DNA of 60,281 bases from Desulfobulbaceae bacterium. GTDB lineage: Bacteria > Desulfobacterota > Desulfobulbia > Desulfobulbales > Desulfobulbaceae. Location of the stretch: positions 1 to 60,281 of the forward strand of contig JAMJFO010000015.1 of the NCBI GenBank assembly GCA_023544645.1, read 5' to 3'. The notes under the pieces are model-generated. The model was not told the DNA's origin. It did no database searches and worked only from the letters and a program-made list of their open reading frames with translations. The position numbers and the translations under genes are program-made. Positions 1 to 60,281 of the stretch are shown here, piece by piece (the stretch's first letter is position 1; each line of letters begins with the position of its first letter).

Positions 1-1
1 C

Positions 2-55
2 AAAAAAGTTGTTAAATTCAAACCCGGCAGCAAATTGGCGGAAGCTGCAAAATAA
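2..55 (+). CDS. HU-like DNA-binding protein, C-terminal fragment (5' end off window)
   Basis: The first 55 bases read in one frame as the last 17 residues of a protein, KKVVKFKPGSKLAEAAK, then TAA. The VxFKPGxxL...A ending matches the C-terminal strand and tail of HU/IHF-family histone-like proteins, which bend DNA and help recombinases assemble. The gene converges on the integrase, with only 6 bases between the two stop codons. Only the tail is visible, so HU versus IHF and chromosomal versus element-borne origin cannot be decided. Confidence 0.6.
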   Translation, partial: KKVVKFKPGSKLAEAAK

Positions 56-61
56 GTAAAA

Positions 62-1111
62 TTACAACCCAAGGCTGTCGATAAGGTCGACAGCCTTCAA
101 TTTATGGTCATCCAGGAGATGGGTATAGCGCTGTACCATCTGCATGGTGGAATGACCAAGGATATCCGCCAGAGTACGCAGGTCTACTCCGGCCATCAAT
201 AAATAGCTTGCTGCTGTATGGCGCAGATCGTGCATATGAAAATCTTCGATTTTTGCTTTTTTGACAGCGTTATCAAATGCCCTCCGGAAGAATAAATTAG
301 GCCGTCGCTGTACGGTGACGGATACTTTTTCCGGCAGAAAAACAGGTAGGTTTCTGTGGCACTGTTCCGGCATAACTTCAAGAATGATTTCTATGGCCTT
401 GATGGTTAAGGGAACGCGCCTGGGCCTGGTCTTTGTAATAGTCAGATCAATAATTCTCGCATCAATATCGATCTGCCCCCAGATCAGCCCAGCGCCCTCA
501 GATGGCCGCATGCCAGTATGAAGCAATAGCTGGACATACTGGTAGAGCTTTTCATTCCTGCTCTTTTTGCATATTTCCAATAGGTGTCTTGCTTCATCCT
601 TGGTGAGAAGACGCAACCTGCCGTCGGGCTTGGTCGGCTTTCTGATGGATGCAACCGGATTGACTACATCAAGAGCCCATTCAGTCCTAGCGATAGTGTA
701 GAGATGGGACAGCAAGGCAAGGTCTTTCTGGATAGTGGACGGCCCCACGGTTTTCAACCTGGTATCCCTAAATGCCGCAACCCGGGCCGGGGCAATTTCC
801 TTGAGACTCAAGCCAGCAAAACTTTTCCTCAGCGCGTTGGCTGAGTGTATTTCCCGGGTCTTTGTGTTAGGTCTTTTCTGGCTGGAAACTTCCATCTCGT
901 ACCTGTCAAGTGCCTTGTCAAAGGCCAAGTCGTCCGGGGCGACATCTCCAATATAGCCTCCAGAACGCAGAATGCCTTCGGTATCCTCTACCCAGCGCTG
1001 GGCATCAGACAGACGGTCAAAAGTCTGGTAAAGAGGATCGTGACCCGTAAGCCTGACCTCGGCCTTGTAGATTGCACCCTTTTTTCTTTTAACCGTTCGA
1101 ATATAGGCCAT
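62..1111 (-). CDS. Tyrosine recombinase (phage/island integrase)
   Basis: 349-aa site-specific recombinase that would integrate or excise a mobile element at the adjacent tRNA-Arg. An N-terminal arm-binding-like segment (about 1-60) is followed by a SAM-like core-binding domain (about 65-155) and the catalytic domain (about 165-345). The catalytic set is complete: Arg202 in HTGMRPSE, His294 and Arg297 in HDLRH, His320 in LGH and the nucleophile Tyr329 in RYTHL, so the enzyme looks functional. It lies 144 bp downstream of the tRNA 3' end on the same strand, the usual layout for tRNA-targeted integrases. ATG at 1111 is preceded by a tandem repeat rather than a clear ribosome binding site. No other phage gene is visible in the window. 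Confidence 0.93.
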   Translation of the reverse strand: MAYIRTVKRKKGAIYKAEVRLTGHDPLYQTFDRLSDAQRWVEDTEGILRSGGYIGDVAPDDLAFDKALDRYEMEVSSQKRPNTKTREIHSANALRKSFAGLSLKEIAPARVAAFRDTRLKTVGPSTIQKDLALLSHLYTIARTEWALDVVNPVASIRKPTKPDGRLRLLTKDEARHLLEICKKSRNEKLYQYVQLLLHTGMRPSEGAGLIWGQIDIDARIIDLTITKTRPRRVPLTIKAIEIILEVMPEQCHRNLPVFLPEKVSVTVQRRPNLFFRRAFDNAVKKAKIEDFHMHDLRHTAASYLLMAGVDLRTLADILGHSTMQMVQRYTHLLDDHKLKAVDLIDSLGL

Positions 1112-1118
1112 TCATTTT

Positions 1119-1142
1119 TTGGACGGAATTTTGGACGGAATT
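1119..1142. repeat. Perfect tandem 12-bp direct repeat at the integrase start
   Basis: TTGGACGGAATT occurs twice head to tail (1119-1130 and 1131-1142), 8 bp upstream of the integrase start codon and between it and the tRNA. Short direct repeats beside an integrase are typical of arm-type binding sites or of autoregulatory operators. Which of these applies is inference. Confidence 0.6.
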
Positions 1143-1200
1143 AATTGCAAAACGATGCGATTTTGAGTCAATTTATGCTAAACGAGGATAAAGATCAAGA

Positions 1201-1244
1201 AAAAAAGAAAAGGCCGAAAGCCCTGTACTACTAAGCTTTCGGCC
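1201..1244 (-). terminator. Rho-independent terminator of tRNA-Arg
   Basis: A 9-bp stem (1212-1220 with 1236-1244, GGCCGAAAG/CTTTCGGCC) lies just past the tRNA 3' end. On the minus strand it is followed by a T-rich tract (1201-1211). Confidence 0.8.
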
Positions 1245-1254
1245 CTTATTTACT

Positions 1255-1331
1255 TGGCGCGCCCGGAGGGATTCGAACCCCCGACACCTGGATTCGAAGT
1301 CCAGTGCTCTATCCAGCTGAGCTACGAGCGC
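1255..1331 (-). tRNA. tRNA-Arg (anticodon UCG)
   Basis: 77-nt tRNA with the CCA end encoded (1255-1257). The 7-bp acceptor stem pairs GCGCTCG with CGGGCGC. The D arm is present, the anticodon stem CTGGA/TCCAG encloses the loop CTTCGAA with anticodon TCG, and the T arm GGGGG-TTCGAAT-CCCTC is intact. It reads CGA codons. The gene looks whole, as expected when an element integrates at a tRNA 3' end and restores it. Confidence 0.97.
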
Positions 1332-1381
1332 ACGTCATGATCATTATAAAGAAATGGTTCCTTCCCGACAAGGGCAACCCT

Positions 1382-2002
1382 TCAGCCCAGCAGTAAATTA
1401 TTGGTATACATGATAATCGGCATGATAACCTTGGAAAGGATGCCGGCATAAAAGAGGAGCAGGAGCAGAATAAATCCAAACGGCTCCATTTTTTCATAGC
1501 TTCTAGCCATGTCCGGAGGCAGCACACCCATCAGAACCTTTGAGCCGTCCAGCGGCGGGATGGGCAGACAGTTGAAAACCGCCAGCATGACATTGATCCA
1601 GACACTGGCAACCAGCATCTGGGCGATGGGCTGGAGGATAAACATCGGCAGGAGCGGAAACATGATCATCCCCTTGACCAAGATGGCGCTGAGAAAGGCC
1701 AGCACCAGGTTGGCGCTGGGCCCGGCCAGAGCCACCATCAGCATGCCCTTCTGGGGATCACGGAAATACACCGGATTGACGGGCACAGGCTTGGCCCAGC
1801 CGATTTTCATGATAATGAAGGCGATAACCCCGAGCGGATCCAGATGCTTGAAAGGATTCATGGTCAGCCGCCCTGCGTTCTTTGCCGTGGGATCGCCCAG
1901 GCGCCATGCCACATAGCCATGCGCCAGTTCATGAAATGTCAGCGCAAACAGAAAAGGCGGCGCCAGAATAACGATTTTCTGTATTATCAGTCCAATATCC
2001 AT
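1382..2002 (-). CDS. Site-2 protease family membrane metalloprotease (peptidase M50B)
   Basis: 206-aa polytopic membrane protein of the short site-2-protease group, which cuts substrates within the membrane. The zinc motif HELAH is at residues 24-28 in the first membrane helix. NPFKHLDPLG (about 49-58) and a late NCLPIPPLDG (the third metal-ligand region) complete the family signature. Length and layout fit the minimal S2P form without PDZ domains. It lies 5 bp downstream of the DUF3047 gene on the same strand, so the two are probably cotranscribed. The physiological substrate is unknown. Confidence 0.92.
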   Translation of the reverse strand: MDIGLIIQKIVILAPPFLFALTFHELAHGYVAWRLGDPTAKNAGRLTMNPFKHLDPLGVIAFIIMKIGWAKPVPVNPVYFRDPQKGMLMVALAGPSANLVLAFLSAILVKGMIMFPLLPMFILQPIAQMLVASVWINVMLAVFNCLPIPPLDGSKVLMGVLPPDMARSYEKMEPFGFILLLLLFYAGILSKVIMPIIMYTNNLLLG

Positions 2003-2007
2003 ATATT

Positions 2008-2721
2008 TTACTCGGTTCGCAGCACCTGGATATACGCCATCCAGGACTCCGACGATTCACCGGTGTTGTCGGAATCGTTCATGATCGCAATTGTAGCCGT
2101 TTCCGGGGGCGGCATACCAAATGCCCGTTGATAGTCATCAACAATGTTCACCTGCTCCTCCACCCATTTTCCGGCGTTTTCATCTCCGGCCCGGAGGATA
2201 ATCATCTGGCTCCGGTCGGTAAAGGGACTGGGATAGATCCGTTTCGCATGGGGTAGGTTGGCCCAGATATAATTCAAACTGCTCTTTGGAGGATATGCAC
2301 CATACAGGGTCTTGGCAAGGCCGTATTTTATCCTTTCCCCCACCGACGCTTTTTCCGGATCGTACTTGAACATGACATAGACCCGTAGCGGATAGTCGTC
2401 ACCGGATTTTTTTTCAACATTGCCTCTGGCATACACCTTGCCGACCTTCCACCTCCAGCGCACGACCGGGTAGGCATACACATTGAATTCTTTTATATGC
2501 CGGATTCCAGAAGCCGAGGCATCGCTCCTGGCCGCCAGCACGGATCCCGCTTCCGTGCCGATGATTTCGTATGCGGAATGTTTTGCTATTTTAGGGAAAG
2601 TCACAGGCTCCCAGTCATCCAGATTGTTGAACTGTTCATCCACTGCATATTCCGGCACGCTGCAGACAGCCCGGGCAGTGAACACCAAAATCATGCAGAA
2701 TACTCCGATAATATGCTTCAT
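2008..2721 (-). CDS. DUF3047 family secreted protein
   Basis: About 237 aa. I chose ATG 2721 because it starts a good signal peptide (MKHIIGVFCMILVFTARAV...); an in-frame upstream start at 2763 would add 14 residues without a clear ribosome binding site. The mature protein resembles DUF3047: paired aromatic-rich strands such as PVVRWRWKV and the SLNYIW segment, and a C-terminal ATIAIMNDSDNT stretch. Export to the periplasm is inferred. It sits between the tRNA nucleotidyltransferase fusion and the site-2 protease, all on one strand. Function is unknown. Confidence 0.8.
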   Translation of the reverse strand: MKHIIGVFCMILVFTARAVCSVPEYAVDEQFNNLDDWEPVTFPKIAKHSAYEIIGTEAGSVLAARSDASASGIRHIKEFNVYAYPVVRWRWKVGKVYARGNVEKKSGDDYPLRVYVMFKYDPEKASVGERIKYGLAKTLYGAYPPKSSLNYIWANLPHAKRIYPSPFTDRSQMIILRAGDENAGKWVEEQVNIVDDYQRAFGMPPPETATIAIMNDSDNTGESSESWMAYIQVLRTE

Positions 2722-2781
2722 AAGCCTATCCGTGCAATATATATGATCCATCATGGCAGCCACAGGAAAAACCTGGACAGG

Positions 2782-5472
2782 TTATTCTCTGCCGCCACTG
2801 TTTTTCAAGGGATAATTGGTCCGGATGAAATCCAGGGCCTGGTCGCGGGTCTCGATAACTCCGTTGAGCTGGGATTCGACAACATGGTTAAGTATGGTCC
2901 TGAACAACGGCCCGGGCTTGTATCCGAGCTCCTGCAGATCCCTGCCGGTGACCATCGGCTGTTCGTTGTCCAGCCTGGTGACATACAGTGACACGGCCTT
3001 CTGGATATTTTTTTTACGGGCAATGGCCATGAGATAAAGCAGGCCCTCGTTTTCCAGGTCGCGGAGGAGCCAGTATATTTCACTGGGCTTCATGTACGGC
3101 CGGCGAAGCATATCCTGGGCGATTCTGTCGGCCTCGGCCTTCTGGCGCACCAGTTTTTTCTCCACTTTTTCCGGCAGCTCGAATCGCTTGCAGAAATTGA
3201 TCACCTCCTTCACCCCGGCCCTGCTCATGATGCCCAACAGATAGACCATCCACTGATCCATCTGTTCATCAAGGTACAGCAGTTTAAACCAGGAAACCGC
3301 TTTATTGGCCTGGGTAAGGACATGGATGAACCGCCGGTCAATCCTGAGCCGGTGCCCCAGGTCCGGCCACAGGAACTGGAAGAGATCGAATTCAGCCATG
3401 CGCTTGAGCGCCGGGATCGGGTTGTCTTCCGACAAAATCTGCTGCAGTTCATTGAAAAAACGGGGGCCGAAAAACCGATTGAACAGTTTCATCCGCACAG
3501 CGTTCCTGATCAGTTTCTCGGAATGCTTGGTGATCTGGAAATCCAGGCGCTGTTCAAAACGGATGGCCCGGAAAATACGGGTCGGGTCCTCGACAAAACT
3601 CAGGTTGTGCAGGACGCTTATCCGTTGCCTCTTGAGATCGTTCTGGCTGTTGAAAAAATCGACCAGGACGCCGAACCGGTCAGGATTAAGATGAATGGCC
3701 ATGGCATTGATCGTGAAATCACGCCGGTACAGGTCAAGCTTGATCGAGGACAGCTCAACAGTGGGCATGGCGGCCGGATATTCATAGTATTCAAGCCGGG
3801 CAGTGGCCACATCAATGCGCATGCCGTCAGGCATGATAACTGTGGCGGTGCCGAACTTGCGGTGCGTCCTGACCCCGGCGTTCATCTTTTTTGCCAGCTC
3901 CTTGGCAAAGGCGATGCCGTCCCCCTCAATTACTATATCAAGGTCGAGATTCCTGATATGGAGAAAAAGGTCCCTGACAAACCCGCCGACAACAAAAGCA
4001 TGACTCCCCAGTTCTTCGGCCACCAACCCGATCCGCTGCAGGAGCTCCATTATTTGCCGATCCAGCCGTTCCGCCAGCAGCGTTGTCAGGTTGCGGGTCC
4101 GGGTTGATGAGGGCTGTTCATCCTCATGGAGCAGATCGCGGGGAAGATGAGAGGGGTCATTCACCAGCAGATTAAGCAGGTCTGTCCGGGTGATAACCCC
4201 GACGATGCGGTCCTGTTCGACCACCGGAATAAGCCGCTGCCGGTGCCCGATGATCAGCTCCTGGATATCGGCAAGGGTGGCGTTTGAAGGCACGGTGGCG
4301 ATTTCCGTGGTCATGTAGTCGCTGACCGGCAAGTCGCCAAGCTTGTGAAATATCGCTTTTTCCACCACCCGGCGGGAGATCATGCCCAGGATATTGGGCG
4401 GCGCCTCCTCTTCGGGGTTTTCCGGCGCCGAAGCAGTTACCGGGAGGACGGTAACATTGTACCTGGTCAACAATTCATTGGCCTTGTTAATGGACACATC
4501 CGGCGTGACGGTAATGACCGGCGACGACATGATCTCGCTGGCAATCGCCCGGGGCCGCACGTAACGGTGCAGAAGATGCACCAGTTTCTCCTCTGCCTCG
4601 AACAGCGTCATATCCTTTATTGTGGCGGAGGCGGCGGAGGCATGACCGCCGCCTCCGAAATCACGGGCAATGATACCGACATTGACCTCCGGGATCCTGC
4701 TGCGGGCAATCAGATAAATACGCTCACCCATAAGGATAAGGCCGAACAGCACATCCATGTTCTCCATGACCATGAGCCGGTGCAGGATCACCGCAAAACT
4801 GTCCACATACTCCTGGAGGGTGAGCTTGGTGATGACAATTTCAACCGACTGGATGGTATAGGTAACAGCATTCTTTATCAGGTTCCCGAGCAGACCGACC
4901 TGCCTGGTGGAAAGATCCTGAGACACGAACTGGGTAACAATATCCAGATTAGCGCCCTGTTCCAGGAGCCAGGAAGCAGCCCGCAGGTCTTCACCGGTGG
5001 TGTTGGAATAAAGGAACATGCCGGTATCCTCGTAGATGCCGAGGGCCAGAAGAGTAGCCTCATCACTGGTCAGCCCGATGTTCTTTTCCTGAAGCAGCCT
5101 GACAAATATCGTCGAGGTGGAACCAACTTCGTCAACCACTTCCAGGTCGCCTTTCATGTCGCCGGCCGTATCGGGATGATGATCATACAGGTGCAGTTCA
5201 ATACCGGGATTATTCAGACACTCCTGCAGCGCCCCGATCCGGTTCGGCTGCCTGGTATCGACAACGATGAGGCGGGTGACCTTGTCCAGATCAAGATGAC
5301 GCAGCCGTTTAAAGGCATAGAGATCGCGGAACTCCTGGGCAAGAAAATCACGCAATACTTTTTCCTGGGACCCGGCAAAGACCAGTTCGGCACCGGGATA
5401 GAGCTTCTTGGCGGCCACCATGGAGGCCAGCGCGTCAAAATCCGCATTAAGATGTGTTGTTATAACCTCCAT
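2782..5472 (-). CDS. DHH/DHHA1-CBS-CBS-tRNA nucleotidyltransferase fusion (poly-A polymerase/CCA family)
   Basis: 896-aa multidomain protein. Residues 1-300 form a DHH phosphoesterase-like module, with DFDA (11-14), VDTR (71-74), DHHP (97-100) and a DHHA1 GGGGHAS motif near 275. Two CBS domains follow (about 310-440); these bind adenine nucleotides in other proteins. The C-terminal half is a class II nucleotidyltransferase: head VVGGFVRDL...DLDIVIEGDG near 495-520, then the RRDFTINAMA and RNA-binding regions. This architecture is known in Deltaproteobacteria and their relatives, where it acts as an A-adding or CCA-adding tRNA enzyme. Because the CCA is encoded in the tRNA-Arg here, repair is the likelier role. 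ATG at 5472; the gene begins a minus-strand run with DUF3047 and S2P. Confidence 0.93.
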   Translation of the reverse strand: MEVITTHLNADFDALASMVAAKKLYPGAELVFAGSQEKVLRDFLAQEFRDLYAFKRLRHLDLDKVTRLIVVDTRQPNRIGALQECLNNPGIELHLYDHHPDTAGDMKGDLEVVDEVGSTSTIFVRLLQEKNIGLTSDEATLLALGIYEDTGMFLYSNTTGEDLRAASWLLEQGANLDIVTQFVSQDLSTRQVGLLGNLIKNAVTYTIQSVEIVITKLTLQEYVDSFAVILHRLMVMENMDVLFGLILMGERIYLIARSRIPEVNVGIIARDFGGGGHASAASATIKDMTLFEAEEKLVHLLHRYVRPRAIASEIMSSPVITVTPDVSINKANELLTRYNVTVLPVTASAPENPEEEAPPNILGMISRRVVEKAIFHKLGDLPVSDYMTTEIATVPSNATLADIQELIIGHRQRLIPVVEQDRIVGVITRTDLLNLLVNDPSHLPRDLLHEDEQPSSTRTRNLTTLLAERLDRQIMELLQRIGLVAEELGSHAFVVGGFVRDLFLHIRNLDLDIVIEGDGIAFAKELAKKMNAGVRTHRKFGTATVIMPDGMRIDVATARLEYYEYPAAMPTVELSSIKLDLYRRDFTINAMAIHLNPDRFGVLVDFFNSQNDLKRQRISVLHNLSFVEDPTRIFRAIRFEQRLDFQITKHSEKLIRNAVRMKLFNRFFGPRFFNELQQILSEDNPIPALKRMAEFDLFQFLWPDLGHRLRIDRRFIHVLTQANKAVSWFKLLYLDEQMDQWMVYLLGIMSRAGVKEVINFCKRFELPEKVEKKLVRQKAEADRIAQDMLRRPYMKPSEIYWLLRDLENEGLLYLMAIARKKNIQKAVSLYVTRLDNEQPMVTGRDLQELGYKPGPLFRTILNHVVESQLNGVIETRDQALDFIRTNYPLKNSGGRE

Positions 5473-5575
5473 ATATCTGATTATACTCTACTACAGCCGT
5501 GAGGCAAACGGATTTGGCCCCCGAGGCCGGCCTTGAATGAATTTTATGCTGTTCCGGGATCAGATGGCCGGAGGA

Positions 5576-6475
5576 TCAGGTGATCAGGCGAAAAATAAAC
5601 GGCAGGGTAACGAACGATGCCAGGATACCGTAGCCGACAAGGGCCGAAGTCAGCCTTGGCGCAAGTCCGGCAATGGAGGCCAGGGCTCCGGCGGTGACCA
5701 TGGAAGGCATGGCGGTTTCAAACAGGGACACCTGAATCGCCGGCCCGGTAAGCCCGGCAAGCCTGCAGACCAGGATAAAAATCAGGGGAACCGCGAGCAG
5801 CCGGATTGCCAGGCCGGCAGTAAAGGGAAGCAGCTCGGAAACCGGCATCCGCAGCCGCATCTGGAAGCCGATGGCCACCAGCACCACCGGCACCAGCGAC
5901 CGAGCGGTCATTTCCAGCATGGACAGCAGCCAGGCCGGGAAGATGAAAGATCGCAGCGCCAGAGCGGCTACCAGAGCGATGAACGGCGGGAAGAAAACAA
6001 TTTTCCGCAAAATCCCTGCCGGAGAGGGCTTCTCACCACCGCCATACAGGGCCAGGATAAATGTTCCATAGGTTGACAGGGCCAGAAACGACCCGAACTG
6101 ATCATAAAGAATGGCATACTTCACCCCGGGACTGCCGAAAAACATCTCCACCATCGGGATTCCCAGAAAAGAAGTATTGCCGAGAGGAACCATGAGCAGC
6201 AGCGCCCCGGTAATTTCACGTGACCAGCCGAGCATCCTGCACAGCAGCCACACCAGGGATCCGGAAACCACAACCACCAGCCAGGGCATGAGGAGCGGCG
6301 CCAGAAGTTCGCTGGACAATGCAAGTTGCGGCACCTGCACCAGAACCAGAGCCGGCAGGGCGATATAGATGACATACAGATTAAGGCTGCGGTCCGTGTC
6401 GACCGGAAAACCCGGAATCCGCCGCATTACCTGCCCTGCTGCGAGCAATATGAGAAAGGGAAGAGTTTGTTCCAT
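5576..6475 (-). CDS. AEC family (auxin efflux carrier-like) transporter
   Basis: About 299 aa from ATG 6475 (MEQTLPFLILLAAGQVMRR); an upstream ATG at 6526 would add 17 residues and break the usual AEC N-terminus. About ten hydrophobic segments form two repeats. Family landmarks are the broken helix YIALPALVL and the central GNTSFLGIPMVEMFFG, matching the conserved N-x-x-x-x-G-x-P of AEC carriers. Bacterial members move organic acids or amino acids, and the substrate here is not evident. Its stop codon lies 104 bp beyond the start of the nucleotidyltransferase gene. The upstream gene (carbonic anhydrase) is divergent. Confidence 0.88.
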   Translation of the reverse strand: MEQTLPFLILLAAGQVMRRIPGFPVDTDRSLNLYVIYIALPALVLVQVPQLALSSELLAPLLMPWLVVVVSGSLVWLLCRMLGWSREITGALLLMVPLGNTSFLGIPMVEMFFGSPGVKYAILYDQFGSFLALSTYGTFILALYGGGEKPSPAGILRKIVFFPPFIALVAALALRSFIFPAWLLSMLEMTARSLVPVVLVAIGFQMRLRMPVSELLPFTAGLAIRLLAVPLIFILVCRLAGLTGPAIQVSLFETAMPSMVTAGALASIAGLAPRLTSALVGYGILASFVTLPFIFRLIT

Positions 6476-6693
6476 GAGAAAAAGACAAGTAAAAAATATA
6501 CATCTGCGACAAAAGTTCAGCCACATGGCAACTAGTCGATTTTCCGGGAAAAAGCAAGAATAAATTCTTCACCCCGCCCGCACCCGGGAAAATGCCGCGC
6601 CACCGCCGTTCTGCCGAATTTTTCCGCATACTCAACCAGTTGGGTTACGACTTGTAATTAATTATTTCCGAGCCATTTAACTCAATATTTTCA

Positions 6694-6722
6694 TTGACAT
6701 AGACGACATCACGCCATATGAA
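6694..6722 (+). promoter_or_regulatory. Sigma-70 promoter of the carbonic anhydrase gene
   Basis: TTGACA (6694-6699, perfect -35), a 17-bp spacer and TATGAA (6717-6722). It leaves a 5' UTR of about 45 nt that ends in the strong ribosome binding site CAGGAGG, 5 nt before ATG 6773. Confidence 0.75.
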
Positions 6723-6772
6723 TAGCTATTCATTTTCTACTATTTCCATTTATATTTATTCAGGAGGTTACC

Positions 6773-7528
6773 ATGAAAAAATACATCAAACAGGCGTCCA
6801 TTGTCCTTGGCTCGGCATGTTTATCCGCCGGCATTGCATTTGCCGGCGGCGGCAATGCCCATTGGGGATACTCCGGCGCCCAGGGACCTGCAAACTGGGG
6901 CAATCTGTCGCCTGAATTTGAAATGTGCGCCAAGGGAAAAAACCAGTCGCCGATCAATATAACCTCAACCATCGAGTCGGAACTGCCGCCCATTACATTT
7001 TCCTATGCAGCATCGCCACTCGATGTGATCAACAATGGCCACACCATCAAGGCAAGCATGGCTCCGGGCAGTTCCATCACCGTCGAGGGCCACACCTATG
7101 AGCTGAAGCAGGTTCATTGGCACACCCCCAGCGAAAATCATATCGATGGCCGGTCATTTCCCATGGAGGCGCACTTTGTTCATGCCGATGCGGAAGGCAA
7201 CCTGGCGGTCATCGGCATTATGTATGTCAAGGGCCGGGAAGACGCAAGCATTGTCGACATCTGGAACAATATGCCGGCAAAAACCGGTGAAGTGAGCAAC
7301 AACGCTGACGTAACCGTCAACCCCATGGACATGCTGCCGACAAACAGGGATTATTACCGTTTTAACGGCTCACTTACCACCCCTCCATGCTCGGAAGGTG
7401 TGCGCTGGATGGTTATGAAGGATCCGGTTGAGGCTTCCGCCGAACAGGTGGAAAAATTTCATTCGTCCTTCCATGGCGACACCAATCGACCGATTCAACC
7501 GGTCAACGCAAGGCCAATTCTGCGGTAG
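6773..7528 (+). CDS. Alpha-type carbonic anhydrase, secreted
   Basis: 251 aa; converts CO2 and water to bicarbonate in the periplasm. A signal peptide (1-24, ending IAFAG) precedes the alpha-CA fold, which opens with HWGYSG and NQSPINI. The three zinc ligands are visible: His115 and His117 in VHWHTPSEN and His134 in MEAHFVH. The proton-path region NGH (88-90), TTPPCSEGV with Cys206, and its probable disulfide partner Cys52 are also present. The gene has its own promoter and a strong Shine-Dalgarno, and it is monocistronic, with an inverted repeat just downstream. In an anaerobe this would support bicarbonate supply or CO2 hydration at the cell surface, which is inferred. Confidence 0.96.
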   Translation: MKKYIKQASIVLGSACLSAGIAFAGGGNAHWGYSGAQGPANWGNLSPEFEMCAKGKNQSPINITSTIESELPPITFSYAASPLDVINNGHTIKASMAPGSSITVEGHTYELKQVHWHTPSENHIDGRSFPMEAHFVHADAEGNLAVIGIMYVKGREDASIVDIWNNMPAKTGEVSNNADVTVNPMDMLPTNRDYYRFNGSLTTPPCSEGVRWMVMKDPVEASAEQVEKFHSSFHGDTNRPIQPVNARPILR

Positions 7529-7541
7529 CGGATATATTTCC

Positions 7542-7595
7542 CTGCATAGAGCCGTCAACTTCTCCTCCAATTCCCGCAAGGACGGCTCTATGTAG
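7542..7595 (+). terminator. Long hairpin downstream of the carbonic anhydrase gene
   Basis: A perfect 12-bp inverted repeat (7545-7556 with 7581-7592, CATAGAGCCGTC/GACGGCTCTATG) extends to 15 bp with one G-T pair and encloses a 24-nt loop. It starts 14 bp after the stop codon. No T-run follows, so it may be a Rho-assisted terminator, a 3'-stabilising structure or a small repeat element. Confidence 0.5.
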
Positions 7596-7927
7596 TGAAC
7601 GGGGACTTGCGGTCCTGATTTCACCGTCTCATCCACTCCTTCCGGCTTATCACCCTAACCCGCATTCTCAGCATTTCCCTACTGCAAGCCTGTATATCGG
7701 CACCCCACAAGCATTTCCTCGGTCAAGGGTACTCGACATACCGTCAAGTATGCCTGCGCGCCCTTTTGGCCAGAAACGCTTGAGGGAAACCAGGTAAAGC
7801 GAAGACTCCGATCTCCAGGCTTTCGTAACGAAAACTGGTGAGAAATACGGGCTAATTTCTTGTTTTCCTGCTGACTTTTCGCTATGATTTAAACATATCC
7901 GTGAAGAATACAAATAGCAGAGGTGGA
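7596..7927. other. Non-coding stretch
   Basis: About 330 bp with no convincing gene on either strand and mixed composition. A GTG at 7901 is in frame with the next gene, but the better-placed AGAGGTGG and ATG 7928 make it an unlikely start. No clear promoter was recognised. Confidence 0.5.
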
Positions 7928-8629
7928 ATGGATCCGATACACATCAGCTACCGGTTCAGCCTGGCCAACAGCAGGGATGAGGTTTTTGATATTTCCCTTG
8001 ACCCGAACACCCTGGAAATCATCAACCAGCCTGTTGATGAACTCCCTCCCTGGACCGCTTTGGGATTCCATCAATGCTCCCATTGTCCCTACACCAGCGA
8101 TACCCATCCAAACTGCCCCCTCGCCGTCACCCTGATCCAGGTTATCGGCCGGTTCAACAATGTTGTTTCCCACAATGAAATAGAGCTGAGAGTGTCTACC
8201 CATGAGCGCCATGTCTTCCAGAAGACAACAGCCCAGAAGGGCATCAGCTCCCTGGTGGGCCTCCTGTTTGCCGCCAGCGGCTGTCCCCATACCGCCTTTT
8301 TCAAGCCCATGGCCCGCTACCACCTTCCCCTGGCATCAGAGGATGAAACCTATTACCGGGCAGCGGGCATGTATCTGGTGGCCCAGTATCTGCTCCACAA
8401 AGATGGAAAACATGCTGACCTTGAACTCCAGGGATTAAAAAAAATTTATCACAATCTTCACCTGCTGAATACCATGGTCGCGGAACGGATCAGAAGCGCT
8501 ACCCGCTCTGATTCATCGGTCAACGCTGTCGTCCTCCTGGACATGATCACCAACCTGATGCCCTTAATCCTGGACGAACAACTGGACAAAATCCGCCACC
8601 TGTTCACTTCCTATCTCCAGGACAGCTGA
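7928..8629 (+). CDS. Conserved hypothetical protein, DUF6901-like
   Basis: 233 aa from ATG 7928, preceded by AGAGGTGG. Soluble, with no signal peptide or membrane segment. It opens with a beta-rich half (IHISYRFSL...FDISLDPNTLEI) containing FHQCSHCP, then DTHPNCPLA: three cysteines and two histidines in a compact cluster that could bind metal. A helical half follows, with SGCPHTAFFKPMARYHLPLAS and AAGMYLVAQYLL. This pattern recalls the DUF6901 proteins of Deltaproteobacteria. That family name is from memory of its motifs and is not certain. No function is known. It lies 51 bp upstream of the antiporter gene and may be cotranscribed with it. Confidence 0.75.
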   Translation: MDPIHISYRFSLANSRDEVFDISLDPNTLEIINQPVDELPPWTALGFHQCSHCPYTSDTHPNCPLAVTLIQVIGRFNNVVSHNEIELRVSTHERHVFQKTTAQKGISSLVGLLFAASGCPHTAFFKPMARYHLPLASEDETYYRAAGMYLVAQYLLHKDGKHADLELQGLKKIYHNLHLLNTMVAERIRSATRSDSSVNAVVLLDMITNLMPLILDEQLDKIRHLFTSYLQDS

Positions 8630-8680
8630 AGCTGTATTCTGGGCAGAAAAATCCATTAAAACTCCCCGGCGGGCCAATCC

Positions 8681-10663
8681 ATGGGAATTGCTGCTGATAT
8701 AGTCATCATCGTTGTTGCCGCCCTGTTCGGGGCAATCATAGCCCAGAAGCTCCGGCAGCCCCTGATCATCGGGTATATCGCCGCCGGGGTAGTCATCGGC
8801 CCCTATACCGGCGGCCTTACCATCACTGATCTGCATGAAATAGAGCTGCTGTCGGAAATCGGGGTTGCCCTGCTTCTTTTCGCCCTGGGCCTTGAGTTTT
8901 CGCTCAGCGAGCTAAAGCCTGTCCGCAGCATTGCCCTCATCGGCACCCCGATCCAGATTCTCCTGTCAATGGCTTACGGGTTCGGCATCGGCCAGCTCTT
9001 CGGCTGGAGCACAACCCACTCGCTCTGGTTCGGCGGCCTGATAGCCCTGTCCAGCACCATGATCACTCTCAAGACCCTGATGAACCAGGGGTGGATGGGA
9101 ACCCTCTCCAGCAGGGTCATGATCGGCATGCTGCTGGTGCAGGATCTGGCCGTTGTCCCGTTGATGATCATCCTTCCCAAGTTCAGCGATCCCGCCGCCG
9201 GCCTCCCCCTGATCGGTATGGCGGTTGTCAAGTCGGCTGCATTTCTCCTCCTCATGTACTTCATCGGCACCAAGCTTCTTCCATGGCTGCTGGCCTACAT
9301 CGCCCAATGGAATTCCAGGGAGCTGTTCATACTGACGATCACCGCTCTGGGCCTGGGCATTGGATACGCCACCTACCTGTTCGGTCTCTCCTTTGCCTTT
9401 GGCGCCTTTGTCGCCGGGATGGTCCTGAGTGAATCAGACTACGGTCACCAGGCATTAAGCGACATCATCCCCCTGCGCGATATCTTCGGGCTGCTGTTTT
9501 TCACCACAATCGGCATGCTTCTTGACCTCAACTTCCTGCTGGCCAACTGGGGCACGGTCATTATCCTGCTGCTCCTGGTTTCGATGGGAAAAGGCCTCAT
9601 TTTTTTCTCCCTGGCCTGGTTGTTCAGGTACAAGAATATAGTGCCCATGGCAGTCGGCCTCGGCCTGTTTCAGGTAGGTGAATTTACATTTGTTCTCGCC
9701 GGCGTCGGCATGGAGACCAACTCCATCGACACCCGTTTGTATTCCCTGGTTCTGGCCACTGGGGTTATCAGCATGGTCATCACGCCCCTGGTTTCCTCTC
9801 TTGCCGCTCCCCTGTACCGGGTGAAACAGCATTTCTTCCAGCATGAGCCCCTGCAGAGCAAAAACATTCCGCAGGAAGGCCTTGACCATCATGTGATTAT
9901 AGCAGGCGGCGGCCGGGTCGGGCGGCATATCGCCCTTGTCATGGCCCAGCTGGAGGTTCCCTTTGTCATCGTTGAAATCAATCACCAGCGGATGGAGGAA
10001 TGCAAAGCCGCCGGATACCCTGTGATCTATGGCGACATGACCCAACAGGTTGTCTTGGAAGCAGCCGAGATATCCAAAGCAAAACTCCTGCTGATCACTG
10101 CCCCTTCGATCATCGACAGCCGTTCCATTGTCAAGCATGCCCGGCAGGTTAATCCCGGGCTGCAGATCGTAGCCCGGGCCGACGGGGTGGAGCACACCAG
10201 AACACTCTACAAGGACGGAGTCTATATGGTAGTGCTGCCGGAAATGGAGGCCGGACTTGAAATAGCAAGGCAGGCCTTGTTGAACCTGCAGATTCCGGCG
10301 GTTGTCATCCAGGAATATACCGATGCCGTGCGGCAGCAGATGTATGAACCCATTTTCACCTCACGCCATGATTACCAGCTTCTCGCCCAGCTCAACAGCG
10401 CCAGGAATCTCCTGGAAATTTCATGGGTTCAGCTTGGACCGGACAGCCCGCTGAATGCGATGACCATCAAAGATGCCGCGGTCAGAAGCCGGACCGGGGC
10501 AACCATTGTCGGCCTCATCCACAACAACATATTCCGCCCCAACCCTGATGTGGAACACCCCTTCAGCGCAGGAGACATGGTGGCTATTGTCGGCAGTACT
10601 CCGGAGCGGCAGCGCTTCAGTCAACTGGCGGAAGGGAACAGAAAAAATACCGGGGCCAGTTGA
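8681..10663 (+). CDS. CPA2 family monovalent cation:proton antiporter with TrkA-N domain (KefB-like)
   Basis: 660-aa inner-membrane exchanger. Residues about 1-380 form 12 or so helices of the Na+/H+ exchanger fold, with the family segments [11 protein letters not shown] and [13 protein letters not shown] linker (about 385-400) leads to a TrkA-N nucleotide-binding domain ([15 protein letters not shown], a GxGxxG Rossmann motif, about 403-520) and a TrkA-C domain (about 565-645). Such proteins exchange K+ or Na+ for protons and are gated by ligands bound to the Rossmann domain. ATG 8681 lacks a strong Shine-Dalgarno. The gene converges on kamA. Confidence 0.93.
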
Positions 10664-10698
10664 ATCATAGGGGGATCCGCCCGCCGGCGGCAGGTTTA

Positions 10699-12492
10699 TT
10701 AATAATAATACCAGATCGTTTCGTAATCCCGGGCATCCTCGCCAATTTCCTCCAGCCTCCGGAGGTATTCAAGAATGGGCACATCCTTGCTGACATGGGT
10801 CTTCATCACACTGGTAATATTTTTTTCCCACGGATGAAATTCATACAGGCGGCTGCCATCGGGCAGGATCGATACAAGATCCCTGAAGCTGGTTGTCTTC
10901 AGGTAATTTTTCCCCAGGCCCGGCACGTTGTACACCGCCTCATCGGTCCTTGACAACCCCGGCAGCAGGCGGGACTCCTCCTTCTGCTCCTGCATAAGCC
11001 GGGCTATGGGCACCCGATAGGTCGAAGTCTCCTCCTTGCCTTTGGAATTAAAGGTGTAATAGGGATCAATTCCTATCCTGCTGAGCAGCCGGCGCAGGTA
11101 GGCCGCCTCAAAGCGCCGCGAAACAAAAAAGGTATATACCAGCTGGTTATAGACCGGGATGCCCTTTTGCTTGAGGCGCTCGACCGCGGCAGCCATATCC
11201 TGATTCACCTCATAGGGATGCTGCACGTGGGTGACGACGGAAAGCTGTCTTTTGCCCGGAATCCGGTATTTGGCGAGAATGGAAACCAGTTTGTCATTGA
11301 AGCGCATGGGCAGGGTTACCGGTGTCCGTGTCCCGATTCGGATCCGCTCCACCGTAGGGATATCGGCAATCAGGCCAAGAATCCAGTCAACATGGTCATC
11401 GTCCATGGCCAGCGGATCCCCTCCGGTGATCAGCACCTCGTGAATCGCGGGATGTGCCCGTATCCATTCTACGGCTTCATGTATTTTCTCATCCGAAGCC
11501 ATGGCTCCCGGCTGCATGGCATCATCTATCTCCCAGTTCCGCTGGCAGTATACGCATATCTGGGGACAGGTATTGTACGGTTTGAAAATGCAGATGGATG
11601 GATATCGCCTGGTGATAAGATCTATCGGGGAGGTATCAGACTCCAGCATGAAATCCATGCATCGGCTGCTCTCCTTTGCCTCTACAGTCAGATTGACATA
11701 GCTGGACGGGGGGATCACCTGGGCCCTGACCGCCCGGTCTCTGTTGTGGCCTGGATCATCATCCATGAGCGAAATGTAGTGCGGGGTGATCCCGAACGGC
11801 AGACGATGCTTTCTGGCGCTGCTGATGGCCTTCTTTTCTTCCGGCGACAGCCTCACCAGCCTGGATACCTCTTTGCTCTCACGCAGAATATGACTGATCT
11901 GCCATTGCCAGTCGTGCCAGTCGGCTTCGGTTCCGCCAAGTTCCGCCAGTATGCGCCTGCGCCTTTCAACCCTTCTCCTGAGCGATTCTTCGGAAAGGCC
12001 GGAACTTCCCTTGTCAAGGCGGGCCTGGACCGCGCCGTAAAGTTCATCCAGCTGGCTCGACCGTTCAACGGCTGCCCGCCGGTCCTTGTATTTGCTCGGC
12101 ACCAGATGCAGTTCGGTAAAAGCCTGCCCCGGCCCCCTTCCCTGCAGGCCAAGAAACAGGTAGTGCATGTCGGCAATAAAAGCCGGAGACAGATCCGGGC
12201 GCGGCACATCCAGGGCAATATCCCTGATGGCGCCTGCCAGGGAAAAACCGGCTTTGTTATCGCTCCTGCGTGTCATCATCCGCACGATGACCTTGGCGCA
12301 GTCACGGACCCGCATGATTGTTCCGGCATTGAATGAATCGTAATCATCAAAGGTTTCGAACATCATGTCGTGCGCCAGCCTGGCTATGCTGGCGCGAAAC
12401 TCATCAACAGATTCGGACTGCCTGGCAATAGCGCAGATCTCCGGCAGCTTTGCTTTCAGGTAATCTGGGGTAAATTTGGCAAACTCCATCAT
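10699..12492 (-). CDS. kamA: Lysine 2,3-aminomutase family radical SAM enzyme, long form
   Basis: About 597 aa from ATG 12492 (a TTG lies one codon upstream). The radical SAM motif CPQICVYC is CX3CX2C, followed by the KamA-type LITGGDPLAMDD and the TRTPVTLPMR strand. In classical lysine 2,3-aminomutase the PLP lysine sits in PGGGGK; here NVPGLGKNYLK is the corresponding site, so Lys of GLGK is the likely PLP ligand. The protein is some 180 residues longer than the clostridial enzyme, with an all-helical N-terminal extension of about 200 residues. Substrate (lysine or glutamate) cannot be told from sequence. It would make a beta-amino acid, which some anaerobes use as an osmolyte. No lysine-catabolism or acetyltransferase gene is adjacent. 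Confidence 0.88.
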   Translation of the reverse strand: MMEFAKFTPDYLKAKLPEICAIARQSESVDEFRASIARLAHDMMFETFDDYDSFNAGTIMRVRDCAKVIVRMMTRRSDNKAGFSLAGAIRDIALDVPRPDLSPAFIADMHYLFLGLQGRGPGQAFTELHLVPSKYKDRRAAVERSSQLDELYGAVQARLDKGSSGLSEESLRRRVERRRRILAELGGTEADWHDWQWQISHILRESKEVSRLVRLSPEEKKAISSARKHRLPFGITPHYISLMDDDPGHNRDRAVRAQVIPPSSYVNLTVEAKESSRCMDFMLESDTSPIDLITRRYPSICIFKPYNTCPQICVYCQRNWEIDDAMQPGAMASDEKIHEAVEWIRAHPAIHEVLITGGDPLAMDDDHVDWILGLIADIPTVERIRIGTRTPVTLPMRFNDKLVSILAKYRIPGKRQLSVVTHVQHPYEVNQDMAAAVERLKQKGIPVYNQLVYTFFVSRRFEAAYLRRLLSRIGIDPYYTFNSKGKEETSTYRVPIARLMQEQKEESRLLPGLSRTDEAVYNVPGLGKNYLKTTSFRDLVSILPDGSRLYEFHPWEKNITSVMKTHVSKDVPILEYLRRLEEIGEDARDYETIWYYY

Positions 12493-12909
12493 CAAGTGTT
12501 GAATAAATGAATGTTATCTGAGGTTTTCCCGAATTATGGCCTTGCTGTCAAATTATCAGTATAATCTTTTATTTAAACATGTACGTGGAGAGCCGTCAAC
12601 ACTTGCGGGAAATCATGCCTGCAGTCTCCCCCCTTTCCTTGCATTCATTTTAAATTTTGTGATATTATTAATCAAAAATGCAGATTTAAAATTTTATTAC
12701 GGACCAGGCATCAGTGACATTTTGTTCCACACACTTGAGCAGATGTATTGTATGCATCCAGAAAGGAGGGAGGCTTTTTGTCGCCAGCCTGTTCCCTTTT
12801 CATAACCCGAATTCAGCAGTTCCATCACGTGAATTCCACCTGTCAACCATGCCGCCCATGATCCCGAACGAACTGGCGGGTCTTCGCTTCATCTGCTGAT
12901 CAACGGATC
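12493..12909. other. Divergent intergenic region between kamA and yfiR-like
   Basis: About 417 bp, AT-rich in the middle, with no supportable gene. It holds a TATAAT at 12560-12565 without a good -35, and TTGCAT followed 18 bp later by TATTAT near 12640-12670, either of which could serve the plus-strand operon. At 12590-12610 it carries GAGCCGTC...CTTGCGGGAA, shared with the 7.56-kb hairpin. Confidence 0.4.
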
Positions 12910-13521
12910 ATGCATCATTTTACAGTCTACTACTTCAGCAGGAAGCACATCCACCCTTTATGGGCATGCATCCTTCTCATTCTTCTCCTTGCCTGCCCCG
13001 CCGGGACTGCTGAACCGGCATACATCAAGAGCAAGGTTGCCCCGCCATCGGAGCATGAACTCAAAGCAATCTACCTCTACAACTTCCTCAAATTTGTGCA
13101 GTGGCCGCAAAATGCCTGCACCGTGCATGATGACCCCTCCCACCGGATAGCAGTCATCGGCGACTCACAGTTTAACCAGGTACTCAAGGATCTCCAGCAG
13201 AAATTAAACCAAAAAGGCCATGAACTGCAGATCATCTTTCACGGCCCCTACCGGAAAGACATGGATTTATCCTGCTGCTGCCTGCTGTTCATAACCGCAA
13301 CGGAACAGGATAATCTACCAAGCATCCTTGCGCAAATCGCTGGACAACCGGTGCTGACGGTTGCCGACACGGATGCATTCATGGATCGCGGGGTCATGAT
13401 CACCCTCGTTTCTCGCAACAATAAAATTCGCTGGGCAATCAATCGAAAACCGGTGGCCGAATCCGGCCTGAAATTGAATGTCAAACTGCTGGATATAGCA
13501 GTGAAGGTTATCGACAAATAA
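12910..13521 (+). CDS. YfiR-like periplasmic protein (DUF4154)
   Basis: 203 aa with an N-terminal hydrophobic signal segment (about 17-34). Mature features match DUF4154/YfiR: LKAIYLYNFLKFVQWP near the start of the domain, IAVIGDSQF, and the paired C-terminal strands GVMITLVSRNNKIRWAINRK then AGLKLNVKLL-like SGLKLNVKLLD. In Pseudomonas, YfiR is a periplasmic, redox- and envelope-responsive repressor of the membrane diguanylate cyclase YfiN. Here the next gene, 13 bp downstream, is a histidine kinase instead, so this protein probably controls that kinase's periplasmic domain. Cysteines in the mature part (DLSCCCLLF) are suggestive of redox sensing but unproven. Confidence 0.87.
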   Translation: MHHFTVYYFSRKHIHPLWACILLILLLACPAGTAEPAYIKSKVAPPSEHELKAIYLYNFLKFVQWPQNACTVHDDPSHRIAVIGDSQFNQVLKDLQQKLNQKGHELQIIFHGPYRKDMDLSCCCLLFITATEQDNLPSILAQIAGQPVLTVADTDAFMDRGVMITLVSRNNKIRWAINRKPVAESGLKLNVKLLDIAVKVIDK

Positions 13522-13534
13522 AACTGGATAGCAA

Positions 13535-15787
13535 ATGATTACTTTTGCCGATCTGTCCATCAGGAAAAAACTCTTCCTTGCCATCATGGCAACCAGTTCC
13601 CTTGCTGTTCTGGCAGCCTGCATTGCTTTTTATACTCTCACCATCAATCTCTACAAAGAGGCCTATATTAAAGACATCCAGAGCCTGACCAGGGTTATCG
13701 CCTATAATTGCCAGGCAGCCCTTGTCTTTAATATACCTGAAGACGCCGAAAAAATGCTCCTGGCTCTGGAGAACCGCTCCTCGATTCTTGCGGCAGATAT
13801 CTACGACCAGGAGCACAAACTTTTTGCCAGCTACGGAAATCCTGCGTACCCTCGGGCACATCCATCAGAACACAGCTCCAGGATATTCAGTGAACTCACC
13901 CCGGAAGGGACCATGCTTTTCCACGAAGATATTTTCATGGATGGCGCCAAAATCGGCTGCATAACACTTATTGACAACATGCACTCCATCATCACTTTCA
14001 GAAATATTGCCCTGATAACCTTGGGAGTAATCGTTATCCTGGTAATTTTTTTGAGTTTTCTGGCCGCCGCCAGGATCCGTGATATTATCTCCGAACCCAT
14101 CAGCGAACTGGCAACTATCTCCCAGGAAATTTCAGAAAACCAGGACTATTCTCTGCGCGCGCTCAAACGGGGGACCGATGAAGTGGGACATCTGGTTGAC
14201 ACCTTTAACACCATGCTCGAACAGATTTCCCAACGCACCGATGAACTCCGGGAAAGTGAACAGCGCTTCCGCGCCCTTGTCGACCAGGCGGTGGACAGTT
14301 TTTTCCTGCACGACATGGACGGCAGAATCATCGATGTCAACCAGCGGGTCTGCGACACCCTGGGCTACTCCCGCGAGGAATTGCTCTCCATGACGGTTGA
14401 GGATATCGACACGGAGGCCGACAACGATGCTTACCGGGAACAACACTGGAAAAAGATGCCCGCTGGTACCCCCATCACCTTTGAGGGATTACACCGGCGC
14501 AAGGACGGCTCAACATTCCCTGTCGAGGTCCGGGCCGGGCTGCTGGAACTCGGCGATCAGAAAATTATAATGGCCCTGGCCCGCGATCTTTCTGAACGCA
14601 TCAAGGCTGAAAAGGACAAACACCTGTTGGAAAGCCAGCTGCAGCAGGCCCAGAAAATGGAGTCCATCGGTACTCTTGCAGCCGGCATTGCCCACGATTT
14701 CAACAATATCCTCTCTCCTATTTACGGATACGTTGAACTGGCGCAGTTAAAGGTCCGGGACAACCCCGAACTCTCCGAATACCTGAACGAAGTTCGCAGC
14801 GCCGCCCACCGCGCCAAGGATCTGGTTAAACAGATCCTCACCTTCAGTCGGCAGGACAGTGAAAAATTCTCCCCGGTGGAAGTGCATGTCATTATCAAGG
14901 AAGCCCTGAAGCTTCTCCGGTCAACCATTCCCTCGACCATCGAGATAAAGCAGGAAATTGAGCCGAAATGCGGCTATGTCCTGGCCAATCCCACCCAGAT
15001 CCACCAGGTGCTCATGAATCTCTGCACCAACGCATATCACGCCATGCGTGAAAGCGGCGGCGTGCTGGGGGTGACCTTGAAACAAGTCTCCATATCAGCC
15101 GGTGATTTTGTCAGGAATATCAATCTGCGGCCCGGCCCCTATCTCATGCTTGAGGTCAGCGACACAGGAACCGGCATGAACAAGGAAACCCTGGCCCGGA
15201 TATTTGAGCCTTATTTCACCACCAAGGCCCAGGGAGAAGGAACCGGGATGGGCCTTTCCGTGGTCCACGGCATTATCAAGAGCCACGGCGGCAATATCAC
15301 GGTTTACAGCGAACCCGGCAGGGGCAGCACTTTTCGCGTATATCTGCCGATCATGGAAGGAGCCGAATCGAAAGAAGAAGAATCCCCCACAGGCCCCCTG
15401 CCCTCTGGAGCCGAGAGGATCCTCCTGGTTGACGATGAAAAAAGTGTGGCCAAGGTTGAGAAGGATATGCTTGAGAACCTTGGATACACGGTAACCATCT
15501 CAACCTCGGCTCCCGAAGCGCTGGAGCATTTCCGCGGCCAGCCTGATTCGTACGACCTGGTCATAACCGACATGACCATGCCCAAAATGACCGGAGACAG
15601 GCTCGCCACCGAAATAATGGCCATCCGACCGGATATCCCGGTAATTCTCTGCACCGGATTCAGCGAACTGATCAACAAGGAGGATGCCTTGAAAATCGGC
15701 ATCCGCAGATTCGTCACCAAACCCATCATCATCACCAAATTTGCCAAACTCCTGCGGGAAGTGCTTGACGGGGAAGCGGTATCATAA
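13535..15787 (+). CDS. Membrane hybrid sensor histidine kinase/response regulator
   Basis: 750 aa. TM1 (about 13-34), a periplasmic sensor of about 115 residues similar to CHASE8/YfiN sensors (AYNCQAALVFNIPEDAEKML), and TM2 (about 150-172). HAMP (about 173-230), PAS (about 245-350), then HisKA with phospho-acceptor His387 in GIAHDFNNIL. HATPase_c follows with DTGTGM and GEGTGMGLSVV, and finally a receiver domain with acidic pocket VDDEKS, phospho-acceptor Asp679 and Lys in VTKP. No DNA-binding output is present, so the signal must pass to another protein or stay internal. The 13-bp gap after the YfiR-like gene implies translational coupling. The output partner is not in the window. Confidence 0.94.
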   Translation: MITFADLSIRKKLFLAIMATSSLAVLAACIAFYTLTINLYKEAYIKDIQSLTRVIAYNCQAALVFNIPEDAEKMLLALENRSSILAADIYDQEHKLFASYGNPAYPRAHPSEHSSRIFSELTPEGTMLFHEDIFMDGAKIGCITLIDNMHSIITFRNIALITLGVIVILVIFLSFLAAARIRDIISEPISELATISQEISENQDYSLRALKRGTDEVGHLVDTFNTMLEQISQRTDELRESEQRFRALVDQAVDSFFLHDMDGRIIDVNQRVCDTLGYSREELLSMTVEDIDTEADNDAYREQHWKKMPAGTPITFEGLHRRKDGSTFPVEVRAGLLELGDQKIIMALARDLSERIKAEKDKHLLESQLQQAQKMESIGTLAAGIAHDFNNILSPIYGYVELAQLKVRDNPELSEYLNEVRSAAHRAKDLVKQILTFSRQDSEKFSPVEVHVIIKEALKLLRSTIPSTIEIKQEIEPKCGYVLANPTQIHQVLMNLCTNAYHAMRESGGVLGVTLKQVSISAGDFVRNINLRPGPYLMLEVSDTGTGMNKETLARIFEPYFTTKAQGEGTGMGLSVVHGIIKSHGGNITVYSEPGRGSTFRVYLPIMEGAESKEEESPTGPLPSGAERILLVDDEKSVAKVEKDMLENLGYTVTISTSAPEALEHFRGQPDSYDLVITDMTMPKMTGDRLATEIMAIRPDIPVILCTGFSELINKEDALKIGIRRFVTKPIIITKFAKLLREVLDGEAVS

Positions 15788-15946
15788 CAGCAAGAGATTT
15801 CCTTTCCAGCCCCCTTCATGGGAAACCGGGAGGATTCCATCTCAGGCGAAGGTATCGTAATCTTATTGTCTGTAACGGCTCATGAATGAGCCATGTTGTT
15901 CCTGCATTTTTTGTCCCTTCAATCCCGCTCAGCATTCCTGCCCTGG

Positions 15947-16375
15947 CTAGCGGCAGTTCTGGCTCACGCGGCTTTCCCGGCAGTCGGTGACAATTGGTAT
16001 CACGGAAAAACAACGGGAAGCAAAACGCCATCCGGAGTAGCCTTCACCATGAAACAAAATTTCCTGTACCTCGGAAAACGATTTTGCCGAGCGGATTTCT
16101 TCAACCGGTATCTCATGGAGAGGAACAGTGTCAGGATAAAAATAGGCATGGAGCATTCTGCACCCCAGCTTTTCGCTATAGGCCCTGATGTTTTTTTCTT
16201 CAACGTCACCGGAATAAATATATAATTTTACATTTGCCTGTCCCAGCCGATCAGAATATTCAGCCATTTTTCTGACATCAATATCCGCCGGGTTTTTCTT
16301 GTCCGCACAGCCGGTAATAACCGCTGCCAGAAGCAACAGAGAGAAAAATACTGCCGTTGGCCGTTTTGTATTCAT
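15947..16375 (-). CDS. Small hypothetical lipoprotein
   Basis: 142 aa. A lipoprotein signal peptide ends in AVITGC, with Cys23 as the lipidation site. The mature part is a mixed alpha/beta protein with no family I recognise (ADIDVRKMAEYSDRLG, VKLYIYSGDVEEKNIRAYSEKLG). The segment FSVIPIVTDCRESRVSQNC adds two late cysteines. It converges on the hybrid kinase gene with 159 bp between them. Position after alanine-rich region and lack of Asp at +2 suggest outer-membrane sorting, which is inference. Confidence 0.7.
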   Translation of the reverse strand: MNTKRPTAVFFSLLLLAAVITGCADKKNPADIDVRKMAEYSDRLGQANVKLYIYSGDVEEKNIRAYSEKLGCRMLHAYFYPDTVPLHEIPVEEIRSAKSFSEVQEILFHGEGYSGWRFASRCFSVIPIVTDCRESRVSQNCR

Positions 16376-16690
16376 CCTGCAACCACCTTTCCTTGGTCAA
16401 TCATTGATAAGCACCCTGTCTGCCTCTACTGTCAGCATACAATCATTTCCTTCAGATTAGCCGGAAAATACTTCTTGGTCCATCTTTTTGCGCCTGAGCA
16501 AGCAGCTTTGCTGCCAGGTTGCCCCCTTATTCCAGCCGTCCCTGAACCTGCGCAGATGCGAAGAGTCAAGGCAGCGCCAAACCTTCTTTGCCTTGATGGC
16601 TCACTGCTGGTAGAATTGTAGAGTAATTGTCCCCACAACAAGCGCAGTCATTGTAACCGGATTAACGTATGGAAAAGGCCTGAAAGATAG
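16376..16690. other. Non-coding stretch with small hairpins
   Basis: 315 bp between divergent genes. It contains an 8-bp inverted repeat around 16568-16601 (TCAAGGCA/TGCCTTGA) and a GCAGC-TTT-GCTGC hairpin near 16504-16516. No open reading frame is credible. Confidence 0.4.
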
Positions 16691-17134
16691 ATGATATACC
16701 ATATTCTGGCAGATGCCGTTCTTATTGGCCACGTGATGTACGTTATATTTATTGTTGGGGGACTGGTACTGATCCTGCTCGGCGCAGGATTTCAATGGCA
16801 ATGGGTAAAAAATTTCCGCTTCAGGGCGCTGCACCTGGCAGCAATAGCACTTGTTGTTCTGCAGTCATGGTTCCAAGTCATCTGCCCCCTGACCACCCTG
16901 GAAATGTATTTCCGCGAACAGGGGGGACAGACGCCTTATAGTGGAACCTTTATGGCGCACTGGCTGCACCAGCTGCTGTTCTACGAAGCTCCGTTCTGGG
17001 TATTCAGCGCCGGCTACACTCTTTTCGGACTGGCGGTGGCGGCAGCCTGGCTGCTCATACCGCCTCGTACCCATTGGCGCAGGAACAAGGGAGAAAAACA
17101 TCAGGGCGGAAACACCGCCTCACCGGAGCACTGA
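16691..17134 (+). CDS. DUF2784 family membrane protein
   Basis: 147 aa with about four membrane helices. It opens MIYHILADAVLIGHVMYVIFIVGG, typical of DUF2784, and carries the conserved FQVICPLTTLEMYFREQGG segment followed by FMAHWLHQLLFYEAPFW. The C-terminal tail is basic and cytoplasmic. The function of this family is unknown. It stands alone, preceded by a weak ribosome binding site, with a small convergent gene 28 bp downstream. Confidence 0.85.
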   Translation: MIYHILADAVLIGHVMYVIFIVGGLVLILLGAGFQWQWVKNFRFRALHLAAIALVVLQSWFQVICPLTTLEMYFREQGGQTPYSGTFMAHWLHQLLFYEAPFWVFSAGYTLFGLAVAAAWLLIPPRTHWRRNKGEKHQGGNTASPEH

Positions 17135-17162
17135 TGGAAGCGTCAGCAAAAGAAATGAACGG

Positions 17163-17348
17163 CTACTTGGCCTCTTCGATATATCCTTTCCCGTGGCATT
17201 CCTTACACGTCTGATCGGGTGTGCACTGACAATCCTCCCAATCATCTCCCTTTTGGGACCCCCGCCACTCCATATCGCACACACATTCGCCCTTGATGAC
17301 CTTTTTCCCGCCGCACGCCGGGCATACTTTTTTCTTCATTTCCGTCAT
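17163..17348 (-). CDS. Small cysteine-rich (DnaJ zinc-finger-like) protein
   Basis: 61 aa from ATG 17348, with AGGAG 7 nt upstream. It has nine cysteines: CPACGGKK, CVC, CQC, then CKECHGKGYIEE. The first CxxCGG and last CxxCHGKG resemble the CxxCxGxG repeats of the DnaJ zinc domain, so two structural zinc sites are plausible. The protein is soluble and highly charged. It may be a free-standing zinc ribbon or chaperone-like adaptor. No partner is evident from the neighbours. Confidence 0.7.
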   Translation of the reverse strand: MTEMKKKVCPACGGKKVIKGECVCDMEWRGSQKGDDWEDCQCTPDQTCKECHGKGYIEEAK

Positions 17349-17439
17349 AATTGTCTCCTGTGCAGAAATATTTATTTCATTTTATAGGATAACAGCTCTA
17401 TTAGCAAAACCGAAATACATCGGCACCCGGTAAATTCAA

Positions 17440-17509
17440 CAAAAAACCCCCCATACTGACAAAGGAGGGGATACAGTATGGGGGGCGCGGGAACCTCACA
17501 CTTGAGGTT
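17440..17509 (-). ncRNA. Candidate small RNA (~70 nt, two hairpins, C-rich loop)
   Basis: On the minus strand a promoter-like pair (17516-17544) is followed at the expected distance by a 7-bp hairpin with a 4-nt loop (17492-17509, AACCTCA/TGAGGTT). Eight bases on comes a 12-bp perfect hairpin with a T6 tail (17485-17441). No reading frame fits between them. The 15-nt loop of the second hairpin exposes TATCCCCTCCTTTGT, which is complementary to Shine-Dalgarno sequences, a feature of several trans-acting small RNAs. Start and end are inferred from the promoter and terminator. Confidence 0.55.
17441..17485 (-). terminator. Strong Rho-independent terminator (minus strand)
   Basis: 12-bp perfect stem, 17474-17485 with 17447-17458 (CAGTATGGGGGG and complement), 15-nt loop, then TTTTTTG on the minus strand. 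No protein-coding minus-strand gene lies just upstream, which is why a small RNA is proposed. Confidence 0.8.
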
Positions 17510-17515
17510 ACTTTT

Positions 17516-17544
17516 ATAATAAGCACGAAACAACTACCACGCAA
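17516..17544 (-). promoter_or_regulatory. Putative promoter of the small RNA
   Basis: Minus-strand TTGCGT (17539-17544), 17-bp spacer and TATTAT (17516-17521). It predicts a start at about 17509, exactly at the base of the first hairpin. Confidence 0.5.
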
Positions 17545-18046
17545 TGGCAGCGCCGGAAAATTGCTTACAAAGAAGCACAAAACATTGAAAAAAGGGTGGA
17601 GAAATTCACTGATTTACGGACAAGCTTGTCGAACTCGCCGCCAGGATACCTGGACGAGCGCTCTGAAGAGAGATGAAAGGCGGGGCGAAAAAGCCGTTCC
17701 GACCTGGAAATCACTGAACTGTTGAACAAATCTCTTTGCCCCCAATGCATCTTATGTAAAATTACTGTCCGCTTTTCTCCTGCAACAGCAGCTTAAAATT
17801 TACAACCAGCTGAAATTACATAATAATAATCCCTTATACAGTATTGATAACTTTTATTATCAGAAAACCGGAGATGAACAACAATTTTTATCATAAACTT
17901 TCACCGCTTTGAAGATATCCAGAAATAATATTATATTCTTGCCTTGACCCTGAAAACAGACGTTCTCTGCAGTTACACGATTATTATAGATATTTACCTG
18001 CAAAGAAATAAATTAATGCAAAACAATCTCCTTTTTTACTTGAATT
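17545..18046. other. Long AT-rich non-coding region upstream of mucR
   Basis: About 500 bp without a credible gene. The part from 17760 is very AT-rich and contains a TGATAA-CTTTTA-TTATCA hairpin near 17847. The minus strand can be read for 61 codons at 17565-17750, but composition and lack of a ribosome binding site argue against a gene. Confidence 0.4.
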
Positions 18047-18080
18047 TATAATATGAATATATTCTCTTGTTGCGCACAAG
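18047..18080 (+). promoter_or_regulatory. TATAAT box and inverted repeat upstream of mucR
   Basis: TATAAT at 18047-18052 lies 57 bp before the mucR start, without a recognisable -35. Just downstream, CTTGT-TGCGC-ACAAG (18066-18080) is an inverted repeat placed where an autoregulatory operator could sit. Confidence 0.35.
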
Positions 18081-18108
18081 GCTTTAATTTTTTTTGCAGG
18101 AGGAAAAA

Positions 18109-18549
18109 ATGAGTAAATCGCTAGTTGAAATGACAGCAGAAATTGTTCAATCCCAGATCAACACCAGGGAAATGAACAACGATGAAATCAAGTCAGCGCT
18201 TCATGATACATTTCAGACGCTGAAAAATCTGCAGGACGCAGAAGCGTCAGGACTGCCGATTGAACAGGCCGAAGCCAAACCAGCCATGTCCCCGGAAAAA
18301 TCAATCCAGAGGAATAAGGTTGTCTGCCTCGAATGCGGGGAGTCTTTCAAAATGCTTTCGCCGAAACATCTCAAGAGCCATGACCTTACGCCGAAGGAGT
18401 ACAGGAAAAAATACGGCTTTTCCATGCGCCAGCCGTTGTGCGCCAAAGCCCTTTCCGAAAGGCGCTCCATGTCCGGCAAAAAAAGGGGTCTGCCCGAAAA
18501 TTTGAAAAAAGCCATTGCCGCCCGCACCAAAGGAAAAAAGAAAAAATAA
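18109..18549 (+). CDS. MucR/Ros family transcriptional regulator
   Basis: 146 aa from ATG 18109, preceded by GCAGGAGG. The N-terminal helical half (MSKSLVEMTAEIVQSQI) is the oligomerisation region of MucR proteins. Residues about 75-110 hold the Ros-type zinc finger: CLEC, then KHLKSH, followed by LTPKEYRKKYG, a hallmark of the family. The tail is rich in Lys. MucR proteins bind AT-rich DNA in a H-NS-like way and often repress their own genes and surface polysaccharide or virulence functions; the AT-rich 300 bp upstream fits autoregulation. The murI gene follows 42 bp downstream. Confidence 0.9.
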   Translation: MSKSLVEMTAEIVQSQINTREMNNDEIKSALHDTFQTLKNLQDAEASGLPIEQAEAKPAMSPEKSIQRNKVVCLECGESFKMLSPKHLKSHDLTPKEYRKKYGFSMRQPLCAKALSERRSMSGKKRGLPENLKKAIAARTKGKKKK

Positions 18550-18591
18550 CAGCGTGTTTCCACTGCGGTTCCGGCCCGGAAACCAATATAC

Positions 18592-19383
18592 ATGATCGGC
18601 ATCTTTGACTCCGGTGTCGGCGGAATGACCGTCGCCCGGGCAATCGAACAGCTCTGTCCCCAATACCCGCTCCTCTACTTCGGTGATATTGCCCGGACTC
18701 CCTACGGTTCCAAGAGTCCTGAAACCATTATCGGATATTCGAGGAACAACACTGATTTTCTCCTGGAGCAGGGAGCGGAGCTGATCGTCATTGCCTGCAA
18801 CTCGGCTTCCAGTACGGCCTCCGATGCATTGCGCTCCCATTACCAGGCACCGATCCTGGACGTCATCACCCCGGCGACCACCAGGGCGGCCGAGGTCACG
18901 GCCAACGGCAGAATCGGGGTCATCGGCACCCGGGCCACCATTAAAAGCGGGATTTATCCGCAGAAAATTCAGGAGGCACGATCCGGAACCAGGGTCTTCA
19001 GCGCAGCCTGCCCCCTGCTGGTGCCGCTGGTTGAAGAAGGATGGGGGTCCCGACGGGAGACCAAAATGATTCTGCGCCGCTATCTCCACCCCCTGCGGCT
19101 GAAACAGATCGACACCCTGGTGCTGGGCTGCACCCATTATCCCCTCCTGAAGCACATGATCGGGCCGCGGATAGGCAAACGGGTCAAGCTGATCGATTCG
19201 TCGGTGGAAATGGCTGTTCATGTACGCAATTTTCTGGACCAGAACGAACAACTGCGGCAGCAGCTTCTCAAGACCACCGGCGCTGAAAATCGCTTTTTCG
19301 TTTCCGACAGCACCGACGCGGTACAAATAACGGCGGCGAAAATTTTCGGCCGCCCCATCAAGCTTGAAAAAATTAATGTGTAA
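18592..19383 (+). CDS. murI: Glutamate racemase
   Basis: 263 aa, the usual length. It interconverts L- and D-glutamate for peptidoglycan. The two catalytic cysteines are Cys69 in VIACNSASS and Cys180 in LGCTHYPLL. The substrate-binding DSGVGG (6-11) and YFGDIARTPYGSKS (29-42) are intact. It is cytoplasmic. lolA begins 5 bp after the stop, and the four genes murI, lolA, B12-radical SAM and S1 protein look like one transcription unit. Confidence 0.97.
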   Translation: MIGIFDSGVGGMTVARAIEQLCPQYPLLYFGDIARTPYGSKSPETIIGYSRNNTDFLLEQGAELIVIACNSASSTASDALRSHYQAPILDVITPATTRAAEVTANGRIGVIGTRATIKSGIYPQKIQEARSGTRVFSAACPLLVPLVEEGWGSRRETKMILRRYLHPLRLKQIDTLVLGCTHYPLLKHMIGPRIGKRVKLIDSSVEMAVHVRNFLDQNEQLRQQLLKTTGAENRFFVSDSTDAVQITAAKIFGRPIKLEKINV

Positions 19384-19388
19384 CCATC

Positions 19389-20135
19389 ATGCCTGGACAA
19401 AAAACGCTGTTTATCTTCCTGACCATCTCTCTGCTCAGCATGGCTTTACCCCTGCCGGCGATGAGCGCGGAAACAACCGGTGAAGAGCATTCGCCCGAAT
19501 CGCTGGCCATCTTCCTGCAGGATACATACAAATCACTGACCAGTCTCACCTTTGCCTTTGACCAGGTGACCCGCACCGGCACCCGGGAACGGCGCGGACG
19601 GGGCGAAGCAGTATTTTACCGGTTCCGCCCTCCTGCCGAAGACGGCCCGGAAAACAGCATTTCCGCGACGCAAAGCGTTATGCGCTGGGATTACATCGAA
19701 CCCGATCCGCAGATCATTGTCAGCGACGGCGAGACCCTTTCCATTTACACGGAAAAAGACAAACAGCTCATCAGAACCCCGGCAAAGGAGCTGGAATCAG
19801 ACATCACCTATGCCTTTTTCTCCGGCTCCCGGGATCTGCTTGACGATTTTGCCGCCCAGGACGCGGAAGCAGATTATCTTTTTTCTTCCGGCACGGATCT
19901 GCAATCCCTGCTCCTTGTTCCGCGGGAGCCCCACAACCAGATACGGGACGTGCGGGTGTGGTTCGACGACAAAGGCATCATTCATCACCTGGTGATCACC
20001 GATCATTTTGATTCGTTGACCGAGCTGAACTTTGACAACATCAGGGTCAACACTCTGCCGCCCGGGAACCGGGAAGCACTGGAGGAGATCATCACCTTTA
20101 CCATCCCCCCCGGCACCGAGATCATTTCCCGCTGA
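19389..20135 (+). CDS. lolA: LolA-like outer-membrane lipoprotein carrier
   Basis: 248 aa with a signal peptide (about 1-27, ending AMSA). The mature protein shows the LolA pattern: an amphipathic N-terminal helix (ESLAIFLQDTYKSLTSLTFAFDQ), the MRWDYIEPDPQIIVSDG hairpin that is diagnostic of the family, and alternating strands to the C-terminus. It carries lipoproteins across the periplasm to the outer membrane, consistent with Pal and other lipoproteins in this window. Somewhat longer than E. coli LolA (about 204 aa), with an insertion around EDGPENSISAT. The next gene starts 4 bp later. Confidence 0.88.
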   Translation: MPGQKTLFIFLTISLLSMALPLPAMSAETTGEEHSPESLAIFLQDTYKSLTSLTFAFDQVTRTGTRERRGRGEAVFYRFRPPAEDGPENSISATQSVMRWDYIEPDPQIIVSDGETLSIYTEKDKQLIRTPAKELESDITYAFFSGSRDLLDDFAAQDAEADYLFSSGTDLQSLLLVPREPHNQIRDVRVWFDDKGIIHHLVITDHFDSLTELNFDNIRVNTLPPGNREALEEIITFTIPPGTEIISR

Positions 20136-20139
20136 CGCC

Positions 20140-21936
20140 GTGCGCATTGTCCTTGTTTCCATGCCCTGGGCTATCTTCAACCGCCCCTCCATTCAGCTTG
20201 GAGCCCTGAAAAGCTACCTCGGCGCCCATGACCGGACCATTGATGCAGCCGCCTTTCATCCCTACCTGGATGTGGCCCAAGAAATCGGCTTTGACGCTTA
20301 CCGCATCATCTCTGAGGATAACTGGGCCGGCGAGGCCCTTTATTGCGCTCTTCTTTTTCCCGGGATCAGGGAAAAAGCCCGAAGTGTTTTTTTGCGCTCC
20401 CTGGGCAAAAAGACCGCCTCGCTGCTGCCCGGTTTTGACCGCCTCTGCGGCCAGCTGAACAATCTGCTCGATCAGTGGCTGGAGCAACATGACTTTACCG
20501 GCGTCAGCCTGGCCGGGTTTTCCGTCTGCTTCGGGCAGCTACCCGCTACCCTTCTGGCTTGCCGGCGCCTGAAAAGACAATATCCGCATGTCAAGACGGT
20601 CCTTGGCGGCTCAACCTGCATTCCGGAGATCGGTTCTTCACTGCTGCGAAACTTTTCCGACATCGATTATGTTATCAGCGGAGAAGGGGAGCGGCCCCTG
20701 CTTGAGCTGTGCCGCCATCTGCAGGGCCGCCCGGATTGCGACCGGGCCGCCTTTTTGCGCCGCGACAGCCTTCCGCATCTGCCGGACGAGCTCACCCGGG
20801 ACCACGAGGTCCACGATCTCAACACCCTGCCCGTTCCGGACTATGACGATTATTTCACCGAACTTAAGCAGTCGGGCCTGGGTTTCATTCCACAGCTGCC
20901 TGTGGAATTTTCCCGGGGGTGCTGGTGGAACAAATGCGCCTTCTGCAACCTGAACCTGCAGTGGTGCGGATACCGGTTCAAGGACTCCGCGCGCATGCAG
21001 GCTGAAGTGGAGTTGCTGACCCCTAAATACCGCTGCCTGGACTTTGCCTTTACCGACAATGCCCTGCCGCCGACCCAGGCGGACCGATTCTTTACCGCCA
21101 TGGCAGACAACGGGAAAGATACCCGTTTTTTTGCCGAAATCAGGTGTACCGATAAACCTGAACAGTATGATCGTTTTCACCGGGGGGGGTTGGACTCGGT
21201 CCAGATCGGCATCGAGGCTTTTTCCAATAGTCTGCTCAAACGAATGAACAAGGGGGCAACGGTCATGGACAACCTGGCAGCCATGAAATATTGCGCTGCC
21301 GCCGGCATCCGACTTGACGGAAACCTGATCCTCGAATTTCCGGGCAGCACCGAAAAAGAGGTCGCCGAAACGCTGCGGACGCTCGAATTTGTCCTGCCGT
21401 TCCGCCCGCTCACCGCCGCCGGTTTTTTCCTCGGCCACGGGAGCCCGGTATGGAACAACCCCGGCAAATACGGCGTCAAGACCATCCGGCACCACCCTTA
21501 CAACCGACTGCTTTATCCAGACTCCATTCTGTCCGGGCTCGAACTGCTCATCAAACAAGGACACGGCGACCGCGGCCGCCAGAAGACAATCTGGCGGCCG
21601 GTGAGAAAAAAGATCAGGGAATGGGCCGCGTTTCACGAAAACAGAGCTGATAAAATTCCCGCCCTCAGCTACCGCAACGGCGGTGAATTTATCATTATCC
21701 GGCAGGCACGCCCGGGCAGGCCAGCCCGGCACCACCGCCTTACGGGCATGTCCGCTGCAATATACCTGGCATGCGGAAATCCTGTCGCAATAAAATCATT
21801 GCTCCGCGACTTTAACTCGGTTACGGAGAAGGTATTAACTGTTTTTCTGGACGACCTGGAAAACAAAAAACTTCTCTTCCGGGACGGCGGCATGTGCCTG
21901 GCGCTTGCCGTGGAACAGTCGCCGGCAGGACACTAA
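20140..21936 (+). CDS. B12-binding radical SAM protein, RiPP C-methyltransferase-like
   Basis: About 598 aa from GTG 20140 (VRIVLVSMPWAIFNRPSIQLG), 4 bp after lolA stops; a longer in-frame reading from 20032 lies inside lolA. Residues 1-215 are a cobalamin-binding-like Rossmann domain (GFSVCFGQL, VLGGSTCIPEIG, YVISGEGERPLLEL). The radical SAM domain follows, with Cys261, Cys266 and Cys269 in RGCWWNKCAFCNLN: CX4CX2C rather than CX3CX2C. RGCWW and the C-terminal winged-helix-like region (SYRNGGEFIII...TGMSAAIYLACGN) resemble B12 radical SAM methyltransferases that mature ribosomal peptides. No precursor peptide or export gene is near, so peptide modification is only a possibility. Confidence 0.85.
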   Translation: MRIVLVSMPWAIFNRPSIQLGALKSYLGAHDRTIDAAAFHPYLDVAQEIGFDAYRIISEDNWAGEALYCALLFPGIREKARSVFLRSLGKKTASLLPGFDRLCGQLNNLLDQWLEQHDFTGVSLAGFSVCFGQLPATLLACRRLKRQYPHVKTVLGGSTCIPEIGSSLLRNFSDIDYVISGEGERPLLELCRHLQGRPDCDRAAFLRRDSLPHLPDELTRDHEVHDLNTLPVPDYDDYFTELKQSGLGFIPQLPVEFSRGCWWNKCAFCNLNLQWCGYRFKDSARMQAEVELLTPKYRCLDFAFTDNALPPTQADRFFTAMADNGKDTRFFAEIRCTDKPEQYDRFHRGGLDSVQIGIEAFSNSLLKRMNKGATVMDNLAAMKYCAAAGIRLDGNLILEFPGSTEKEVAETLRTLEFVLPFRPLTAAGFFLGHGSPVWNNPGKYGVKTIRHHPYNRLLYPDSILSGLELLIKQGHGDRGRQKTIWRPVRKKIREWAAFHENRADKIPALSYRNGGEFIIIRQARPGRPARHHRLTGMSAAIYLACGNPVAIKSLLRDFNSVTEKVLTVFLDDLENKKLLFRDGGMCLALAVEQSPAGH

Positions 21937-21994
21937 CCCCGGAGACGGCGTCCGTCCCGTACAAAACCGGCGAAACAGCCGGCAGGCATCAATC

Positions 21995-23155
21995 ATGAGT
22001 GAAGAACGATTTGAAGATCTATTTGACGACCAGCAGGTAGCCGCCCCCAGGCTCAATCCGGGTGACCGCATCGAGGCAAAGGTCGCCGGCATAAGCGGCG
22101 AGAACATTTTTCTCGATATCGGCGGCAAGAGCGAAGGGGTGCTGAAGGCAGCGGAACTCTCCGATCAGGAAGGAAACCTCAATGTCGAGCCCGGCGACAA
22201 ACTGCAGGTGTTTTTCCTGTCCACCCGTGGAGGATCAATGGTGTTTACCACCAGGGTCGGCGCCGGCCAGGCCTCCCTGCAGGAACTTGAGGACGCCTTC
22301 CACTCAGGCATTCCCGTTGAAGGGCGGGTCACCGCCGAAATCAAGGGGGGATTTGAAGTCAAAGTGGCAGGGCAGCGGGGCTTCTGCCCCTATTCGCAGA
22401 TGGATATCCGGCGTATTGAGGATCCGGAAGAATATCTGGACAAGCAGTTTCCTTTCAAGATCATCGAATTCTCCGCCCAAGGCCGCAATATGATCCTGTC
22501 CGCGAGGGCCGTTCTGGAGGAAGCAAGGGAACAGCAGCGCCAGGTCCTGAGGGATTCCCTGGAAGAAGGCGACCGGGTCCAGGGCACCGTTACCTCCATC
22601 CGTGATTTTGGCGCCTTTGTTGATATCGGCGGCGTGGACGGCCTCATCCCGATCTCCGAGCTGGCCTGGGGCCAGGTCGACCGGGTGGAAGACATTCTCA
22701 GCCGGGGACAGCAGGTGGAAGTCATTGTCAGGAAACTGGACTGGGACAAAGAGCGTATCAGCCTCAGCCTCAAGGAAACCCTGGAAAATCCCTGGGACAA
22801 TGTAACCGGTAAATATACTGTGGGCTCAACCCATACCGGCCAGGTGTGCCGCCTGGCCCAATTCGGCGCATTTGTCACCCTGGAGCCGGGGGTTGACGGT
22901 CTCATTCACATTTCCAAGCTGGGCGCGGGACGGCGGATAAATCATCCCCGGGAAGTCCTGGAGCAGGGGCAGGAAATCACCGTGCGCATCGATGGAGTTG
23001 ATCCGGAAAGCAAAAGAATATCGCTGGTGCCGGAAGATTTTACCGAAGAAACAGCCTCGCCGGAAGAGAGGAAACAGGCCTACAGGCCTCCGCCGCAGAA
23101 ATCCCTTGGAACTTTTGGCGACTTGTTGTCCAAAACCATGAAGAAGAAAAAATAA
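21995..23155 (+). CDS. Multi-S1-domain RNA-binding protein (ribosomal protein S1-like)
   Basis: About 386 aa from ATG 21995 (MSEERFEDLFDDQ); the frame is open upstream to 21905 but that part reads like non-coding sequence. Four S1 motifs are visible: about 20-80 (GDRIEAKVAGISGENIFLDIG), about 95-160, about 185-255 (GTVTSIRDFGAFVDIGGVDG) and about 270-340 (GQVCRLAQFGAFVTLEPGVDG). Domains three and four are canonical; the first is degenerate. The C-terminal tail is short and Lys-rich. It is shorter than the six-domain ribosomal S1, so it may be a secondary S1-like translation or RNA-decay factor. Confidence 0.88.
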   Translation: MSEERFEDLFDDQQVAAPRLNPGDRIEAKVAGISGENIFLDIGGKSEGVLKAAELSDQEGNLNVEPGDKLQVFFLSTRGGSMVFTTRVGAGQASLQELEDAFHSGIPVEGRVTAEIKGGFEVKVAGQRGFCPYSQMDIRRIEDPEEYLDKQFPFKIIEFSAQGRNMILSARAVLEEAREQQRQVLRDSLEEGDRVQGTVTSIRDFGAFVDIGGVDGLIPISELAWGQVDRVEDILSRGQQVEVIVRKLDWDKERISLSLKETLENPWDNVTGKYTVGSTHTGQVCRLAQFGAFVTLEPGVDGLIHISKLGAGRRINHPREVLEQGQEITVRIDGVDPESKRISLVPEDFTEETASPEERKQAYRPPPQKSLGTFGDLLSKTMKKKK

Positions 23156-23200
23156 TCTTTCCCGTAATGGTCCATTGACGGGGCAATAGTTCTAAAGAAT

Positions 23201-23237
23201 AAAAAAGGCGGCAGCGCTGTGTTGCGCAGTTGCCGCC
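23201..23237 (-). terminator. Terminator of the two-CW gene
   Basis: Stem 23207-23213 with 23231-23237 (GGCGGCA/TGCCGCC), extended inward by GCGC pairs. On the minus strand it is followed by TTTTTTATT (23206-23198). It could also act weakly on the plus-strand S1 gene. Confidence 0.75.
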
Positions 23238-23293
23238 TCCTCTTACACTTTATGGGGCAGGAACAGGGCTGATGCAAGCGATTTTCGCCGGGT

Positions 23294-23494
23294 TTATGCT
23301 TCGCCGATAATTTCCCTGTAAAAATCGCACTCGGACCGGCATCTTTTGATCTTATCCTGATAGTCCCCCTGCACCTCCCCGTGACATAACGTGCCCTTGA
23401 CGCTGAAACAGAGCCGGCCATAAATAGGGTATGCGGGGCATTCCTTCTCGGTCCCGCATTTCTGGTATTCCCAGCAATTCATCCTTGAGTTCAT
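23294..23494 (-). CDS. Small two-CW domain protein
   Basis: 66 aa from ATG 23494, preceded by GAGGGAGG. Cysteines form the two-CW pattern: MNCWEYQKCG, ECPAYP, RLCFSVKGTLCHGEVQG, then CRSECDFYREI. In this family the CW and paired cysteines are thought to bind a metal, and such proteins are common in anaerobic Deltaproteobacteria, free-standing or fused to signalling domains. The function is unknown. It is monocistronic, with its own terminator. Confidence 0.78.
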   Translation of the reverse strand: MNSRMNCWEYQKCGTEKECPAYPIYGRLCFSVKGTLCHGEVQGDYQDKIKRCRSECDFYREIIGEA

Positions 23495-23959
23495 GTCGTC
23501 CTCCCTCTTGATGTGTATTGACCATATGCCGGGGATACAAGCGGCTTACCCCGGCACGAAACAACCATTGGGCCTCCTTCAGGTACGGATAAGGGTACAA
23601 CCTCAAACAGAATGAATATACTGAAAATCTAAACTGATAATTTATATTAATATTCTTATTTATACAAGAAAACATACTGAATGTCAAATTTCACCTTCTT
23701 TCAAATACATAACGCCCAGCCATCTTCTTGCGCCAGGCACGTGCTGCCGGCATCAGGAGAGAAACTGGACTGTCCGGCCAGGCTGTTTTTCGTAAATACT
23801 GACGGCCAGTGCAACCGCGCACTGTGCTTTTACCAACATTTATAGGGCTACAGGGTGGCGCAGATCCGCGAAAGAGGGATACCGCTCTACATACATCAGG
23901 CATGAGGGAAGCAAATGGCCGCAAGATCCCTCTCATCTACGCACCTTCGCTGCGAGGAG
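23495..23959. other. Non-coding stretch downstream of rlmB
   Basis: 465 bp between the two-CW gene start and the rlmB stop. An AT-rich part (23640-23690) may hold the two-CW promoter. The minus strand is open for 81 codons (23691-23936), but its composition resembles random reading of GC-rich DNA and no family is recognisable. I looked for an SRP-type RNA signature and did not find one. Confidence 0.4.
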
Positions 23960-24820
23960 TTACGGCGGGCAGGACGATGGCAAAGGAATTGCGGCGCCAT
24001 GGGGCCGCTTCAGTTTTGTCTGCTGCCGCTCAACCTCAAACATCGTTACGGCGGCGGCAACAGAGGCATTCAGGGAATTGAAGCTTCCCTGCATGGGGAT
24101 GGTGATCAGCTGGTCGCATTGTTTCTGCACCAGGGGGCGTATCCCTTTACCCTCGCTGCCGACCACCAGGCAGAGCGGTACGGAAAAATCAACATCATAG
24201 AGGGACATGGCAGACTGGTCGGCAACCGTGCCAAAGATCCAGAACCGATTCTGCCGCAGTAATTTCAAGGTTTCCGCCAGGTTGACGATCTGGCAGATGC
24301 GCAGGTGACTGACAGCCCCTGCCGAGGTCCGGGCCACCGTACCGGTCAGTGGAACGCTGCGTTCTCTGGTCAGGATCACCGATCCAAACCCTGCGGCCAG
24401 GGCTGAGCGTAAAATAGCGCCCAGATTTCGCGGGTCCTGGACCGAGTCGACGGCAAGTATCCGGGGACAGGGGTTTTCTGCCGTTATCTCCAGCCCGGAA
24501 AGAAGTTCATCAAGCTGCAGCAGCGGCGCCTGGGCCAGACGAGCAACCACCCCCTGATGTTTTGTGCGTGGCGGGACACCGAGACGATCGGCCTCGACAA
24601 AACGGAGCCGGACATCGGCGGCCCGCGCCCCGTCAATAATTTCCTGGTACCTGGGCCCGGCCTTGCCCCGCTGCACCAGGACCTCGCTGAGAGAGCGGGG
24701 ATCGGCGGCCAGAGCCTCGGCAACGGAATTGATCCCCCACAGCAGATCCTCGCATGAATTCTTGGCGCCTTCGATATTCTTCCGCCTGTTTTCAGCCGTT
24801 TTTCGGTATTGCGGTTTCAT
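23960..24820 (-). CDS. rlmB: 23S rRNA (guanosine-2'-O)-methyltransferase, RlmB/TrmH family
   Basis: 286-aa SPOUT methyltransferase. The N-terminal substrate-binding domain (about 25-100) begins LLWGINSVAEAL. The catalytic domain carries motif 1 DSVQDPRNLGAILRSALAAG, motif 2 LCLVVGSEGKGIRP and motif 3 IPMQGSFNSLNASVAAAV, which knots around S-adenosylmethionine. RlmB methylates G2251 of 23S rRNA; other members of the family methylate tRNA, so the exact target is inferred. It follows gmk on the same strand after 51 bp. The C-terminal tail (TKLKRPHGAAIPLPSSCPP) is unusual and may be non-essential. Confidence 0.92.
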   Translation of the reverse strand: MKPQYRKTAENRRKNIEGAKNSCEDLLWGINSVAEALAADPRSLSEVLVQRGKAGPRYQEIIDGARAADVRLRFVEADRLGVPPRTKHQGVVARLAQAPLLQLDELLSGLEITAENPCPRILAVDSVQDPRNLGAILRSALAAGFGSVILTRERSVPLTGTVARTSAGAVSHLRICQIVNLAETLKLLRQNRFWIFGTVADQSAMSLYDVDFSVPLCLVVGSEGKGIRPLVQKQCDQLITIPMQGSFNSLNASVAAAVTMFEVERQQTKLKRPHGAAIPLPSSCPP

Positions 24821-24871
24821 GGCAAAGAGGGACCGGGTAATGATGAAATCAGAAAGCGGGAAGGAGGGGGG

Positions 24872-25489
24872 TCATCCCCTCAGACCAGCGAGGTTGAGCG
24901 TTTCTCCGTTCAGAGAACGTCTGCGGCGGCAGCGCTCGGCAACAATGATCGCCCGCAGGCTTTCAATGGCCTCGTGCAGCCGGTCATTGACAACCAGGTA
25001 ATCGTACCTGTCTTTATATACCAGCTCTGTCCTGGCATTTTTCAATCGCATGGCAATATTGTCTTCACTTTCGGTACCCCGTCCGCGAAGCCGTTTCTCA
25101 AGTTCATCCAGGGAAGGCGGGGTTATGAAAACCGTCACCGGGTCGGCTGATTCCATAACCTGCATTGCCCCCTGAACATCAATATCAAGAACGACGTCCT
25201 TCCCGGCCTGCAGATGCTGCTCCACCTCTTCCCGGCCTGTTCCATAAAGATTGCCATGGACTTCCGCCCACTCGAGAAAACCGGAGGGCTGCCGCTGCTG
25301 TATACTGAGGAACGTTGCGCGGCTGACAAAATGATACTCGCGCCCATTTTCCTCCCCGGCACGGGGAGGCCTGGTCGTGTGCGAAACCGAGAACACAAGT
25401 CCGGGCAGACCTGCCATTACCTCCTTGAGCATTGTCGATTTCCCTCCGCCGGAAGGAGCTGACAATACCAGCAGCATGCCTCCGGTCAC
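24872..25489 (-). CDS. gmk: Guanylate kinase
   Basis: 205 aa, standard length. It phosphorylates GMP to GDP. P-loop SAPSGGGKST near residues 9-18, then the GMP-binding SHTTRPPRAGEENGREYHFV and the FLEWAEVHGNLYGT segment, all intact. The start overlaps the stop of the upstream DUF370 gene by 4 nt (ATGA), so translation is coupled. Guanylate kinase next to DUF370 and YicC is a conserved trio in many bacteria. Confidence 0.97.
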   Translation of the reverse strand: MTGGMLLVLSAPSGGGKSTMLKEVMAGLPGLVFSVSHTTRPPRAGEENGREYHFVSRATFLSIQQRQPSGFLEWAEVHGNLYGTGREEVEQHLQAGKDVVLDIDVQGAMQVMESADPVTVFITPPSLDELEKRLRGRGTESEDNIAMRLKNARTELVYKDRYDYLVVNDRLHEAIESLRAIIVAERCRRRRSLNGETLNLAGLRG

Positions 25490-25788
25490 TTTTTCTCTTC
25501 CCGGCTGCCGCTGGCGAAAACGCGGCCTGGATTGTACTGCTCGTCGGCCATGGCCGCAAAACGGGTGCTGATGGTTTCCGGCTGCACCGACGAAAGAACC
25601 AGATGCCCGGTATCCAGGATAATAATTGCCCGGGTGCGGCGCCCCTCGGTCACATCAATAAGTTTTTTTTCCTTGCGTGCCTCTTCCTTCAGTTTCCTGA
25701 TGGGCGAGGCTTGCGGATTGACCACCGCCAGTATTCTGCTGATCTTGACGGCATTACCGAATCCGACATTGATGAGTTTGTTATCCAT
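25486..25788 (-). CDS. RemA-like protein (DUF370)
   Basis: 100 aa. The N-terminal MDNKLINVGFGNAVKISRIL and the later IIILDTGHLVLSSVQPETISTRF are the two conserved blocks of DUF370. RemA in Bacillus is a ring-forming DNA-binding regulator of biofilm genes; the role in Gram-negative bacteria is unknown. Slightly longer than usual because of a charged C-terminal tail (SGSREEKK). ATGA overlap with gmk, 33 bp after yicC. Confidence 0.9.
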   Translation of the reverse strand: MDNKLINVGFGNAVKISRILAVVNPQASPIRKLKEEARKEKKLIDVTEGRRTRAIIILDTGHLVLSSVQPETISTRFAAMADEQYNPGRVFASGSREEKK

Positions 25789-25821
25789 GTTCGTCCCTGA
25801 ATATTTCCTGCGCTGAAAAAC

Positions 25822-26703
25822 CTATTCTATATTCTGCACCTGCTCCCGGAGCTTCTCGATCTCATTTTTGAGTTCCACGGTCATATGGGCTATCTCGGCA
25901 TTGGATATCTTGGAGGAAATGGTATTCACTTCCCGGAGAAATTCCTGCAGAAGAAAATCGAGACGCCGCCCCACCGGCTCACTGCTTTCCAGAAAACCGG
26001 CAAATTGGACCATATGGCTGCGCAGCCTGACAAGCTCTTCGGTAACATCCGATTTATCGGCTAAAATGACGGTTTCCTGAGCCAGGCGCATGGGATCGAT
26101 ATCGACCCCTTCCTGGATCTTGGCCAGACGGCTTTTCACATCCTCCAGGCGGGTACTGAGAATTTCCGGCACCTTTTCCTCAAGCGTCTCGACACAATAG
26201 GAAAAACTCTCGAGCCGGTCCAGCAACTCCTCCTTTATGGCCCTGCCTTCCTGTTCACGCATCAGGCAGCATTCTCCTATGGCCTCGTCCAGAGCGGTGC
26301 AGATCAGGCGCCATTCCCAGTCAAAATCCGGATTTTCTTCCTGCTGGCTTATGATTTCACGATAGGAGAGCATATCATTGAGCTGGATCTGTGCCTCAAG
26401 ATTCAATTCAGACTTGATTTTCATAAGACAGGAATGGTACTGCCGGGCAAGATCCGTGTTGACGGTCAACCTGGTTCCGCCAGCCGAATCGGACTGGCAC
26501 TGGAGGCTGACATCGACCCGACCGCGATCATGGTTGGAGGCGATTATTTTCCGTACCCGGTCTTCCAGGGCGCTGAAGGCTCTGGGAATGACAATTCGCT
26601 GATCCAGATACCGGTGATTGACGGTTCGCACCTCGGCAACCCAGACCCTTCCCCCCTGGGCAATCTCACCTCGTCCGAATCCCGTCATACTTCTTGGCCG
26701 CAT
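25822..26703 (-). CDS. YicC family endoribonuclease
   Basis: 293 aa, full length. The N-terminal block MRPRSMTGFGRGE...EVRTVNHRYLDQRIVIPR and the C-terminal RRLDFLLQEFLREVNTISSKISN and VELKNEIEKLREQVQNIE are characteristic. YicC in E. coli cleaves RNA and takes part in small-RNA turnover, so this is likely a cytoplasmic RNase. The C-terminus is a coiled coil. The rfaE1 stop lies 17 bp upstream, placing yicC in the same transcription unit. Confidence 0.93.
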   Translation of the reverse strand: MRPRSMTGFGRGEIAQGGRVWVAEVRTVNHRYLDQRIVIPRAFSALEDRVRKIIASNHDRGRVDVSLQCQSDSAGGTRLTVNTDLARQYHSCLMKIKSELNLEAQIQLNDMLSYREIISQQEENPDFDWEWRLICTALDEAIGECCLMREQEGRAIKEELLDRLESFSYCVETLEEKVPEILSTRLEDVKSRLAKIQEGVDIDPMRLAQETVILADKSDVTEELVRLRSHMVQFAGFLESSEPVGRRLDFLLQEFLREVNTISSKISNAEIAHMTVELKNEIEKLREQVQNIE

Positions 26704-26720
26704 TCATAACCTCCTTGTTG

Positions 26721-27725
26721 TTATACTTCCAGTTCCAGGGCCAGGCGCAATTCATCCGCACTTACCGAAGCCGTGCCTACCTTGCCGACAACGATGCCGG
26801 CGGCATGATTTGCCAGCACAGCCGCATCCTTCATGGAGCAGCCTGCCGCCAGTCCCAGAGCCAGAGTTGCGACGACGGTATCACCGGCGCCGGTCACATC
26901 ATACACCTCCTTGGCCATGGTCGGAATGGTTACCAGTTGATCATTACCCTGCAGCAGGGCCATGCCCGCCTCTCCCCTGGTGATGAGAACCGCTTCACAA
27001 TCGATTTCATCCCTGATATATCTTGATGCCGCCAGCAGCTGCTGCTCATTGCTGATGACCATACCGCTCATCCGGCTGGCCTCAAGGTTGTTGGGTGTTA
27101 TGACGGTGGCGCCGATAAAACGATGAATATTTTCAGGCTTCGGATCAACAATCAATGGCAAGGGGCGGTTCTGCTCTGCAATTATAGCACGCCGAAGCTG
27201 ATGAAGTCGAATCATAAAGGGCTCGTTAACCACACCCTTCGAGTAATCGGAAACAATGACCGCGTCAAAATTCCGGAGATTCCGCTCCAGGTAGGCGATC
27301 AGGGCCGTCAGGGTTGCTCGCCCCGGCACACCGGTCTCCTCCCGGTCGAAGCGGACGACCTGCTGCCCCTGGGCCACGACCCTGGTCTTGACCGTGGTCG
27401 GCCGTTCTCCCCTGACAAGCCCGTCAACCGGTGAAGCAAGCACCTCCACCAGGCGGACCAACTCCGCGCCCATGGCATCGGAGCCTATGACGCCGCACAG
27501 GGCTCCCCTGCCGCCGAGTGAGTAGATATTTTTCAGGACATTGGCGCTGCCGCCGAGAAGAAATTCCTCGCGGTTAACGTTGACCACCGGAACCGGCGCC
27601 TCCGGGGATATCCGGTCAACCCTTCCCCAGATGAACTGGTCGACTATCACATCACCGATCACCAGGATCCTTGCCTTGTCAAACCGCGAAACGGCTTGAA
27701 ACAGCTCTGCGGCATTCTCCTTCAC
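26721..27725 (-). CDS. rfaE1: D-glycero-beta-D-manno-heptose-7-phosphate kinase
   Basis: 334-aa PfkB/ribokinase-fold sugar kinase. The substrate-binding GDVIVDQFIWGRVDRISPEAPVPVV start (about 22-46), the LLGGSANVLKNI motif and the catalytic VTGAGDTVVATLALGL near 265-280 are all present. It corresponds to the N-terminal half of HldE; no cytidylyltransferase domain is attached, so the split RfaE1/RfaE2 arrangement applies. It makes heptose-1,7-bisphosphate for the LPS inner core. It overlaps the upstream DUF3786 gene by 4 nt. Confidence 0.94.
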   Translation of the reverse strand: MKENAAELFQAVSRFDKARILVIGDVIVDQFIWGRVDRISPEAPVPVVNVNREEFLLGGSANVLKNIYSLGGRGALCGVIGSDAMGAELVRLVEVLASPVDGLVRGERPTTVKTRVVAQGQQVVRFDREETGVPGRATLTALIAYLERNLRNFDAVIVSDYSKGVVNEPFMIRLHQLRRAIIAEQNRPLPLIVDPKPENIHRFIGATVITPNNLEASRMSGMVISNEQQLLAASRYIRDEIDCEAVLITRGEAGMALLQGNDQLVTIPTMAKEVYDVTGAGDTVVATLALGLAAGCSMKDAAVLANHAAGIVVGKVGTASVSADELRLALELEV

Positions 27726-28585
27726 GTATCGAGCTCCAGTAAATGTTCAGCCATGCGTTCAGCCGTAAAAACAAGCGATTCAATATCCAGGTATTCGAGT
27801 ACATGGCGGTCAAAGAGCACCTTGACCCGGCTCTCGAAACCCTCTTCCGGATCCTGGTCCCAGAAAAGAAGATAATGAGGCAGGTGGGGCAGTACAGGGA
27901 CAATAAAGGCGAGGTCCGCGCTTGAATCTCCCCTGGCCGGCTCTCCGCCGACCTGTCGGCAGATCCCGGCAAGCACGGTGCATCGCCCGGCAAACCGCCT
28001 GGCCAGCGGCTGTTCACAGTAAGCGGAAAGGGTCCGGACCTTGGATATTGAATTGGGCAGGCTTTCCATCCCTAGCCATTCACCGGATGGCGGTTCACTG
28101 CCGCCGAGGGCAACATAATTGTACAGCAGGATCTGGTCCCGGGGGTCGACCAGAACATCGCCATCCATCCGCATCCCATCCTTTGAGAACTCAACCATGC
28201 GCCCCAGATAGCGGAACCTGATCAGGTCAGGCTGTTCAGCACTCCAACGGGCTCCCAACCGAGGAGCAATGTCGGCAAAAGAAATATCCTGAACCTTGGT
28301 TTTGAGATGGGCGACCAGGGCCATGTCCCTTTCTTCCTGCCCCCGTTCAACCTGCTCCATTCCGGCATCAGGCTCACGACTTCCACCGCAAGCAAGGCCG
28401 GCAGGCTCAAGGTAAGGACATTTCGAAGGATCGGCGCCTCCTATGGTAACCGCGACGGAAAATGCCAGGCAGGTGGGATGGCCGCATTCACCGCAGTTAG
28501 TCCGGGCCGTATATCGTATGAATTCAAGAGGGTTCAACGTAATGCCGAACACGGCCGGTTCATCCTGCCGGGACGGCCCAGCCAT
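27722..28585 (-). CDS. DUF3786 protein with N-terminal Fe-S cluster motif
   Basis: 287 aa. Residues about 28-56 hold NCGECGHPTC and a later SKCPY, the CX2CX4CX16C-type four-cysteine motif that binds a 4Fe-4S cluster in corrinoid and acetyl-CoA proteins. The remainder (about 100-285) is DUF3786: LIRFRYLGRMVEFSKDG, ILLYNYVALGG and LFWDQDPEEGFESRVKVLFD. Soluble. Members are mostly found in strict anaerobes and are uncharacterised. It is translationally coupled to the heptose kinase (ATGA), an odd pairing of a metalloprotein with LPS synthesis. Confidence 0.87.
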   Translation of the reverse strand: MAGPSRQDEPAVFGITLNPLEFIRYTARTNCGECGHPTCLAFSVAVTIGGADPSKCPYLEPAGLACGGSREPDAGMEQVERGQEERDMALVAHLKTKVQDISFADIAPRLGARWSAEQPDLIRFRYLGRMVEFSKDGMRMDGDVLVDPRDQILLYNYVALGGSEPPSGEWLGMESLPNSISKVRTLSAYCEQPLARRFAGRCTVLAGICRQVGGEPARGDSSADLAFIVPVLPHLPHYLLFWDQDPEEGFESRVKVLFDRHVLEYLDIESLVFTAERMAEHLLELDT

Positions 28586-28625
28586 TTTTTTCCGGATTGA
28601 ATTCCCGCGCCGTGGAACACGGCTC

Positions 28626-29159
28626 TTATTTGGACTTGGCGTTCAGGGCTTCCGTCACCTCTTTGGTAATATCAACACTGTCAACTGCATAAAGCACTGC
28701 CTGGCCGGGAAGGATAATCGCGTATCCCTTGTCCTTGGCATATTTCTTCACAACATCTTCCAGCTCTTTAAAGATAGGGGCCAGCTGTTTTTCCTGCAGT
28801 TGTTTCAACTCCACGTTGGCGTCATCCTGTTTCACCCGCAAATCACGCCGCAGTTTCTGAAATTCAATAGCCTTGTCCTGTTTTTTCTCATCGCTCCAGA
28901 CCGAACTCTTCTTCTCGATCTCTTCCTGGAGAGCCATCAGAGATTCTTCATCCGCCTTGAAGGTTTTCTCCAGTTCTTTGACCTTTTTTTCGATTTCCTT
29001 CTGAGCAGCCTTGCCGAGTTCCGAACCGAGAACAACTTGCTGCATATCCAGAACGGCAATGGAGACACCTTCGGCCAGAGCACTGCCGGAGACAAACAAC
29101 AATGCTCCCATGCATAACGACACCAGGGAAACCAGAACTTTTTTACCTTGAACCTTCAC
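28626..29159 (-). CDS. OmpH/Skp family periplasmic chaperone
   Basis: 177 aa with a signal peptide (about 1-30, ending GSALA). The mature protein starts with the strand VSIAVLDMQQVVLGSELG and continues as a long charged coiled coil (KELEKTFKADEESLMALQEEIEKK), closing with the strand YAIILPGQAVLYAVDSVDITKEV, as in Skp tentacles. It holds unfolded outer-membrane proteins. It is 106 bp after pal on the same strand. A 6-bp hairpin (GCCGTG-GAA-CACGGC, 28609-28623) separates it from the DUF3786 gene. Confidence 0.92.
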   Translation of the reverse strand: MKVQGKKVLVSLVSLCMGALLFVSGSALAEGVSIAVLDMQQVVLGSELGKAAQKEIEKKVKELEKTFKADEESLMALQEEIEKKSSVWSDEKKQDKAIEFQKLRRDLRVKQDDANVELKQLQEKQLAPIFKELEDVVKKYAKDKGYAIILPGQAVLYAVDSVDITKEVTEALNAKSK

Positions 29160-29210
29160 AAACTTTCTCCTTTATAATTCTCCATGATGTAATCTGCTGA
29201 AGCATGCAAC

Positions 29211-29244
29211 AGAAAAACGGGAGAAAGCCTCGGCCGTCTCCCGT
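29211..29244 (-). terminator. Terminator of pal
   Basis: 8-bp stem, 29237-29244 with 29217-29224 (ACGGGAGA/TCTCCCGT), with a T-rich tail at 29217-29211 on the minus strand. It should separate pal from ompH. Confidence 0.75.
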
Positions 29245-29265
29245 TAGATAATGCAGCAACCTGTA

Positions 29266-29784
29266 TTATTTGACGATGACAAAATCTGCGCGACGATTCT
29301 GGGCCCAGGAAATCTCGTCATGGCCATAGAGCAGAAGTTTTTCCTCTCCCCAGCTCACGGTGCTCAGGCGAGACTCATCAACGCCGAGATTGACCAGATA
29401 TTTCTTGGCGCTCTGCGCCCGCCGTTCCCCCAAGGCCAGGTTGTATTCCTTGGTGCCGCGGGGGTCGCAGTTCCCTTCTATGCGTATCGCAAGCTCAGGA
29501 TTTTCCTTGATAAAATCACCATTGGTTTCAATCCGCTCAACCTGGTCTGCCCGGATAGCCGAAGAGTCAAAATCAAAATAGACCGGAAGCATGGGCCCGG
29601 AAGTACGCCCTTCCATGATATTGTCTGTCGCCGACACCTCCGATTCAAGTGATTCTGCAGGTCCCATTGCGCCCGGATCGCCAGTATCCGGCGTTTCAAC
29701 GGTTTTCTTCCCACAGCCTCCAAGCATCAGAATGACGAAAAAAACAAAAACAGCATTCAAAACGAATGATCTTTGACCCAGCAT
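29266..29784 (-). CDS. pal: Peptidoglycan-associated lipoprotein
   Basis: 172 aa. A lipoprotein signal ends MLGGC with Cys24. After a linker comes an OmpA-like peptidoglycan-binding domain (about 65-172): VYFDFDSSAIRADQ, IRIEGNCDPRGTKEYNLALGERRAQSAKKYL. The Asp and Arg of GNCDPRG...NxxLGxxRA are the residues that grip meso-diaminopimelate. Pal anchors the outer membrane and normally works with the Tol complex, which is not in this window. ATG 29784 is preceded by CGGAGG. The gene starts the envelope cluster on the minus strand. Confidence 0.95.
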   Translation of the reverse strand: MLGQRSFVLNAVFVFFVILMLGGCGKKTVETPDTGDPGAMGPAESLESEVSATDNIMEGRTSGPMLPVYFDFDSSAIRADQVERIETNGDFIKENPELAIRIEGNCDPRGTKEYNLALGERRAQSAKKYLVNLGVDESRLSTVSWGEEKLLLYGHDEISWAQNRRADFVIVK

Positions 29785-29977
29785 AACCGCCTCCGTTAAC
29801 CATGGATTTTAAACAAATTATCGTAGTCAAATACACTACAGGAACATGGAAAAAATTCAACATTTTTTTACAGGGTGACAAATTACCTTGCAAAACAATT
29901 TCACTGTACATACATTCGTGACGCAGCATATGCATCTTCCTCTCACACAATGAGTAAAATTCAAATTTCATTGATCC

Positions 29978-32161
29978 ATGACCCTATCCGACTCAACATC
30001 TCCTTCGCTGCAGCAGCTTATCTGCAGCAACAAATTCGGCAGTTTTTTCGGCGTGACCCGGGAAACCCTGGACAAGGTATGGAGCCGCCTCACCGATCCG
30101 TCCAGAAATTCAGTCATATATATTTCCATGGAGATCGGGGCCGATCCCGATGTGTACAACCCGGTGCGGGACTTCCTGGTCGAGAATGACCTTACTTTTT
30201 CTTCTGATCCCGCCTTGCAGTCATTGCTGGACAAATACATTCAGGGTCCGCAGAAAATACCCAACTACAGCGGCGGACTTGGCATTCTTGCGGGAGACAC
30301 GCTGAAAAGCCTTGCCGACACCCATGTCCCGGTTGCCGGGATAAGCCTGTTGTACCGGGAAGGGTATTTTTCTCAGCTGGTCGATTTCAAGGTCGGACAG
30401 ATAGACCATGCAACCTTCTGGAAGCCGGCGGTCACCCCCACACTTTTTCCACTCCACGAACCAGGGCAGCCCGGCACTCCCCTGGAAATCTCCGTACCCT
30501 TTTTCAACGGCAGCGAAAAGGAAACAGAGATCAACGCCCGGGTATGGGTAAAACTGGAGACCAGCGGCAGCATGGATTACTTTGTGCCCGAATTCCTCCT
30601 TGACTATAATCTTCCTTCCGCCCCGGAATGGGCCCGGGAGGCATCAAAACAGCTGTACAGCGCAAAATCGAACATTATCAAGGCGAACCAGCGTCGTCTG
30701 CTCGGTTCGGGCGTGCTGCCGCTCATGCAGAAACTCGGACTCACCGCCCGCACCATCCATCTGAACGAACAGCATGGAGTGGTGGTTACCCTGCATCTCA
30801 TGCTCCGGGAGATAAAAGCCCGCCTGGGCAGCGATTATGCGGAGCTTCTGACCGATAAAGACATTAAAGACATTGCCGACAAGGTCGCCGAGCAGCTGGT
30901 ATACACAATACATACGCCGGTCAAGGCCGGCCACGATCGTTTCGCCCGCTCTCTTTACGATCAGATCAGCGGCAAGGTCGACCGGAAGATCCTCAATCTG
31001 CTGGCCAACGACGAAGACTCGCCCGACGAGTATAACTTCACCGCACTGGCCATGCAGGTCAACCGTACCGTCAACAGCGTAAGCCGCCTGCACCGTGACG
31101 TTACCAGAAGGCAGTTCCCCCGCTTTGCCGACAAGATCAATGCCATCACCAACGGTGTTCACCTCACCACCTGGGCCAGCAAAAACCGTTCGCGGGTTTT
31201 TGATTCCAGCCAGCTCCTGAATGGGTGGCGGGATGATCCCGGTGTTTTTTCCCATGCCCGTCTGCACACCGACTCAGGTTTTCGACAGCAACTGCTCACG
31301 GCCTGGCAGGAAGACAACCGGAAATTAACTGAACATATCAACAACATGCTTATCCAGCACAGAATCCAGATGGCCGAGACCTGGATTGAACCGCCCAACT
31401 ATCTTTCCTACCTGAAAGATGACGGCTTTCTGGAGCCGGGGGTATTCACCATCGGGTTTGCCCGGCGATTTTCCACCTACAAACGTGCCGACCTCATCTT
31501 TGATGATATAGATGCCCTGGCTGAACTGCTGGTGGCTGGTAACTGGCGGGTAAACTTCATTTTTGCCGGCAAAGCCCATCCCTCTGACGAACCGGGAAAA
31601 TCCGTGCTCAAGCTTATCCTGAACAACCAGGAAGAGCTCTTTACAAAAAGCAAGGGGATGGCCAGACTGGTTTTTATTCCCGGCTACGACATGGCCATTG
31701 CCAAAATGATGGTTTCCGGGTGCCATGCCTGGCTGAACAGCCCTAAACGGCCTCTTGAAGCCAGCGGAACCAGCGGCATGAAGGCTGCCATGAACGGAGT
31801 CCCCAATGTCAGCGTCATGGATGGCTGGTGGGTGGAAGGATATCACAACGGCAAAACAGGATGGAAATTCGGCTACGAAGGTCCGGTGGCGGAAGCCGAC
31901 ATGAGCGAGACGCCGGATTCACTCCTTTACGAAGAGGATTCACTGTCCTTTTACCAGCTTTTTCCGGAGGTGCTGCGTACATTTTACGCCCAGCCTGATC
32001 AATTCCTCGATATCGCCATTAACAACCTGCACCTGAACGTGCCTATCTTCAACACCCACCGGATGGTCGCCGAATATGTGCGGAAATACGAACTGCAGCT
32101 GGACCGGGAAACAGAAGAACGCCTGGAGCGTTTCCGGAAACTGTATCAGAGTGAAATGTAA
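29978..32161 (+). CDS. glgP: Alpha-glucan (glycogen/maltodextrin) phosphorylase
   Basis: 727-aa GT35 family phosphorylase of the short, non-mammalian type (TIGR02094-like). It begins with SVIYISMEIG...PNYSGGLGILAGDTLKSLADTHVP. The C-terminal half has the active-site block FAGKAHPSDEPGKSVLK and RPLEASGTSGMKAAMNGVPN, in which Lys of GMKAAMNG is the PLP-binding lysine. It releases glucose-1-phosphate from glycogen. The N-terminus carries about 60 residues before the conserved start. No strong ribosome binding site at ATG 29978; no other glycogen gene is adjacent. Confidence 0.93.
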   Translation: MTLSDSTSPSLQQLICSNKFGSFFGVTRETLDKVWSRLTDPSRNSVIYISMEIGADPDVYNPVRDFLVENDLTFSSDPALQSLLDKYIQGPQKIPNYSGGLGILAGDTLKSLADTHVPVAGISLLYREGYFSQLVDFKVGQIDHATFWKPAVTPTLFPLHEPGQPGTPLEISVPFFNGSEKETEINARVWVKLETSGSMDYFVPEFLLDYNLPSAPEWAREASKQLYSAKSNIIKANQRRLLGSGVLPLMQKLGLTARTIHLNEQHGVVVTLHLMLREIKARLGSDYAELLTDKDIKDIADKVAEQLVYTIHTPVKAGHDRFARSLYDQISGKVDRKILNLLANDEDSPDEYNFTALAMQVNRTVNSVSRLHRDVTRRQFPRFADKINAITNGVHLTTWASKNRSRVFDSSQLLNGWRDDPGVFSHARLHTDSGFRQQLLTAWQEDNRKLTEHINNMLIQHRIQMAETWIEPPNYLSYLKDDGFLEPGVFTIGFARRFSTYKRADLIFDDIDALAELLVAGNWRVNFIFAGKAHPSDEPGKSVLKLILNNQEELFTKSKGMARLVFIPGYDMAIAKMMVSGCHAWLNSPKRPLEASGTSGMKAAMNGVPNVSVMDGWWVEGYHNGKTGWKFGYEGPVAEADMSETPDSLLYEEDSLSFYQLFPEVLRTFYAQPDQFLDIAINNLHLNVPIFNTHRMVAEYVRKYELQLDRETEERLERFRKLYQSEM

Positions 32162-32368
32162 CACACTGGCGGAAAGCGAACAAAACCAGCCATAACCACG
32201 ATAAATCAAGAATTTTAGGTATACATCGTCACCAAACCTCCTCATTGCGATAATGACGAATTGAAATATATGATACGGCCTGTTTGCATTTCATTGAATT
32301 CCTGCCGATATCCTGATACATTGATCAATTGAGAAAACAACGCGACAATACTGACCAAGGAGACCGCC

Positions 32369-32791
32369 ATGGCTCGTCATATAAGTCCCAATAGCGCAAC
32401 GAACAGGACCATCAACGCCATAGATCGCAAGCGAGAACAGGAACGGTACGTTCTTCTCGTCAAGACCAGGGACAATGCAGCCGATCTGGCCAAAAGCCTT
32501 GTACAGCGCCTTCTCGATGAGCATATAATTGAAACCAATTCCGACCGCGCCATCCGTGAAACGGTTGAGAAAGAATTGAAAAAACTCATTGACATCGATG
32601 AATTCGACATGCAGTTCAAGGTTGCCCCCCTCCGCTCTCTTTGTCAGGATCCCAATATCATAAGCCTCTACATGACCCAGTTTATCATTGAAGATCTGGT
32701 TGACCATCCCAACATCAAGGATGTATTCGGCGACGATCTTGACGTCTATAAAGCCGTTGATTCAATTTTTTCAAAGATAAGGCCCCGTTAA
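32369..32791 (+). CDS. Hypothetical protein, helical
   Basis: 140 aa from ATG 32369, preceded by CCAAGGAGA. No signal peptide, no membrane segment, no cysteine-rich cluster (one Cys). Mostly alpha-helical and charged: RKREQERYVLLVKTRDNAADLAKSLVQRLL, and a C-terminal PNIKDVFGDDLDVYKAVDSIFSKI. I do not recognise a family. Good coding statistics and a strong Shine-Dalgarno indicate a real gene. It precedes a radical SAM gene by 15 bp, so the two are probably coupled; there may be a functional link. Confidence 0.7.
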   Translation: MARHISPNSATNRTINAIDRKREQERYVLLVKTRDNAADLAKSLVQRLLDEHIIETNSDRAIRETVEKELKKLIDIDEFDMQFKVAPLRSLCQDPNIISLYMTQFIIEDLVDHPNIKDVFGDDLDVYKAVDSIFSKIRPR

Positions 32792-32806
32792 ACCAATTTT
32801 CAGCGC

Positions 32807-34093
32807 ATGCCTCCCGGCCATCCCGACCGCATCCCCTCCCTGGTCTTCACCAACAGCCGCGGCGAAATCCTTGATCATCCCGAGTTGGAGATGGCCGGTA
32901 GCAGTTGCGGGCGAATCTCGCGCCTCCGGACCGAGGATCTTATTGAACTGCCCGAGGGCAGTGAACTTTTCGTCCTGCCGGAAAGACTGCCGGTGGGCAT
33001 TGATACGGACACCGGCAAAGCCTCTGTCCTGACGTCGGACCCATTCAGCAGTGACAGACCGCAGGCGGTTGCCGCCTTCATGGCCCCCGCCCACACGGCA
33101 ATTTACACCGCCGCCTACCAGTCGGCCGCCGAAGCTCCTCTGCTGCCGCTTTTTTCCTATACGGCGGTGGGCTGGTACAATGAAAAATTCTGGGTGACCG
33201 GTTTCCGCAGTGACCCCGAAACCCGGCAGGATGCCAACCAGTTCGACCAGAACAGAATCAATATCCGGACCAGGAAAAAACTGAAGAAAAACCCCTCCAA
33301 CCGGCTGATCCAGCACCTGGGAAAATGCTGCCTGACCTATGGCTGTCCGGCGGCCCGCAACTATTTTCTCGGACGCTGGGAGGCCCCGCTGCCCAGTTCC
33401 CCTTCCTGCAATGCCTCCTGCGCCGGCTGCATTTCGCTGCAGCCTTCCGGCTGCTGTCCCGCCACCCAGGACCGGATCAACTTTGTGCCTGCCCCCTCGG
33501 AAATAGCGGAAATAGCCGTACCCCACCTCAAAAACGCGCCGCGTCCTGTTGTCAGCTTCGGCCAGGGTTGCGAGGGAGAGCCATTGCTCCAGGCCAAGAC
33601 CCTGGAAAAGGCGATCCGCATCATCCGCTCGGAAACAGCAAGGGGGACAATTAACCTCAACACCAATGGCAGTCTGCCTGAGGCTGTTGACCGGCTGATA
33701 AGCGCGGGGCTCGATTCCATCCGCGTCTCCATGAACAGTGCCCGGCCCGGTTTTCACGAAAAATACTATCGCCCCAGAGGATTTTCACTGGCAGAGGTAC
33801 AGGAAACAATAGCCCTGATGAAAAAGGCGGGCCGGCATGTGTCATTGAATTACTTCATCCTGCCCGGATTCACCGATGATCCCGAGGAATTTGATGCCCT
33901 CTGCAGGCTGATAGAACGGTTCAGCCCCGACCTGATCCAGCTTCGCAACCTCAACATGGACCCGGAATGGTACTGCAGGACCGTGGAGCATCAGCCGCTT
34001 GCGCCGCCGATGGGCATCCTGCAATGGCGCCGGCGTCTCGGAGAGCTTTTTCCATCTCTCCGTTTCGGATATTTCAATCCGCCCCTGCAGTAA
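32807..34093 (+). CDS. Radical SAM protein with N-terminal extension
   Basis: 428 aa. Residues 1-190 form a poorly characterised N-terminal region. The cluster motif CNASCAGC (CX3CX2C) is near 202-209, then GQGCEGEPLL (the GGE-like SAM-binding motif), LNTNGSLPEAVDRLISAGLDSIRVSMNS and LNYFILPGFTDD. Additional cysteines before (GKCCLTYGCP) and after (SGCCP) the main motif could hold a second cluster, but this is not certain. Similar proteins are seen in sulfate- and metal-reducing Deltaproteobacteria without assigned reactions. Downstream convergent with dusB. Confidence 0.88.
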   Translation: MPPGHPDRIPSLVFTNSRGEILDHPELEMAGSSCGRISRLRTEDLIELPEGSELFVLPERLPVGIDTDTGKASVLTSDPFSSDRPQAVAAFMAPAHTAIYTAAYQSAAEAPLLPLFSYTAVGWYNEKFWVTGFRSDPETRQDANQFDQNRINIRTRKKLKKNPSNRLIQHLGKCCLTYGCPAARNYFLGRWEAPLPSSPSCNASCAGCISLQPSGCCPATQDRINFVPAPSEIAEIAVPHLKNAPRPVVSFGQGCEGEPLLQAKTLEKAIRIIRSETARGTINLNTNGSLPEAVDRLISAGLDSIRVSMNSARPGFHEKYYRPRGFSLAEVQETIALMKKAGRHVSLNYFILPGFTDDPEEFDALCRLIERFSPDLIQLRNLNMDPEWYCRTVEHQPLAPPMGILQWRRRLGELFPSLRFGYFNPPLQ

Positions 34094-34116
34094 AAATTTT
34101 ACCCTTGCCCCGAATG

Positions 34117-35118
34117 CTACCGGGCCACAGCCCAGCCATCGGGATCGGTGCCGGCAAAAAATAAAACAGCCCGCTCCCATGCCTCCTCAACGGTACTGCT
34201 GGATTGCACTGCTGAAGCCAGGTGATGACCGAATGGATAATTGCGGGCGAAATAATGGGTAAATTCCTTTAACCTTCCCAGACGGCGCTCAGGTCGAAAA
34301 CGTGAATTAAGGTTATTGAACACCTGCCGGTATACCGCCGGCAGGATTATTTCCCGGGCCGGGATGTCCGCATCGTACACCTCCCTGGCTATTGATCCGA
34401 ATATCCAGGGTTTTTCCGCCGCAGCACGGCCGATCATCAGGCCGTCGGCGCCGCTGGCGCGCAAACAGGCTCGGGCATCGTCGGCCGAACAGATAGAACC
34501 ATTGGCAATGACCGGAATTTTCAGCCACTGCTTCACATACCCGACCCACTCCCACCTCGGCTTGCGGTGGAAACCCTCGCTCCGCAATCGGGCGTGGACC
34601 GTCACCATGTCAATACCCTCCCCTTCCAGCATCAGACAGAAGTCCCGCAGCTTTTGCACATCAAGGCTTTCACCAAGCCGTATTTTTGCAGTCAGGGGAA
34701 GTTCCGTCATCTTCCGCGCCATGCCGATGATCCGGCTAATGGTGTCCTGCCTGGTCGCGAGAATACTTCCCCCCCCTGCCTTTCGCACCCTGGGCGCGGG
34801 GCATCCCAGATTGAGATCAATGGCATCGGCACCGAAACGGTGCAGCGCCTCCACGGCCGGCATCACCTCTTCGGGACAGGTCACCAGGAGCTGATAACTC
34901 AGAGGATGTTCAATATCAGTGCGGACAAGCCAGGGGGAAACATGCGGATTTTCCGTCGGAACAGTTCTGGCCGCAAGCATTTCCGTGGAAAGCAGACCTA
35001 CTCCGCCATACCCCTTGATCACTGTCCGCAGAGCGGAATGAGTCAGCCCGGCCATGGGCGCCAGCAGCAAAGGAGGATCTATTTTCAGGTTTCTGACCCG
35101 CAGTCCGGGAAATGACAT
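34117..35118 (-). CDS. dusB: tRNA-dihydrouridine synthase, DusB/NifR3 family
   Basis: About 333 aa from ATG 35118 (MSFPGLRVRNLKIDPP). FMN-dependent TIM barrel reducing uridine to dihydrouridine in tRNA. Motifs: LLLAPMAGLTHSALRTVIKGYGG, DLNLGCPAPRVRKAGGGS with the active-site cysteine of LGCPAP, AKIRLGES, and the FMN phosphate-binding ANGSICSADDARACLRASGADGLMIGRAA. No Shine-Dalgarno is evident. DusB versus another Dus paralogue is inferred from the NifR3-like pattern. Divergent from the Fur-family gene with 118 bp between. Confidence 0.94.
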   Translation of the reverse strand: MSFPGLRVRNLKIDPPLLLAPMAGLTHSALRTVIKGYGGVGLLSTEMLAARTVPTENPHVSPWLVRTDIEHPLSYQLLVTCPEEVMPAVEALHRFGADAIDLNLGCPAPRVRKAGGGSILATRQDTISRIIGMARKMTELPLTAKIRLGESLDVQKLRDFCLMLEGEGIDMVTVHARLRSEGFHRKPRWEWVGYVKQWLKIPVIANGSICSADDARACLRASGADGLMIGRAAAEKPWIFGSIAREVYDADIPAREIILPAVYRQVFNNLNSRFRPERRLGRLKEFTHYFARNYPFGHHLASAVQSSSTVEEAWERAVLFFAGTDPDGWAVAR

Positions 35119-35151
35119 ATGCAAAAAAAATATGAAAGTATTTGTTCTCGC

Positions 35152-35179
35152 TTGACAATTATGCTAAGTACAATAAAAT
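35152..35179 (+). promoter_or_regulatory. Sigma-70 promoter of the Fur-family gene
   Basis: TTGACA (35152-35157), 16-bp spacer, TAAAAT (35174-35179). Predicts a start near 35186, inside the palindrome at 35185-35197. Confidence 0.65.
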
Positions 35180-35184
35180 ACTTT

Positions 35185-35197
35185 AATAAGAATTATT
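35185..35197 (+). promoter_or_regulatory. Candidate Fur/PerR operator
   Basis: AATAA-GAA-TTATT is a perfect 5-3-5 palindrome at the expected transcription start of the regulator gene. An overlapping AAGAAT-T-ATTCCT shares the AAT-N-ATT core of PerR boxes. Location suggests negative autoregulation. Confidence 0.5.
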
Positions 35198-35236
35198 CCT
35201 CAGAATAACAATGCGTAATTCATCAAGAGAGAAACA

Positions 35237-35659
35237 ATGGATACACAGGCCAATATGATGCGGCTCACAACACAGCGACAAATAATCCTGGAAGAGTTGT
35301 CAAAGGTCAAAACTCACCCCACGGCCAGCGAACTCTACGACATGGTCAGAAAGCGTCTGCCGCGCATCGGTCTGGGTACGGTTTATCGCAACCTTGAACT
35401 GATGGCCGAAAATGGCATGATCCTCAAACTCGAAGTTGGCGGGACCCAGAAACGATTCGATGCGACAACCGATACCCACTATCATATCCGCTGTTCCGGA
35501 TGCGGCAGGGTCGATGATATCGACACCCCGGTCGTGGATGATCTGGTCCGCGAAGCTGCCGAGGCTACCTCCTACGAAGTCCTCGGCCACCATGTTGAAT
35601 TTTCCGGACGGTGTCCGAGCTGCCTGAAAAAAGGCCGCAAGGGAGATCGGGTCCAGTAA
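35237..35659 (+). CDS. Fur family transcriptional regulator (PerR-like)
   Basis: 140 aa. Winged helix (about 8-80: LTTQRQIILEEL, HPTASELYDMVRKRLPRIGLGTVYRNLELM) then the dimerisation domain with the metal ligands THYHIRCSGCG (His, His and a CxxC) and a C-terminal CPSC. Paired CxxC motifs hold structural zinc. Fur, PerR or Zur cannot be separated with certainty; absence of extra N-terminal residues and the PerR-like operator favour PerR, a peroxide sensor. Single gene with promoter, palindrome and a strong terminator. Confidence 0.92.
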   Translation: MDTQANMMRLTTQRQIILEELSKVKTHPTASELYDMVRKRLPRIGLGTVYRNLELMAENGMILKLEVGGTQKRFDATTDTHYHIRCSGCGRVDDIDTPVVDDLVREAAEATSYEVLGHHVEFSGRCPSCLKKGRKGDRVQ

Positions 35660-35706
35660 AAGGCACTTCAATCCTGCCGCGAACAACAGACCGGCATACC
35701 TGAACT

Positions 35707-35748
35707 CAATAAAAAAGACCGCTTCTCTTGAAGCGGTCTTTTTTATTG
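35707..35748. terminator. Bidirectional terminator between fur-family gene and tyrS
   Basis: A 19-bp perfect inverted repeat, 35707-35725 with 35730-35748, 4-nt loop, A6/T6 on either flank within the stem. It serves both convergent genes. Confidence 0.9.
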
Positions 35749-35764
35749 CATTTCTCAACAGTGG

Positions 35765-36979
35765 TCAGCCAAAAACAACCTGACAGAAACGTCTTTTGCC
35801 AACTTTTATCAACACTCTGTCCCGGGCCGGAACATTCAGGTCCACATCAGTTACTTTCTCGCCGTCCAGGGATACCGCATTCTGCTTGATCATCCTCCGG
35901 CCGTCGGAGGTCGATTTCACCAGCCCGGCATCGAGCAGGAGCTTGGGCAGCCATATGGCTTCCACGTCTGGAGGGATCCTGCATTCGGGGATATCATCCG
36001 GCAGCTGATGCCTGGCAAAGACCTGTTCAAAATTCTGTTCCGCGGCCTCAGCGGCCCCGGGGCCATGGAATCTGGCTGTCAGCTCTCTGGCAAGCCCTAT
36101 TTTAACCGCTTTGGGATGGACCTCGCCCCTGTCAACCTTTCCTTTCAACGTATTGATTTCCTGGATCGTGAGATCGGACAGCAATTCATAGTAACGAAAC
36201 ATCAGTTCATCAGAGACAGACATCACCTTGCCGAATATATTATCCGATGACTCGGTGATACCGATATAATTGCCCAGGGACTTGCTCATCTTGTTCACGC
36301 CGTCCAACCCCTCAAGCAGGGGCATGGTCAGAACAACCTGCGGCTCCTGGCCATGGCTGCGCTGCAGGTCACGTCCCATGAGCAGATTGAAGAGCTGGTC
36401 GGTGCCGCCGAGCTCGACGTCGGCCTCAAGCGCCACCGAATCGTACCCCTGGATGAGAGGATAAAGAAATTCGTGGATGGAGATGGGGCGGCCCGAATCA
36501 AACCGCTGCTTGAAATCCTCGCGCTCAAGCATACGCGCCACTGTAAGCTCCGAAGCCAGCCTGATCATATCATAGGAACTGAACTCTTCGAACCAGGAGG
36601 AATTAAATACCACCTCGGTCTTATCCCGGTCAAGGATCCTGAAGACCTGCTCCTTGTAGGTTTCAGCATTGCGTTTGACATCCTCACGGGTCAGGCGGGG
36701 ACGGGTGTCTGACTTGCCTGTGGGATCGCCTATGAGTCCGGTAAAATCACCGATGAGGAAATAAATCTGGTGCCCCAGCTGCTGAAAATGGCGGAGCTTC
36801 TGCAGGAGAACAGTATGGCCCAGATGGAGGTCCGGGGCGGTCGGATCAAAACCGGCCTTGATCCTGAGAGGCTTCCCGGTTTTCAGGGAACGGGTAAGCT
36901 TGGCAACCAGGTCCTCACGGGAGATAAGGTCTACGATCCCTCTTTCAATGAGCGCAAGCTGCTCCTCAACAGATTTCAT
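35765..36979 (-). CDS. tyrS: Tyrosyl-tRNA synthetase
   Basis: 404 aa. Class I synthetase with HIGH-type motif HLGHTVLL, the KMSKS motif in [13 protein letters not shown], and a C-terminal S4 RNA-binding domain (about 340-404: [21 protein letters not shown]). Length fits the TyrS group of Deltaproteobacteria (about 400 aa). It charges tRNA-Tyr in the cytoplasm. It starts 9 bp after rny stops, so the two are cotranscribed from the RNase Y side. Confidence 0.97.
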
Positions 36980-36988
36980 TGTCGACTC

Positions 36989-38554
36989 CTACTTTGCATA
37001 TTCGACCGCCCGAGTCTCCCTGATAACGGTCACCCTGATCTGACCTGGATAGGTCAGCTGCTCCTCAATGGTTTTGGCAATATCCTGGCTCATCAGCAGG
37101 GCCTCGTCATCTTTTACCTTCTGACTGTCGACAATGATCCGCAGGTCGCGGCCGGCCTGAATAGCGTAGGATTTTTCCACCCCCTTGAAACCGTTGGCAA
37201 TATTCTCCAGGTCTTCAAGGCGCTTGACATAACTTTGCAGCATTTCTTTCCGGGCACCCGGTCTCGCGCCGGAAAGCGCGTCGGCAGACTGCACCAGGAT
37301 ATCGAGAACCGACTGCGGCGGCTGGTCTTCATGATGGGCGCCTATGGCATAGACGATGTCATCCCCCTCACCGTATTTCCGAGCCAGATCACGCCCGATA
37401 ATCGCATGGGAGCCCTCGACCTCATGATCCACGGCCTTGCCGATATCATGAAGCAGCCCGGTACGTTTCGCTTTTTTGACATCAAGTCCGAGTTCCGCTG
37501 CCATTACTCCGCAGAGAAAGGCGACTTCAAGCGAATGCTGCAGAATATTCTGCCCGTAACTGGTCCGGTACTTGAGCCGGCCGATGAGATTGACCAGTTC
37601 AACGTGCATGCCGTGGGCGCCGACATCAAAGGTCGCCTGCTCGCCCGCCTCGCGGATCTCAACGTCAATTTCCTTGGTGACCTTTTCAACCACCTCTTCA
37701 ATGCGGGCGGGATGGATACGGCCGTCGGAGATTAGCTGCTCCAGAGATCGACGGGCAATCTCCCTGCGGATGGGATTGAACCCGGAAAGGATAACCGCTT
37801 CCGGGGTGTCGTCGATGATGATGTCAATACCGGTCGCAGCTTCTATCGCCCTGATATTTCGACCTTCTCTGCCGATAATCCTTCCTTTCATCTCCTCATT
37901 GGGAAGCAGGACCATGGAGACGGTCTTGTCGGCAACATAGTCACCGGCGTAACGGGCAATGGCCAGAGCAAGAATATTTTTACCTTTCCGGTCCGCAGCC
38001 AGCTTCATCTCGTTTTCTATCCGGGCAAGCCGCTTGGCGGCATCCATTCTGGCCTCGCTCTCAATGGACTCCATCAACAGCTTTTTCGCTTCATCCCGGC
38101 CTATCCCGGCAATGGTTTCCAACTTGTAGCGCTGCTGATCAATCAGCGATTCCATCTCTTTTTCCCGCGACTCAAAGGCACGTTCACGGGCCGCGCAATC
38201 CCCTTCCTTTGAAGCAAGACGGAGTTCTCTTTTTTCAAGATTCACCAGCTCATGCTGCACTTCATCGAGCTTGCGGTCCAGCCGGCGCTGTTCATCCTTG
38301 ATCTCTCTTCGGCTGGCCTGTATTTCCTTTTCCGCTTCCTGCTTGACCTGGTAAGCCTCTTCCTTGCTTTGCAGCGAGGCTTCTTTCTTTATCTGTTCGG
38401 CTTCCTGGATGGCGTTTTCAATGATCTGCCTTCTTTGCGCTTCAATATTGGCCTGATTCCCTTCCAGCAGTTTTTTGCGGAGATAAAACCCGGCAACAAT
38501 ACCGACAACAAGGAAAATCCCGGACGAGACGAGTGTAACTGCATTCATTTCCAT
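36989..38554 (-). CDS. rny: Ribonuclease Y
   Basis: 521 aa, standard length. An N-terminal membrane helix (about 7-26) anchors a long coiled coil (about 30-205). A KH domain follows ([28 protein letters not shown] cut across about 225-255), then an HD phosphohydrolase domain with [12 protein letters not shown] as the metal site. Membrane-associated endoribonuclease that starts mRNA decay in bacteria lacking full RNase E function. Preceded by a long non-coding leader of about 400 nt beyond the 6S RNA gene. Confidence 0.97.
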
Positions 38555-38956
38555 AGGAGCACACCGTTTATGTTGTACAGTTTGCCATGCAGCCGCGGCT
38601 TCAAATGCGAATCGGCAACTGTTGTGAAAAATGAGAAGAGAAGAGTGGCGGGGTCCAGAGAATGGCGCGCTTCAATTCGAGGAATAAAAGCGATGACAGA
38701 TTTCTACGTTACCAGAAAAGTGCTATCCCGGAAAAGACGCAAACACTTCTGTGCAACCGGCAGCAGTCGGCACAGACAGGAAATGTATTCCAGCGTCCGG
38801 GCCAGACAGCATGCCGTCCGAAAACGGCTGCCTGTAGGGATTGCCCGTATATGGTAAACCTGATATCATCAGAATTGTCGTTTTTCTCTGAACTGCGGAC
38901 AGGCCGCCAGTTCCGCTCTTTACCTCTCCGGTTTTCCCCGGAAAGATCGTGTATAT
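38555..38956 (-). other. Long untranslated leader upstream of rny
   Basis: 402 nt without a credible gene on either strand. Minus-strand hairpins include GAACTG(G)CGG-CCTGT-CCGCAGTTC (about 38892-38914), CTGAT-GAT-ATCAG (38860-38872) and a compound hairpin near 38795-38830 with GCCGT-TTTCGG-ACGGC flanked by CAGGCA/TGTCTG. If rny is transcribed from its own promoter here, it has an unusually structured leader. Confidence 0.45.
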
Positions 38957-38978
38957 AAAAACAGCAGACAGGCTGCTG
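38957..38978 (-). terminator. Terminator downstream of 6S RNA
   Basis: CAGCAG-CCTGT-CTGCTG stem (38962-38967 with 38973-38978) followed on the minus strand by TTTTTATA, about 10 nt past the predicted 6S RNA 3' end. Confidence 0.65.
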
Positions 38979-38987
38979 GACAATCCA

Positions 38988-39160
38988 AAAATCCCCACAC
39001 TGCCGTGTCACCGAAATGATTAAACCTAATAAAAATTAGGTGGGCAGATCTTGCCTTACGCAGGGAATCAATGAAGATTTCCATTATAAAACAGTGGAGC
39101 CGCCCTATCAATGAGTGTTTGGCTCAATACTCCGCTGATCACCAACAGCGCAGGGAAATT
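38988..39160 (-). ncRNA. ssrS: 6S RNA
   Basis: A ~173-nt RNA on the minus strand just downstream of zapA, the conserved location of ssrS in proteobacteria. The 5' end AATTTCCCTGCGCTGTT and 3' end GGCAGTGTGGGGATTTTT match, by eye, the termini of E. coli 6S RNA (AUUUCUCUGAGAUGUU and GGCAUCUCGGAGAUUC). They pair for 13 consecutive positions (39144-39156 with 38992-39004, including G-U pairs), giving the closing stem. 6S RNA imitates an open promoter and binds sigma-70 RNA polymerase in stationary phase. Exact ends and the central bubble are inferred. A TATAGT at 39183-39188 could start a precursor. Confidence 0.78.
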
Positions 39161-39231
39161 CTAATCTCTTAGCTTCTACCTTACTATAGCAGAATTACTC
39201 CAATTGCAAAATTATTATTTTACCAAACCGG

Positions 39232-39516
39232 TTATTCCATACCGGATGATACTTTATTTATCAATTTATCGATGGAGGCGTCCTGACGCGATCGAAAAGC
39301 GCTGAATTCTTTTTCCAGCTGAATATACCTGGCAGCTATTTTCAGGCAACAGAGAACCAGTATTTTATTGGAGGGAAGAGAGGTTCGTTTTACCGACCCT
39401 TCCTCGTCCAACTCGGCGCGCACCATTTTGATGATATGATCGACATCTTCTCTTGAGGCGTCGGTATAGAAGGAAAACTCCTGACCAAACAGCTCAAAAT
39501 GTACTAGTCGCTCCAT
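39232..39516 (-). CDS. zapA: Cell division protein ZapA
   Basis: 94 aa from ATG 39516 (MERLVHFELFGQEFSFYT), with CAGGA about 9 nt upstream; an in-frame start at 39543 would add nine residues. The N-terminal globular part (about 1-45) and C-terminal coiled coil (LKIAARYIQLEKEFSAFRSRQ) match ZapA, a tetrameric FtsZ-bundling protein. The adjacent coiled-coil gene upstream and the 6S RNA downstream are the usual ZapA context. Confidence 0.87.
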   Translation of the reverse strand: MERLVHFELFGQEFSFYTDASREDVDHIIKMVRAELDEEGSVKRTSLPSNKILVLCCLKIAARYIQLEKEFSAFRSRQDASIDKLINKVSSGME

Positions 39517-39554
39517 GCTTTTATCCTGCCTGGAATCAGGCAATCAATGCCCGG

Positions 39555-39866
39555 CTACTTGGCGGCAGCCTGATCTTTTTGAAACAGCTTCCCCTGCAGC
39601 TTTGCCGGATCTTCCCCTGACAGTTCATCCCCTTCCATCTCCTTTTCCCATTGTTCAATACGCTCAATGAGTCCGGCAACTCTCTCGCCGACCACGCCGC
39701 GTTCGCTGCGCAGCTCGGCTATCGTTTCCTGCATTTTTGCACACTCAGCATCCCGCTCCTCAAGCATTGACTCCATGGTCATGCACGATTCTTTCAACTG
39801 TCTATACCGTACCAGCAGGTTGTCGACAAACTCTTCCAGGCGAACAAGCTCGCTTTTGTTTTCCAT
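39555..39866 (-). CDS. zapB: ZapB-like coiled-coil cell division protein
   Basis: 103 aa from ATG 39866 (MENKSELVRLEEFVDNLL), with GAGGA 6 nt upstream. Almost entirely coiled coil (about 5-80), with a disordered acidic C-terminus ending QGKLFQKDQAAAK. Position directly before zapA and the small coiled-coil size point to ZapB, the ZapA partner that helps localise the Z ring. Sequence similarity to E. coli ZapB cannot be judged by eye because coiled coils diverge. Confidence 0.7.
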   Translation of the reverse strand: MENKSELVRLEEFVDNLLVRYRQLKESCMTMESMLEERDAECAKMQETIAELRSERGVVGERVAGLIERIEQWEKEMEGDELSGEDPAKLQGKLFQKDQAAAK

Positions 39867-39940
39867 GATAATCCTCACTTATCCCCAAACTCAAAAGGGC
39901 CATAACTATTTGAAATAAAAGAAACTCACAGCAGTCCCCT

Positions 39941-39969
39941 AGTATACTGAGCAGCACCGCCCAGCGCAA
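39941..39969 (-). promoter_or_regulatory. Putative promoter of the zapB-zapA-6S unit
   Basis: Minus-strand TTGCGC (39964-39969), 17-bp spacer, TATACT (39941-39946). Predicted start near 39934, about 68 nt before the zapB start codon. Confidence 0.45.
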
Positions 39970-39986
39970 GGATTTTTCAGACCTCT

Positions 39987-40475
39987 CTACATTCTGGTGC
40001 AGGACCAGCCAACCGGCTTGCCATCCTCATAGGGCATGCAACCGTGAAAAATCCTGGAGTCGCCATCAAAAACCAGGGATAAAAAATAACGATCGCCATC
40101 CCACATAGGCAGACTTCCAAGGGTGGCAACCGGATGCCACCCAAGGGTCCCCTCCTCGTTTACCGATTTCGGGGTCCCGGTAAATCGCGTTACCAGAAAT
40201 ATGAATCCCAGCCAATTCTCGCCGTCGGGACCAAAGCCCGGCCAATTGACGGTTCCCCGCAGCTCCATCTCCTCGCACCGGATGCCTGCCTCCTCCCATA
40301 TTTCCCGCCTCATGCAGGACTGCACATCTTCATCAGGCTCCAGCTTTCCGCCAAGGCCGTTATATTTGCCCCGATGATGATCATGGGCCCGTGCGCAGCG
40401 CCTGACCAGCAGGACATCCTTCCGGTCCGGCGAAAGAATATAGCCCAGGGTTCCGACAATCTGTTTATACATCAA
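39987..40475 (-). CDS. Nudix hydrolase (MutT/8-oxo-dGTP diphosphatase-like)
   Basis: 162 aa. Full Nudix box GGKLEPDEDVQSCMRREIWEEAGI split as G-x5-E-x7-REUxEExGU, beginning GLGGKLEPDED near residue 40. Downstream GYILSPDRKDVLLVRR at the N-terminus and WLGFIFLVTRF are typical of MutT-type enzymes. It would hydrolyse an oxidised nucleotide or other nucleoside diphosphate derivative; substrate not fixed by the sequence. Divergent from the lytic transglycosylase gene. Confidence 0.9.
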   Translation of the reverse strand: MMYKQIVGTLGYILSPDRKDVLLVRRCARAHDHHRGKYNGLGGKLEPDEDVQSCMRREIWEEAGIRCEEMELRGTVNWPGFGPDGENWLGFIFLVTRFTGTPKSVNEEGTLGWHPVATLGSLPMWDGDRYFLSLVFDGDSRIFHGCMPYEDGKPVGWSCTRM

Positions 40476-40501
40476 TCTTTTTCAGCCCGAAGGTTTATTA
40501 A

Positions 40502-40530
40502 CCTCACATTTTATAAAAATTATGCTACAA
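40502..40530 (+). promoter_or_regulatory. Putative promoter of the lytic transglycosylase gene
   Basis: CTCACA (40502-40507), 17-bp spacer, TACAAT (40525-40530), 60 bp ahead of ATG 40591. Confidence 0.4.
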
Positions 40531-40590
40531 TACCATTACTGTTTACAGAATATTGTTACCAATCGCAATGATGGTCCACGCAACAGTCTT

Positions 40591-42012
40591 ATGAAACAGC
40601 AGCCCGCAATGATTGTTCTCCTTTCAGCTCATACGCCCGGACTTTGTATATCCGCCCGGATGTGCGCACTGCTGGCGATCTTCATCATGCTTTTTTTCAG
40701 CCCCCTTCAGGGACAGGCTGCGGGGCTTTTCCCGGTTTATCCTTCCATAAGACCCAATGTCGCGTTCTGGGAAGATGTCTACAGCCGCTACACCACCAGG
40801 CAGGGAATCCTTCATGACCAGGACAACCTGGCCATTGTCTATACCATTGTCGACCTGGTCGACTGGAACGCCAGCAACTCCGCCCGGATAAACAAAGAAC
40901 TGATCAAACTCGCCCGACAGCATTATAAGACAATCCTTGCCGACCTGGCCGAGGGCAAAAAACCGGCCACCGAAAATGAAAAGCGGGTCGCCGCCATGTT
41001 TCCCCCGAACAGCCATCATGCTTTCAGAAAAGCACGGGACAATATCCGGCTCCAGATCGGCCAGAAAGACCGTTTCCTGGAAGGGGTCATTCGATCAGGA
41101 GCCTACATGCCGGACATAAAAAAAATATTTTCCGCTTACAAACTTCCCACGGAACTGGCCTACCTGCCGCATGTGGAATCCTCCTTCAATCCGGACGCCC
41201 ACAGCAAGGCCGGAGCTGCCGGCCTCTGGCAATTCACCCGGTCAACCGGCAAGCAGTACATGCAGGTCGATGATGTTGTCGACCTGCGCTACGATCCCTA
41301 TTACGCCGCCCGCGCCGCCGCAGTCTTTCTCCAGGGAAACTTTGAGGCGCTCGGATCATGGCCCATGGCCATAACCGCCTATAATCACGGCCGTAACGGG
41401 ATGTTGAGAGCAGCCAGGGAATACGACGGCTACGAACAGATTTTCAACAATTACGAGAGCAGGCTGTTCCGGTTCGCCTCACGCAACTTCTACTCTGAAT
41501 TCATCGCTGCAGTAAATGTTGCCCGCCGCCTTGAAAACGACAGAAACATCATTCTCGACCGGCCGGAAGCGACGATCATGGTTCGGATGGAAGGTTTTGC
41601 CCGGGCAGAGGACATCCGTTCCCATTTCCGTCTCTCCGAGGAGGATTTCACCCGCCTCAATCCGGCGCTCCGGAAACCGGTGCTGCAGGGGAAGAAATTT
41701 ATCCCGAAAAATCTTCATGTCCGGATCCCGGCCAATGCCCAAACCCGTGATCTCGCTTCGGCAATCCCGTCGCGGCTCTATCATTCCCGCCAGATCCGGG
41801 ACCAGGAATACATTGTCCGTCGCGGCGATACTGCCGGGTCCATCGCCCGTAAATACAGAATTTCACTTGCCGAGCTGGTCAGGGCCAACAATCTGAACAG
41901 CAATGCGATGATCCGCATCGGTCAACCATTGAAAATCCCTTCCGGGGCAAGCGAGAACAAAAATATTCAAATGGTGGTCCTGGAGCCCACCTCCAAAATC
42001 AAACCAAATTAA
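40591..42012 (+). CDS. Membrane-bound lytic murein transglycosylase D-like (SLT + LysM)
   Basis: 473 aa from ATG 40591 (MKQQPAMIVLLSA); the frame is open to 40522 but that part lacks a ribosome binding site. A signal or anchor segment (about 25-45) is followed by the SLT domain (about 185-300): LAYLPHVESSFNPDAHSKAGAAGLWQFTRSTG with the catalytic Glu of HVESSFNP, and MAITAYNHGRNGM. A C-terminal LysM domain (about 405-450: YIVRRGDTAGSIARKYRISLAELVRANN) binds peptidoglycan. It cuts glycan strands to make anhydromuropeptides. No lipobox, so anchoring would be by the N-terminal helix. Confidence 0.92.
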   Translation: MKQQPAMIVLLSAHTPGLCISARMCALLAIFIMLFFSPLQGQAAGLFPVYPSIRPNVAFWEDVYSRYTTRQGILHDQDNLAIVYTIVDLVDWNASNSARINKELIKLARQHYKTILADLAEGKKPATENEKRVAAMFPPNSHHAFRKARDNIRLQIGQKDRFLEGVIRSGAYMPDIKKIFSAYKLPTELAYLPHVESSFNPDAHSKAGAAGLWQFTRSTGKQYMQVDDVVDLRYDPYYAARAAAVFLQGNFEALGSWPMAITAYNHGRNGMLRAAREYDGYEQIFNNYESRLFRFASRNFYSEFIAAVNVARRLENDRNIILDRPEATIMVRMEGFARAEDIRSHFRLSEEDFTRLNPALRKPVLQGKKFIPKNLHVRIPANAQTRDLASAIPSRLYHSRQIRDQEYIVRRGDTAGSIARKYRISLAELVRANNLNSNAMIRIGQPLKIPSGASENKNIQMVVLEPTSKIKPN

Positions 42013-42143
42013 CAGCCCCTCCAGATTATGGTAATACAAATATCTACACGAACCTCAGGCCTGCCAGGTCCTGCCTGCACAACTCAAGCCGGCAATACTG
42101 TTTTTTCGGTCCACCGGAGTGATCAAGCAACAGGAACTACTTA

Positions 42144-43682
42144 ATGCCGTCCCCGCAAAACAACAGCCACAACAATTCCCCATTAACACGGACAGACCGG
42201 ATAGTCATCCCGCTGGGTAAGGCCGGGGGGATGAAGCAATGGGCCTTCAAACACCATGGCGGTGAAAACAAGTTTCAGGCCTTGATACGCAGCTGGTTCA
42301 GAATCTTTTTCATCATGACCCATGAATTTCCCAATACCAGGATAACTATTCGCGCAGCCGCCCTTACCTATTCCATCGTCCTGTCCCTGGTGCCCATTCT
42401 GGCCATGAGCACCGCGGTTCTCAAAGGACTCGGCAGCGACAATCAGATCAAAATTGCCGCCTACGCCTTCATTGACCAGCTGGAACCGGGTTTGCCGCCG
42501 GAGCAGAAAGCGTCCGGCACAGGGGAAGAAATTGCCCCCGTTGCTGAACCAGCCCCGGAAAAAACTTCTCCAATATCAGGCCGGGAGACCCACCAGGACG
42601 CCGCCGATGAAGCTGCCGCCGAGTCCTTGACCAGCCACCTGCGCAACGCTGTTGACACCATATTCGACTACGTGGACCGGACTAATTTTGCGGCCCTTGG
42701 CGCCTTTGGCATCGCCGGCCTGTTGATGGCCGTAGTGCTTGTGCTGAGCACCATTGAAAGCGCCATGAACGAAATCTGGCACACCAGGGAAGGCCGCTCA
42801 GTCTCCCGCAAGATCATGGATTATCTGGCCCTGCTCATCCTGCTGCCGATCTCCATCAACCTGGCCCTGGCCGGTGACGCCGTGCTGGAATCACCCAGGA
42901 TGATGTCCTACCTCCACACCATTATACCATCTGTCTGGGCCGTAACCACGCTGCTCAAGCTCCTGCCTTTCTTCTTTGTAGTCCTTACCCTGATGGTCAT
43001 GTACCAGTTTTTCCCCAACGTCAGGGTCAAGACCCATGCGGCCCTTGCCGGGGCGCTGTTCGCCGGCATTTTCTGGTTTGTCGTCCAGCGGGCCTATATC
43101 GTACTGCAGATCGGGGTTGCCAAATACAATGCCATCTACGGCTCTTTTGCCACAGTACCGTTGTTTCTCATCTGGATTCACCTGGGCTGGACCTTTATCC
43201 TCCTTGGCGCCAGCCTGGCCTATGCCGTGCAGAACCGCAACCAGTACCAGTTGCCCGGCAAAATCAGCACCCCCCAGCGGAACCTCCAGCTGGCCTTTGA
43301 CATACTCAATACAGCCTATGCCAACTTTGCTCGAAAAATACCAACCACCGTTGATGATCTGGCCACTGCAAACCCGGGAGACGAGCTGGGAAACATCCAG
43401 GAGATTACCGACCGGCTCATAGACAGCGGGCTGCTCTACAGGACCGAAAACAACGGACCGGGCTTTGTACCGGCGACCCCTGCGGAAAACATGGAAGCAA
43501 GGGAGGTGGTCCAGCTTATCCTGGGACATGAACAAATCCCCACCCCGGGCGGCGAGTTTTCAAAGCAGGTCATCGAGGCGGCGGAAGAGGCCATTCCCCC
43601 GGAGGCGTTCCCCCTTGTGAACCAACCAAACCAGGATTCCCCAACATTGAATCTGCATGAAACCCATGAAAAAACACCATAA
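42144..43682 (+). CDS. YihY/virulence factor BrkB family membrane protein
   Basis: 512 aa. After a hydrophilic start, six or so membrane helices (about 75-360): ITIRAAALTYSIVLSLVPILA (the BrkB opening helix), LSTIESAMNEIWHTREGRSVSRKIMDY, and YQFFPNVRVKTHAALAGALFAGIFWFVVQ. A long insertion (about 115-165) rich in Pro and acid sits between the first helices. The C-terminal soluble part (about 370-512) resembles a winged helix. This family was once called RNase BN by error; its job is unknown. It overlaps ftsH by 26 bp. Confidence 0.9.
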   Translation: MPSPQNNSHNNSPLTRTDRIVIPLGKAGGMKQWAFKHHGGENKFQALIRSWFRIFFIMTHEFPNTRITIRAAALTYSIVLSLVPILAMSTAVLKGLGSDNQIKIAAYAFIDQLEPGLPPEQKASGTGEEIAPVAEPAPEKTSPISGRETHQDAADEAAAESLTSHLRNAVDTIFDYVDRTNFAALGAFGIAGLLMAVVLVLSTIESAMNEIWHTREGRSVSRKIMDYLALLILLPISINLALAGDAVLESPRMMSYLHTIIPSVWAVTTLLKLLPFFFVVLTLMVMYQFFPNVRVKTHAALAGALFAGIFWFVVQRAYIVLQIGVAKYNAIYGSFATVPLFLIWIHLGWTFILLGASLAYAVQNRNQYQLPGKISTPQRNLQLAFDILNTAYANFARKIPTTVDDLATANPGDELGNIQEITDRLIDSGLLYRTENNGPGFVPATPAENMEAREVVQLILGHEQIPTPGGEFSKQVIEAAEEAIPPEAFPLVNQPNQDSPTLNLHETHEKTP

Positions 43683-45477
43683 GTTCTCCATCTGGTATTT
43701 TATCGTCGGCATCTGGCTGGTCCTGATCATGCAGAATTATCTGGCCAGCTCCATGGCGGTCAGGACCATCCCCTACAGCGAATTTGTCGGCTATCTCGAA
43801 CAGGGGAAGGTCGCCGAGGTTGCTATTTCAGCCAACGAGATCCAGGGACGCCTGCAGCCGGAAAAAGAGGGTGACCGGCCCCAATATTTTAAAACCGTCC
43901 GGGTCGAGCCTGATATATCTGAGATGCTCAACTCCTACAATATACAATATTCAGGCACCATAGAATCCACCCTGATCCGGGACCTGATATCCTGGCTGCT
44001 GCCGGTCTTCCTCTTTCTCGGGGTCTGGTTCTTCCTGATGAAAAAAATGATGCCCCAACAGCAGGGCTTCATGGCCCTGGGCAAAAGCAAAGCCAAGATC
44101 TACAAGCAGGAGGACACCGGCATCACCTTCCAGGACGTTGCCGGTGTTGAAGAAGCCCAAGCCGAACTGGAGGAGATCATTGATTTTCTGAAAAATCCGG
44201 ACAAGTTTGCCGAGTTCGGCGGCAAAATGCCCAAGGGGCTGCTGCTGGTCGGTCCGCCCGGGACCGGCAAAACCCTCCTGGCCAAAGCCGTTGCCGGAGA
44301 AAGCAATGTGCCCTTTTTCAGCATCAGCGGATCGGAATTCGTGGAAATGTTTGTCGGCCTCGGCGCAGCCAGGGTGCGTGACCTGTTTGAAGAAGCCAAG
44401 AAAAATTCACCCTGCATTATTTTTATCGACGAGCTGGACGCGCTGGGCAAGGCAAGAGGAGTGGGCGGATACGGCGGCCATGATGAGCGGGAGCAGACCC
44501 TGAACCAGCTGCTGGTGGAGCTCGACGGCTTTGATGCCAATATCGGCGTCATTCTTCTGGCCGCAACCAACCGACCGGAGGTTCTTGATCCCGCACTGCT
44601 GCGGCCTGGACGTTTCGACCGGCAGGTACTGGTCGACCGGCCGGACAAGGACGGCCGCAAAAAAATAATTGAACTGCACCTGCAGAAAGTCAAGCGGGTG
44701 GGAGACCTGGACATTGACCGTCTGGCGTCAATGACCGCCGGCATGGTGGGAGCTGATCTTGCCAACCTGGTGAATGAGGCAACCCTCCTTGCGGTCCGGG
44801 CCCAGAAGGACAAAGTTGAAATGGCCCAGTTCGAGGAGGCAGTGGAACGAATTGTTGCCGGCCTGGAAAAAAAGAACCGACTGATCAACCCCAAAGAGCG
44901 GAAAATTGTTGCCTATCACGAACTCGGCCATGCCATCGTTTCCATGTCTCTGCCGGATACTGATCCAGTCCAGAAAATCACCATCGTCCCGCGGGGCATA
45001 GCCGCCCTTGGCTATACCATGCAGCTGCCGACCGAAGACCGCTTCCTGATGAGCAGAACCGAACTGCTCAACAAGATCGCCACTCTGCTGGGCGGAAGGG
45101 CTGCGGAACAGACCATATTTGAAGAGATTTCCACCGGGGCGCATAATGATCTTGCCAAGGCAACCGACATTGCCAGATCCATGGTCATTGAATACGGCAT
45201 GAGTGAATCCCTTGGCCAGGTGTATCTCAAAGGTGATGCCAAGGGCCAGTTTCTCCAGCCCGGACTGGCAAGCCGCAGTGAGCACAGTGACGAAACCTCC
45301 CGGATGATCGACCAGGAGGTCCGACGGATAATCGACGAACAGTACAAGGTAGCCCTGATAATCATCCAGGAGCAGCGCAACACCATTGAAAAGGCGGTCA
45401 AAGTCCTTCTTGACCGGGAAAAAATCACTGGAGAGGAACTGCGTGAAATCATGAATGATAGCGAAAAATCGGGCTGA
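43657..45477 (+). CDS. ftsH: ATP-dependent zinc metalloprotease FtsH
   Basis: 606 aa. N-terminal helix (about 10-28), a small periplasmic domain, a second helix (about 106-126), then the AAA+ domain with Walker [18 protein letters not shown], Walker [12 protein letters not shown] and SRH arginines ([20 protein letters not shown]), and the M41 protease domain with zinc motif HELGH (usual FtsH HEAGH). The Leu in place of Ala is uncommon but keeps HExxH. Start at 43657 or ATG 43666, both inside the end of the yihY gene, so translation may be coupled. Membrane quality-control protease. Confidence 0.95.
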
Positions 45478-45510
45478 CCATGCCCGGCATGAACCTTTCT
45501 TTTTTTACTG

Positions 45511-45516
45511 TATAAT
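45511..45516 (+). promoter_or_regulatory. TATAAT box upstream of the TPR gene
   Basis: Perfect -10 hexamer in the 101-bp gap after ftsH. A matching -35 at 17 bp is poor (CATGAA), so it may need an activator. Confidence 0.35.
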
Positions 45517-45578
45517 GTGGATTACATATGGTAATTTTACCTCAATATTTCTTCACCCGTATGTAAACAGGATCTGTC

Positions 45579-46994
45579 TTGGACGAAAAAGCCGAAAAGT
45601 ATAACATTCAGGGGTTGCATCTCGTTAACACCGGACGCCTTACAGAGGCCATAAAACTCTTTTCCAAGGCCATCAATGTGGATCCTGATTTTGCCGATGC
45701 CTATCACAACCGCGGCGAAACATATCTGCTGCTTAACCGCTACGTCGAGGGCAACACGGATATCCAGAAAGCAAAAGGACTGCGTTCCGGAAAATTCAGA
45801 ACCAGAAAACGGGAAAAAACCGCCAGGCTGAATATGCAGGAGGTTGACAGCATTTACGACACTGTTTTTCCGGTCGGAACCAGGGACAATGACAGCGAGC
45901 CCCTGGAGTTTGATGACAGTTTCTACGACTATGTTTTCTCGGACGATGCCATTGAATCCGGTGAGGCGTGGGACGGAATTGCCCAGCCGGTCACTGAACC
46001 CGATGCCTTTCCGGCAATCCTGGAGTTCATCGGCGGCAAACGCATTGAAGTGGCGGGAGCCATCCCCTTCAGGCCCACCAACAACGATATATCATTGATC
46101 CGGCAAGACGGCCATGTTGAGAGGGTGATCCCCCTGGAGCATCTCGGGTGCGTCAGGATGGCCGGAATACCTGCGGAATTTGCCAGGAATAAAAATGCGG
46201 CCTGCCATGTTGAGGTCATCGAAACCGTTGACGGTAATCTTTACCATGAGGCCATACACCCGCAACAGGATCTGCCAGGCGTCCTTTTCGGTTTTTCAAC
46301 AAAAGAAGATTCCCGCTTCACCTACACCCTCATCCCGACAGGCAATATCAGGCAGCGCTGCCAGCAGCGCTTTCTCGGCGATATTCTCCTGGAGAAAAGA
46401 TTCATTGGCAATGACATTCTCAAGCACGCCCTGGACGAGCACCAGCAGACAAAAAGCATGAAACTCGGCAGGATCCTGGCCCAGAAGGCCCAGGTCCTTT
46501 ACTCCACCATTGAAGAGGAGCTGGCAAAAGCCAAACAGGGAAGCGCGGCGGGGCTCAAGACCGGGGAAATACTTCTCGCGTCCGGCCTGGTCAGTGAACA
46601 GCAGGTGCTTGAAGCCCTTGAAGACCAGGAAAACATGCAGAATATGAAAATCGGCCACTTCCTGATCGAAAAAGGGGTTATCCAGGAAAAGGAGGTGTAT
46701 ATCTCGCTGGCGGAAAAATTCAGGATCCCCTTCGTTGACCTGAGAACACAGAAAGTATCCAAAAAAATCTTAACTCTTCTTCCCAGGAAACTCGTCCTGC
46801 AAAACGAAATACTTCCCATCGCCCTGGACAACGGCAAGCTGACGGTGGCCGTCCTGCGACCCGATGTTTCATCCCTGGGCAAGACCGTTCTTAAAGAGGT
46901 CAAATGCCGGGAGGTGCAATTTGTCCTGACTCAGCCCACCCATCTGCGCAATATCATCAACCTGCTGTATAAAAAGATCGGGATGGGCCGCTGA
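45579..46994 (+). CDS. TPR protein with T2SS-E/MshEN-type C-terminal domains
   Basis: 471 aa from TTG 45579; no ATG or GTG lies upstream in frame, and AGGA sits about 8 nt before. Residues 1-75 form two TPR units (LHLVNTGRLTEAIKLFSKAINVDPDFADAYHNRGETYLLL). The middle (about 145-270) is a beta-rich DUF6982-like region. Residues 275-471 contain two segments like the MshEN/GspE N-terminal domain: LGRILAQKAQ, LKTGEILLASGLVSEQQVLEALEDQ, IGHFLIEKGV and KFRIPFVDLRTQ. No ATPase follows, so it cannot power secretion itself. In other proteins MshEN binds c-di-GMP, which is a possible role. Confidence 0.82.
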   Translation: MDEKAEKYNIQGLHLVNTGRLTEAIKLFSKAINVDPDFADAYHNRGETYLLLNRYVEGNTDIQKAKGLRSGKFRTRKREKTARLNMQEVDSIYDTVFPVGTRDNDSEPLEFDDSFYDYVFSDDAIESGEAWDGIAQPVTEPDAFPAILEFIGGKRIEVAGAIPFRPTNNDISLIRQDGHVERVIPLEHLGCVRMAGIPAEFARNKNAACHVEVIETVDGNLYHEAIHPQQDLPGVLFGFSTKEDSRFTYTLIPTGNIRQRCQQRFLGDILLEKRFIGNDILKHALDEHQQTKSMKLGRILAQKAQVLYSTIEEELAKAKQGSAAGLKTGEILLASGLVSEQQVLEALEDQENMQNMKIGHFLIEKGVIQEKEVYISLAEKFRIPFVDLRTQKVSKKILTLLPRKLVLQNEILPIALDNGKLTVAVLRPDVSSLGKTVLKEVKCREVQFVLTQPTHLRNIINLLYKKIGMGR

Positions 46995-47034
46995 ACCGAC
47001 GCCTTGACCGTTATCCACCCGGGATTATCGCCGG

Positions 47035-47895
47035 TCAGAGGAATTCCATCCAGTCCAGCCCTGCTATCACCGGATAAACCACCATGCCCAGTGCCAGCCA
47101 GAAAACAGTCTGCAGGCCATGATGAATATCGGCATTGAAAACCCGCTCAGGATACAGAAGCATCATCACCACACTGCATGCAGCCAATGGACCGATGGCA
47201 TAATATATCGCCCCATCCCCCCTATACTGGAACATGTATGCTATCTGCCAGACCACGGCAGCCAGCATGGCCGCAAACAAAAGAGCGCTTCCGGCAGACA
47301 CCCCTTTTTCCGGGCCATTTTTTTTCGCCGACTCCCGGGCGTCGAAACAGACAAGACCATGTCCGAGCATGGCGCCGCTCAAACCGGCCACAGAATTGAC
47401 AACCATATCGCGCCAGCCATAGTAGCGCAGCGAATGAAGCCCCTGCAGCATTTCATCATGGACCCCATACAACGCGGTTGCCAGCGCGGTAAAAAATGTC
47501 AGGGAAAGCCCGTCCAGCCGGTGGCTGAGCACATAACGGACCACAAACGACAGGATAATATACTCTGCCACATGGATCCGCTTAATGGGCACATGGGGGT
47601 CGGGAATGGCCAGGGCCAGGAAAGCGCCGACAATACCCAGACCGAAAAAAACGAAGTTGATCCGGTATCCCCTTTTTACCCGACGGATGAAGCGCAGGAA
47701 AACAGCAAGCAAAACGACCAGGGTCATGATAATGGGCAGCATTTTCGTCAGCTGCCCGGGCCCCAGCACCCTGCTCATCCAGGCCCAGAACTGGAACATA
47801 TTGACATATGCGACCACGAGAAAAAAACAGGCCCCATGCAGCAGAAGAAGATACATGCCGGAGTATTTTTTCCCTGAACTGATCCCTTTTGTCAT
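47035..47895 (-). CDS. VanZ-like family membrane protein
   Basis: About 286 aa from ATG 47895, with GGGGGAG 3 nt upstream; in-frame starts further up lack proper spacing. About eight hydrophobic segments. The segment KRIHVAEYIILSFVVRYVL and YGVHDEMLQGLHSLRYYGWRDMVVNSVAGLSGAMLG carries the conserved E..Q......R..D...N..G pattern of VanZ-like proteins. The exact function of the family outside glycopeptide resistance is unknown. It is downstream of mutL on the minus strand, 192 bp away. Confidence 0.82.
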   Translation of the reverse strand: MTKGISSGKKYSGMYLLLLHGACFFLVVAYVNMFQFWAWMSRVLGPGQLTKMLPIIMTLVVLLAVFLRFIRRVKRGYRINFVFFGLGIVGAFLALAIPDPHVPIKRIHVAEYIILSFVVRYVLSHRLDGLSLTFFTALATALYGVHDEMLQGLHSLRYYGWRDMVVNSVAGLSGAMLGHGLVCFDARESAKKNGPEKGVSAGSALLFAAMLAAVVWQIAYMFQYRGDGAIYYAIGPLAACSVVMMLLYPERVFNADIHHGLQTVFWLALGMVVYPVIAGLDWMEFL

Positions 47896-48036
47896 CAACT
47901 CCCCCTGATATCTTTTCATTGACCGTTTCTGCCGCAACCTCCTTTTCTCTGCGCTGTTTCAGGTCCATACTGCCGGCTGCACATCGACCACATGAAAGCG
48001 GCGGACAAGAGCAGCACGGCATCGCCGAAACAATAA

Positions 48037-48049
48037 TGGATCACCTCCT
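48037..48049 (-). other. Orphan perfect Shine-Dalgarno / 16S rRNA tail sequence
   Basis: AGGAGGTGATCCA on the minus strand, complement of TGGATCACCTCCT, which is the 3' end of bacterial 16S rRNA. It lies between the mutL stop and the VanZ gene. The nearest usable start is TTG 10 nt on, giving an 18-codon frame that ends at 47973; no protein family is recognised. Confidence 0.6.
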
Positions 48050-48087
48050 GTTTTTCAGCCGTAAATACTCACGGGGCAGAGCGGCGC

Positions 48088-49932
48088 TTATCCCCTTTTG
48101 AACCACTGTTCGATCTCCCGCCGGGCGAAAGTCTTGATCACCGGGCGGCCATGGGGGCAGTGGGAAAAAAACCCGGTACCGCGCATACCCGCCAGCAACT
48201 GTAATATTTCCTCCGGCGCCAGCCGGTTGCCTGCCTTAACGGCCGCTTTGCAGGCCATGGAGGCCAGCAGGGAATCGATGCCGCCGGCTATAACGCCACG
48301 GGCATCTCCGGCCGGGGCGGAACGGAGCCCTTCCAGGGTTTCATGCAGCAGCTCTGCCGTATCCACGTGACTGACCAGGGCGGGAACAGACTTGACCACC
48401 CAGGTGGCATCACCGAAATGTTCAACCTGGAAGCCCAGCAGGGCAAGATCATTGCTCCTGGATTCCGCGATCGCAGCCTGGCCGGATGAAAGTTCAACGG
48501 AAACGGGAAACATCAGATGCTGGCGGGGAATATTGCGCTGCCGATAATCCCGGCGCAGTTCCTCATAAATGACCCGTTCATGGGCGGCGTGCTGATCGAC
48601 GACAACCAGCTGATCGCCTTTTTCACAGAGCAGGTAGAGATTAAACAGCTGACCGACCAGGGTCAACCCGGTAAGGTCTTCGGCAGGCTCATCGGGATCT
48701 GCCGGCAAGGGACGCGGACTGTGTCCGGGTTGATCCGACCCAACCGCGGGTATCCGCTCAGCAGTCTGCATGCCCCGGCAACTCACCTCTTCCCAGGATG
48801 ATGCTGATCGCGACGGAGAAAACAGGGATGGGCCGGCAGATTTTTCCGACCGGGGAGCAGGAGGGCGGACCGGCTGCCGGATGGTTTCCGGACCAGTGCT
48901 CCGGTCTGGAACAGCAAAAACATCCGATCTGACCGAATCCTGATAGCGCCGGACCGATTCGTTCACGGCACCAGCGATGAACCGGTGCACCTCCTGGGAA
49001 TGCCGGAATCGAATCTCCTGCTTGGCCGGGTGCACATTGACATCCACCTGATCAGGGGGGATTTCCAGGAGCAGAACGCCTCCCGGCGCCTGCCCTTTCA
49101 TCAGGAAGCTGTGCAGTCCTTCAACAACCGCGTGCCGGATCATTCTATCCTGCACCGGCCGGCCATTAACGAGGATGCGCAGCCGGTTCCCCCGGGCCGC
49201 CGACGGTTCGGGCTGCTGCAGGAACCCGTGCAGCCTTGTACCATCTTCACCCGGATCGCCTGATTCAACCTGCAGCCAGTAATCACGACAGCGGAAAGTA
49301 TCGCAAAACCTTTCCTTCAGGGTTTTCCGGGCCGGAAGGTCCAGAACGGAGCGGCCCTCAACTTCAAGGGAAAAGGCGGTGTGCACATGGGCCAGCGACT
49401 GGTTGCGGATTGCTTCCTCGATATGGAACAGTTCTGTTCGGGCGGTTTTAAGAAATTTTTTCCGCGCCGGCACATTGCCGAACAGATTACGCACCTCGAC
49501 AATGGTTCCCTGGGCGCACCCGGCCTCATGCACCCCATGCAGCCTTCCGTAGCGCATCTCCGCCCTGGTGCCGGTCTCCCGGTCGGCCGGACGCGAGAGC
49601 AGAATCAGCCGCGAAACCGAACCGATGCTGGGCAGCGCCTCGCCGCGAAACCCGAGGGTTGCAATGGCGTCAAGCCGGCTGTTCTCAAACAATTTGCTCG
49701 TGGCATGGCGCTCAATGGAAAGCAGCACATCATCCCCATCCATCCCCTCCCCGTTGTCCACCACCCGGACAAGACGGGTGCCGCTGCCCTCAACCTGTAC
49801 GCTGACGCGGGTCGCGCCGGCATCAAGACTGTTCTCGAGGAGTTCCTTGACCACGGACGCCGGGCGCTCGACAACTTCACCGGCGGCGATCTGGTTGGCA
49901 AGATGATCAGAGAGAAGACGAATTTTTGACAC
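48088..49932 (-). CDS. mutL: DNA mismatch repair protein MutL
   Basis: 614 aa. The GHL ATPase N-terminus is intact: IAAGEVVERPASVVKELLENSLDAG, DNGEGM, TLGFRGEALPSIGSVS. The C-terminal endonuclease motif DQHAAHERVIYEE matches DQHAx2Ex4E, so this MutL should nick DNA as in bacteria without MutH. A Pro/Ser-rich linker (about 335-420) separates the halves. ATG 49932. Divergent from the PBP gene by 70 bp. Confidence 0.97.
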   Translation of the reverse strand: MSKIRLLSDHLANQIAAGEVVERPASVVKELLENSLDAGATRVSVQVEGSGTRLVRVVDNGEGMDGDDVLLSIERHATSKLFENSRLDAIATLGFRGEALPSIGSVSRLILLSRPADRETGTRAEMRYGRLHGVHEAGCAQGTIVEVRNLFGNVPARKKFLKTARTELFHIEEAIRNQSLAHVHTAFSLEVEGRSVLDLPARKTLKERFCDTFRCRDYWLQVESGDPGEDGTRLHGFLQQPEPSAARGNRLRILVNGRPVQDRMIRHAVVEGLHSFLMKGQAPGGVLLLEIPPDQVDVNVHPAKQEIRFRHSQEVHRFIAGAVNESVRRYQDSVRSDVFAVPDRSTGPETIRQPVRPPAPRSEKSAGPSLFSPSRSASSWEEVSCRGMQTAERIPAVGSDQPGHSPRPLPADPDEPAEDLTGLTLVGQLFNLYLLCEKGDQLVVVDQHAAHERVIYEELRRDYRQRNIPRQHLMFPVSVELSSGQAAIAESRSNDLALLGFQVEHFGDATWVVKSVPALVSHVDTAELLHETLEGLRSAPAGDARGVIAGGIDSLLASMACKAAVKAGNRLAPEEILQLLAGMRGTGFFSHCPHGRPVIKTFARREIEQWFKRG

Positions 49933-50002
49933 GATGAACCGGGATGAAATATTTATGGAGACAAAAAAATCATACCTTGATTATATTTGCAATATACAAT
50001 AA

Positions 50003-51904
50003 GTGACCCTCTATCGCATCCGTAATCCTCAAACTGAAACGGAATACCCCTTCGTGCCGCCCAGAAAAACCGCCAGCAAAAAAGCTCCGAAACGGCCGGT
50101 GCGCAAGCGCCCCATGGACCACAACCATATCATCCGCTTCCTGCTGATTATCGGCGGGATCATCACCCTGGGCATCGGCTCCGGCCTGGGCTGGTTTTTT
50201 TCCCTGGATATCCCGGACATCCGGTCGTTCGACGACTACCGGCCCCTGGTCACCACCACCGTGCTGGACCGCGACGGCAGGATGATCGACGCGATTTATG
50301 CGGAAAACCGGATCGTCCTGCGCTTTGATGAAATAAACCCGCTCATCCCCATGGCTTTCGTGGCCGCGGAAGACGGCCGCTATTGGGATCATGCCGGGCT
50401 GGATGTCTGGTCCGTTTTCCGGGCATTCATCAACAACCTCCGTTCCGGGCATCGCAGCCAGGGGGGCAGCACCATAACCCAGCAGGTGACCAGAGGGCTC
50501 ATGCTGTCCCGGGAGAAGACCTATTTCCGCAAGGTCAAGGAAGCAATCCTCGCCTACCGGCTGGACAAGATGCTGAGCAAGGAGGATATCCTCGCCATCT
50601 ATCTCAATGAAATATACCTCGGCGAAGGCGCCTACGGGGTGGAAGCAGCCGCCCGCACATATTTCGGCAAACAATCGAGCCGGCTCAACCTTGCCGAAAC
50701 AGCACTGCTGGCCGGCCTGCCCCAATCCCCCAGCCGCTACTCCCCGATCGCTCATTTCGACAAGGCCCAGGCCCGCCAGCGGTATGTCCTGAACCGCATG
50801 GCCGACGAGGATTACATAACACCGAAACAGGCAAGAGACGCCTACAACCTTGGCCTGCATTTCAACCAGCCCCGGGAAATGAAAAACCTGTACGGATATT
50901 TCACCGACCATATCCGGCAGGAACTGGAAAAACAGTTCGGCAGAAAAAAACTGCTGCGGGAGGGTCTTGTTGTTACCACCACCCTGGACAGCCGGCTCCA
51001 GGCCAAAGCGGTCGAGGCGGTCCGGCAGGGCATCCGCAATCTGGAAAAAAACAGCGGCACCCCACCCCCGCAGGCGGCGCTGGTGACGCTTGATGCCGCC
51101 ACCGGCCAAATCCTGGCCATGGTAGGCGGCGCGGACTACACCTCCAGTCCCTTTAACCGGGCATCTTCGGCAAAAAGACAGCCCGGCTCGGTCTTCAAGC
51201 CCCTCATATATGCCGCCGCTTTTGAGCAGGGCATCTCCGCCGGTCTGACCATCGACGACGCCCCCCTGACCATCCGCAATCCCGACGGCTCTTCCTGGTC
51301 GCCCCGCAACTGGAGCAACAAACACTATGGACCGACCACCCTGGAAGACGGCCTGGTTCACTCCCGCAACATTGTCGCCATCAAACTGTTGCAAAAAACC
51401 GGAACCAAACCTGTTCTCAAACTGGCCCGGGAGGCAGGCATCCGCTCTCCCCTCCAGCCGGAACTAACCCTGGCCCTGGGGGCATCCCCGGTATCCCTGC
51501 TGGAAATGACCGGCGCCTACACCATTTTCACCAACCAGGGCAAATTTGCCCGCCCCTCTGCCATAACCGGAGTCCGGGACCGCCGGGGAAAAACGTTATC
51601 GTGGTCCGGCTCCGCAATGAAGCGGGTGATAAGCCCGGATGCCGCCCACCGGGTTTCCTCCCTGCTGGGACAAGTCATCTCCAGGGGAACCGGCCAACAG
51701 GCCAGGGGCATCCCCGGCAGCGCCGGGAAAACCGGAACCACGGACAACAACCGGGATGGCTGGTTTATCGGATACAACCACCGCCTCCTCACCGGAGTGT
51801 GGGTAGGTCATGACCAGAACAACACCCTGGGACAGGGTGCAACCGGAGGCAGGATTGCCGCGCCCATCTGGCTCGATTTCATGCAGTCGACCTCCAGACA
51901 ATAG
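50003..51904 (+). CDS. Penicillin-binding protein 1A family (bifunctional)
   Basis: 633 aa from GTG 50003; an internal ATG at 50114 is possible, but the Lys/Arg-rich tail before the membrane helix (about 45-65) is normal for PBP1A. Glycosyltransferase 51 domain: VAAEDGRYWDHAGLD, GGSTITQQVTRGL and KVKEAILAYRLDKMLSKEDILAIYLNEIYLG. Transpeptidase domain: SVFK of QPGSVFKPL (catalytic Ser), SRN and KTGTT. It polymerises and cross-links peptidoglycan. Near mltD-like and murI genes but in its own transcription unit with ogt. Confidence 0.95.
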   Translation: MTLYRIRNPQTETEYPFVPPRKTASKKAPKRPVRKRPMDHNHIIRFLLIIGGIITLGIGSGLGWFFSLDIPDIRSFDDYRPLVTTTVLDRDGRMIDAIYAENRIVLRFDEINPLIPMAFVAAEDGRYWDHAGLDVWSVFRAFINNLRSGHRSQGGSTITQQVTRGLMLSREKTYFRKVKEAILAYRLDKMLSKEDILAIYLNEIYLGEGAYGVEAAARTYFGKQSSRLNLAETALLAGLPQSPSRYSPIAHFDKAQARQRYVLNRMADEDYITPKQARDAYNLGLHFNQPREMKNLYGYFTDHIRQELEKQFGRKKLLREGLVVTTTLDSRLQAKAVEAVRQGIRNLEKNSGTPPPQAALVTLDAATGQILAMVGGADYTSSPFNRASSAKRQPGSVFKPLIYAAAFEQGISAGLTIDDAPLTIRNPDGSSWSPRNWSNKHYGPTTLEDGLVHSRNIVAIKLLQKTGTKPVLKLAREAGIRSPLQPELTLALGASPVSLLEMTGAYTIFTNQGKFARPSAITGVRDRRGKTLSWSGSAMKRVISPDAAHRVSSLLGQVISRGTGQQARGIPGSAGKTGTTDNNRDGWFIGYNHRLLTGVWVGHDQNNTLGQGATGGRIAAPIWLDFMQSTSRQ

Positions 51905-51915
51905 GAGTATCACCC

Positions 51916-52404
51916 ATGCTCTATTCAACCATCATTACCACTCCCCTGGGGACCTTGCGGATCTCAGCCGATGAACAGGGGCTCGTCGAAATTATCCTGC
52001 CGGGCGACCATGCCGTAATTCCAGCAACAATGTCGTCGGCAGAATCACCAACCAATGCTTTTCTGGATCTGGCCGGACAACAGATCCGTGAATACTGCGC
52101 CGGAGAACGGAGAGAATTTGACCTCCCCCTCTCCATCACCGGCACCCGGTTCCAGCAGCAGGTGTGGGACATCATCCGCCGCGTTCCCTATGCCGGCACC
52201 ATGAGCTACGGAGAAATCGCCCGGCTGCTCGGAAATGTCGGCAAGGCAAGAGCCGTGGGGGGCGCGGCCCATGCCAACCCCCTGCCGCTGGTTATCCCCT
52301 GCCACCGGATCATCGGCGCCGACGGCAGCCTCACCGGTTTCGGCGGCGGCGTTGACCTGAAAAAAAGGCTGCTCGACCTGGAACAGCGATTTGCCGGAAA
52401 ATAA
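51916..52404 (+). CDS. ogt: Methylated-DNA--protein-cysteine methyltransferase
   Basis: 162 aa, 11 bp after the PBP gene, with TAGGAG 8 nt upstream. The active site PCHRII (Cys is the methyl acceptor) follows VGGAAHANPLPLVI; the DNA-binding helix VPYAGTMSYGEIARLLG is intact. It directly reverses O6-methylguanine. Ogt versus AdaB naming is by short length without the Ada N-terminal domain. Confidence 0.95.
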   Translation: MLYSTIITTPLGTLRISADEQGLVEIILPGDHAVIPATMSSAESPTNAFLDLAGQQIREYCAGERREFDLPLSITGTRFQQQVWDIIRRVPYAGTMSYGEIARLLGNVGKARAVGGAAHANPLPLVIPCHRIIGADGSLTGFGGGVDLKKRLLDLEQRFAGK

Positions 52405-52553
52405 CCGGACCCAAACCTCCGGCCCGGAAAGCGCGTCCCATCCTGTTGTTGACAAAGCAGGCGCACGGTTCTTATTGTCCTAACTGCTTTTGATAAGTAT
52501 TATGGATTGATGATCAGGAGAATCCCAACATTTGCCGATCCGGCAACCACACC

Positions 52554-54185
52554 ATGAAAATAGCGCTTATCCAGACAAATCCTGTCATTGGTGATTTTGC
52601 CCGCAACAGCGATGCCGTGCTCAGGTGGACTGCCGCGGCTCGGGCGGCGGGATGCCGTCTCGCTGTCTTCCCCGAGCTGACCCTGTCCGGCTATCCGCCC
52701 CAGGATCTTCTGGAGCGCTCTGACTTCATCAATGCCCATGACCGTCATCTTTTGTCCATGGTGGAAAAAATTACCGACATCGCAATCGTTATCGGCGCCA
52801 TCGAACAACGAAGCGGCAGCGGCAAACCCCTGTATAACTCGGCCCTGTTCATCGACGACGGCAAGGTAAAGGCTTGCGCCCGCAAACAGCTGCTGCCCAC
52901 CTATGACGTATTCGACGAAACCAGGTATTTCGAACCGGGGGGCGAGTCGGCGGTTGTCTGCCTGGACGGGGAGCGGTTCGGCCTGACGGTCTGCGAGGAC
53001 ATCTGGTTCGAAGGCAGGGGCTACCGGATCGATCCTGTCCGCAATATGCTTGCCGCGGAAACCGGGAAACCGGACTTCCTGATCAACATCTCAGCCTCAC
53101 CCTATCATCATGGCAAGATCAGCGAACGAAACGCTGTTTTCTCATCCCTGTGCCGGAGAAACCGGCTGCCCCTGCTCTATGTCAACCAGGTGGGCGGCCA
53201 GGACTCGCTTATTTTTGACGGCCGCTCCATGGCCCTTGACCCGGACGGGGGTATCGTGGCTGCGGCCCCCGGCTTCCAGGAAGCCATGATCATCGTCGAC
53301 AGCAATAACTGGCAGCCGGCGCCCGGGCTTGACCTGCCGGAAGATTCCATTGCCACTGTTTTTGAAGCGCTCACTCTCGGGGTTCGCGACTATCTGCACA
53401 AAACCGGGTTCAAAACCGCGGTCATCGGACTGTCCGGGGGGATCGATTCGGCCTTGACCGCTGCCGTGGCCTGTCGGGCCCTGGGGCCGGAAAATGTGCT
53501 CACCGTCTCGCTGCCCTCTCCCTACACGTCCCAGGCCAGCATTGATGATGCGCAGGCCCTGGCCGCCAACCTCAACTGCGGCCATGAAACCATCTCCATC
53601 GGCCCGGCAATGGATGCGTACCAAAAAACGCTCTCGCCTTTTTTCCAGGGACTGGCGGAAGATGTCACTGAGCAGAACATTCAGGCGCGTATCCGGGGCA
53701 ACCTGCTCATGGCTTTATCCAACAAATTCGGCCACCTGCTGCTGTCCACAGGCAACAAGTCTGAAATGGCCGTGGGCTACTGCACCCTGTACGGCGACAT
53801 GAGCGGCGGCCTGGCGGTGCTCTCCGATGTGCCCAAGCAGATGGTCTACGAGCTGGCCCGATGGCTCAACAGCAAGGAGGAGATCATCCCGGAGCGGATC
53901 ATCACCAGGCCGCCCTCAGCCGAACTCAAGCCCGACCAGCTGGACCAGGACGACCTCCCTCCCTACGAGATCCTGGACCCCATCCTCCAGGCCTACCTGG
54001 AAGAGCACGCGTCCATTGATGTCATCTGCGCTCGCGGGTATGAGCGCAAAACCGTTGAGGACATTGTCCGGCGTATCCGGGTCAATGAATACAAGCGGCG
54101 GCAGGCTGCCACCGGCCTCAAGGTGACCACCAAGGCATTCGGCCAGGGCCGCCGCTATCCCATCGTGCACAATTTCAGGGAGTAA
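52554..54185 (+). CDS. nadE: Glutamine-dependent NAD+ synthetase
   Basis: 543 aa. The N-terminal nitrilase-type amidase (about 1-255) has its catalytic triad in FPELTLSGYPPQDLL (Glu), CARKQLLPTYDVFDE (Lys) and LTVCEDIWFE (Cys). The NAD synthetase domain (about 270-543) has the ATP pyrophosphatase motif GLSGGIDSALTA and GNKSEMAVGY. It converts nicotinate adenine dinucleotide to NAD using glutamine. The cytochrome gene starts 3 bp after its stop. Confidence 0.97.
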   Translation: MKIALIQTNPVIGDFARNSDAVLRWTAAARAAGCRLAVFPELTLSGYPPQDLLERSDFINAHDRHLLSMVEKITDIAIVIGAIEQRSGSGKPLYNSALFIDDGKVKACARKQLLPTYDVFDETRYFEPGGESAVVCLDGERFGLTVCEDIWFEGRGYRIDPVRNMLAAETGKPDFLINISASPYHHGKISERNAVFSSLCRRNRLPLLYVNQVGGQDSLIFDGRSMALDPDGGIVAAAPGFQEAMIIVDSNNWQPAPGLDLPEDSIATVFEALTLGVRDYLHKTGFKTAVIGLSGGIDSALTAAVACRALGPENVLTVSLPSPYTSQASIDDAQALAANLNCGHETISIGPAMDAYQKTLSPFFQGLAEDVTEQNIQARIRGNLLMALSNKFGHLLLSTGNKSEMAVGYCTLYGDMSGGLAVLSDVPKQMVYELARWLNSKEEIIPERIITRPPSAELKPDQLDQDDLPPYEILDPILQAYLEEHASIDVICARGYERKTVEDIVRRIRVNEYKRRQAATGLKVTTKAFGQGRRYPIVHNFRE

Positions 54186-54188
54186 GAC

Positions 54189-55964
54189 GTGAAAAAACCG
54201 GCCGGCAAAATCCTTACCGCTCTCATCTTCCTCCCCATTGTCATCGGACTGATCGGCTACCTTGTCTTGAGGGAAAGCGCCACTCAACGGCCGGAGAACG
54301 TCGCCATTACCACTGCCGGCTACCTGGACATGTGCCTCTCCTGCCACCCCGAGGTAAAACTGGATGTTGCCCATGATGCCAAGGTGGTCGGCTGCACGCC
54401 CTGCCACCTCGGGAATCCCATGACCGTTGACAAGGACGAGGCGCACCAGGGAATGGTCCTCAATCCGGGCGACCTGCGGGTGGTTGAACAGACCTGCGGA
54501 ACCGAAGGCTGCCACCCCACCGACATCAACAAGATCAAGAATTCGCTGATGGCCACCAACCGGGGCATCCTGGCAACCCTTCTGTACTACTGGGGAGAGG
54601 CTGAGACCCAGGATGGCGAGTATTCGATAGAAAAACTCCTTAACAGCGGCGAAACCTCGCTGGCCATCGACTACTTCCGCAAACTGTGCGCCTCCTGCCA
54701 TCTCTGGAAACAGAAATACGCCGACCCGGACGCCCCGCTGTTTGTCCAGGAAAAAGGAGGCGGCTGCAGCGCCTGTCACTTTGTCATGCCCGAAGGAACC
54801 GCTGCGACAACGGTTACGTCGTTTGAACAAAGCGATTACGTTCCCCGGGGCGAAAAAAAGATGAAACCCCACCCCCTGATCATCAAGAAAATCCCCGATG
54901 ACAACTGTATCCGCTGCCACAACCGCAGCGGCCGGATAGGCCTGTCGTATATCGGCAAATATGAAGCCGAGGGGTACGGCACCCCGTACGAGGAGGGCGA
55001 ACATTCCGCCAGACAACTGGCCGGCGGCAGGTTCTACCTTGAGCTGGCGGAAGATATCCATCACCAGAAAGGAATGAGCTGCATCGACTGTCACACCAGG
55101 GATGAAATCATGGGCGACGGCACCAGCTATGCCCACTATGAGGAGCAGCTGGAGATCAGCTGTGAAATGTGCCATTCACCCGATCCCGGCACTACCCGCA
55201 AGGATAAACAGGTAAATAATATTGTTCCCAGGGAAGACCGTTTCGTTCTGGTCGGCAAGAACGACGGCAAGGAACGCCCTCTGAACCTGCCGAAACCTGA
55301 TATCTGCACCTATCCGGGACATAAGCGCCTTACCTGTGAATCCTGCCACTCGACCTGGGTTCCCCAGTGTTACGGCTGCCATGTCAAAAAGGATGACCGG
55401 GAAACCCATCTGGACAAGCTGACCCTGGAAGAAACCCCGGGCTGGTGGGAAGAAGGACGGTCTTATATCCGGTATGAAAAGCCCATGCTGGGCATATGGG
55501 GGGATAAAGTCGTGATCGTCACCCCTGGCTGCCAGGATGTCGTTACCCTGATAAATAAAGAGGGGGAAATCAGCGGCGGCTTCAACCGCTTTACCATGGC
55601 GGCAATAAATCCCCATACCACTCAGGCCAAAGGAAGGACCTGCAAAGATTGCCATGCAGAGCCCAAAACCGTCGGCCTGGGGGAGGGGACTGTTTTCACC
55701 GAGAACGGTCAGTGGAAATTTCAACCGGTTGACCAGGGAATCGACACCCTGGACGGCAGAACCGTCGGCTTGGACACCTTTGTCACCATTGAGGGAGAAC
55801 CTCTCCAGCACGGGTCACGGGAAAATCTCCGCCCTTTTAACAAGGAGGAGCTGCAGCGCATCCTGCGGGTGGGATTATGCCTGGACTGCCACACCGACTA
55901 TACGGACCCGGCATATACAGATTACGATCCCAAGCGCCCCTGCCCGGTCTATACCGCGCCCTGA
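54189..55964 (+). CDS. Membrane-anchored multihaem cytochrome c (12 haem sites)
   Basis: 591 aa from GTG 54189. An N-terminal membrane helix (about 7-27) with no cleavage motif anchors a large periplasmic part. Haem motifs in order: CLSCH, CTPCH, CGTEGCH, CASCH, CSACH, CIRCH, CIDCH, CEMCH, CESCH, CYGCH, CKDCH, CLDCH. The third is CX4CH, the wider form seen in some cytochromes c3. Extra histidines (VAHDAK, EAHQGM, HPLIIKKI) can serve as distal ligands. A likely electron carrier between the quinone pool and outside acceptors or a sulfur-cycle enzyme; no partner gene is visible. Confidence 0.93.
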   Translation: MKKPAGKILTALIFLPIVIGLIGYLVLRESATQRPENVAITTAGYLDMCLSCHPEVKLDVAHDAKVVGCTPCHLGNPMTVDKDEAHQGMVLNPGDLRVVEQTCGTEGCHPTDINKIKNSLMATNRGILATLLYYWGEAETQDGEYSIEKLLNSGETSLAIDYFRKLCASCHLWKQKYADPDAPLFVQEKGGGCSACHFVMPEGTAATTVTSFEQSDYVPRGEKKMKPHPLIIKKIPDDNCIRCHNRSGRIGLSYIGKYEAEGYGTPYEEGEHSARQLAGGRFYLELAEDIHHQKGMSCIDCHTRDEIMGDGTSYAHYEEQLEISCEMCHSPDPGTTRKDKQVNNIVPREDRFVLVGKNDGKERPLNLPKPDICTYPGHKRLTCESCHSTWVPQCYGCHVKKDDRETHLDKLTLEETPGWWEEGRSYIRYEKPMLGIWGDKVVIVTPGCQDVVTLINKEGEISGGFNRFTMAAINPHTTQAKGRTCKDCHAEPKTVGLGEGTVFTENGQWKFQPVDQGIDTLDGRTVGLDTFVTIEGEPLQHGSRENLRPFNKEELQRILRVGLCLDCHTDYTDPAYTDYDPKRPCPVYTAP

Positions 55965-56211
55965 CACTTTTGCACCTGGTGAAAAGAACTGACGGGGTGA
56001 GAGAAGAGTACAGAAACTGATACGTGGAGTTTCGATATAATGGAAATACGGCGACAACGGGCTTGCGGGGAAATGTGGTTTTGCAAGACCCTAAGACTCT
56101 TCCGCATTTTGTCTTTACAAAACAATATGTTATCCTAGTTCGGCAAGGCGAGGCAGGAGGCATGGCGCGGGAACGCAAGAGGGCGTCGCGCATCTTAATA
56201 TCGGCTGAGTC
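55965..56211. other. Non-coding stretch after the cytochrome gene
   Basis: 247 bp. It includes CTTGCGGGGAAAT near 56060, similar to CTTGCGGGAAAT at 12.60 kb. The plus strand is open for 65 codons from GTG 56024, but there is no ribosome binding site and no recognisable family. No clear terminator for the cytochrome was seen. Confidence 0.35.
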
Positions 56212-56706
56212 TCATTGGTAATCAGGTAATTTTTTAACTATTTCTACGAAATCGTCCGGATGTGAGTACCCTTTTTTTTGCCCCCAATACAAAAGCCCGG
56301 ATTTCAATGGTGGATACTCCTCCATATTAATCTTTATTCCTTCAACAATTCGCCTCTCCCACATTTCTTTCGGCATTAAATTGTTCAAATACAGCCAGTA
56401 TTCCTCGGAAGTTAGATCAAAATACCGCCTAATCCATAATTTTGAATTTTTACTCAAGTCTTGATATTCTATTCCTGTGGTCATCTCGACCGGCACTTCC
56501 GCAAGCAAATCAGCATAACGAAGATTCAAAACCTTATAATTATTCCATCTGTCATGTTGATTAGCCGCCTCAAGTTGTTTGACGGCCAGCGAGACATTCT
56601 GCGCTGCAAAAGAAACGCTCCGCACAACATAGAACAGGCCTACCGCTGCAACCACAACACCTATAATCTCAATAATTAACCCTAATCGCTTAAAAAATTT
56701 TTTCAT
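56212..56706 (-). CDS. Hypothetical membrane protein, AT-rich
   Basis: 164 aa. One N-terminal membrane helix (about 9-29, LGLIIEIIGVVVAAVGLFYVV) then a predicted coiled coil and a helical cytoplasmic or periplasmic domain: LWIRRYFDLTSEEYWLYLNNLMPKEMWERRI. No known family by eye. Codon use is AT-rich compared with the housekeeping genes, and it lies between the cytochrome and DUF1566 genes, both signs of acquired DNA. Could be an accessory defence or immunity protein, but nothing supports a specific role. Confidence 0.65.
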   Translation of the reverse strand: MKKFFKRLGLIIEIIGVVVAAVGLFYVVRSVSFAAQNVSLAVKQLEAANQHDRWNNYKVLNLRYADLLAEVPVEMTTGIEYQDLSKNSKLWIRRYFDLTSEEYWLYLNNLMPKEMWERRIVEGIKINMEEYPPLKSGLLYWGQKKGYSHPDDFVEIVKKLPDYQ

Positions 56707-57038
56707 ATTATTTGGTTATGAAAACTACCACCTTTGGCGGTGAACCCGGAAAGGAGAAAATTTGATAATATTGTTCATTTTTTGCTTGTCTTTATGCCCT
56801 CCAGGATACCCCTTGGGTGTTGCCGAAAATCTGCGATTTGAAGAGCAGATTTTTTTACCAGCAACACCCTATGATGCTTCGGCAAGCGACAATGGGTGAA
56901 ATACCAAAGTCCCATTTGAAGAGGCAACCTGATACCTCCCGCTTTGCGGGAAGAGACTCACTTTGCTTCAGCCCGTGATGTCACGCTCTGCCCGAACTAC
57001 TGCTCAAATTCGATCAACAAAAAATCAGTAAGCTCCTG
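56707..57038. other. Non-coding region with several hairpins
   Basis: 332 bp between the DUF1566 gene stop and the 56.2-kb gene start. Besides the nested repeat at 56815-56869 it holds AATGGG...CCCATT (56889-56915) and TCCCGC-TTT-GCGGGA (about 56937-56951). No credible gene. Confidence 0.45.
56815..56869. repeat. Nested inverted repeat
   Basis: Outer arms GGGTGTTGC (56815-56823) and GCAACACCC (56861-56869); inner arms AAAATCTGC (56826-56834) and GCAGATTTT (56845-56853); 10-nt loop. Eighteen base pairs in one imperfect 55-nt hairpin with a T-run after the inner stem. It could be a terminator for the DUF1566 gene or a mobile-element-like end. Confidence 0.7.
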
Positions 57039-59072
57039 TTATTTATTGTTGATTATCGCCGGCAGATACAGATTCCACGGGAACGAACTGTTAAACCTTG
57101 CCGTCACACTCCTGGCCTGGTCCACGGTCACCTGGCATGTCGCATCCTTGCCCATGCAGTCACCGGTCCAGCCGCCAAAGGTTGATTTTTCACCCGGGGC
57201 AGCGGTCAGTGTTACAATAGTGCCTTGGTCATACCCGGCGCCGCAGACATCAGGGCAACTGATGCCCTCGGGAGCGCTGGTCACACTGCCTGTGCCTTGA
57301 CCCGCAGTTGTAACCGATAACCAGTGCGTATTATTGATGACGAAACTGGCGGAGATGGAATGATTGGCCGACACGTTGATAAAAGTATAGGAAGTAACGG
57401 CTCCGACGGATTCACCGTCGACCAGAACATCGGCCACCTGGTAGTTGTCATTCGGGGAAATAGTGAAGGTGAGCGCATCCCCATGGTTCACAATCACCGA
57501 GCCCAGGGGGCTGATGCTGCCGTTGGCAAAACTGCTTGATGAAATCGTATATTGATTAATGGCGAAGGCAGCCGAAACGGTGCAGGCCTGAGTAATGGCG
57601 CCAGTGGTTGCGCTATAGCTCGCAACCGTGTTATCGGTATTGCTGTAACTGACCCCGCAGCCGGTAACAGTGGCCACGTGATAGCCTGTATTGGCGTTAA
57701 AGGTAAACAGGGTTGTGGAACCGTGGGCAACGGTCTGTGGGGACGGGGTGCTGGGATCCAGGCTGCCGTTTGTTCCGGCAGTGGCCGACACGCTATACTG
57801 GTTGATGGCAAAGGTGGCCGATACAGTGCAGTCATCGGTAATGGCGCCGGTGGTAGCGGTATAGCTCGCAACCGTGCTACTGGTATTACTGTAATTGATC
57901 CCGCAACCGCTTACCCCGGCCACATGGTAGCCTGCATCTGCGTTGAAGATGAACTGGGTGGTTGAACCATGATTGACCGTCTGCGGGGTTGGAGTTCCGG
58001 CATCAAGAGCGCCGTTGGCGCCGGCGGATGCGGATACGCTGTACTGGTTGATGGCAAAGGTGGCCGACACGGTGCAGTCACCGCTAATGATGCCGGTAGT
58101 AGCGGTATAGGTCGTAACCGTGTTGCTGGTGTTGGTGTAGCTGACCCCGCAGCCGCTTGCCTCAGCCACATGGTAACCGGTATTTGCGTTGAAGGTGAAC
58201 TGGGTGGCAGAGCCGCTGCCAACCGTCTGCGGAGACGGAGTACTTGAATCCAGGCTGCCGTTAACACCGGCAGAGGCCGATACGCTGTAGTACTGGTTGA
58301 GGGCAAAGGTACCCGAAACAGTGCAGTCCCCGCTAATAACACCGGTGGTCGCGGTGTAACTTGCAACCAGATTGTTGATATTGCTGTAGCTGACCCCACA
58401 ACCGGAGACCGCGGCTATGTGATAGCCGGTATTGGCATTGAAGATGAACTGGGTGTCAGAGTTGTTTGCAACCGTCTGAGGGGAAGGGGTTCCGGCATCC
58501 AGACTGCCTCCCGCGCCCGCCATGGCAGAAATCACCGAATACCCTAATGACCCACACTGTCCGCCGCGAACGCCGCGCACATGATAATTGCTATTTGACT
58601 TATTGCTGGAGTAGATGCTGCCTTGCTCGAAACTCACGTACCACGCGTTGTTCGTATCGTATGCGTAGGTAGTAGACGACCAGCAGTTTAAAGTATATGT
58701 GAAGGGTGTGAAGGGGAAGGGGAAGGCCGGATTTCGGGAGTAATCGACGATGGAGGACAGCTCGTTGTAATCCGGCAGCCGCCAGTCCGAATGGCCGGCC
58801 AGGGAGAGGCCCTCGGCAGAGGCCAGGGCGCTCTGCCAGTCCATGGTATCCGAAGACCCATCGTCGTTGGTGTCCATAAGCCCTTTCTGCCACTGCAGGC
58901 AGGTGCGGGTATCTATCACCGTACCGTCGCCGTTGTCCACCATGGCCGTCGAGGCGGGCCGAGGCAGCAGGAGCAGGAGCAGGAGCAGGGAATGTCGAAG
59001 TGGGAATATCCAGTTTCGTATCGTGTAATAAATGGTTGCGCCCCGGCGCCCGAAGTTGTGGTCCATTGTCAT
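57039..59072 (-). CDS. DUF1566 protein with tandem InlB-like repeats
   Basis: 677 aa from ATG 59072 (GGAGGG four nt upstream; a second ATG two codons on). Signal peptide with a Leu run (about 26-43). A DUF1566/Lcl-type domain (about 45-172) opens MVDNGDGTVIDTRTCLQWQKGL and has SDWRLPDYNEL and CWSSTTYA. Four near-identical repeats of about 82 residues follow (about 178-505), each with SxSAxAGxxGSLDxxTPSPQTV, AxTGYH(V/I)AxVSGCG and DCTVSATFAINQY. A degenerate fifth (about 506-580) and a C-terminal InlB B-repeat-like unit (GWTGDCMGKDATC) close it. Probably a surface or secreted adhesin-like protein. No sorting signal visible. Confidence 0.85.
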   Translation of the reverse strand: MTMDHNFGRRGATIYYTIRNWIFPLRHSLLLLLLLLPRPASTAMVDNGDGTVIDTRTCLQWQKGLMDTNDDGSSDTMDWQSALASAEGLSLAGHSDWRLPDYNELSSIVDYSRNPAFPFPFTPFTYTLNCWSSTTYAYDTNNAWYVSFEQGSIYSSNKSNSNYHVRGVRGGQCGSLGYSVISAMAGAGGSLDAGTPSPQTVANNSDTQFIFNANTGYHIAAVSGCGVSYSNINNLVASYTATTGVISGDCTVSGTFALNQYYSVSASAGVNGSLDSSTPSPQTVGSGSATQFTFNANTGYHVAEASGCGVSYTNTSNTVTTYTATTGIISGDCTVSATFAINQYSVSASAGANGALDAGTPTPQTVNHGSTTQFIFNADAGYHVAGVSGCGINYSNTSSTVASYTATTGAITDDCTVSATFAINQYSVSATAGTNGSLDPSTPSPQTVAHGSTTLFTFNANTGYHVATVTGCGVSYSNTDNTVASYSATTGAITQACTVSAAFAINQYTISSSSFANGSISPLGSVIVNHGDALTFTISPNDNYQVADVLVDGESVGAVTSYTFINVSANHSISASFVINNTHWLSVTTAGQGTGSVTSAPEGISCPDVCGAGYDQGTIVTLTAAPGEKSTFGGWTGDCMGKDATCQVTVDQARSVTARFNSSFPWNLYLPAIINNK
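57550..58540. repeat. Tandem ~245-bp coding repeats
   Basis: Four copies within the DUF1566 gene, marked by a recurring GGTGGTNGCGGTATAGCTCGCAAC-like block near 57.60, 57.84, 58.09 and 58.34 kb. High nucleotide identity between copies suggests recent duplication or gene conversion. Confidence 0.75.
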
Positions 59073-59543
59073 TGTTCCCTCCTGTGTGATATGCCTGCAA
59101 TACAGCTTTTCATTTATTTTCCGGTTACGGGGCTGGCAGCCCGCCTCCGTGCTCATGCTCCTGTTACGCAGCCTGAATGCAACAACTTGGAATCAGTGAT
59201 ATTTTCCACACGGTCAAACTTTTCCTTTGATTGCTTTGCCCACGATCCGGGCTGCACGGCTACATTGCTTGGAAAAATACCAGGCACGGTCTGTTATCGG
59301 AGAATCATTGTTGCAGCGGCTCACCGGGTCTCCCCTCACCCGTCCTGCGGCCGGCCTCTCCCAAAAGGAAAGGCCGGCTTTGAACTATCACCCTTTTCAG
59401 ACCGGCGCCGCATGGTTCCCCGCTGGGGTTACGCATTTCACCCACTTTCTCCCTCTGTCTTGTGCCTTCTGACCTACTTCTGGCAGGCCATAGCAATACT
59501 TCTCTGGCTGCCGGGAAAAATGCCGAATCATCAAAGTGCTCAG
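59073..59543. other. Non-coding region between the two DUF1566 genes
   Basis: About 470 bp. It contains a GCCGGCCT...AGGCCGGC hairpin (about 59351-59379) but no T-run. No open frame with recognisable content; the minus-strand frame reaching 59156 upstream of the 59072 start lacks a ribosome binding site. Confidence 0.45.
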
Positions 59544-60281
59544 TCAATTACCGCCGCGAACGGCACGCACGTTATAAAATTTTGATTTCTGTAAGTTTAA
59601 GCCGCGGCCGTCGAGAAAATTCACATGCCACGCGTAGTACGGATATTTCACGTTACTAGTAGACGACCAGTAATTGGACGGCAATGTGTTCGGAAAATAG
59701 GTTAGGGAAATGGCTGGAGAATGCCGGCTTGTGTCCACCAGGCTCTTCAGTTCCTTGATGGTGGGCAACCGCCAGTCAGTGTGGCCTGCAAATCCTGAGC
59801 CGCTATTCAGGGCCGCGAGGAAATCCTCGGTATCGTTATCGTAGGTGGAGCAGACACCTTGGTCACCACCATTGGTGTTCGGATCGGTGTCGCACCAGGT
59901 ATAGCCGTTGTCCGCGTCGTGGGGGTTGGTTCGGTCCACGACCCCGTTCCTCGCCTCCTTGACCTCCCATATCAGGCCGGTGACATTGTCCCGGACCATG
60001 GCCCAGGATGATGCGGATTCGGCCAGGTCATTGCCGGCGGCATCCAGCTTGGTATAGGAACGGGCTGGGCCGGCGTATTGCGCGTCCTGCCCGTAAAAGG
60101 GCTCGCCCGGCGAGGGACAAGGATCAAGAACGTTTCCAGCGTTATCGTAGCAGGTGGTCTGCCCGGTGTCGGGCCAAAGGGAAAAAGCCTGCCCGGCATT
60201 ATTGCCGGCCAGGGCGGGAGCGGCAACAAACAGCCCCAGGGCCGCGCAAAGGAAGAATTTACTCAGGCTGGCATAAGAATT
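59544..60281 (-). CDS. DUF1566 family secreted protein (5' end off window)
   Basis: At least 246 aa, reading in frame to the window edge. The visible start (YASLSKFFLCAALGLFVAA) is a signal peptide ending ALAG. The mature N-terminus holds QAFSLWPDTGQTTCYDN and SPGEPFYGQDAQYAG, and then a DUF1566 domain: MVRDNVTGLIWEVKEA, HTDWRLPTIKELKSLVD, NYWSSTS and VRAVRGGN at the C-terminus. A shorter reading from ATG 59999 would lose the signal peptide. It is a paralogue of the domain in the upstream-strand neighbour, without the repeats. Confidence 0.88.
   Translation of the reverse strand, partial: NSYASLSKFFLCAALGLFVAAPALAGNNAGQAFSLWPDTGQTTCYDNAGNVLDPCPSPGEPFYGQDAQYAGPARSYTKLDAAGNDLAESASSWAMVRDNVTGLIWEVKEARNGVVDRTNPHDADNGYTWCDTDPNTNGGDQGVCSTYDNDTEDFLAALNSGSGFAGHTDWRLPTIKELKSLVDTSRHSPAISLTYFPNTLPSNYWSSTSNVKYPYYAWHVNFLDGRGLNLQKSKFYNVRAVRGGN

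Follow-up and report, generated by a model that had tools for sequence, protein, structure and literature searches.

A B12-type radical-SAM enzyme from a Desulfobulbaceae bacterium belongs to a syntenic, non-RiPP clade of TIGR03975 and may act on a fixed cellular substrate

The gene at positions 20140..21936 of a contig from a Desulfobulbaceae bacterium (GCA_023544645.1, contig JAMJFO010000015.1, positions 1 to 60,281; this whole stretch is referred to as the window, and all features described lie on its forward strand) encodes a B12-type radical-SAM protein that falls in a non-RiPP clade of the family TIGR03975. With a confidence only slightly better than even, we consider it to be a cobalamin-dependent enzyme of the PoyC/TIGR03975 lineage, most likely a C-methyltransferase, with a fixed cellular substrate; its clade would have left RiPP biosynthesis, and the gene would now belong to the inherited core of many sulfate-reducing lineages in the phylum. 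The clade containing the enzyme is hereafter called window-type, and the other clade of TIGR03975 RiPP-type. To our knowledge, no function is known for the window-type clade. It is not described in the titles and abstract openings listed for TIGR03975, B12 radical-SAM enzymes and RREs, and calling its members “RiPP maturation” enzymes, as NCBI does, is probably misleading.

The open reading frame and its cysteine motif, both announced in an earlier note on this DNA, were confirmed. The gene starts with GTG at 20140, 4 nt past the stop codon of a lolA-like gene, encodes 598 aa and ends with its own stop codon at 21936. Its assignment follows from the profile score, the orthologues and the tree: the protein matches the NCBIfam model TIGR03975 (rSAM_ocin_1, “RiPP maturation radical SAM C-methyltransferase”) over 606/606 positions with 367.5 bits (cut-off 281.85), the runner-up NCBIfam profile reaching just 62.6 bits, and all 68 aligned sequences match the same model at E<=1e-10. 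The homology to this family, of which we take PoyB and PoyC to be members, is full-length and includes the three domains, the RGCWW lead-in and the C-terminal domain. The cluster motif C261-X4-C266-X2-C269 lies in RGCWWNKCAFCNL (20920..20946), where the protein reads RGCWWNKCAFC (CX4CX2C), and its three cysteines are invariant in the 68 aligned sequences. A worry that the motif had been misread at this place can be dismissed, since 70 of the 85 distinct window-type proteins of at least 560 aa share the CX4 spacing, which also occurs in all proteins read from the window's order, the exception being a fragment (L044) without the motif region.

The AlphaFold2 model of the enzyme (pLDDT 94.3) shows a B12-type domain, followed by a radical-SAM barrel and, at the C-terminus, a winged helix. 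The N-terminal cobalamin-type domain expected from the earlier reading (residues about 1-195; 20140..20724) is faint in Pfam, with a sub-threshold match to PF02310 (E=0.002, 18.4 bits, cut-off 32.1), and clear by structure: residues 1-497 of the model match cobalamin-bound OxsB with a Z score of 26.8, cobalamin-bound OxsB and TsrM align with it from residue 1 on, and CysS, TokK and MgmA could be aligned as well, so that a cobalamin-binding fold is predicted. The barrel (residues about 246-445; 20875..21474) is recognized both by PF04055 (59.1 bits) and in the model. Its three-cysteine motif, combined with the modelled N-terminal fold, fits a B12-dependent radical-SAM enzyme.

Besides OxsB, the structures most similar to the model include the diol dehydratase AprD4 (Z 23.8, the fourth row), MgmA (22.9) and CysS and TsrM (both 22.7). 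MgmA (PDB 9ccb) is a methyl-coenzyme M reductase glutamine C-methylase, and Mmp10, which matches the barrel region of our model with Z 12.3, also modifies that methanogen enzyme; the two are B12 radical-SAM C-methylases of a conserved cellular enzyme, not of a natural product. The window enzyme is not an MgmA by profile, scoring 42.4 bits with the MgmA model TIGR04014 (cut-off 360). OxsB, TsrM, TokK and CysS, which act on small molecules, resemble the first 500 or so residues (Z 26.8 to 21.4) at 13-17% identity, with the alignments shown ending before most of the C-terminal winged helix. The fold does not require methyltransferase activity, given that OxsB and AprD4 share it without being methyltransferases; OxsB, the nearest fold, contracts a ring, as stated in a passage of PMC13331322.

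A tree inferred from 70 of the 103 distinct proteins of at least 560 aa is divided into two clades by a long branch (SH-aLRT 100), and the window-type clade roughly tracks the family codes. The samples comprised 36 carriers among 297 genomes of the phylum and 85 carriers plus 59 non-carriers in the class, the clade having been assigned by bit score alone (about 250-403 versus 530-662) for five of the 36 phylum carriers (G212, G275, G382, G398 and G419) and for many of the 85 class carriers. The genome sampling was even but partial and many genomes are incomplete; the family searches scored the first up to 8, 4 or 6 candidates per genome, and copy counts are therefore lower bounds. Compared with 17 RiPP-type rows, the window enzyme differs near the cluster motif and beyond, having N270 in place of G (15/17), W275 in place of G (9/17) and S403 in place of E (16/17), as well as FFLGxGSPV in the place of an xRFSxY-like stretch of the RiPP clade. 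The window-type enzymes appear to constitute a large, vertically inherited clade with stable synteny within the class. The genome G019 (rows L066/L030), which belongs to the window's family, is placed with another family by the tree and does not exhibit the lolA context, suggesting some horizontal transfer.

The spacing of the cysteines does not separate the two clades. A Cx7Cx2C cluster motif is reported in passages of PMC5682303 and PMC11285071 for PoyB, PoyC and bottromycin enzymes. This motif is absent from the window enzyme, but its absence is not diagnostic: the loop between the first two cysteines has mostly 7, otherwise 9 or 4 residues in the RiPP-type clade (CX4 occurs in L100, L101 and L156), compared with 4 to 17 residues in the window-type clade, and the spacing was altered 12 times along the tree. 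The idea that CX4CX2C marks a distinct enzyme type and sets the protein apart from RiPP enzymes thus had to be abandoned, and loop variation of 4-17 residues inside a single clade is a warning against classifying such enzymes by motif spacing.

The earlier note called the enzyme an orphan and proposed that its precursor might be encoded elsewhere. We searched the window's own genome and a set of 50 genomes with models of the Nif11 and NHLP leaders, the two leader types by which a RiPP-maturation C-methyltransferase was to be recognized. In the window's genome no Nif11 leader was detected and no NHLP leader above the cut-off (best match 12 bits, E=0.5). Nif11 leaders were found in 2/36 window-type genomes compared with 7/14 RiPP-type genomes, and NHLP leaders in 0/36 compared with 7/14; in seven RiPP-type genomes a leader sits no more than about 2.1 kb from a TIGR03975 gene. 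Both window-type Nif11 matches (G037 and G337) are on contigs apart from the enzyme's, and that in G337 alone is above the cut-off. Among 921 clustered ORFs of 25-130 aa located within 4 kb at window-type loci, none recurs beside the enzyme gene, the caller used for short ORFs being crude enough to have possibly masked a short gene. The genuine-looking short ORFs that do recur, one upstream of mucR (11 loci; presumably an FmdB-like zinc-ribbon protein) and one beside gmk (10 loci; which we take to be a RemA/DUF370-like protein), do not adjoin the enzyme.

The observation that no RiPP genes are seen around the enzyme has thus stood up, but the term orphan is not wholly apt, as the enzyme is a member of a large clade with stable synteny in its class. 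Its nearest homologues consistently occur in non-RiPP surroundings, which goes half of the way towards the placement in a known non-RiPP family that had been named as counter-evidence. A RiPP-maturation enzyme working in trans on a precursor from elsewhere in the genome would agree with the family name, the homology and the RRE-like domain described below; we nevertheless regard it as improbable in view of the scarcity of Nif11 and NHLP leaders in carrier genomes, the failure to find a short ORF recurring beside the gene, and the apparent vertical inheritance and conserved C-terminal domain, both unlike the RiPP clade. Membership of a large and apparently vertical clade favours a fixed cellular substrate over a chance orphan or a precursor located elsewhere.

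A further argument for a fixed cellular substrate comes from the C-terminal domain (residues about 506-590; 21655..21909), delimited by models, structure comparison and hhalign. The winged-helix-like character proposed for this region was borne out by a separate model of residues 501-598 (pLDDT 93.7), which has a winged-helix fold. A RiPP recognition element (RRE) is a PqqD-like winged helix binding a leader peptide. The top VIA-align rows for the domain are leader-bound TbiB1 (PDB 5v1v; Z 8.8, rmsd 2.4, 75 residues), with which it shares a layout of three strands plus a winged helix, but the ordinary winged helix YodB is tied with TbiB1 within 1 Z (8.2). Foldseek alone returned nothing significant for the domain, and sequence searches with the domain (Pfam on 50 members; a profile run on PDB sequences) produced matches at chance level only, none of them linking it to RREs. 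By hhalign the domain is homologous to its counterpart in the RiPP-type enzymes (E 9e-20), and it includes two conserved stretches, YRDGG-F-IIRQ and HRL-G-SR-IYL-C. When compared at equal core divergence, i.e. in pairs with 35-50% core identity, its identity is 41% in the window-type clade (502 pairs) and 24% in the RiPP-type clade (122 pairs). From this far better conservation we infer that the window-type enzymes act on one fixed protein or peptide substrate. In sum, the window-type clade differs from the RiPP-type enzymes by its long branch, the near-absence of the tested leaders, its synteny with core genes in the class and the conserved C-terminal domain.

The murI-lolA-S1 gene run noted previously is present, with MurI and S1 above the NCBIfam cut-offs and LolA above that of Pfam only. 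It is headed by a gene for a Ros/MucR-type regulator (18094..18549; PF05443, 129.6 bits), followed in the same operon-like run by murI, encoding glutamate racemase (18592..19383; TIGR00067, 223.6 bits, cut-off 146.65), and the lolA-like gene (19389..20135; PF03548, 60.7 bits, cut-off 23.6; NCBIfam TIGR00547, 72.5 bits, under the cut-off of 112), which ends 4 nt before the enzyme gene. Directly downstream of the latter is a short ribosomal-protein-S1-type gene (21995..23155; NF005208, 441.7 bits, cut-off 368). The assignments of mucR, murI and the S1-type gene are also backed by synteny. In relatives from the class, cobU, cobD and/or yfcE are located between the enzyme gene and the S1-type gene. 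The presence of cobU and/or cobD downstream of the enzyme in part of the class loci, together with a cobU gene elsewhere in the window's genome, ties in with a B12-dependent enzyme. Where a class locus extends at least 0.5 kb upstream of the enzyme gene, lolA is immediately upstream on the same strand in 37/38 cases, the exception being L030. It is adjacent in none of 30 loci from other classes, some of which are short. The neighbours vary between classes and do not name a substrate, and the earlier suggestion that the enzyme may methylate an envelope protein is neither strengthened nor refuted by a lolA adjacency seen only in the window's class.

The same adjacency hints at the envelope also for a different kind of substrate, namely a small molecule or lipid, such as an envelope lipid or a quinone, methylated in place of a protein. 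Such substrates are found among the fold relatives or weaker profile relatives of the enzyme (HpnJ, HpnR, TIGR04072, BchE, OxsB, TokK and CysS), but the nearest profile by far is that of the peptide-modifying TIGR03975, the domain homologous to that of RiPP-type enzymes has been retained and conserved, lolA was not found as a neighbour in the 30 loci of other classes, and no constant lipid-synthesis neighbour was seen among the partly annotated neighbouring genes. We therefore hold this reading to be rather unlikely. A role in cobalamin metabolism, or in some other radical reaction without methyl transfer, appears very improbable to us. It could be invoked from the non-methyltransferases among the near folds, from the cobU and/or cobD genes found downstream of the enzyme in 13/40 class loci, and from L145, where a periplasmic binding-protein gene lies directly upstream; the product of the latter is above the cut-off for the general TroA_like model only (BtuF, 70.5 bits, cut-off 234). 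However, the enzyme persists in the window's own family, where cobU and cobD were not found at the enzyme locus in any of the loci read (the window's genome has cobU elsewhere), and cobU is found in 47/57 relatives, including G007 and G012, neither of which has an orthologue of the enzyme.

The proposed link to sulfate reducers is based on dsrA, which occurs in 35/36 phylum carriers versus 144/297 genomes overall (Fisher p 2e-11, shared ancestry ignored). The window-type enzyme is present in just 35/144 dsrA-positive phylum genomes, and the association is a lead, not proof. With carriers making up only 36 of the 297 phylum genomes, the function must be dispensable in most of the phylum. The gene cdhD, called at E<=1e-30 (the analyst's threshold; the model's own cut-off is exceeded in 0/144 class and 5/297 phylum genomes), was detected in 80/85 class carriers versus 38/59 non-carriers (Fisher p 1e-5, shared ancestry ignored), and among the listed genomes of the genus g7 it occurs in none and the enzyme only in G126. 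These figures could be read as tying the enzyme to CODH/ACS of the Wood-Ljungdahl pathway, where it might for instance modify one of the proteins, but we give this reading hardly any credence: G019 and G126 have the enzyme and lack cdhD although each genome is about 100% complete, and the association is not significant among dsrA-positive phylum genomes (p 0.10). For the same two reasons cdhD was rejected as a linked trait.

A bolder reading, which we hold to be somewhat less likely than not, is that sulfate reducers, in analogy to methanogens with their methyl-coenzyme M reductase, possess a dedicated, inherited protein C-methylation, in which a RiPP-type enzyme with a built-in peptide-recognition domain, taken from natural-product synthesis, marks one conserved protein, perhaps of energy metabolism as the distribution of dsrA would suggest. 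In the mechanism proposed for the enzyme, the RRE-like winged helix would grip a short conserved stretch in a single cytoplasmic protein or peptide, and the [4Fe-4S] cluster on C261, C266 and C269 would split SAM, giving a 5'-deoxyadenosyl radical that abstracts hydrogen from an unactivated carbon. The methyl group would then come from methylcobalamin on the N-terminal domain and leave a permanently C-methylated residue, an outcome comparable to that of Mmp10 and MgmA acting on methyl-coenzyme M reductase. If true, B12 radical-SAM C-methylation of unactivated carbons would rank among the ordinary protein modifications in a major environmental group of anaerobes, beyond methanogens and natural products, and the clade would illustrate a route from a RiPP enzyme to an enzyme of core metabolism. 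Automatic annotation as “RiPP maturation radical SAM C-methyltransferase” would then mislabel the whole clade and could give rise to false RiPP clusters in genome mining.

Related sequences occur also on plasmids. In a plasmid collection 56 records match the enzyme, all at less than 60% identity (26.6-30.3% in the best ten of the 56), and by organism name they come mainly from Streptomyces (22) and Rhizobium (20). Seven of the best ten of the 56 matches carry a RiPP maturation annotation, and the plasmid copies seem to be of the RiPP type. Extra partial matches to TIGR03975 were also encountered in the class genomes G136 and G154, outside the clade placement.

The gene that the earlier note described as encoding an orphan B12-type radical-SAM enzyme with a CX4CX2C cluster motif is real: the open reading frame (20140-21936, forward strand) begins with GTG 4 nt past the stop codon of a lolA-like gene and encodes 598 amino acids, with the motif RGCWWNKCAFC at 20920-20946 on the same strand. 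NCBIfam assigns the protein over its full length to TIGR03975 (rSAM_ocin_1, 'RiPP maturation radical SAM C-methyltransferase'; 367.5 bits against a cut-off of 281.85), the only match above cut-off (the runner-up, PhpK, reaches 62.6 bits), and Pfam recognizes Radical_SAM together with a sub-threshold B12-binding domain. It is more than an 'orphan': the enzyme belongs to a whole clade of RiPP-methyltransferase homologues that behaves like a core gene, and for this clade the automatic family name is probably misleading.

A match to the enzyme at E<=1e-3 is present in 54 of 57 related genomes (its own included), and 32 of the relatives besides its own genome carry an orthologue that covers most of its length with 44-60% identity (in two pieces in genome G005, up to residue 544 in G049); a further relative, G011, has a fragment. 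In the class sample, TIGR03975 was found at E<=1e-40 in 87 of 144 genomes; typed by score, the window's type occurs in 85 and the RiPP-associated type in four (G046, G075, G080 and G117), G080 and G117 carrying both. Matches at E<=1e-60, every one above the cut-off, occur in 46 of the 297 genomes of the phylum sample. Of these genomes, 36 have the window's type, with the motif read from the retrieved sequence in 31, and 10 have the RiPP type.

Gene neighbourhoods were read at 40 class loci, which represent part of the known carriers after removal of redundant copies. At 37 of the 38 loci with at least 0.5 kb of upstream sequence the immediate upstream neighbour is a co-directional lolA-like gene (locus L030 is the exception). 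murI and the S1 gene are each present at 34 of 40, and contig ends truncate several of the other loci. In the interval from the enzyme gene to the S1 gene the class relatives may carry cobU (8 of the 40 loci), cobD (12; either of the two in 13) and yfcE (18), the fullest order being mucR-murI-lolA-enzyme-cobU-cobD-yfcE-S1; one CobU and one YfcE scored above their cut-offs, a CobD example below (256.8 vs 290.55), and the remaining assignments are tblastn matches. All three genes, cobU and cobD being cobalamin nucleotide-loop genes, stand there together at L025, L028, L029, L031, L032, L160 and L162, from other class families. The window lacks the three at this place; cobU is found in 47 of the 57 relatives, among them the window's own genome, where it lies on another contig (G000:C153).

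At 30 loci of other classes, some with short upstream sequence, no adjacent lolA was found. A common order there (nine loci) runs from fructose-bisphosphatase through HtpX and, in many cases, EamA to the enzyme, and at eight loci (L128, L135, L139, L141, L142, L146, L147 and L151) a TPR-containing protein is encoded downstream; the names have Pfam support for one HtpX/M48 and one TPR protein and were otherwise assigned by eye. The TPR-containing protein is an uncharacterised one of about 280 amino acids, whose gene overlaps that of the enzyme by 4 nt in L142; the one scanned had no NCBIfam match. It is a possible partner or substrate of the enzyme.

Searches of the window's genome with leader models gave no Nif11 leader and a best NHLP match of 12 bits (E 0.5). 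Among the 36 phylum carriers of the window's type, NHLP leaders occur in none and Nif11 in two (with 30.2 bits in G037, which is under the cut-off, and 56.2 bits in G337), neither on the contig of the enzyme. The 14 RiPP-type genomes (10 from the phylum and four from the class sample, including G080 and G117 with both types) have Nif11 in seven, NHLP in seven, either in eight and neither in six; seven of them have a leader no more than about 2.1 kb away from a TIGR03975 gene. The contrasting RiPP-type loci include L153 with a Nif11 precursor and L158 with a nitrile-hydratase-like one. Two TIGR03975 enzymes are encoded in L153 and four in L156, with Nif11-type precursors present, and the cluster loops X4, X7 and X9 all occur within L156. 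L158 has two nitrile-hydratase-like precursors that terminate in alanine/valine-rich cores, and the clusters in L158 and L159 contain export-type genes and, downstream, two more radical-SAM-like proteins (all names but that of the precursor by eye).

The survey of the loop between the first two cysteines covered 103 distinct proteins with 560 or more amino acids (109 counting shorter pieces). In the window's type (n=85) it has 4 residues in 70 proteins, 13 in eight, 9 in two, 17 in two, and 12, 14 and 15 in one each, the loops of 9 to 17 being found in relatives from other classes; in the RiPP type (n=18) it has 7 residues in 14, 4 in three and 9 in one. A 70-row tree, inferred with a quick method without bootstrap (composition is unusual in 14 rows; 22 of the 67 inner branches fall below 80), separates the RiPP type (18 rows) from the window's clade (52) by a long branch with SH-aLRT 100. 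Explaining all loop lengths requires 12 changes on this tree, and loop length is therefore clustered but labile. Branching within the window's clade broadly follows the family codes. One exception is genome G019 (L030, L066): it belongs to the window's family, but its protein clusters with family f12 and lolA is missing from the locus; this enzyme was possibly acquired by transfer.

The homology of the C-terminal domain to its counterpart in the RiPP-type enzymes is firm (hhalign E 9e-20). Compared pairwise, 50 proteins of the window's clade are on average 51.8% identical in the radical-SAM core and 44.3% in this domain, and 17 RiPP-type proteins 43.0% and 25.1%, respectively; at 35-50% core identity the domain averages 41.2% (502 pairs) vs 24.2% (122 pairs), the pairs not being independent. 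RiPP recognition domains are expected to vary along with leaders, and the nearly core-like conservation of the domain in the window's clade would thus point to one fixed partner across the phylum, unless it reflects structural constraint from the remainder of the enzyme. The window's clade also differs consistently from the 17 RiPP-type rows at residues close to the cluster motif and farther away: N270 is replaced by G in 15 of these rows, W275 by G in 9 and S403 by E in 16. Its substrate is therefore probably different.

The AlphaFold2 model, for which the window's protein was aligned with 67 relatives (68 sequences in total), has pLDDT 94.3 and pTM 0.92. Among its top solved folds is OxsB (Z 26.8, 395 residues, rmsd 2.8), with AprD4 (23.8), MgmA (22.9), CysS (22.7), TsrM (22.7), TokK (21.4) and MiaB (20.0) also high; these matches span residues 1 to about 500. 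We consider C-methylation of a conserved protein or peptide the most likely function, by a slight preference, tempered by the non-methyltransferases near the top of this list (AprD4 is a diol dehydratase) and by the apparent transfer of one family member; the main rival is a lipid or small-molecule substrate. The C-terminal piece (501-598) modelled alone consists of three strands, three helices and a wing (pLDDT 93.7). The first two VIA-align rows are TbiB1, a lasso-peptide recognition element, with leader peptide (Z 8.8/8.6, rmsd 2.4/2.2, 75/73 residues), tied by Z with the third, the ordinary winged helix YodB (8.2, rmsd 4.0); a heterocyclase with substrate (4v1u) gives Z 7.2. Because of this tie, and since Foldseek alone gave no significant match and sequence searches with the domain as query gave none, 'RRE-like' (RRE, RiPP recognition element) is a structural hint from the model.

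Genome-wide, 35 of 36 phylum carriers have dsrA vs 144 of 297 phylum genomes overall (Fisher p 2e-11, ancestry uncorrected); the sole carrier without it, G200, is 67% complete and its congener G164 has dsrA. In the other 109 genomes with dsrA, the window's type is absent at the threshold used. For cdhD the figures are 31 of 36 vs 193 of 297 (p 0.005, ancestry uncorrected), the association not being significant among dsrA-positive phylum genomes (p 0.10); within the class they are 80 of 85 carriers vs 38 of 59 non-carriers, likewise uncorrected, and the five carriers without cdhD include two complete genomes, G019 and G126.

Elsewhere in the window, a short cysteine-rich open reading frame (NCWEYQKCGTEKECPAYP...) lies at about 23294-23479 on the reverse strand and recurs in L047 at an equal distance from the enzyme gene. 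A second radical-SAM protein, encoded at 10699-12495 on the reverse strand, resembles by eye the lysine 2,3-aminomutase (KamA) family.
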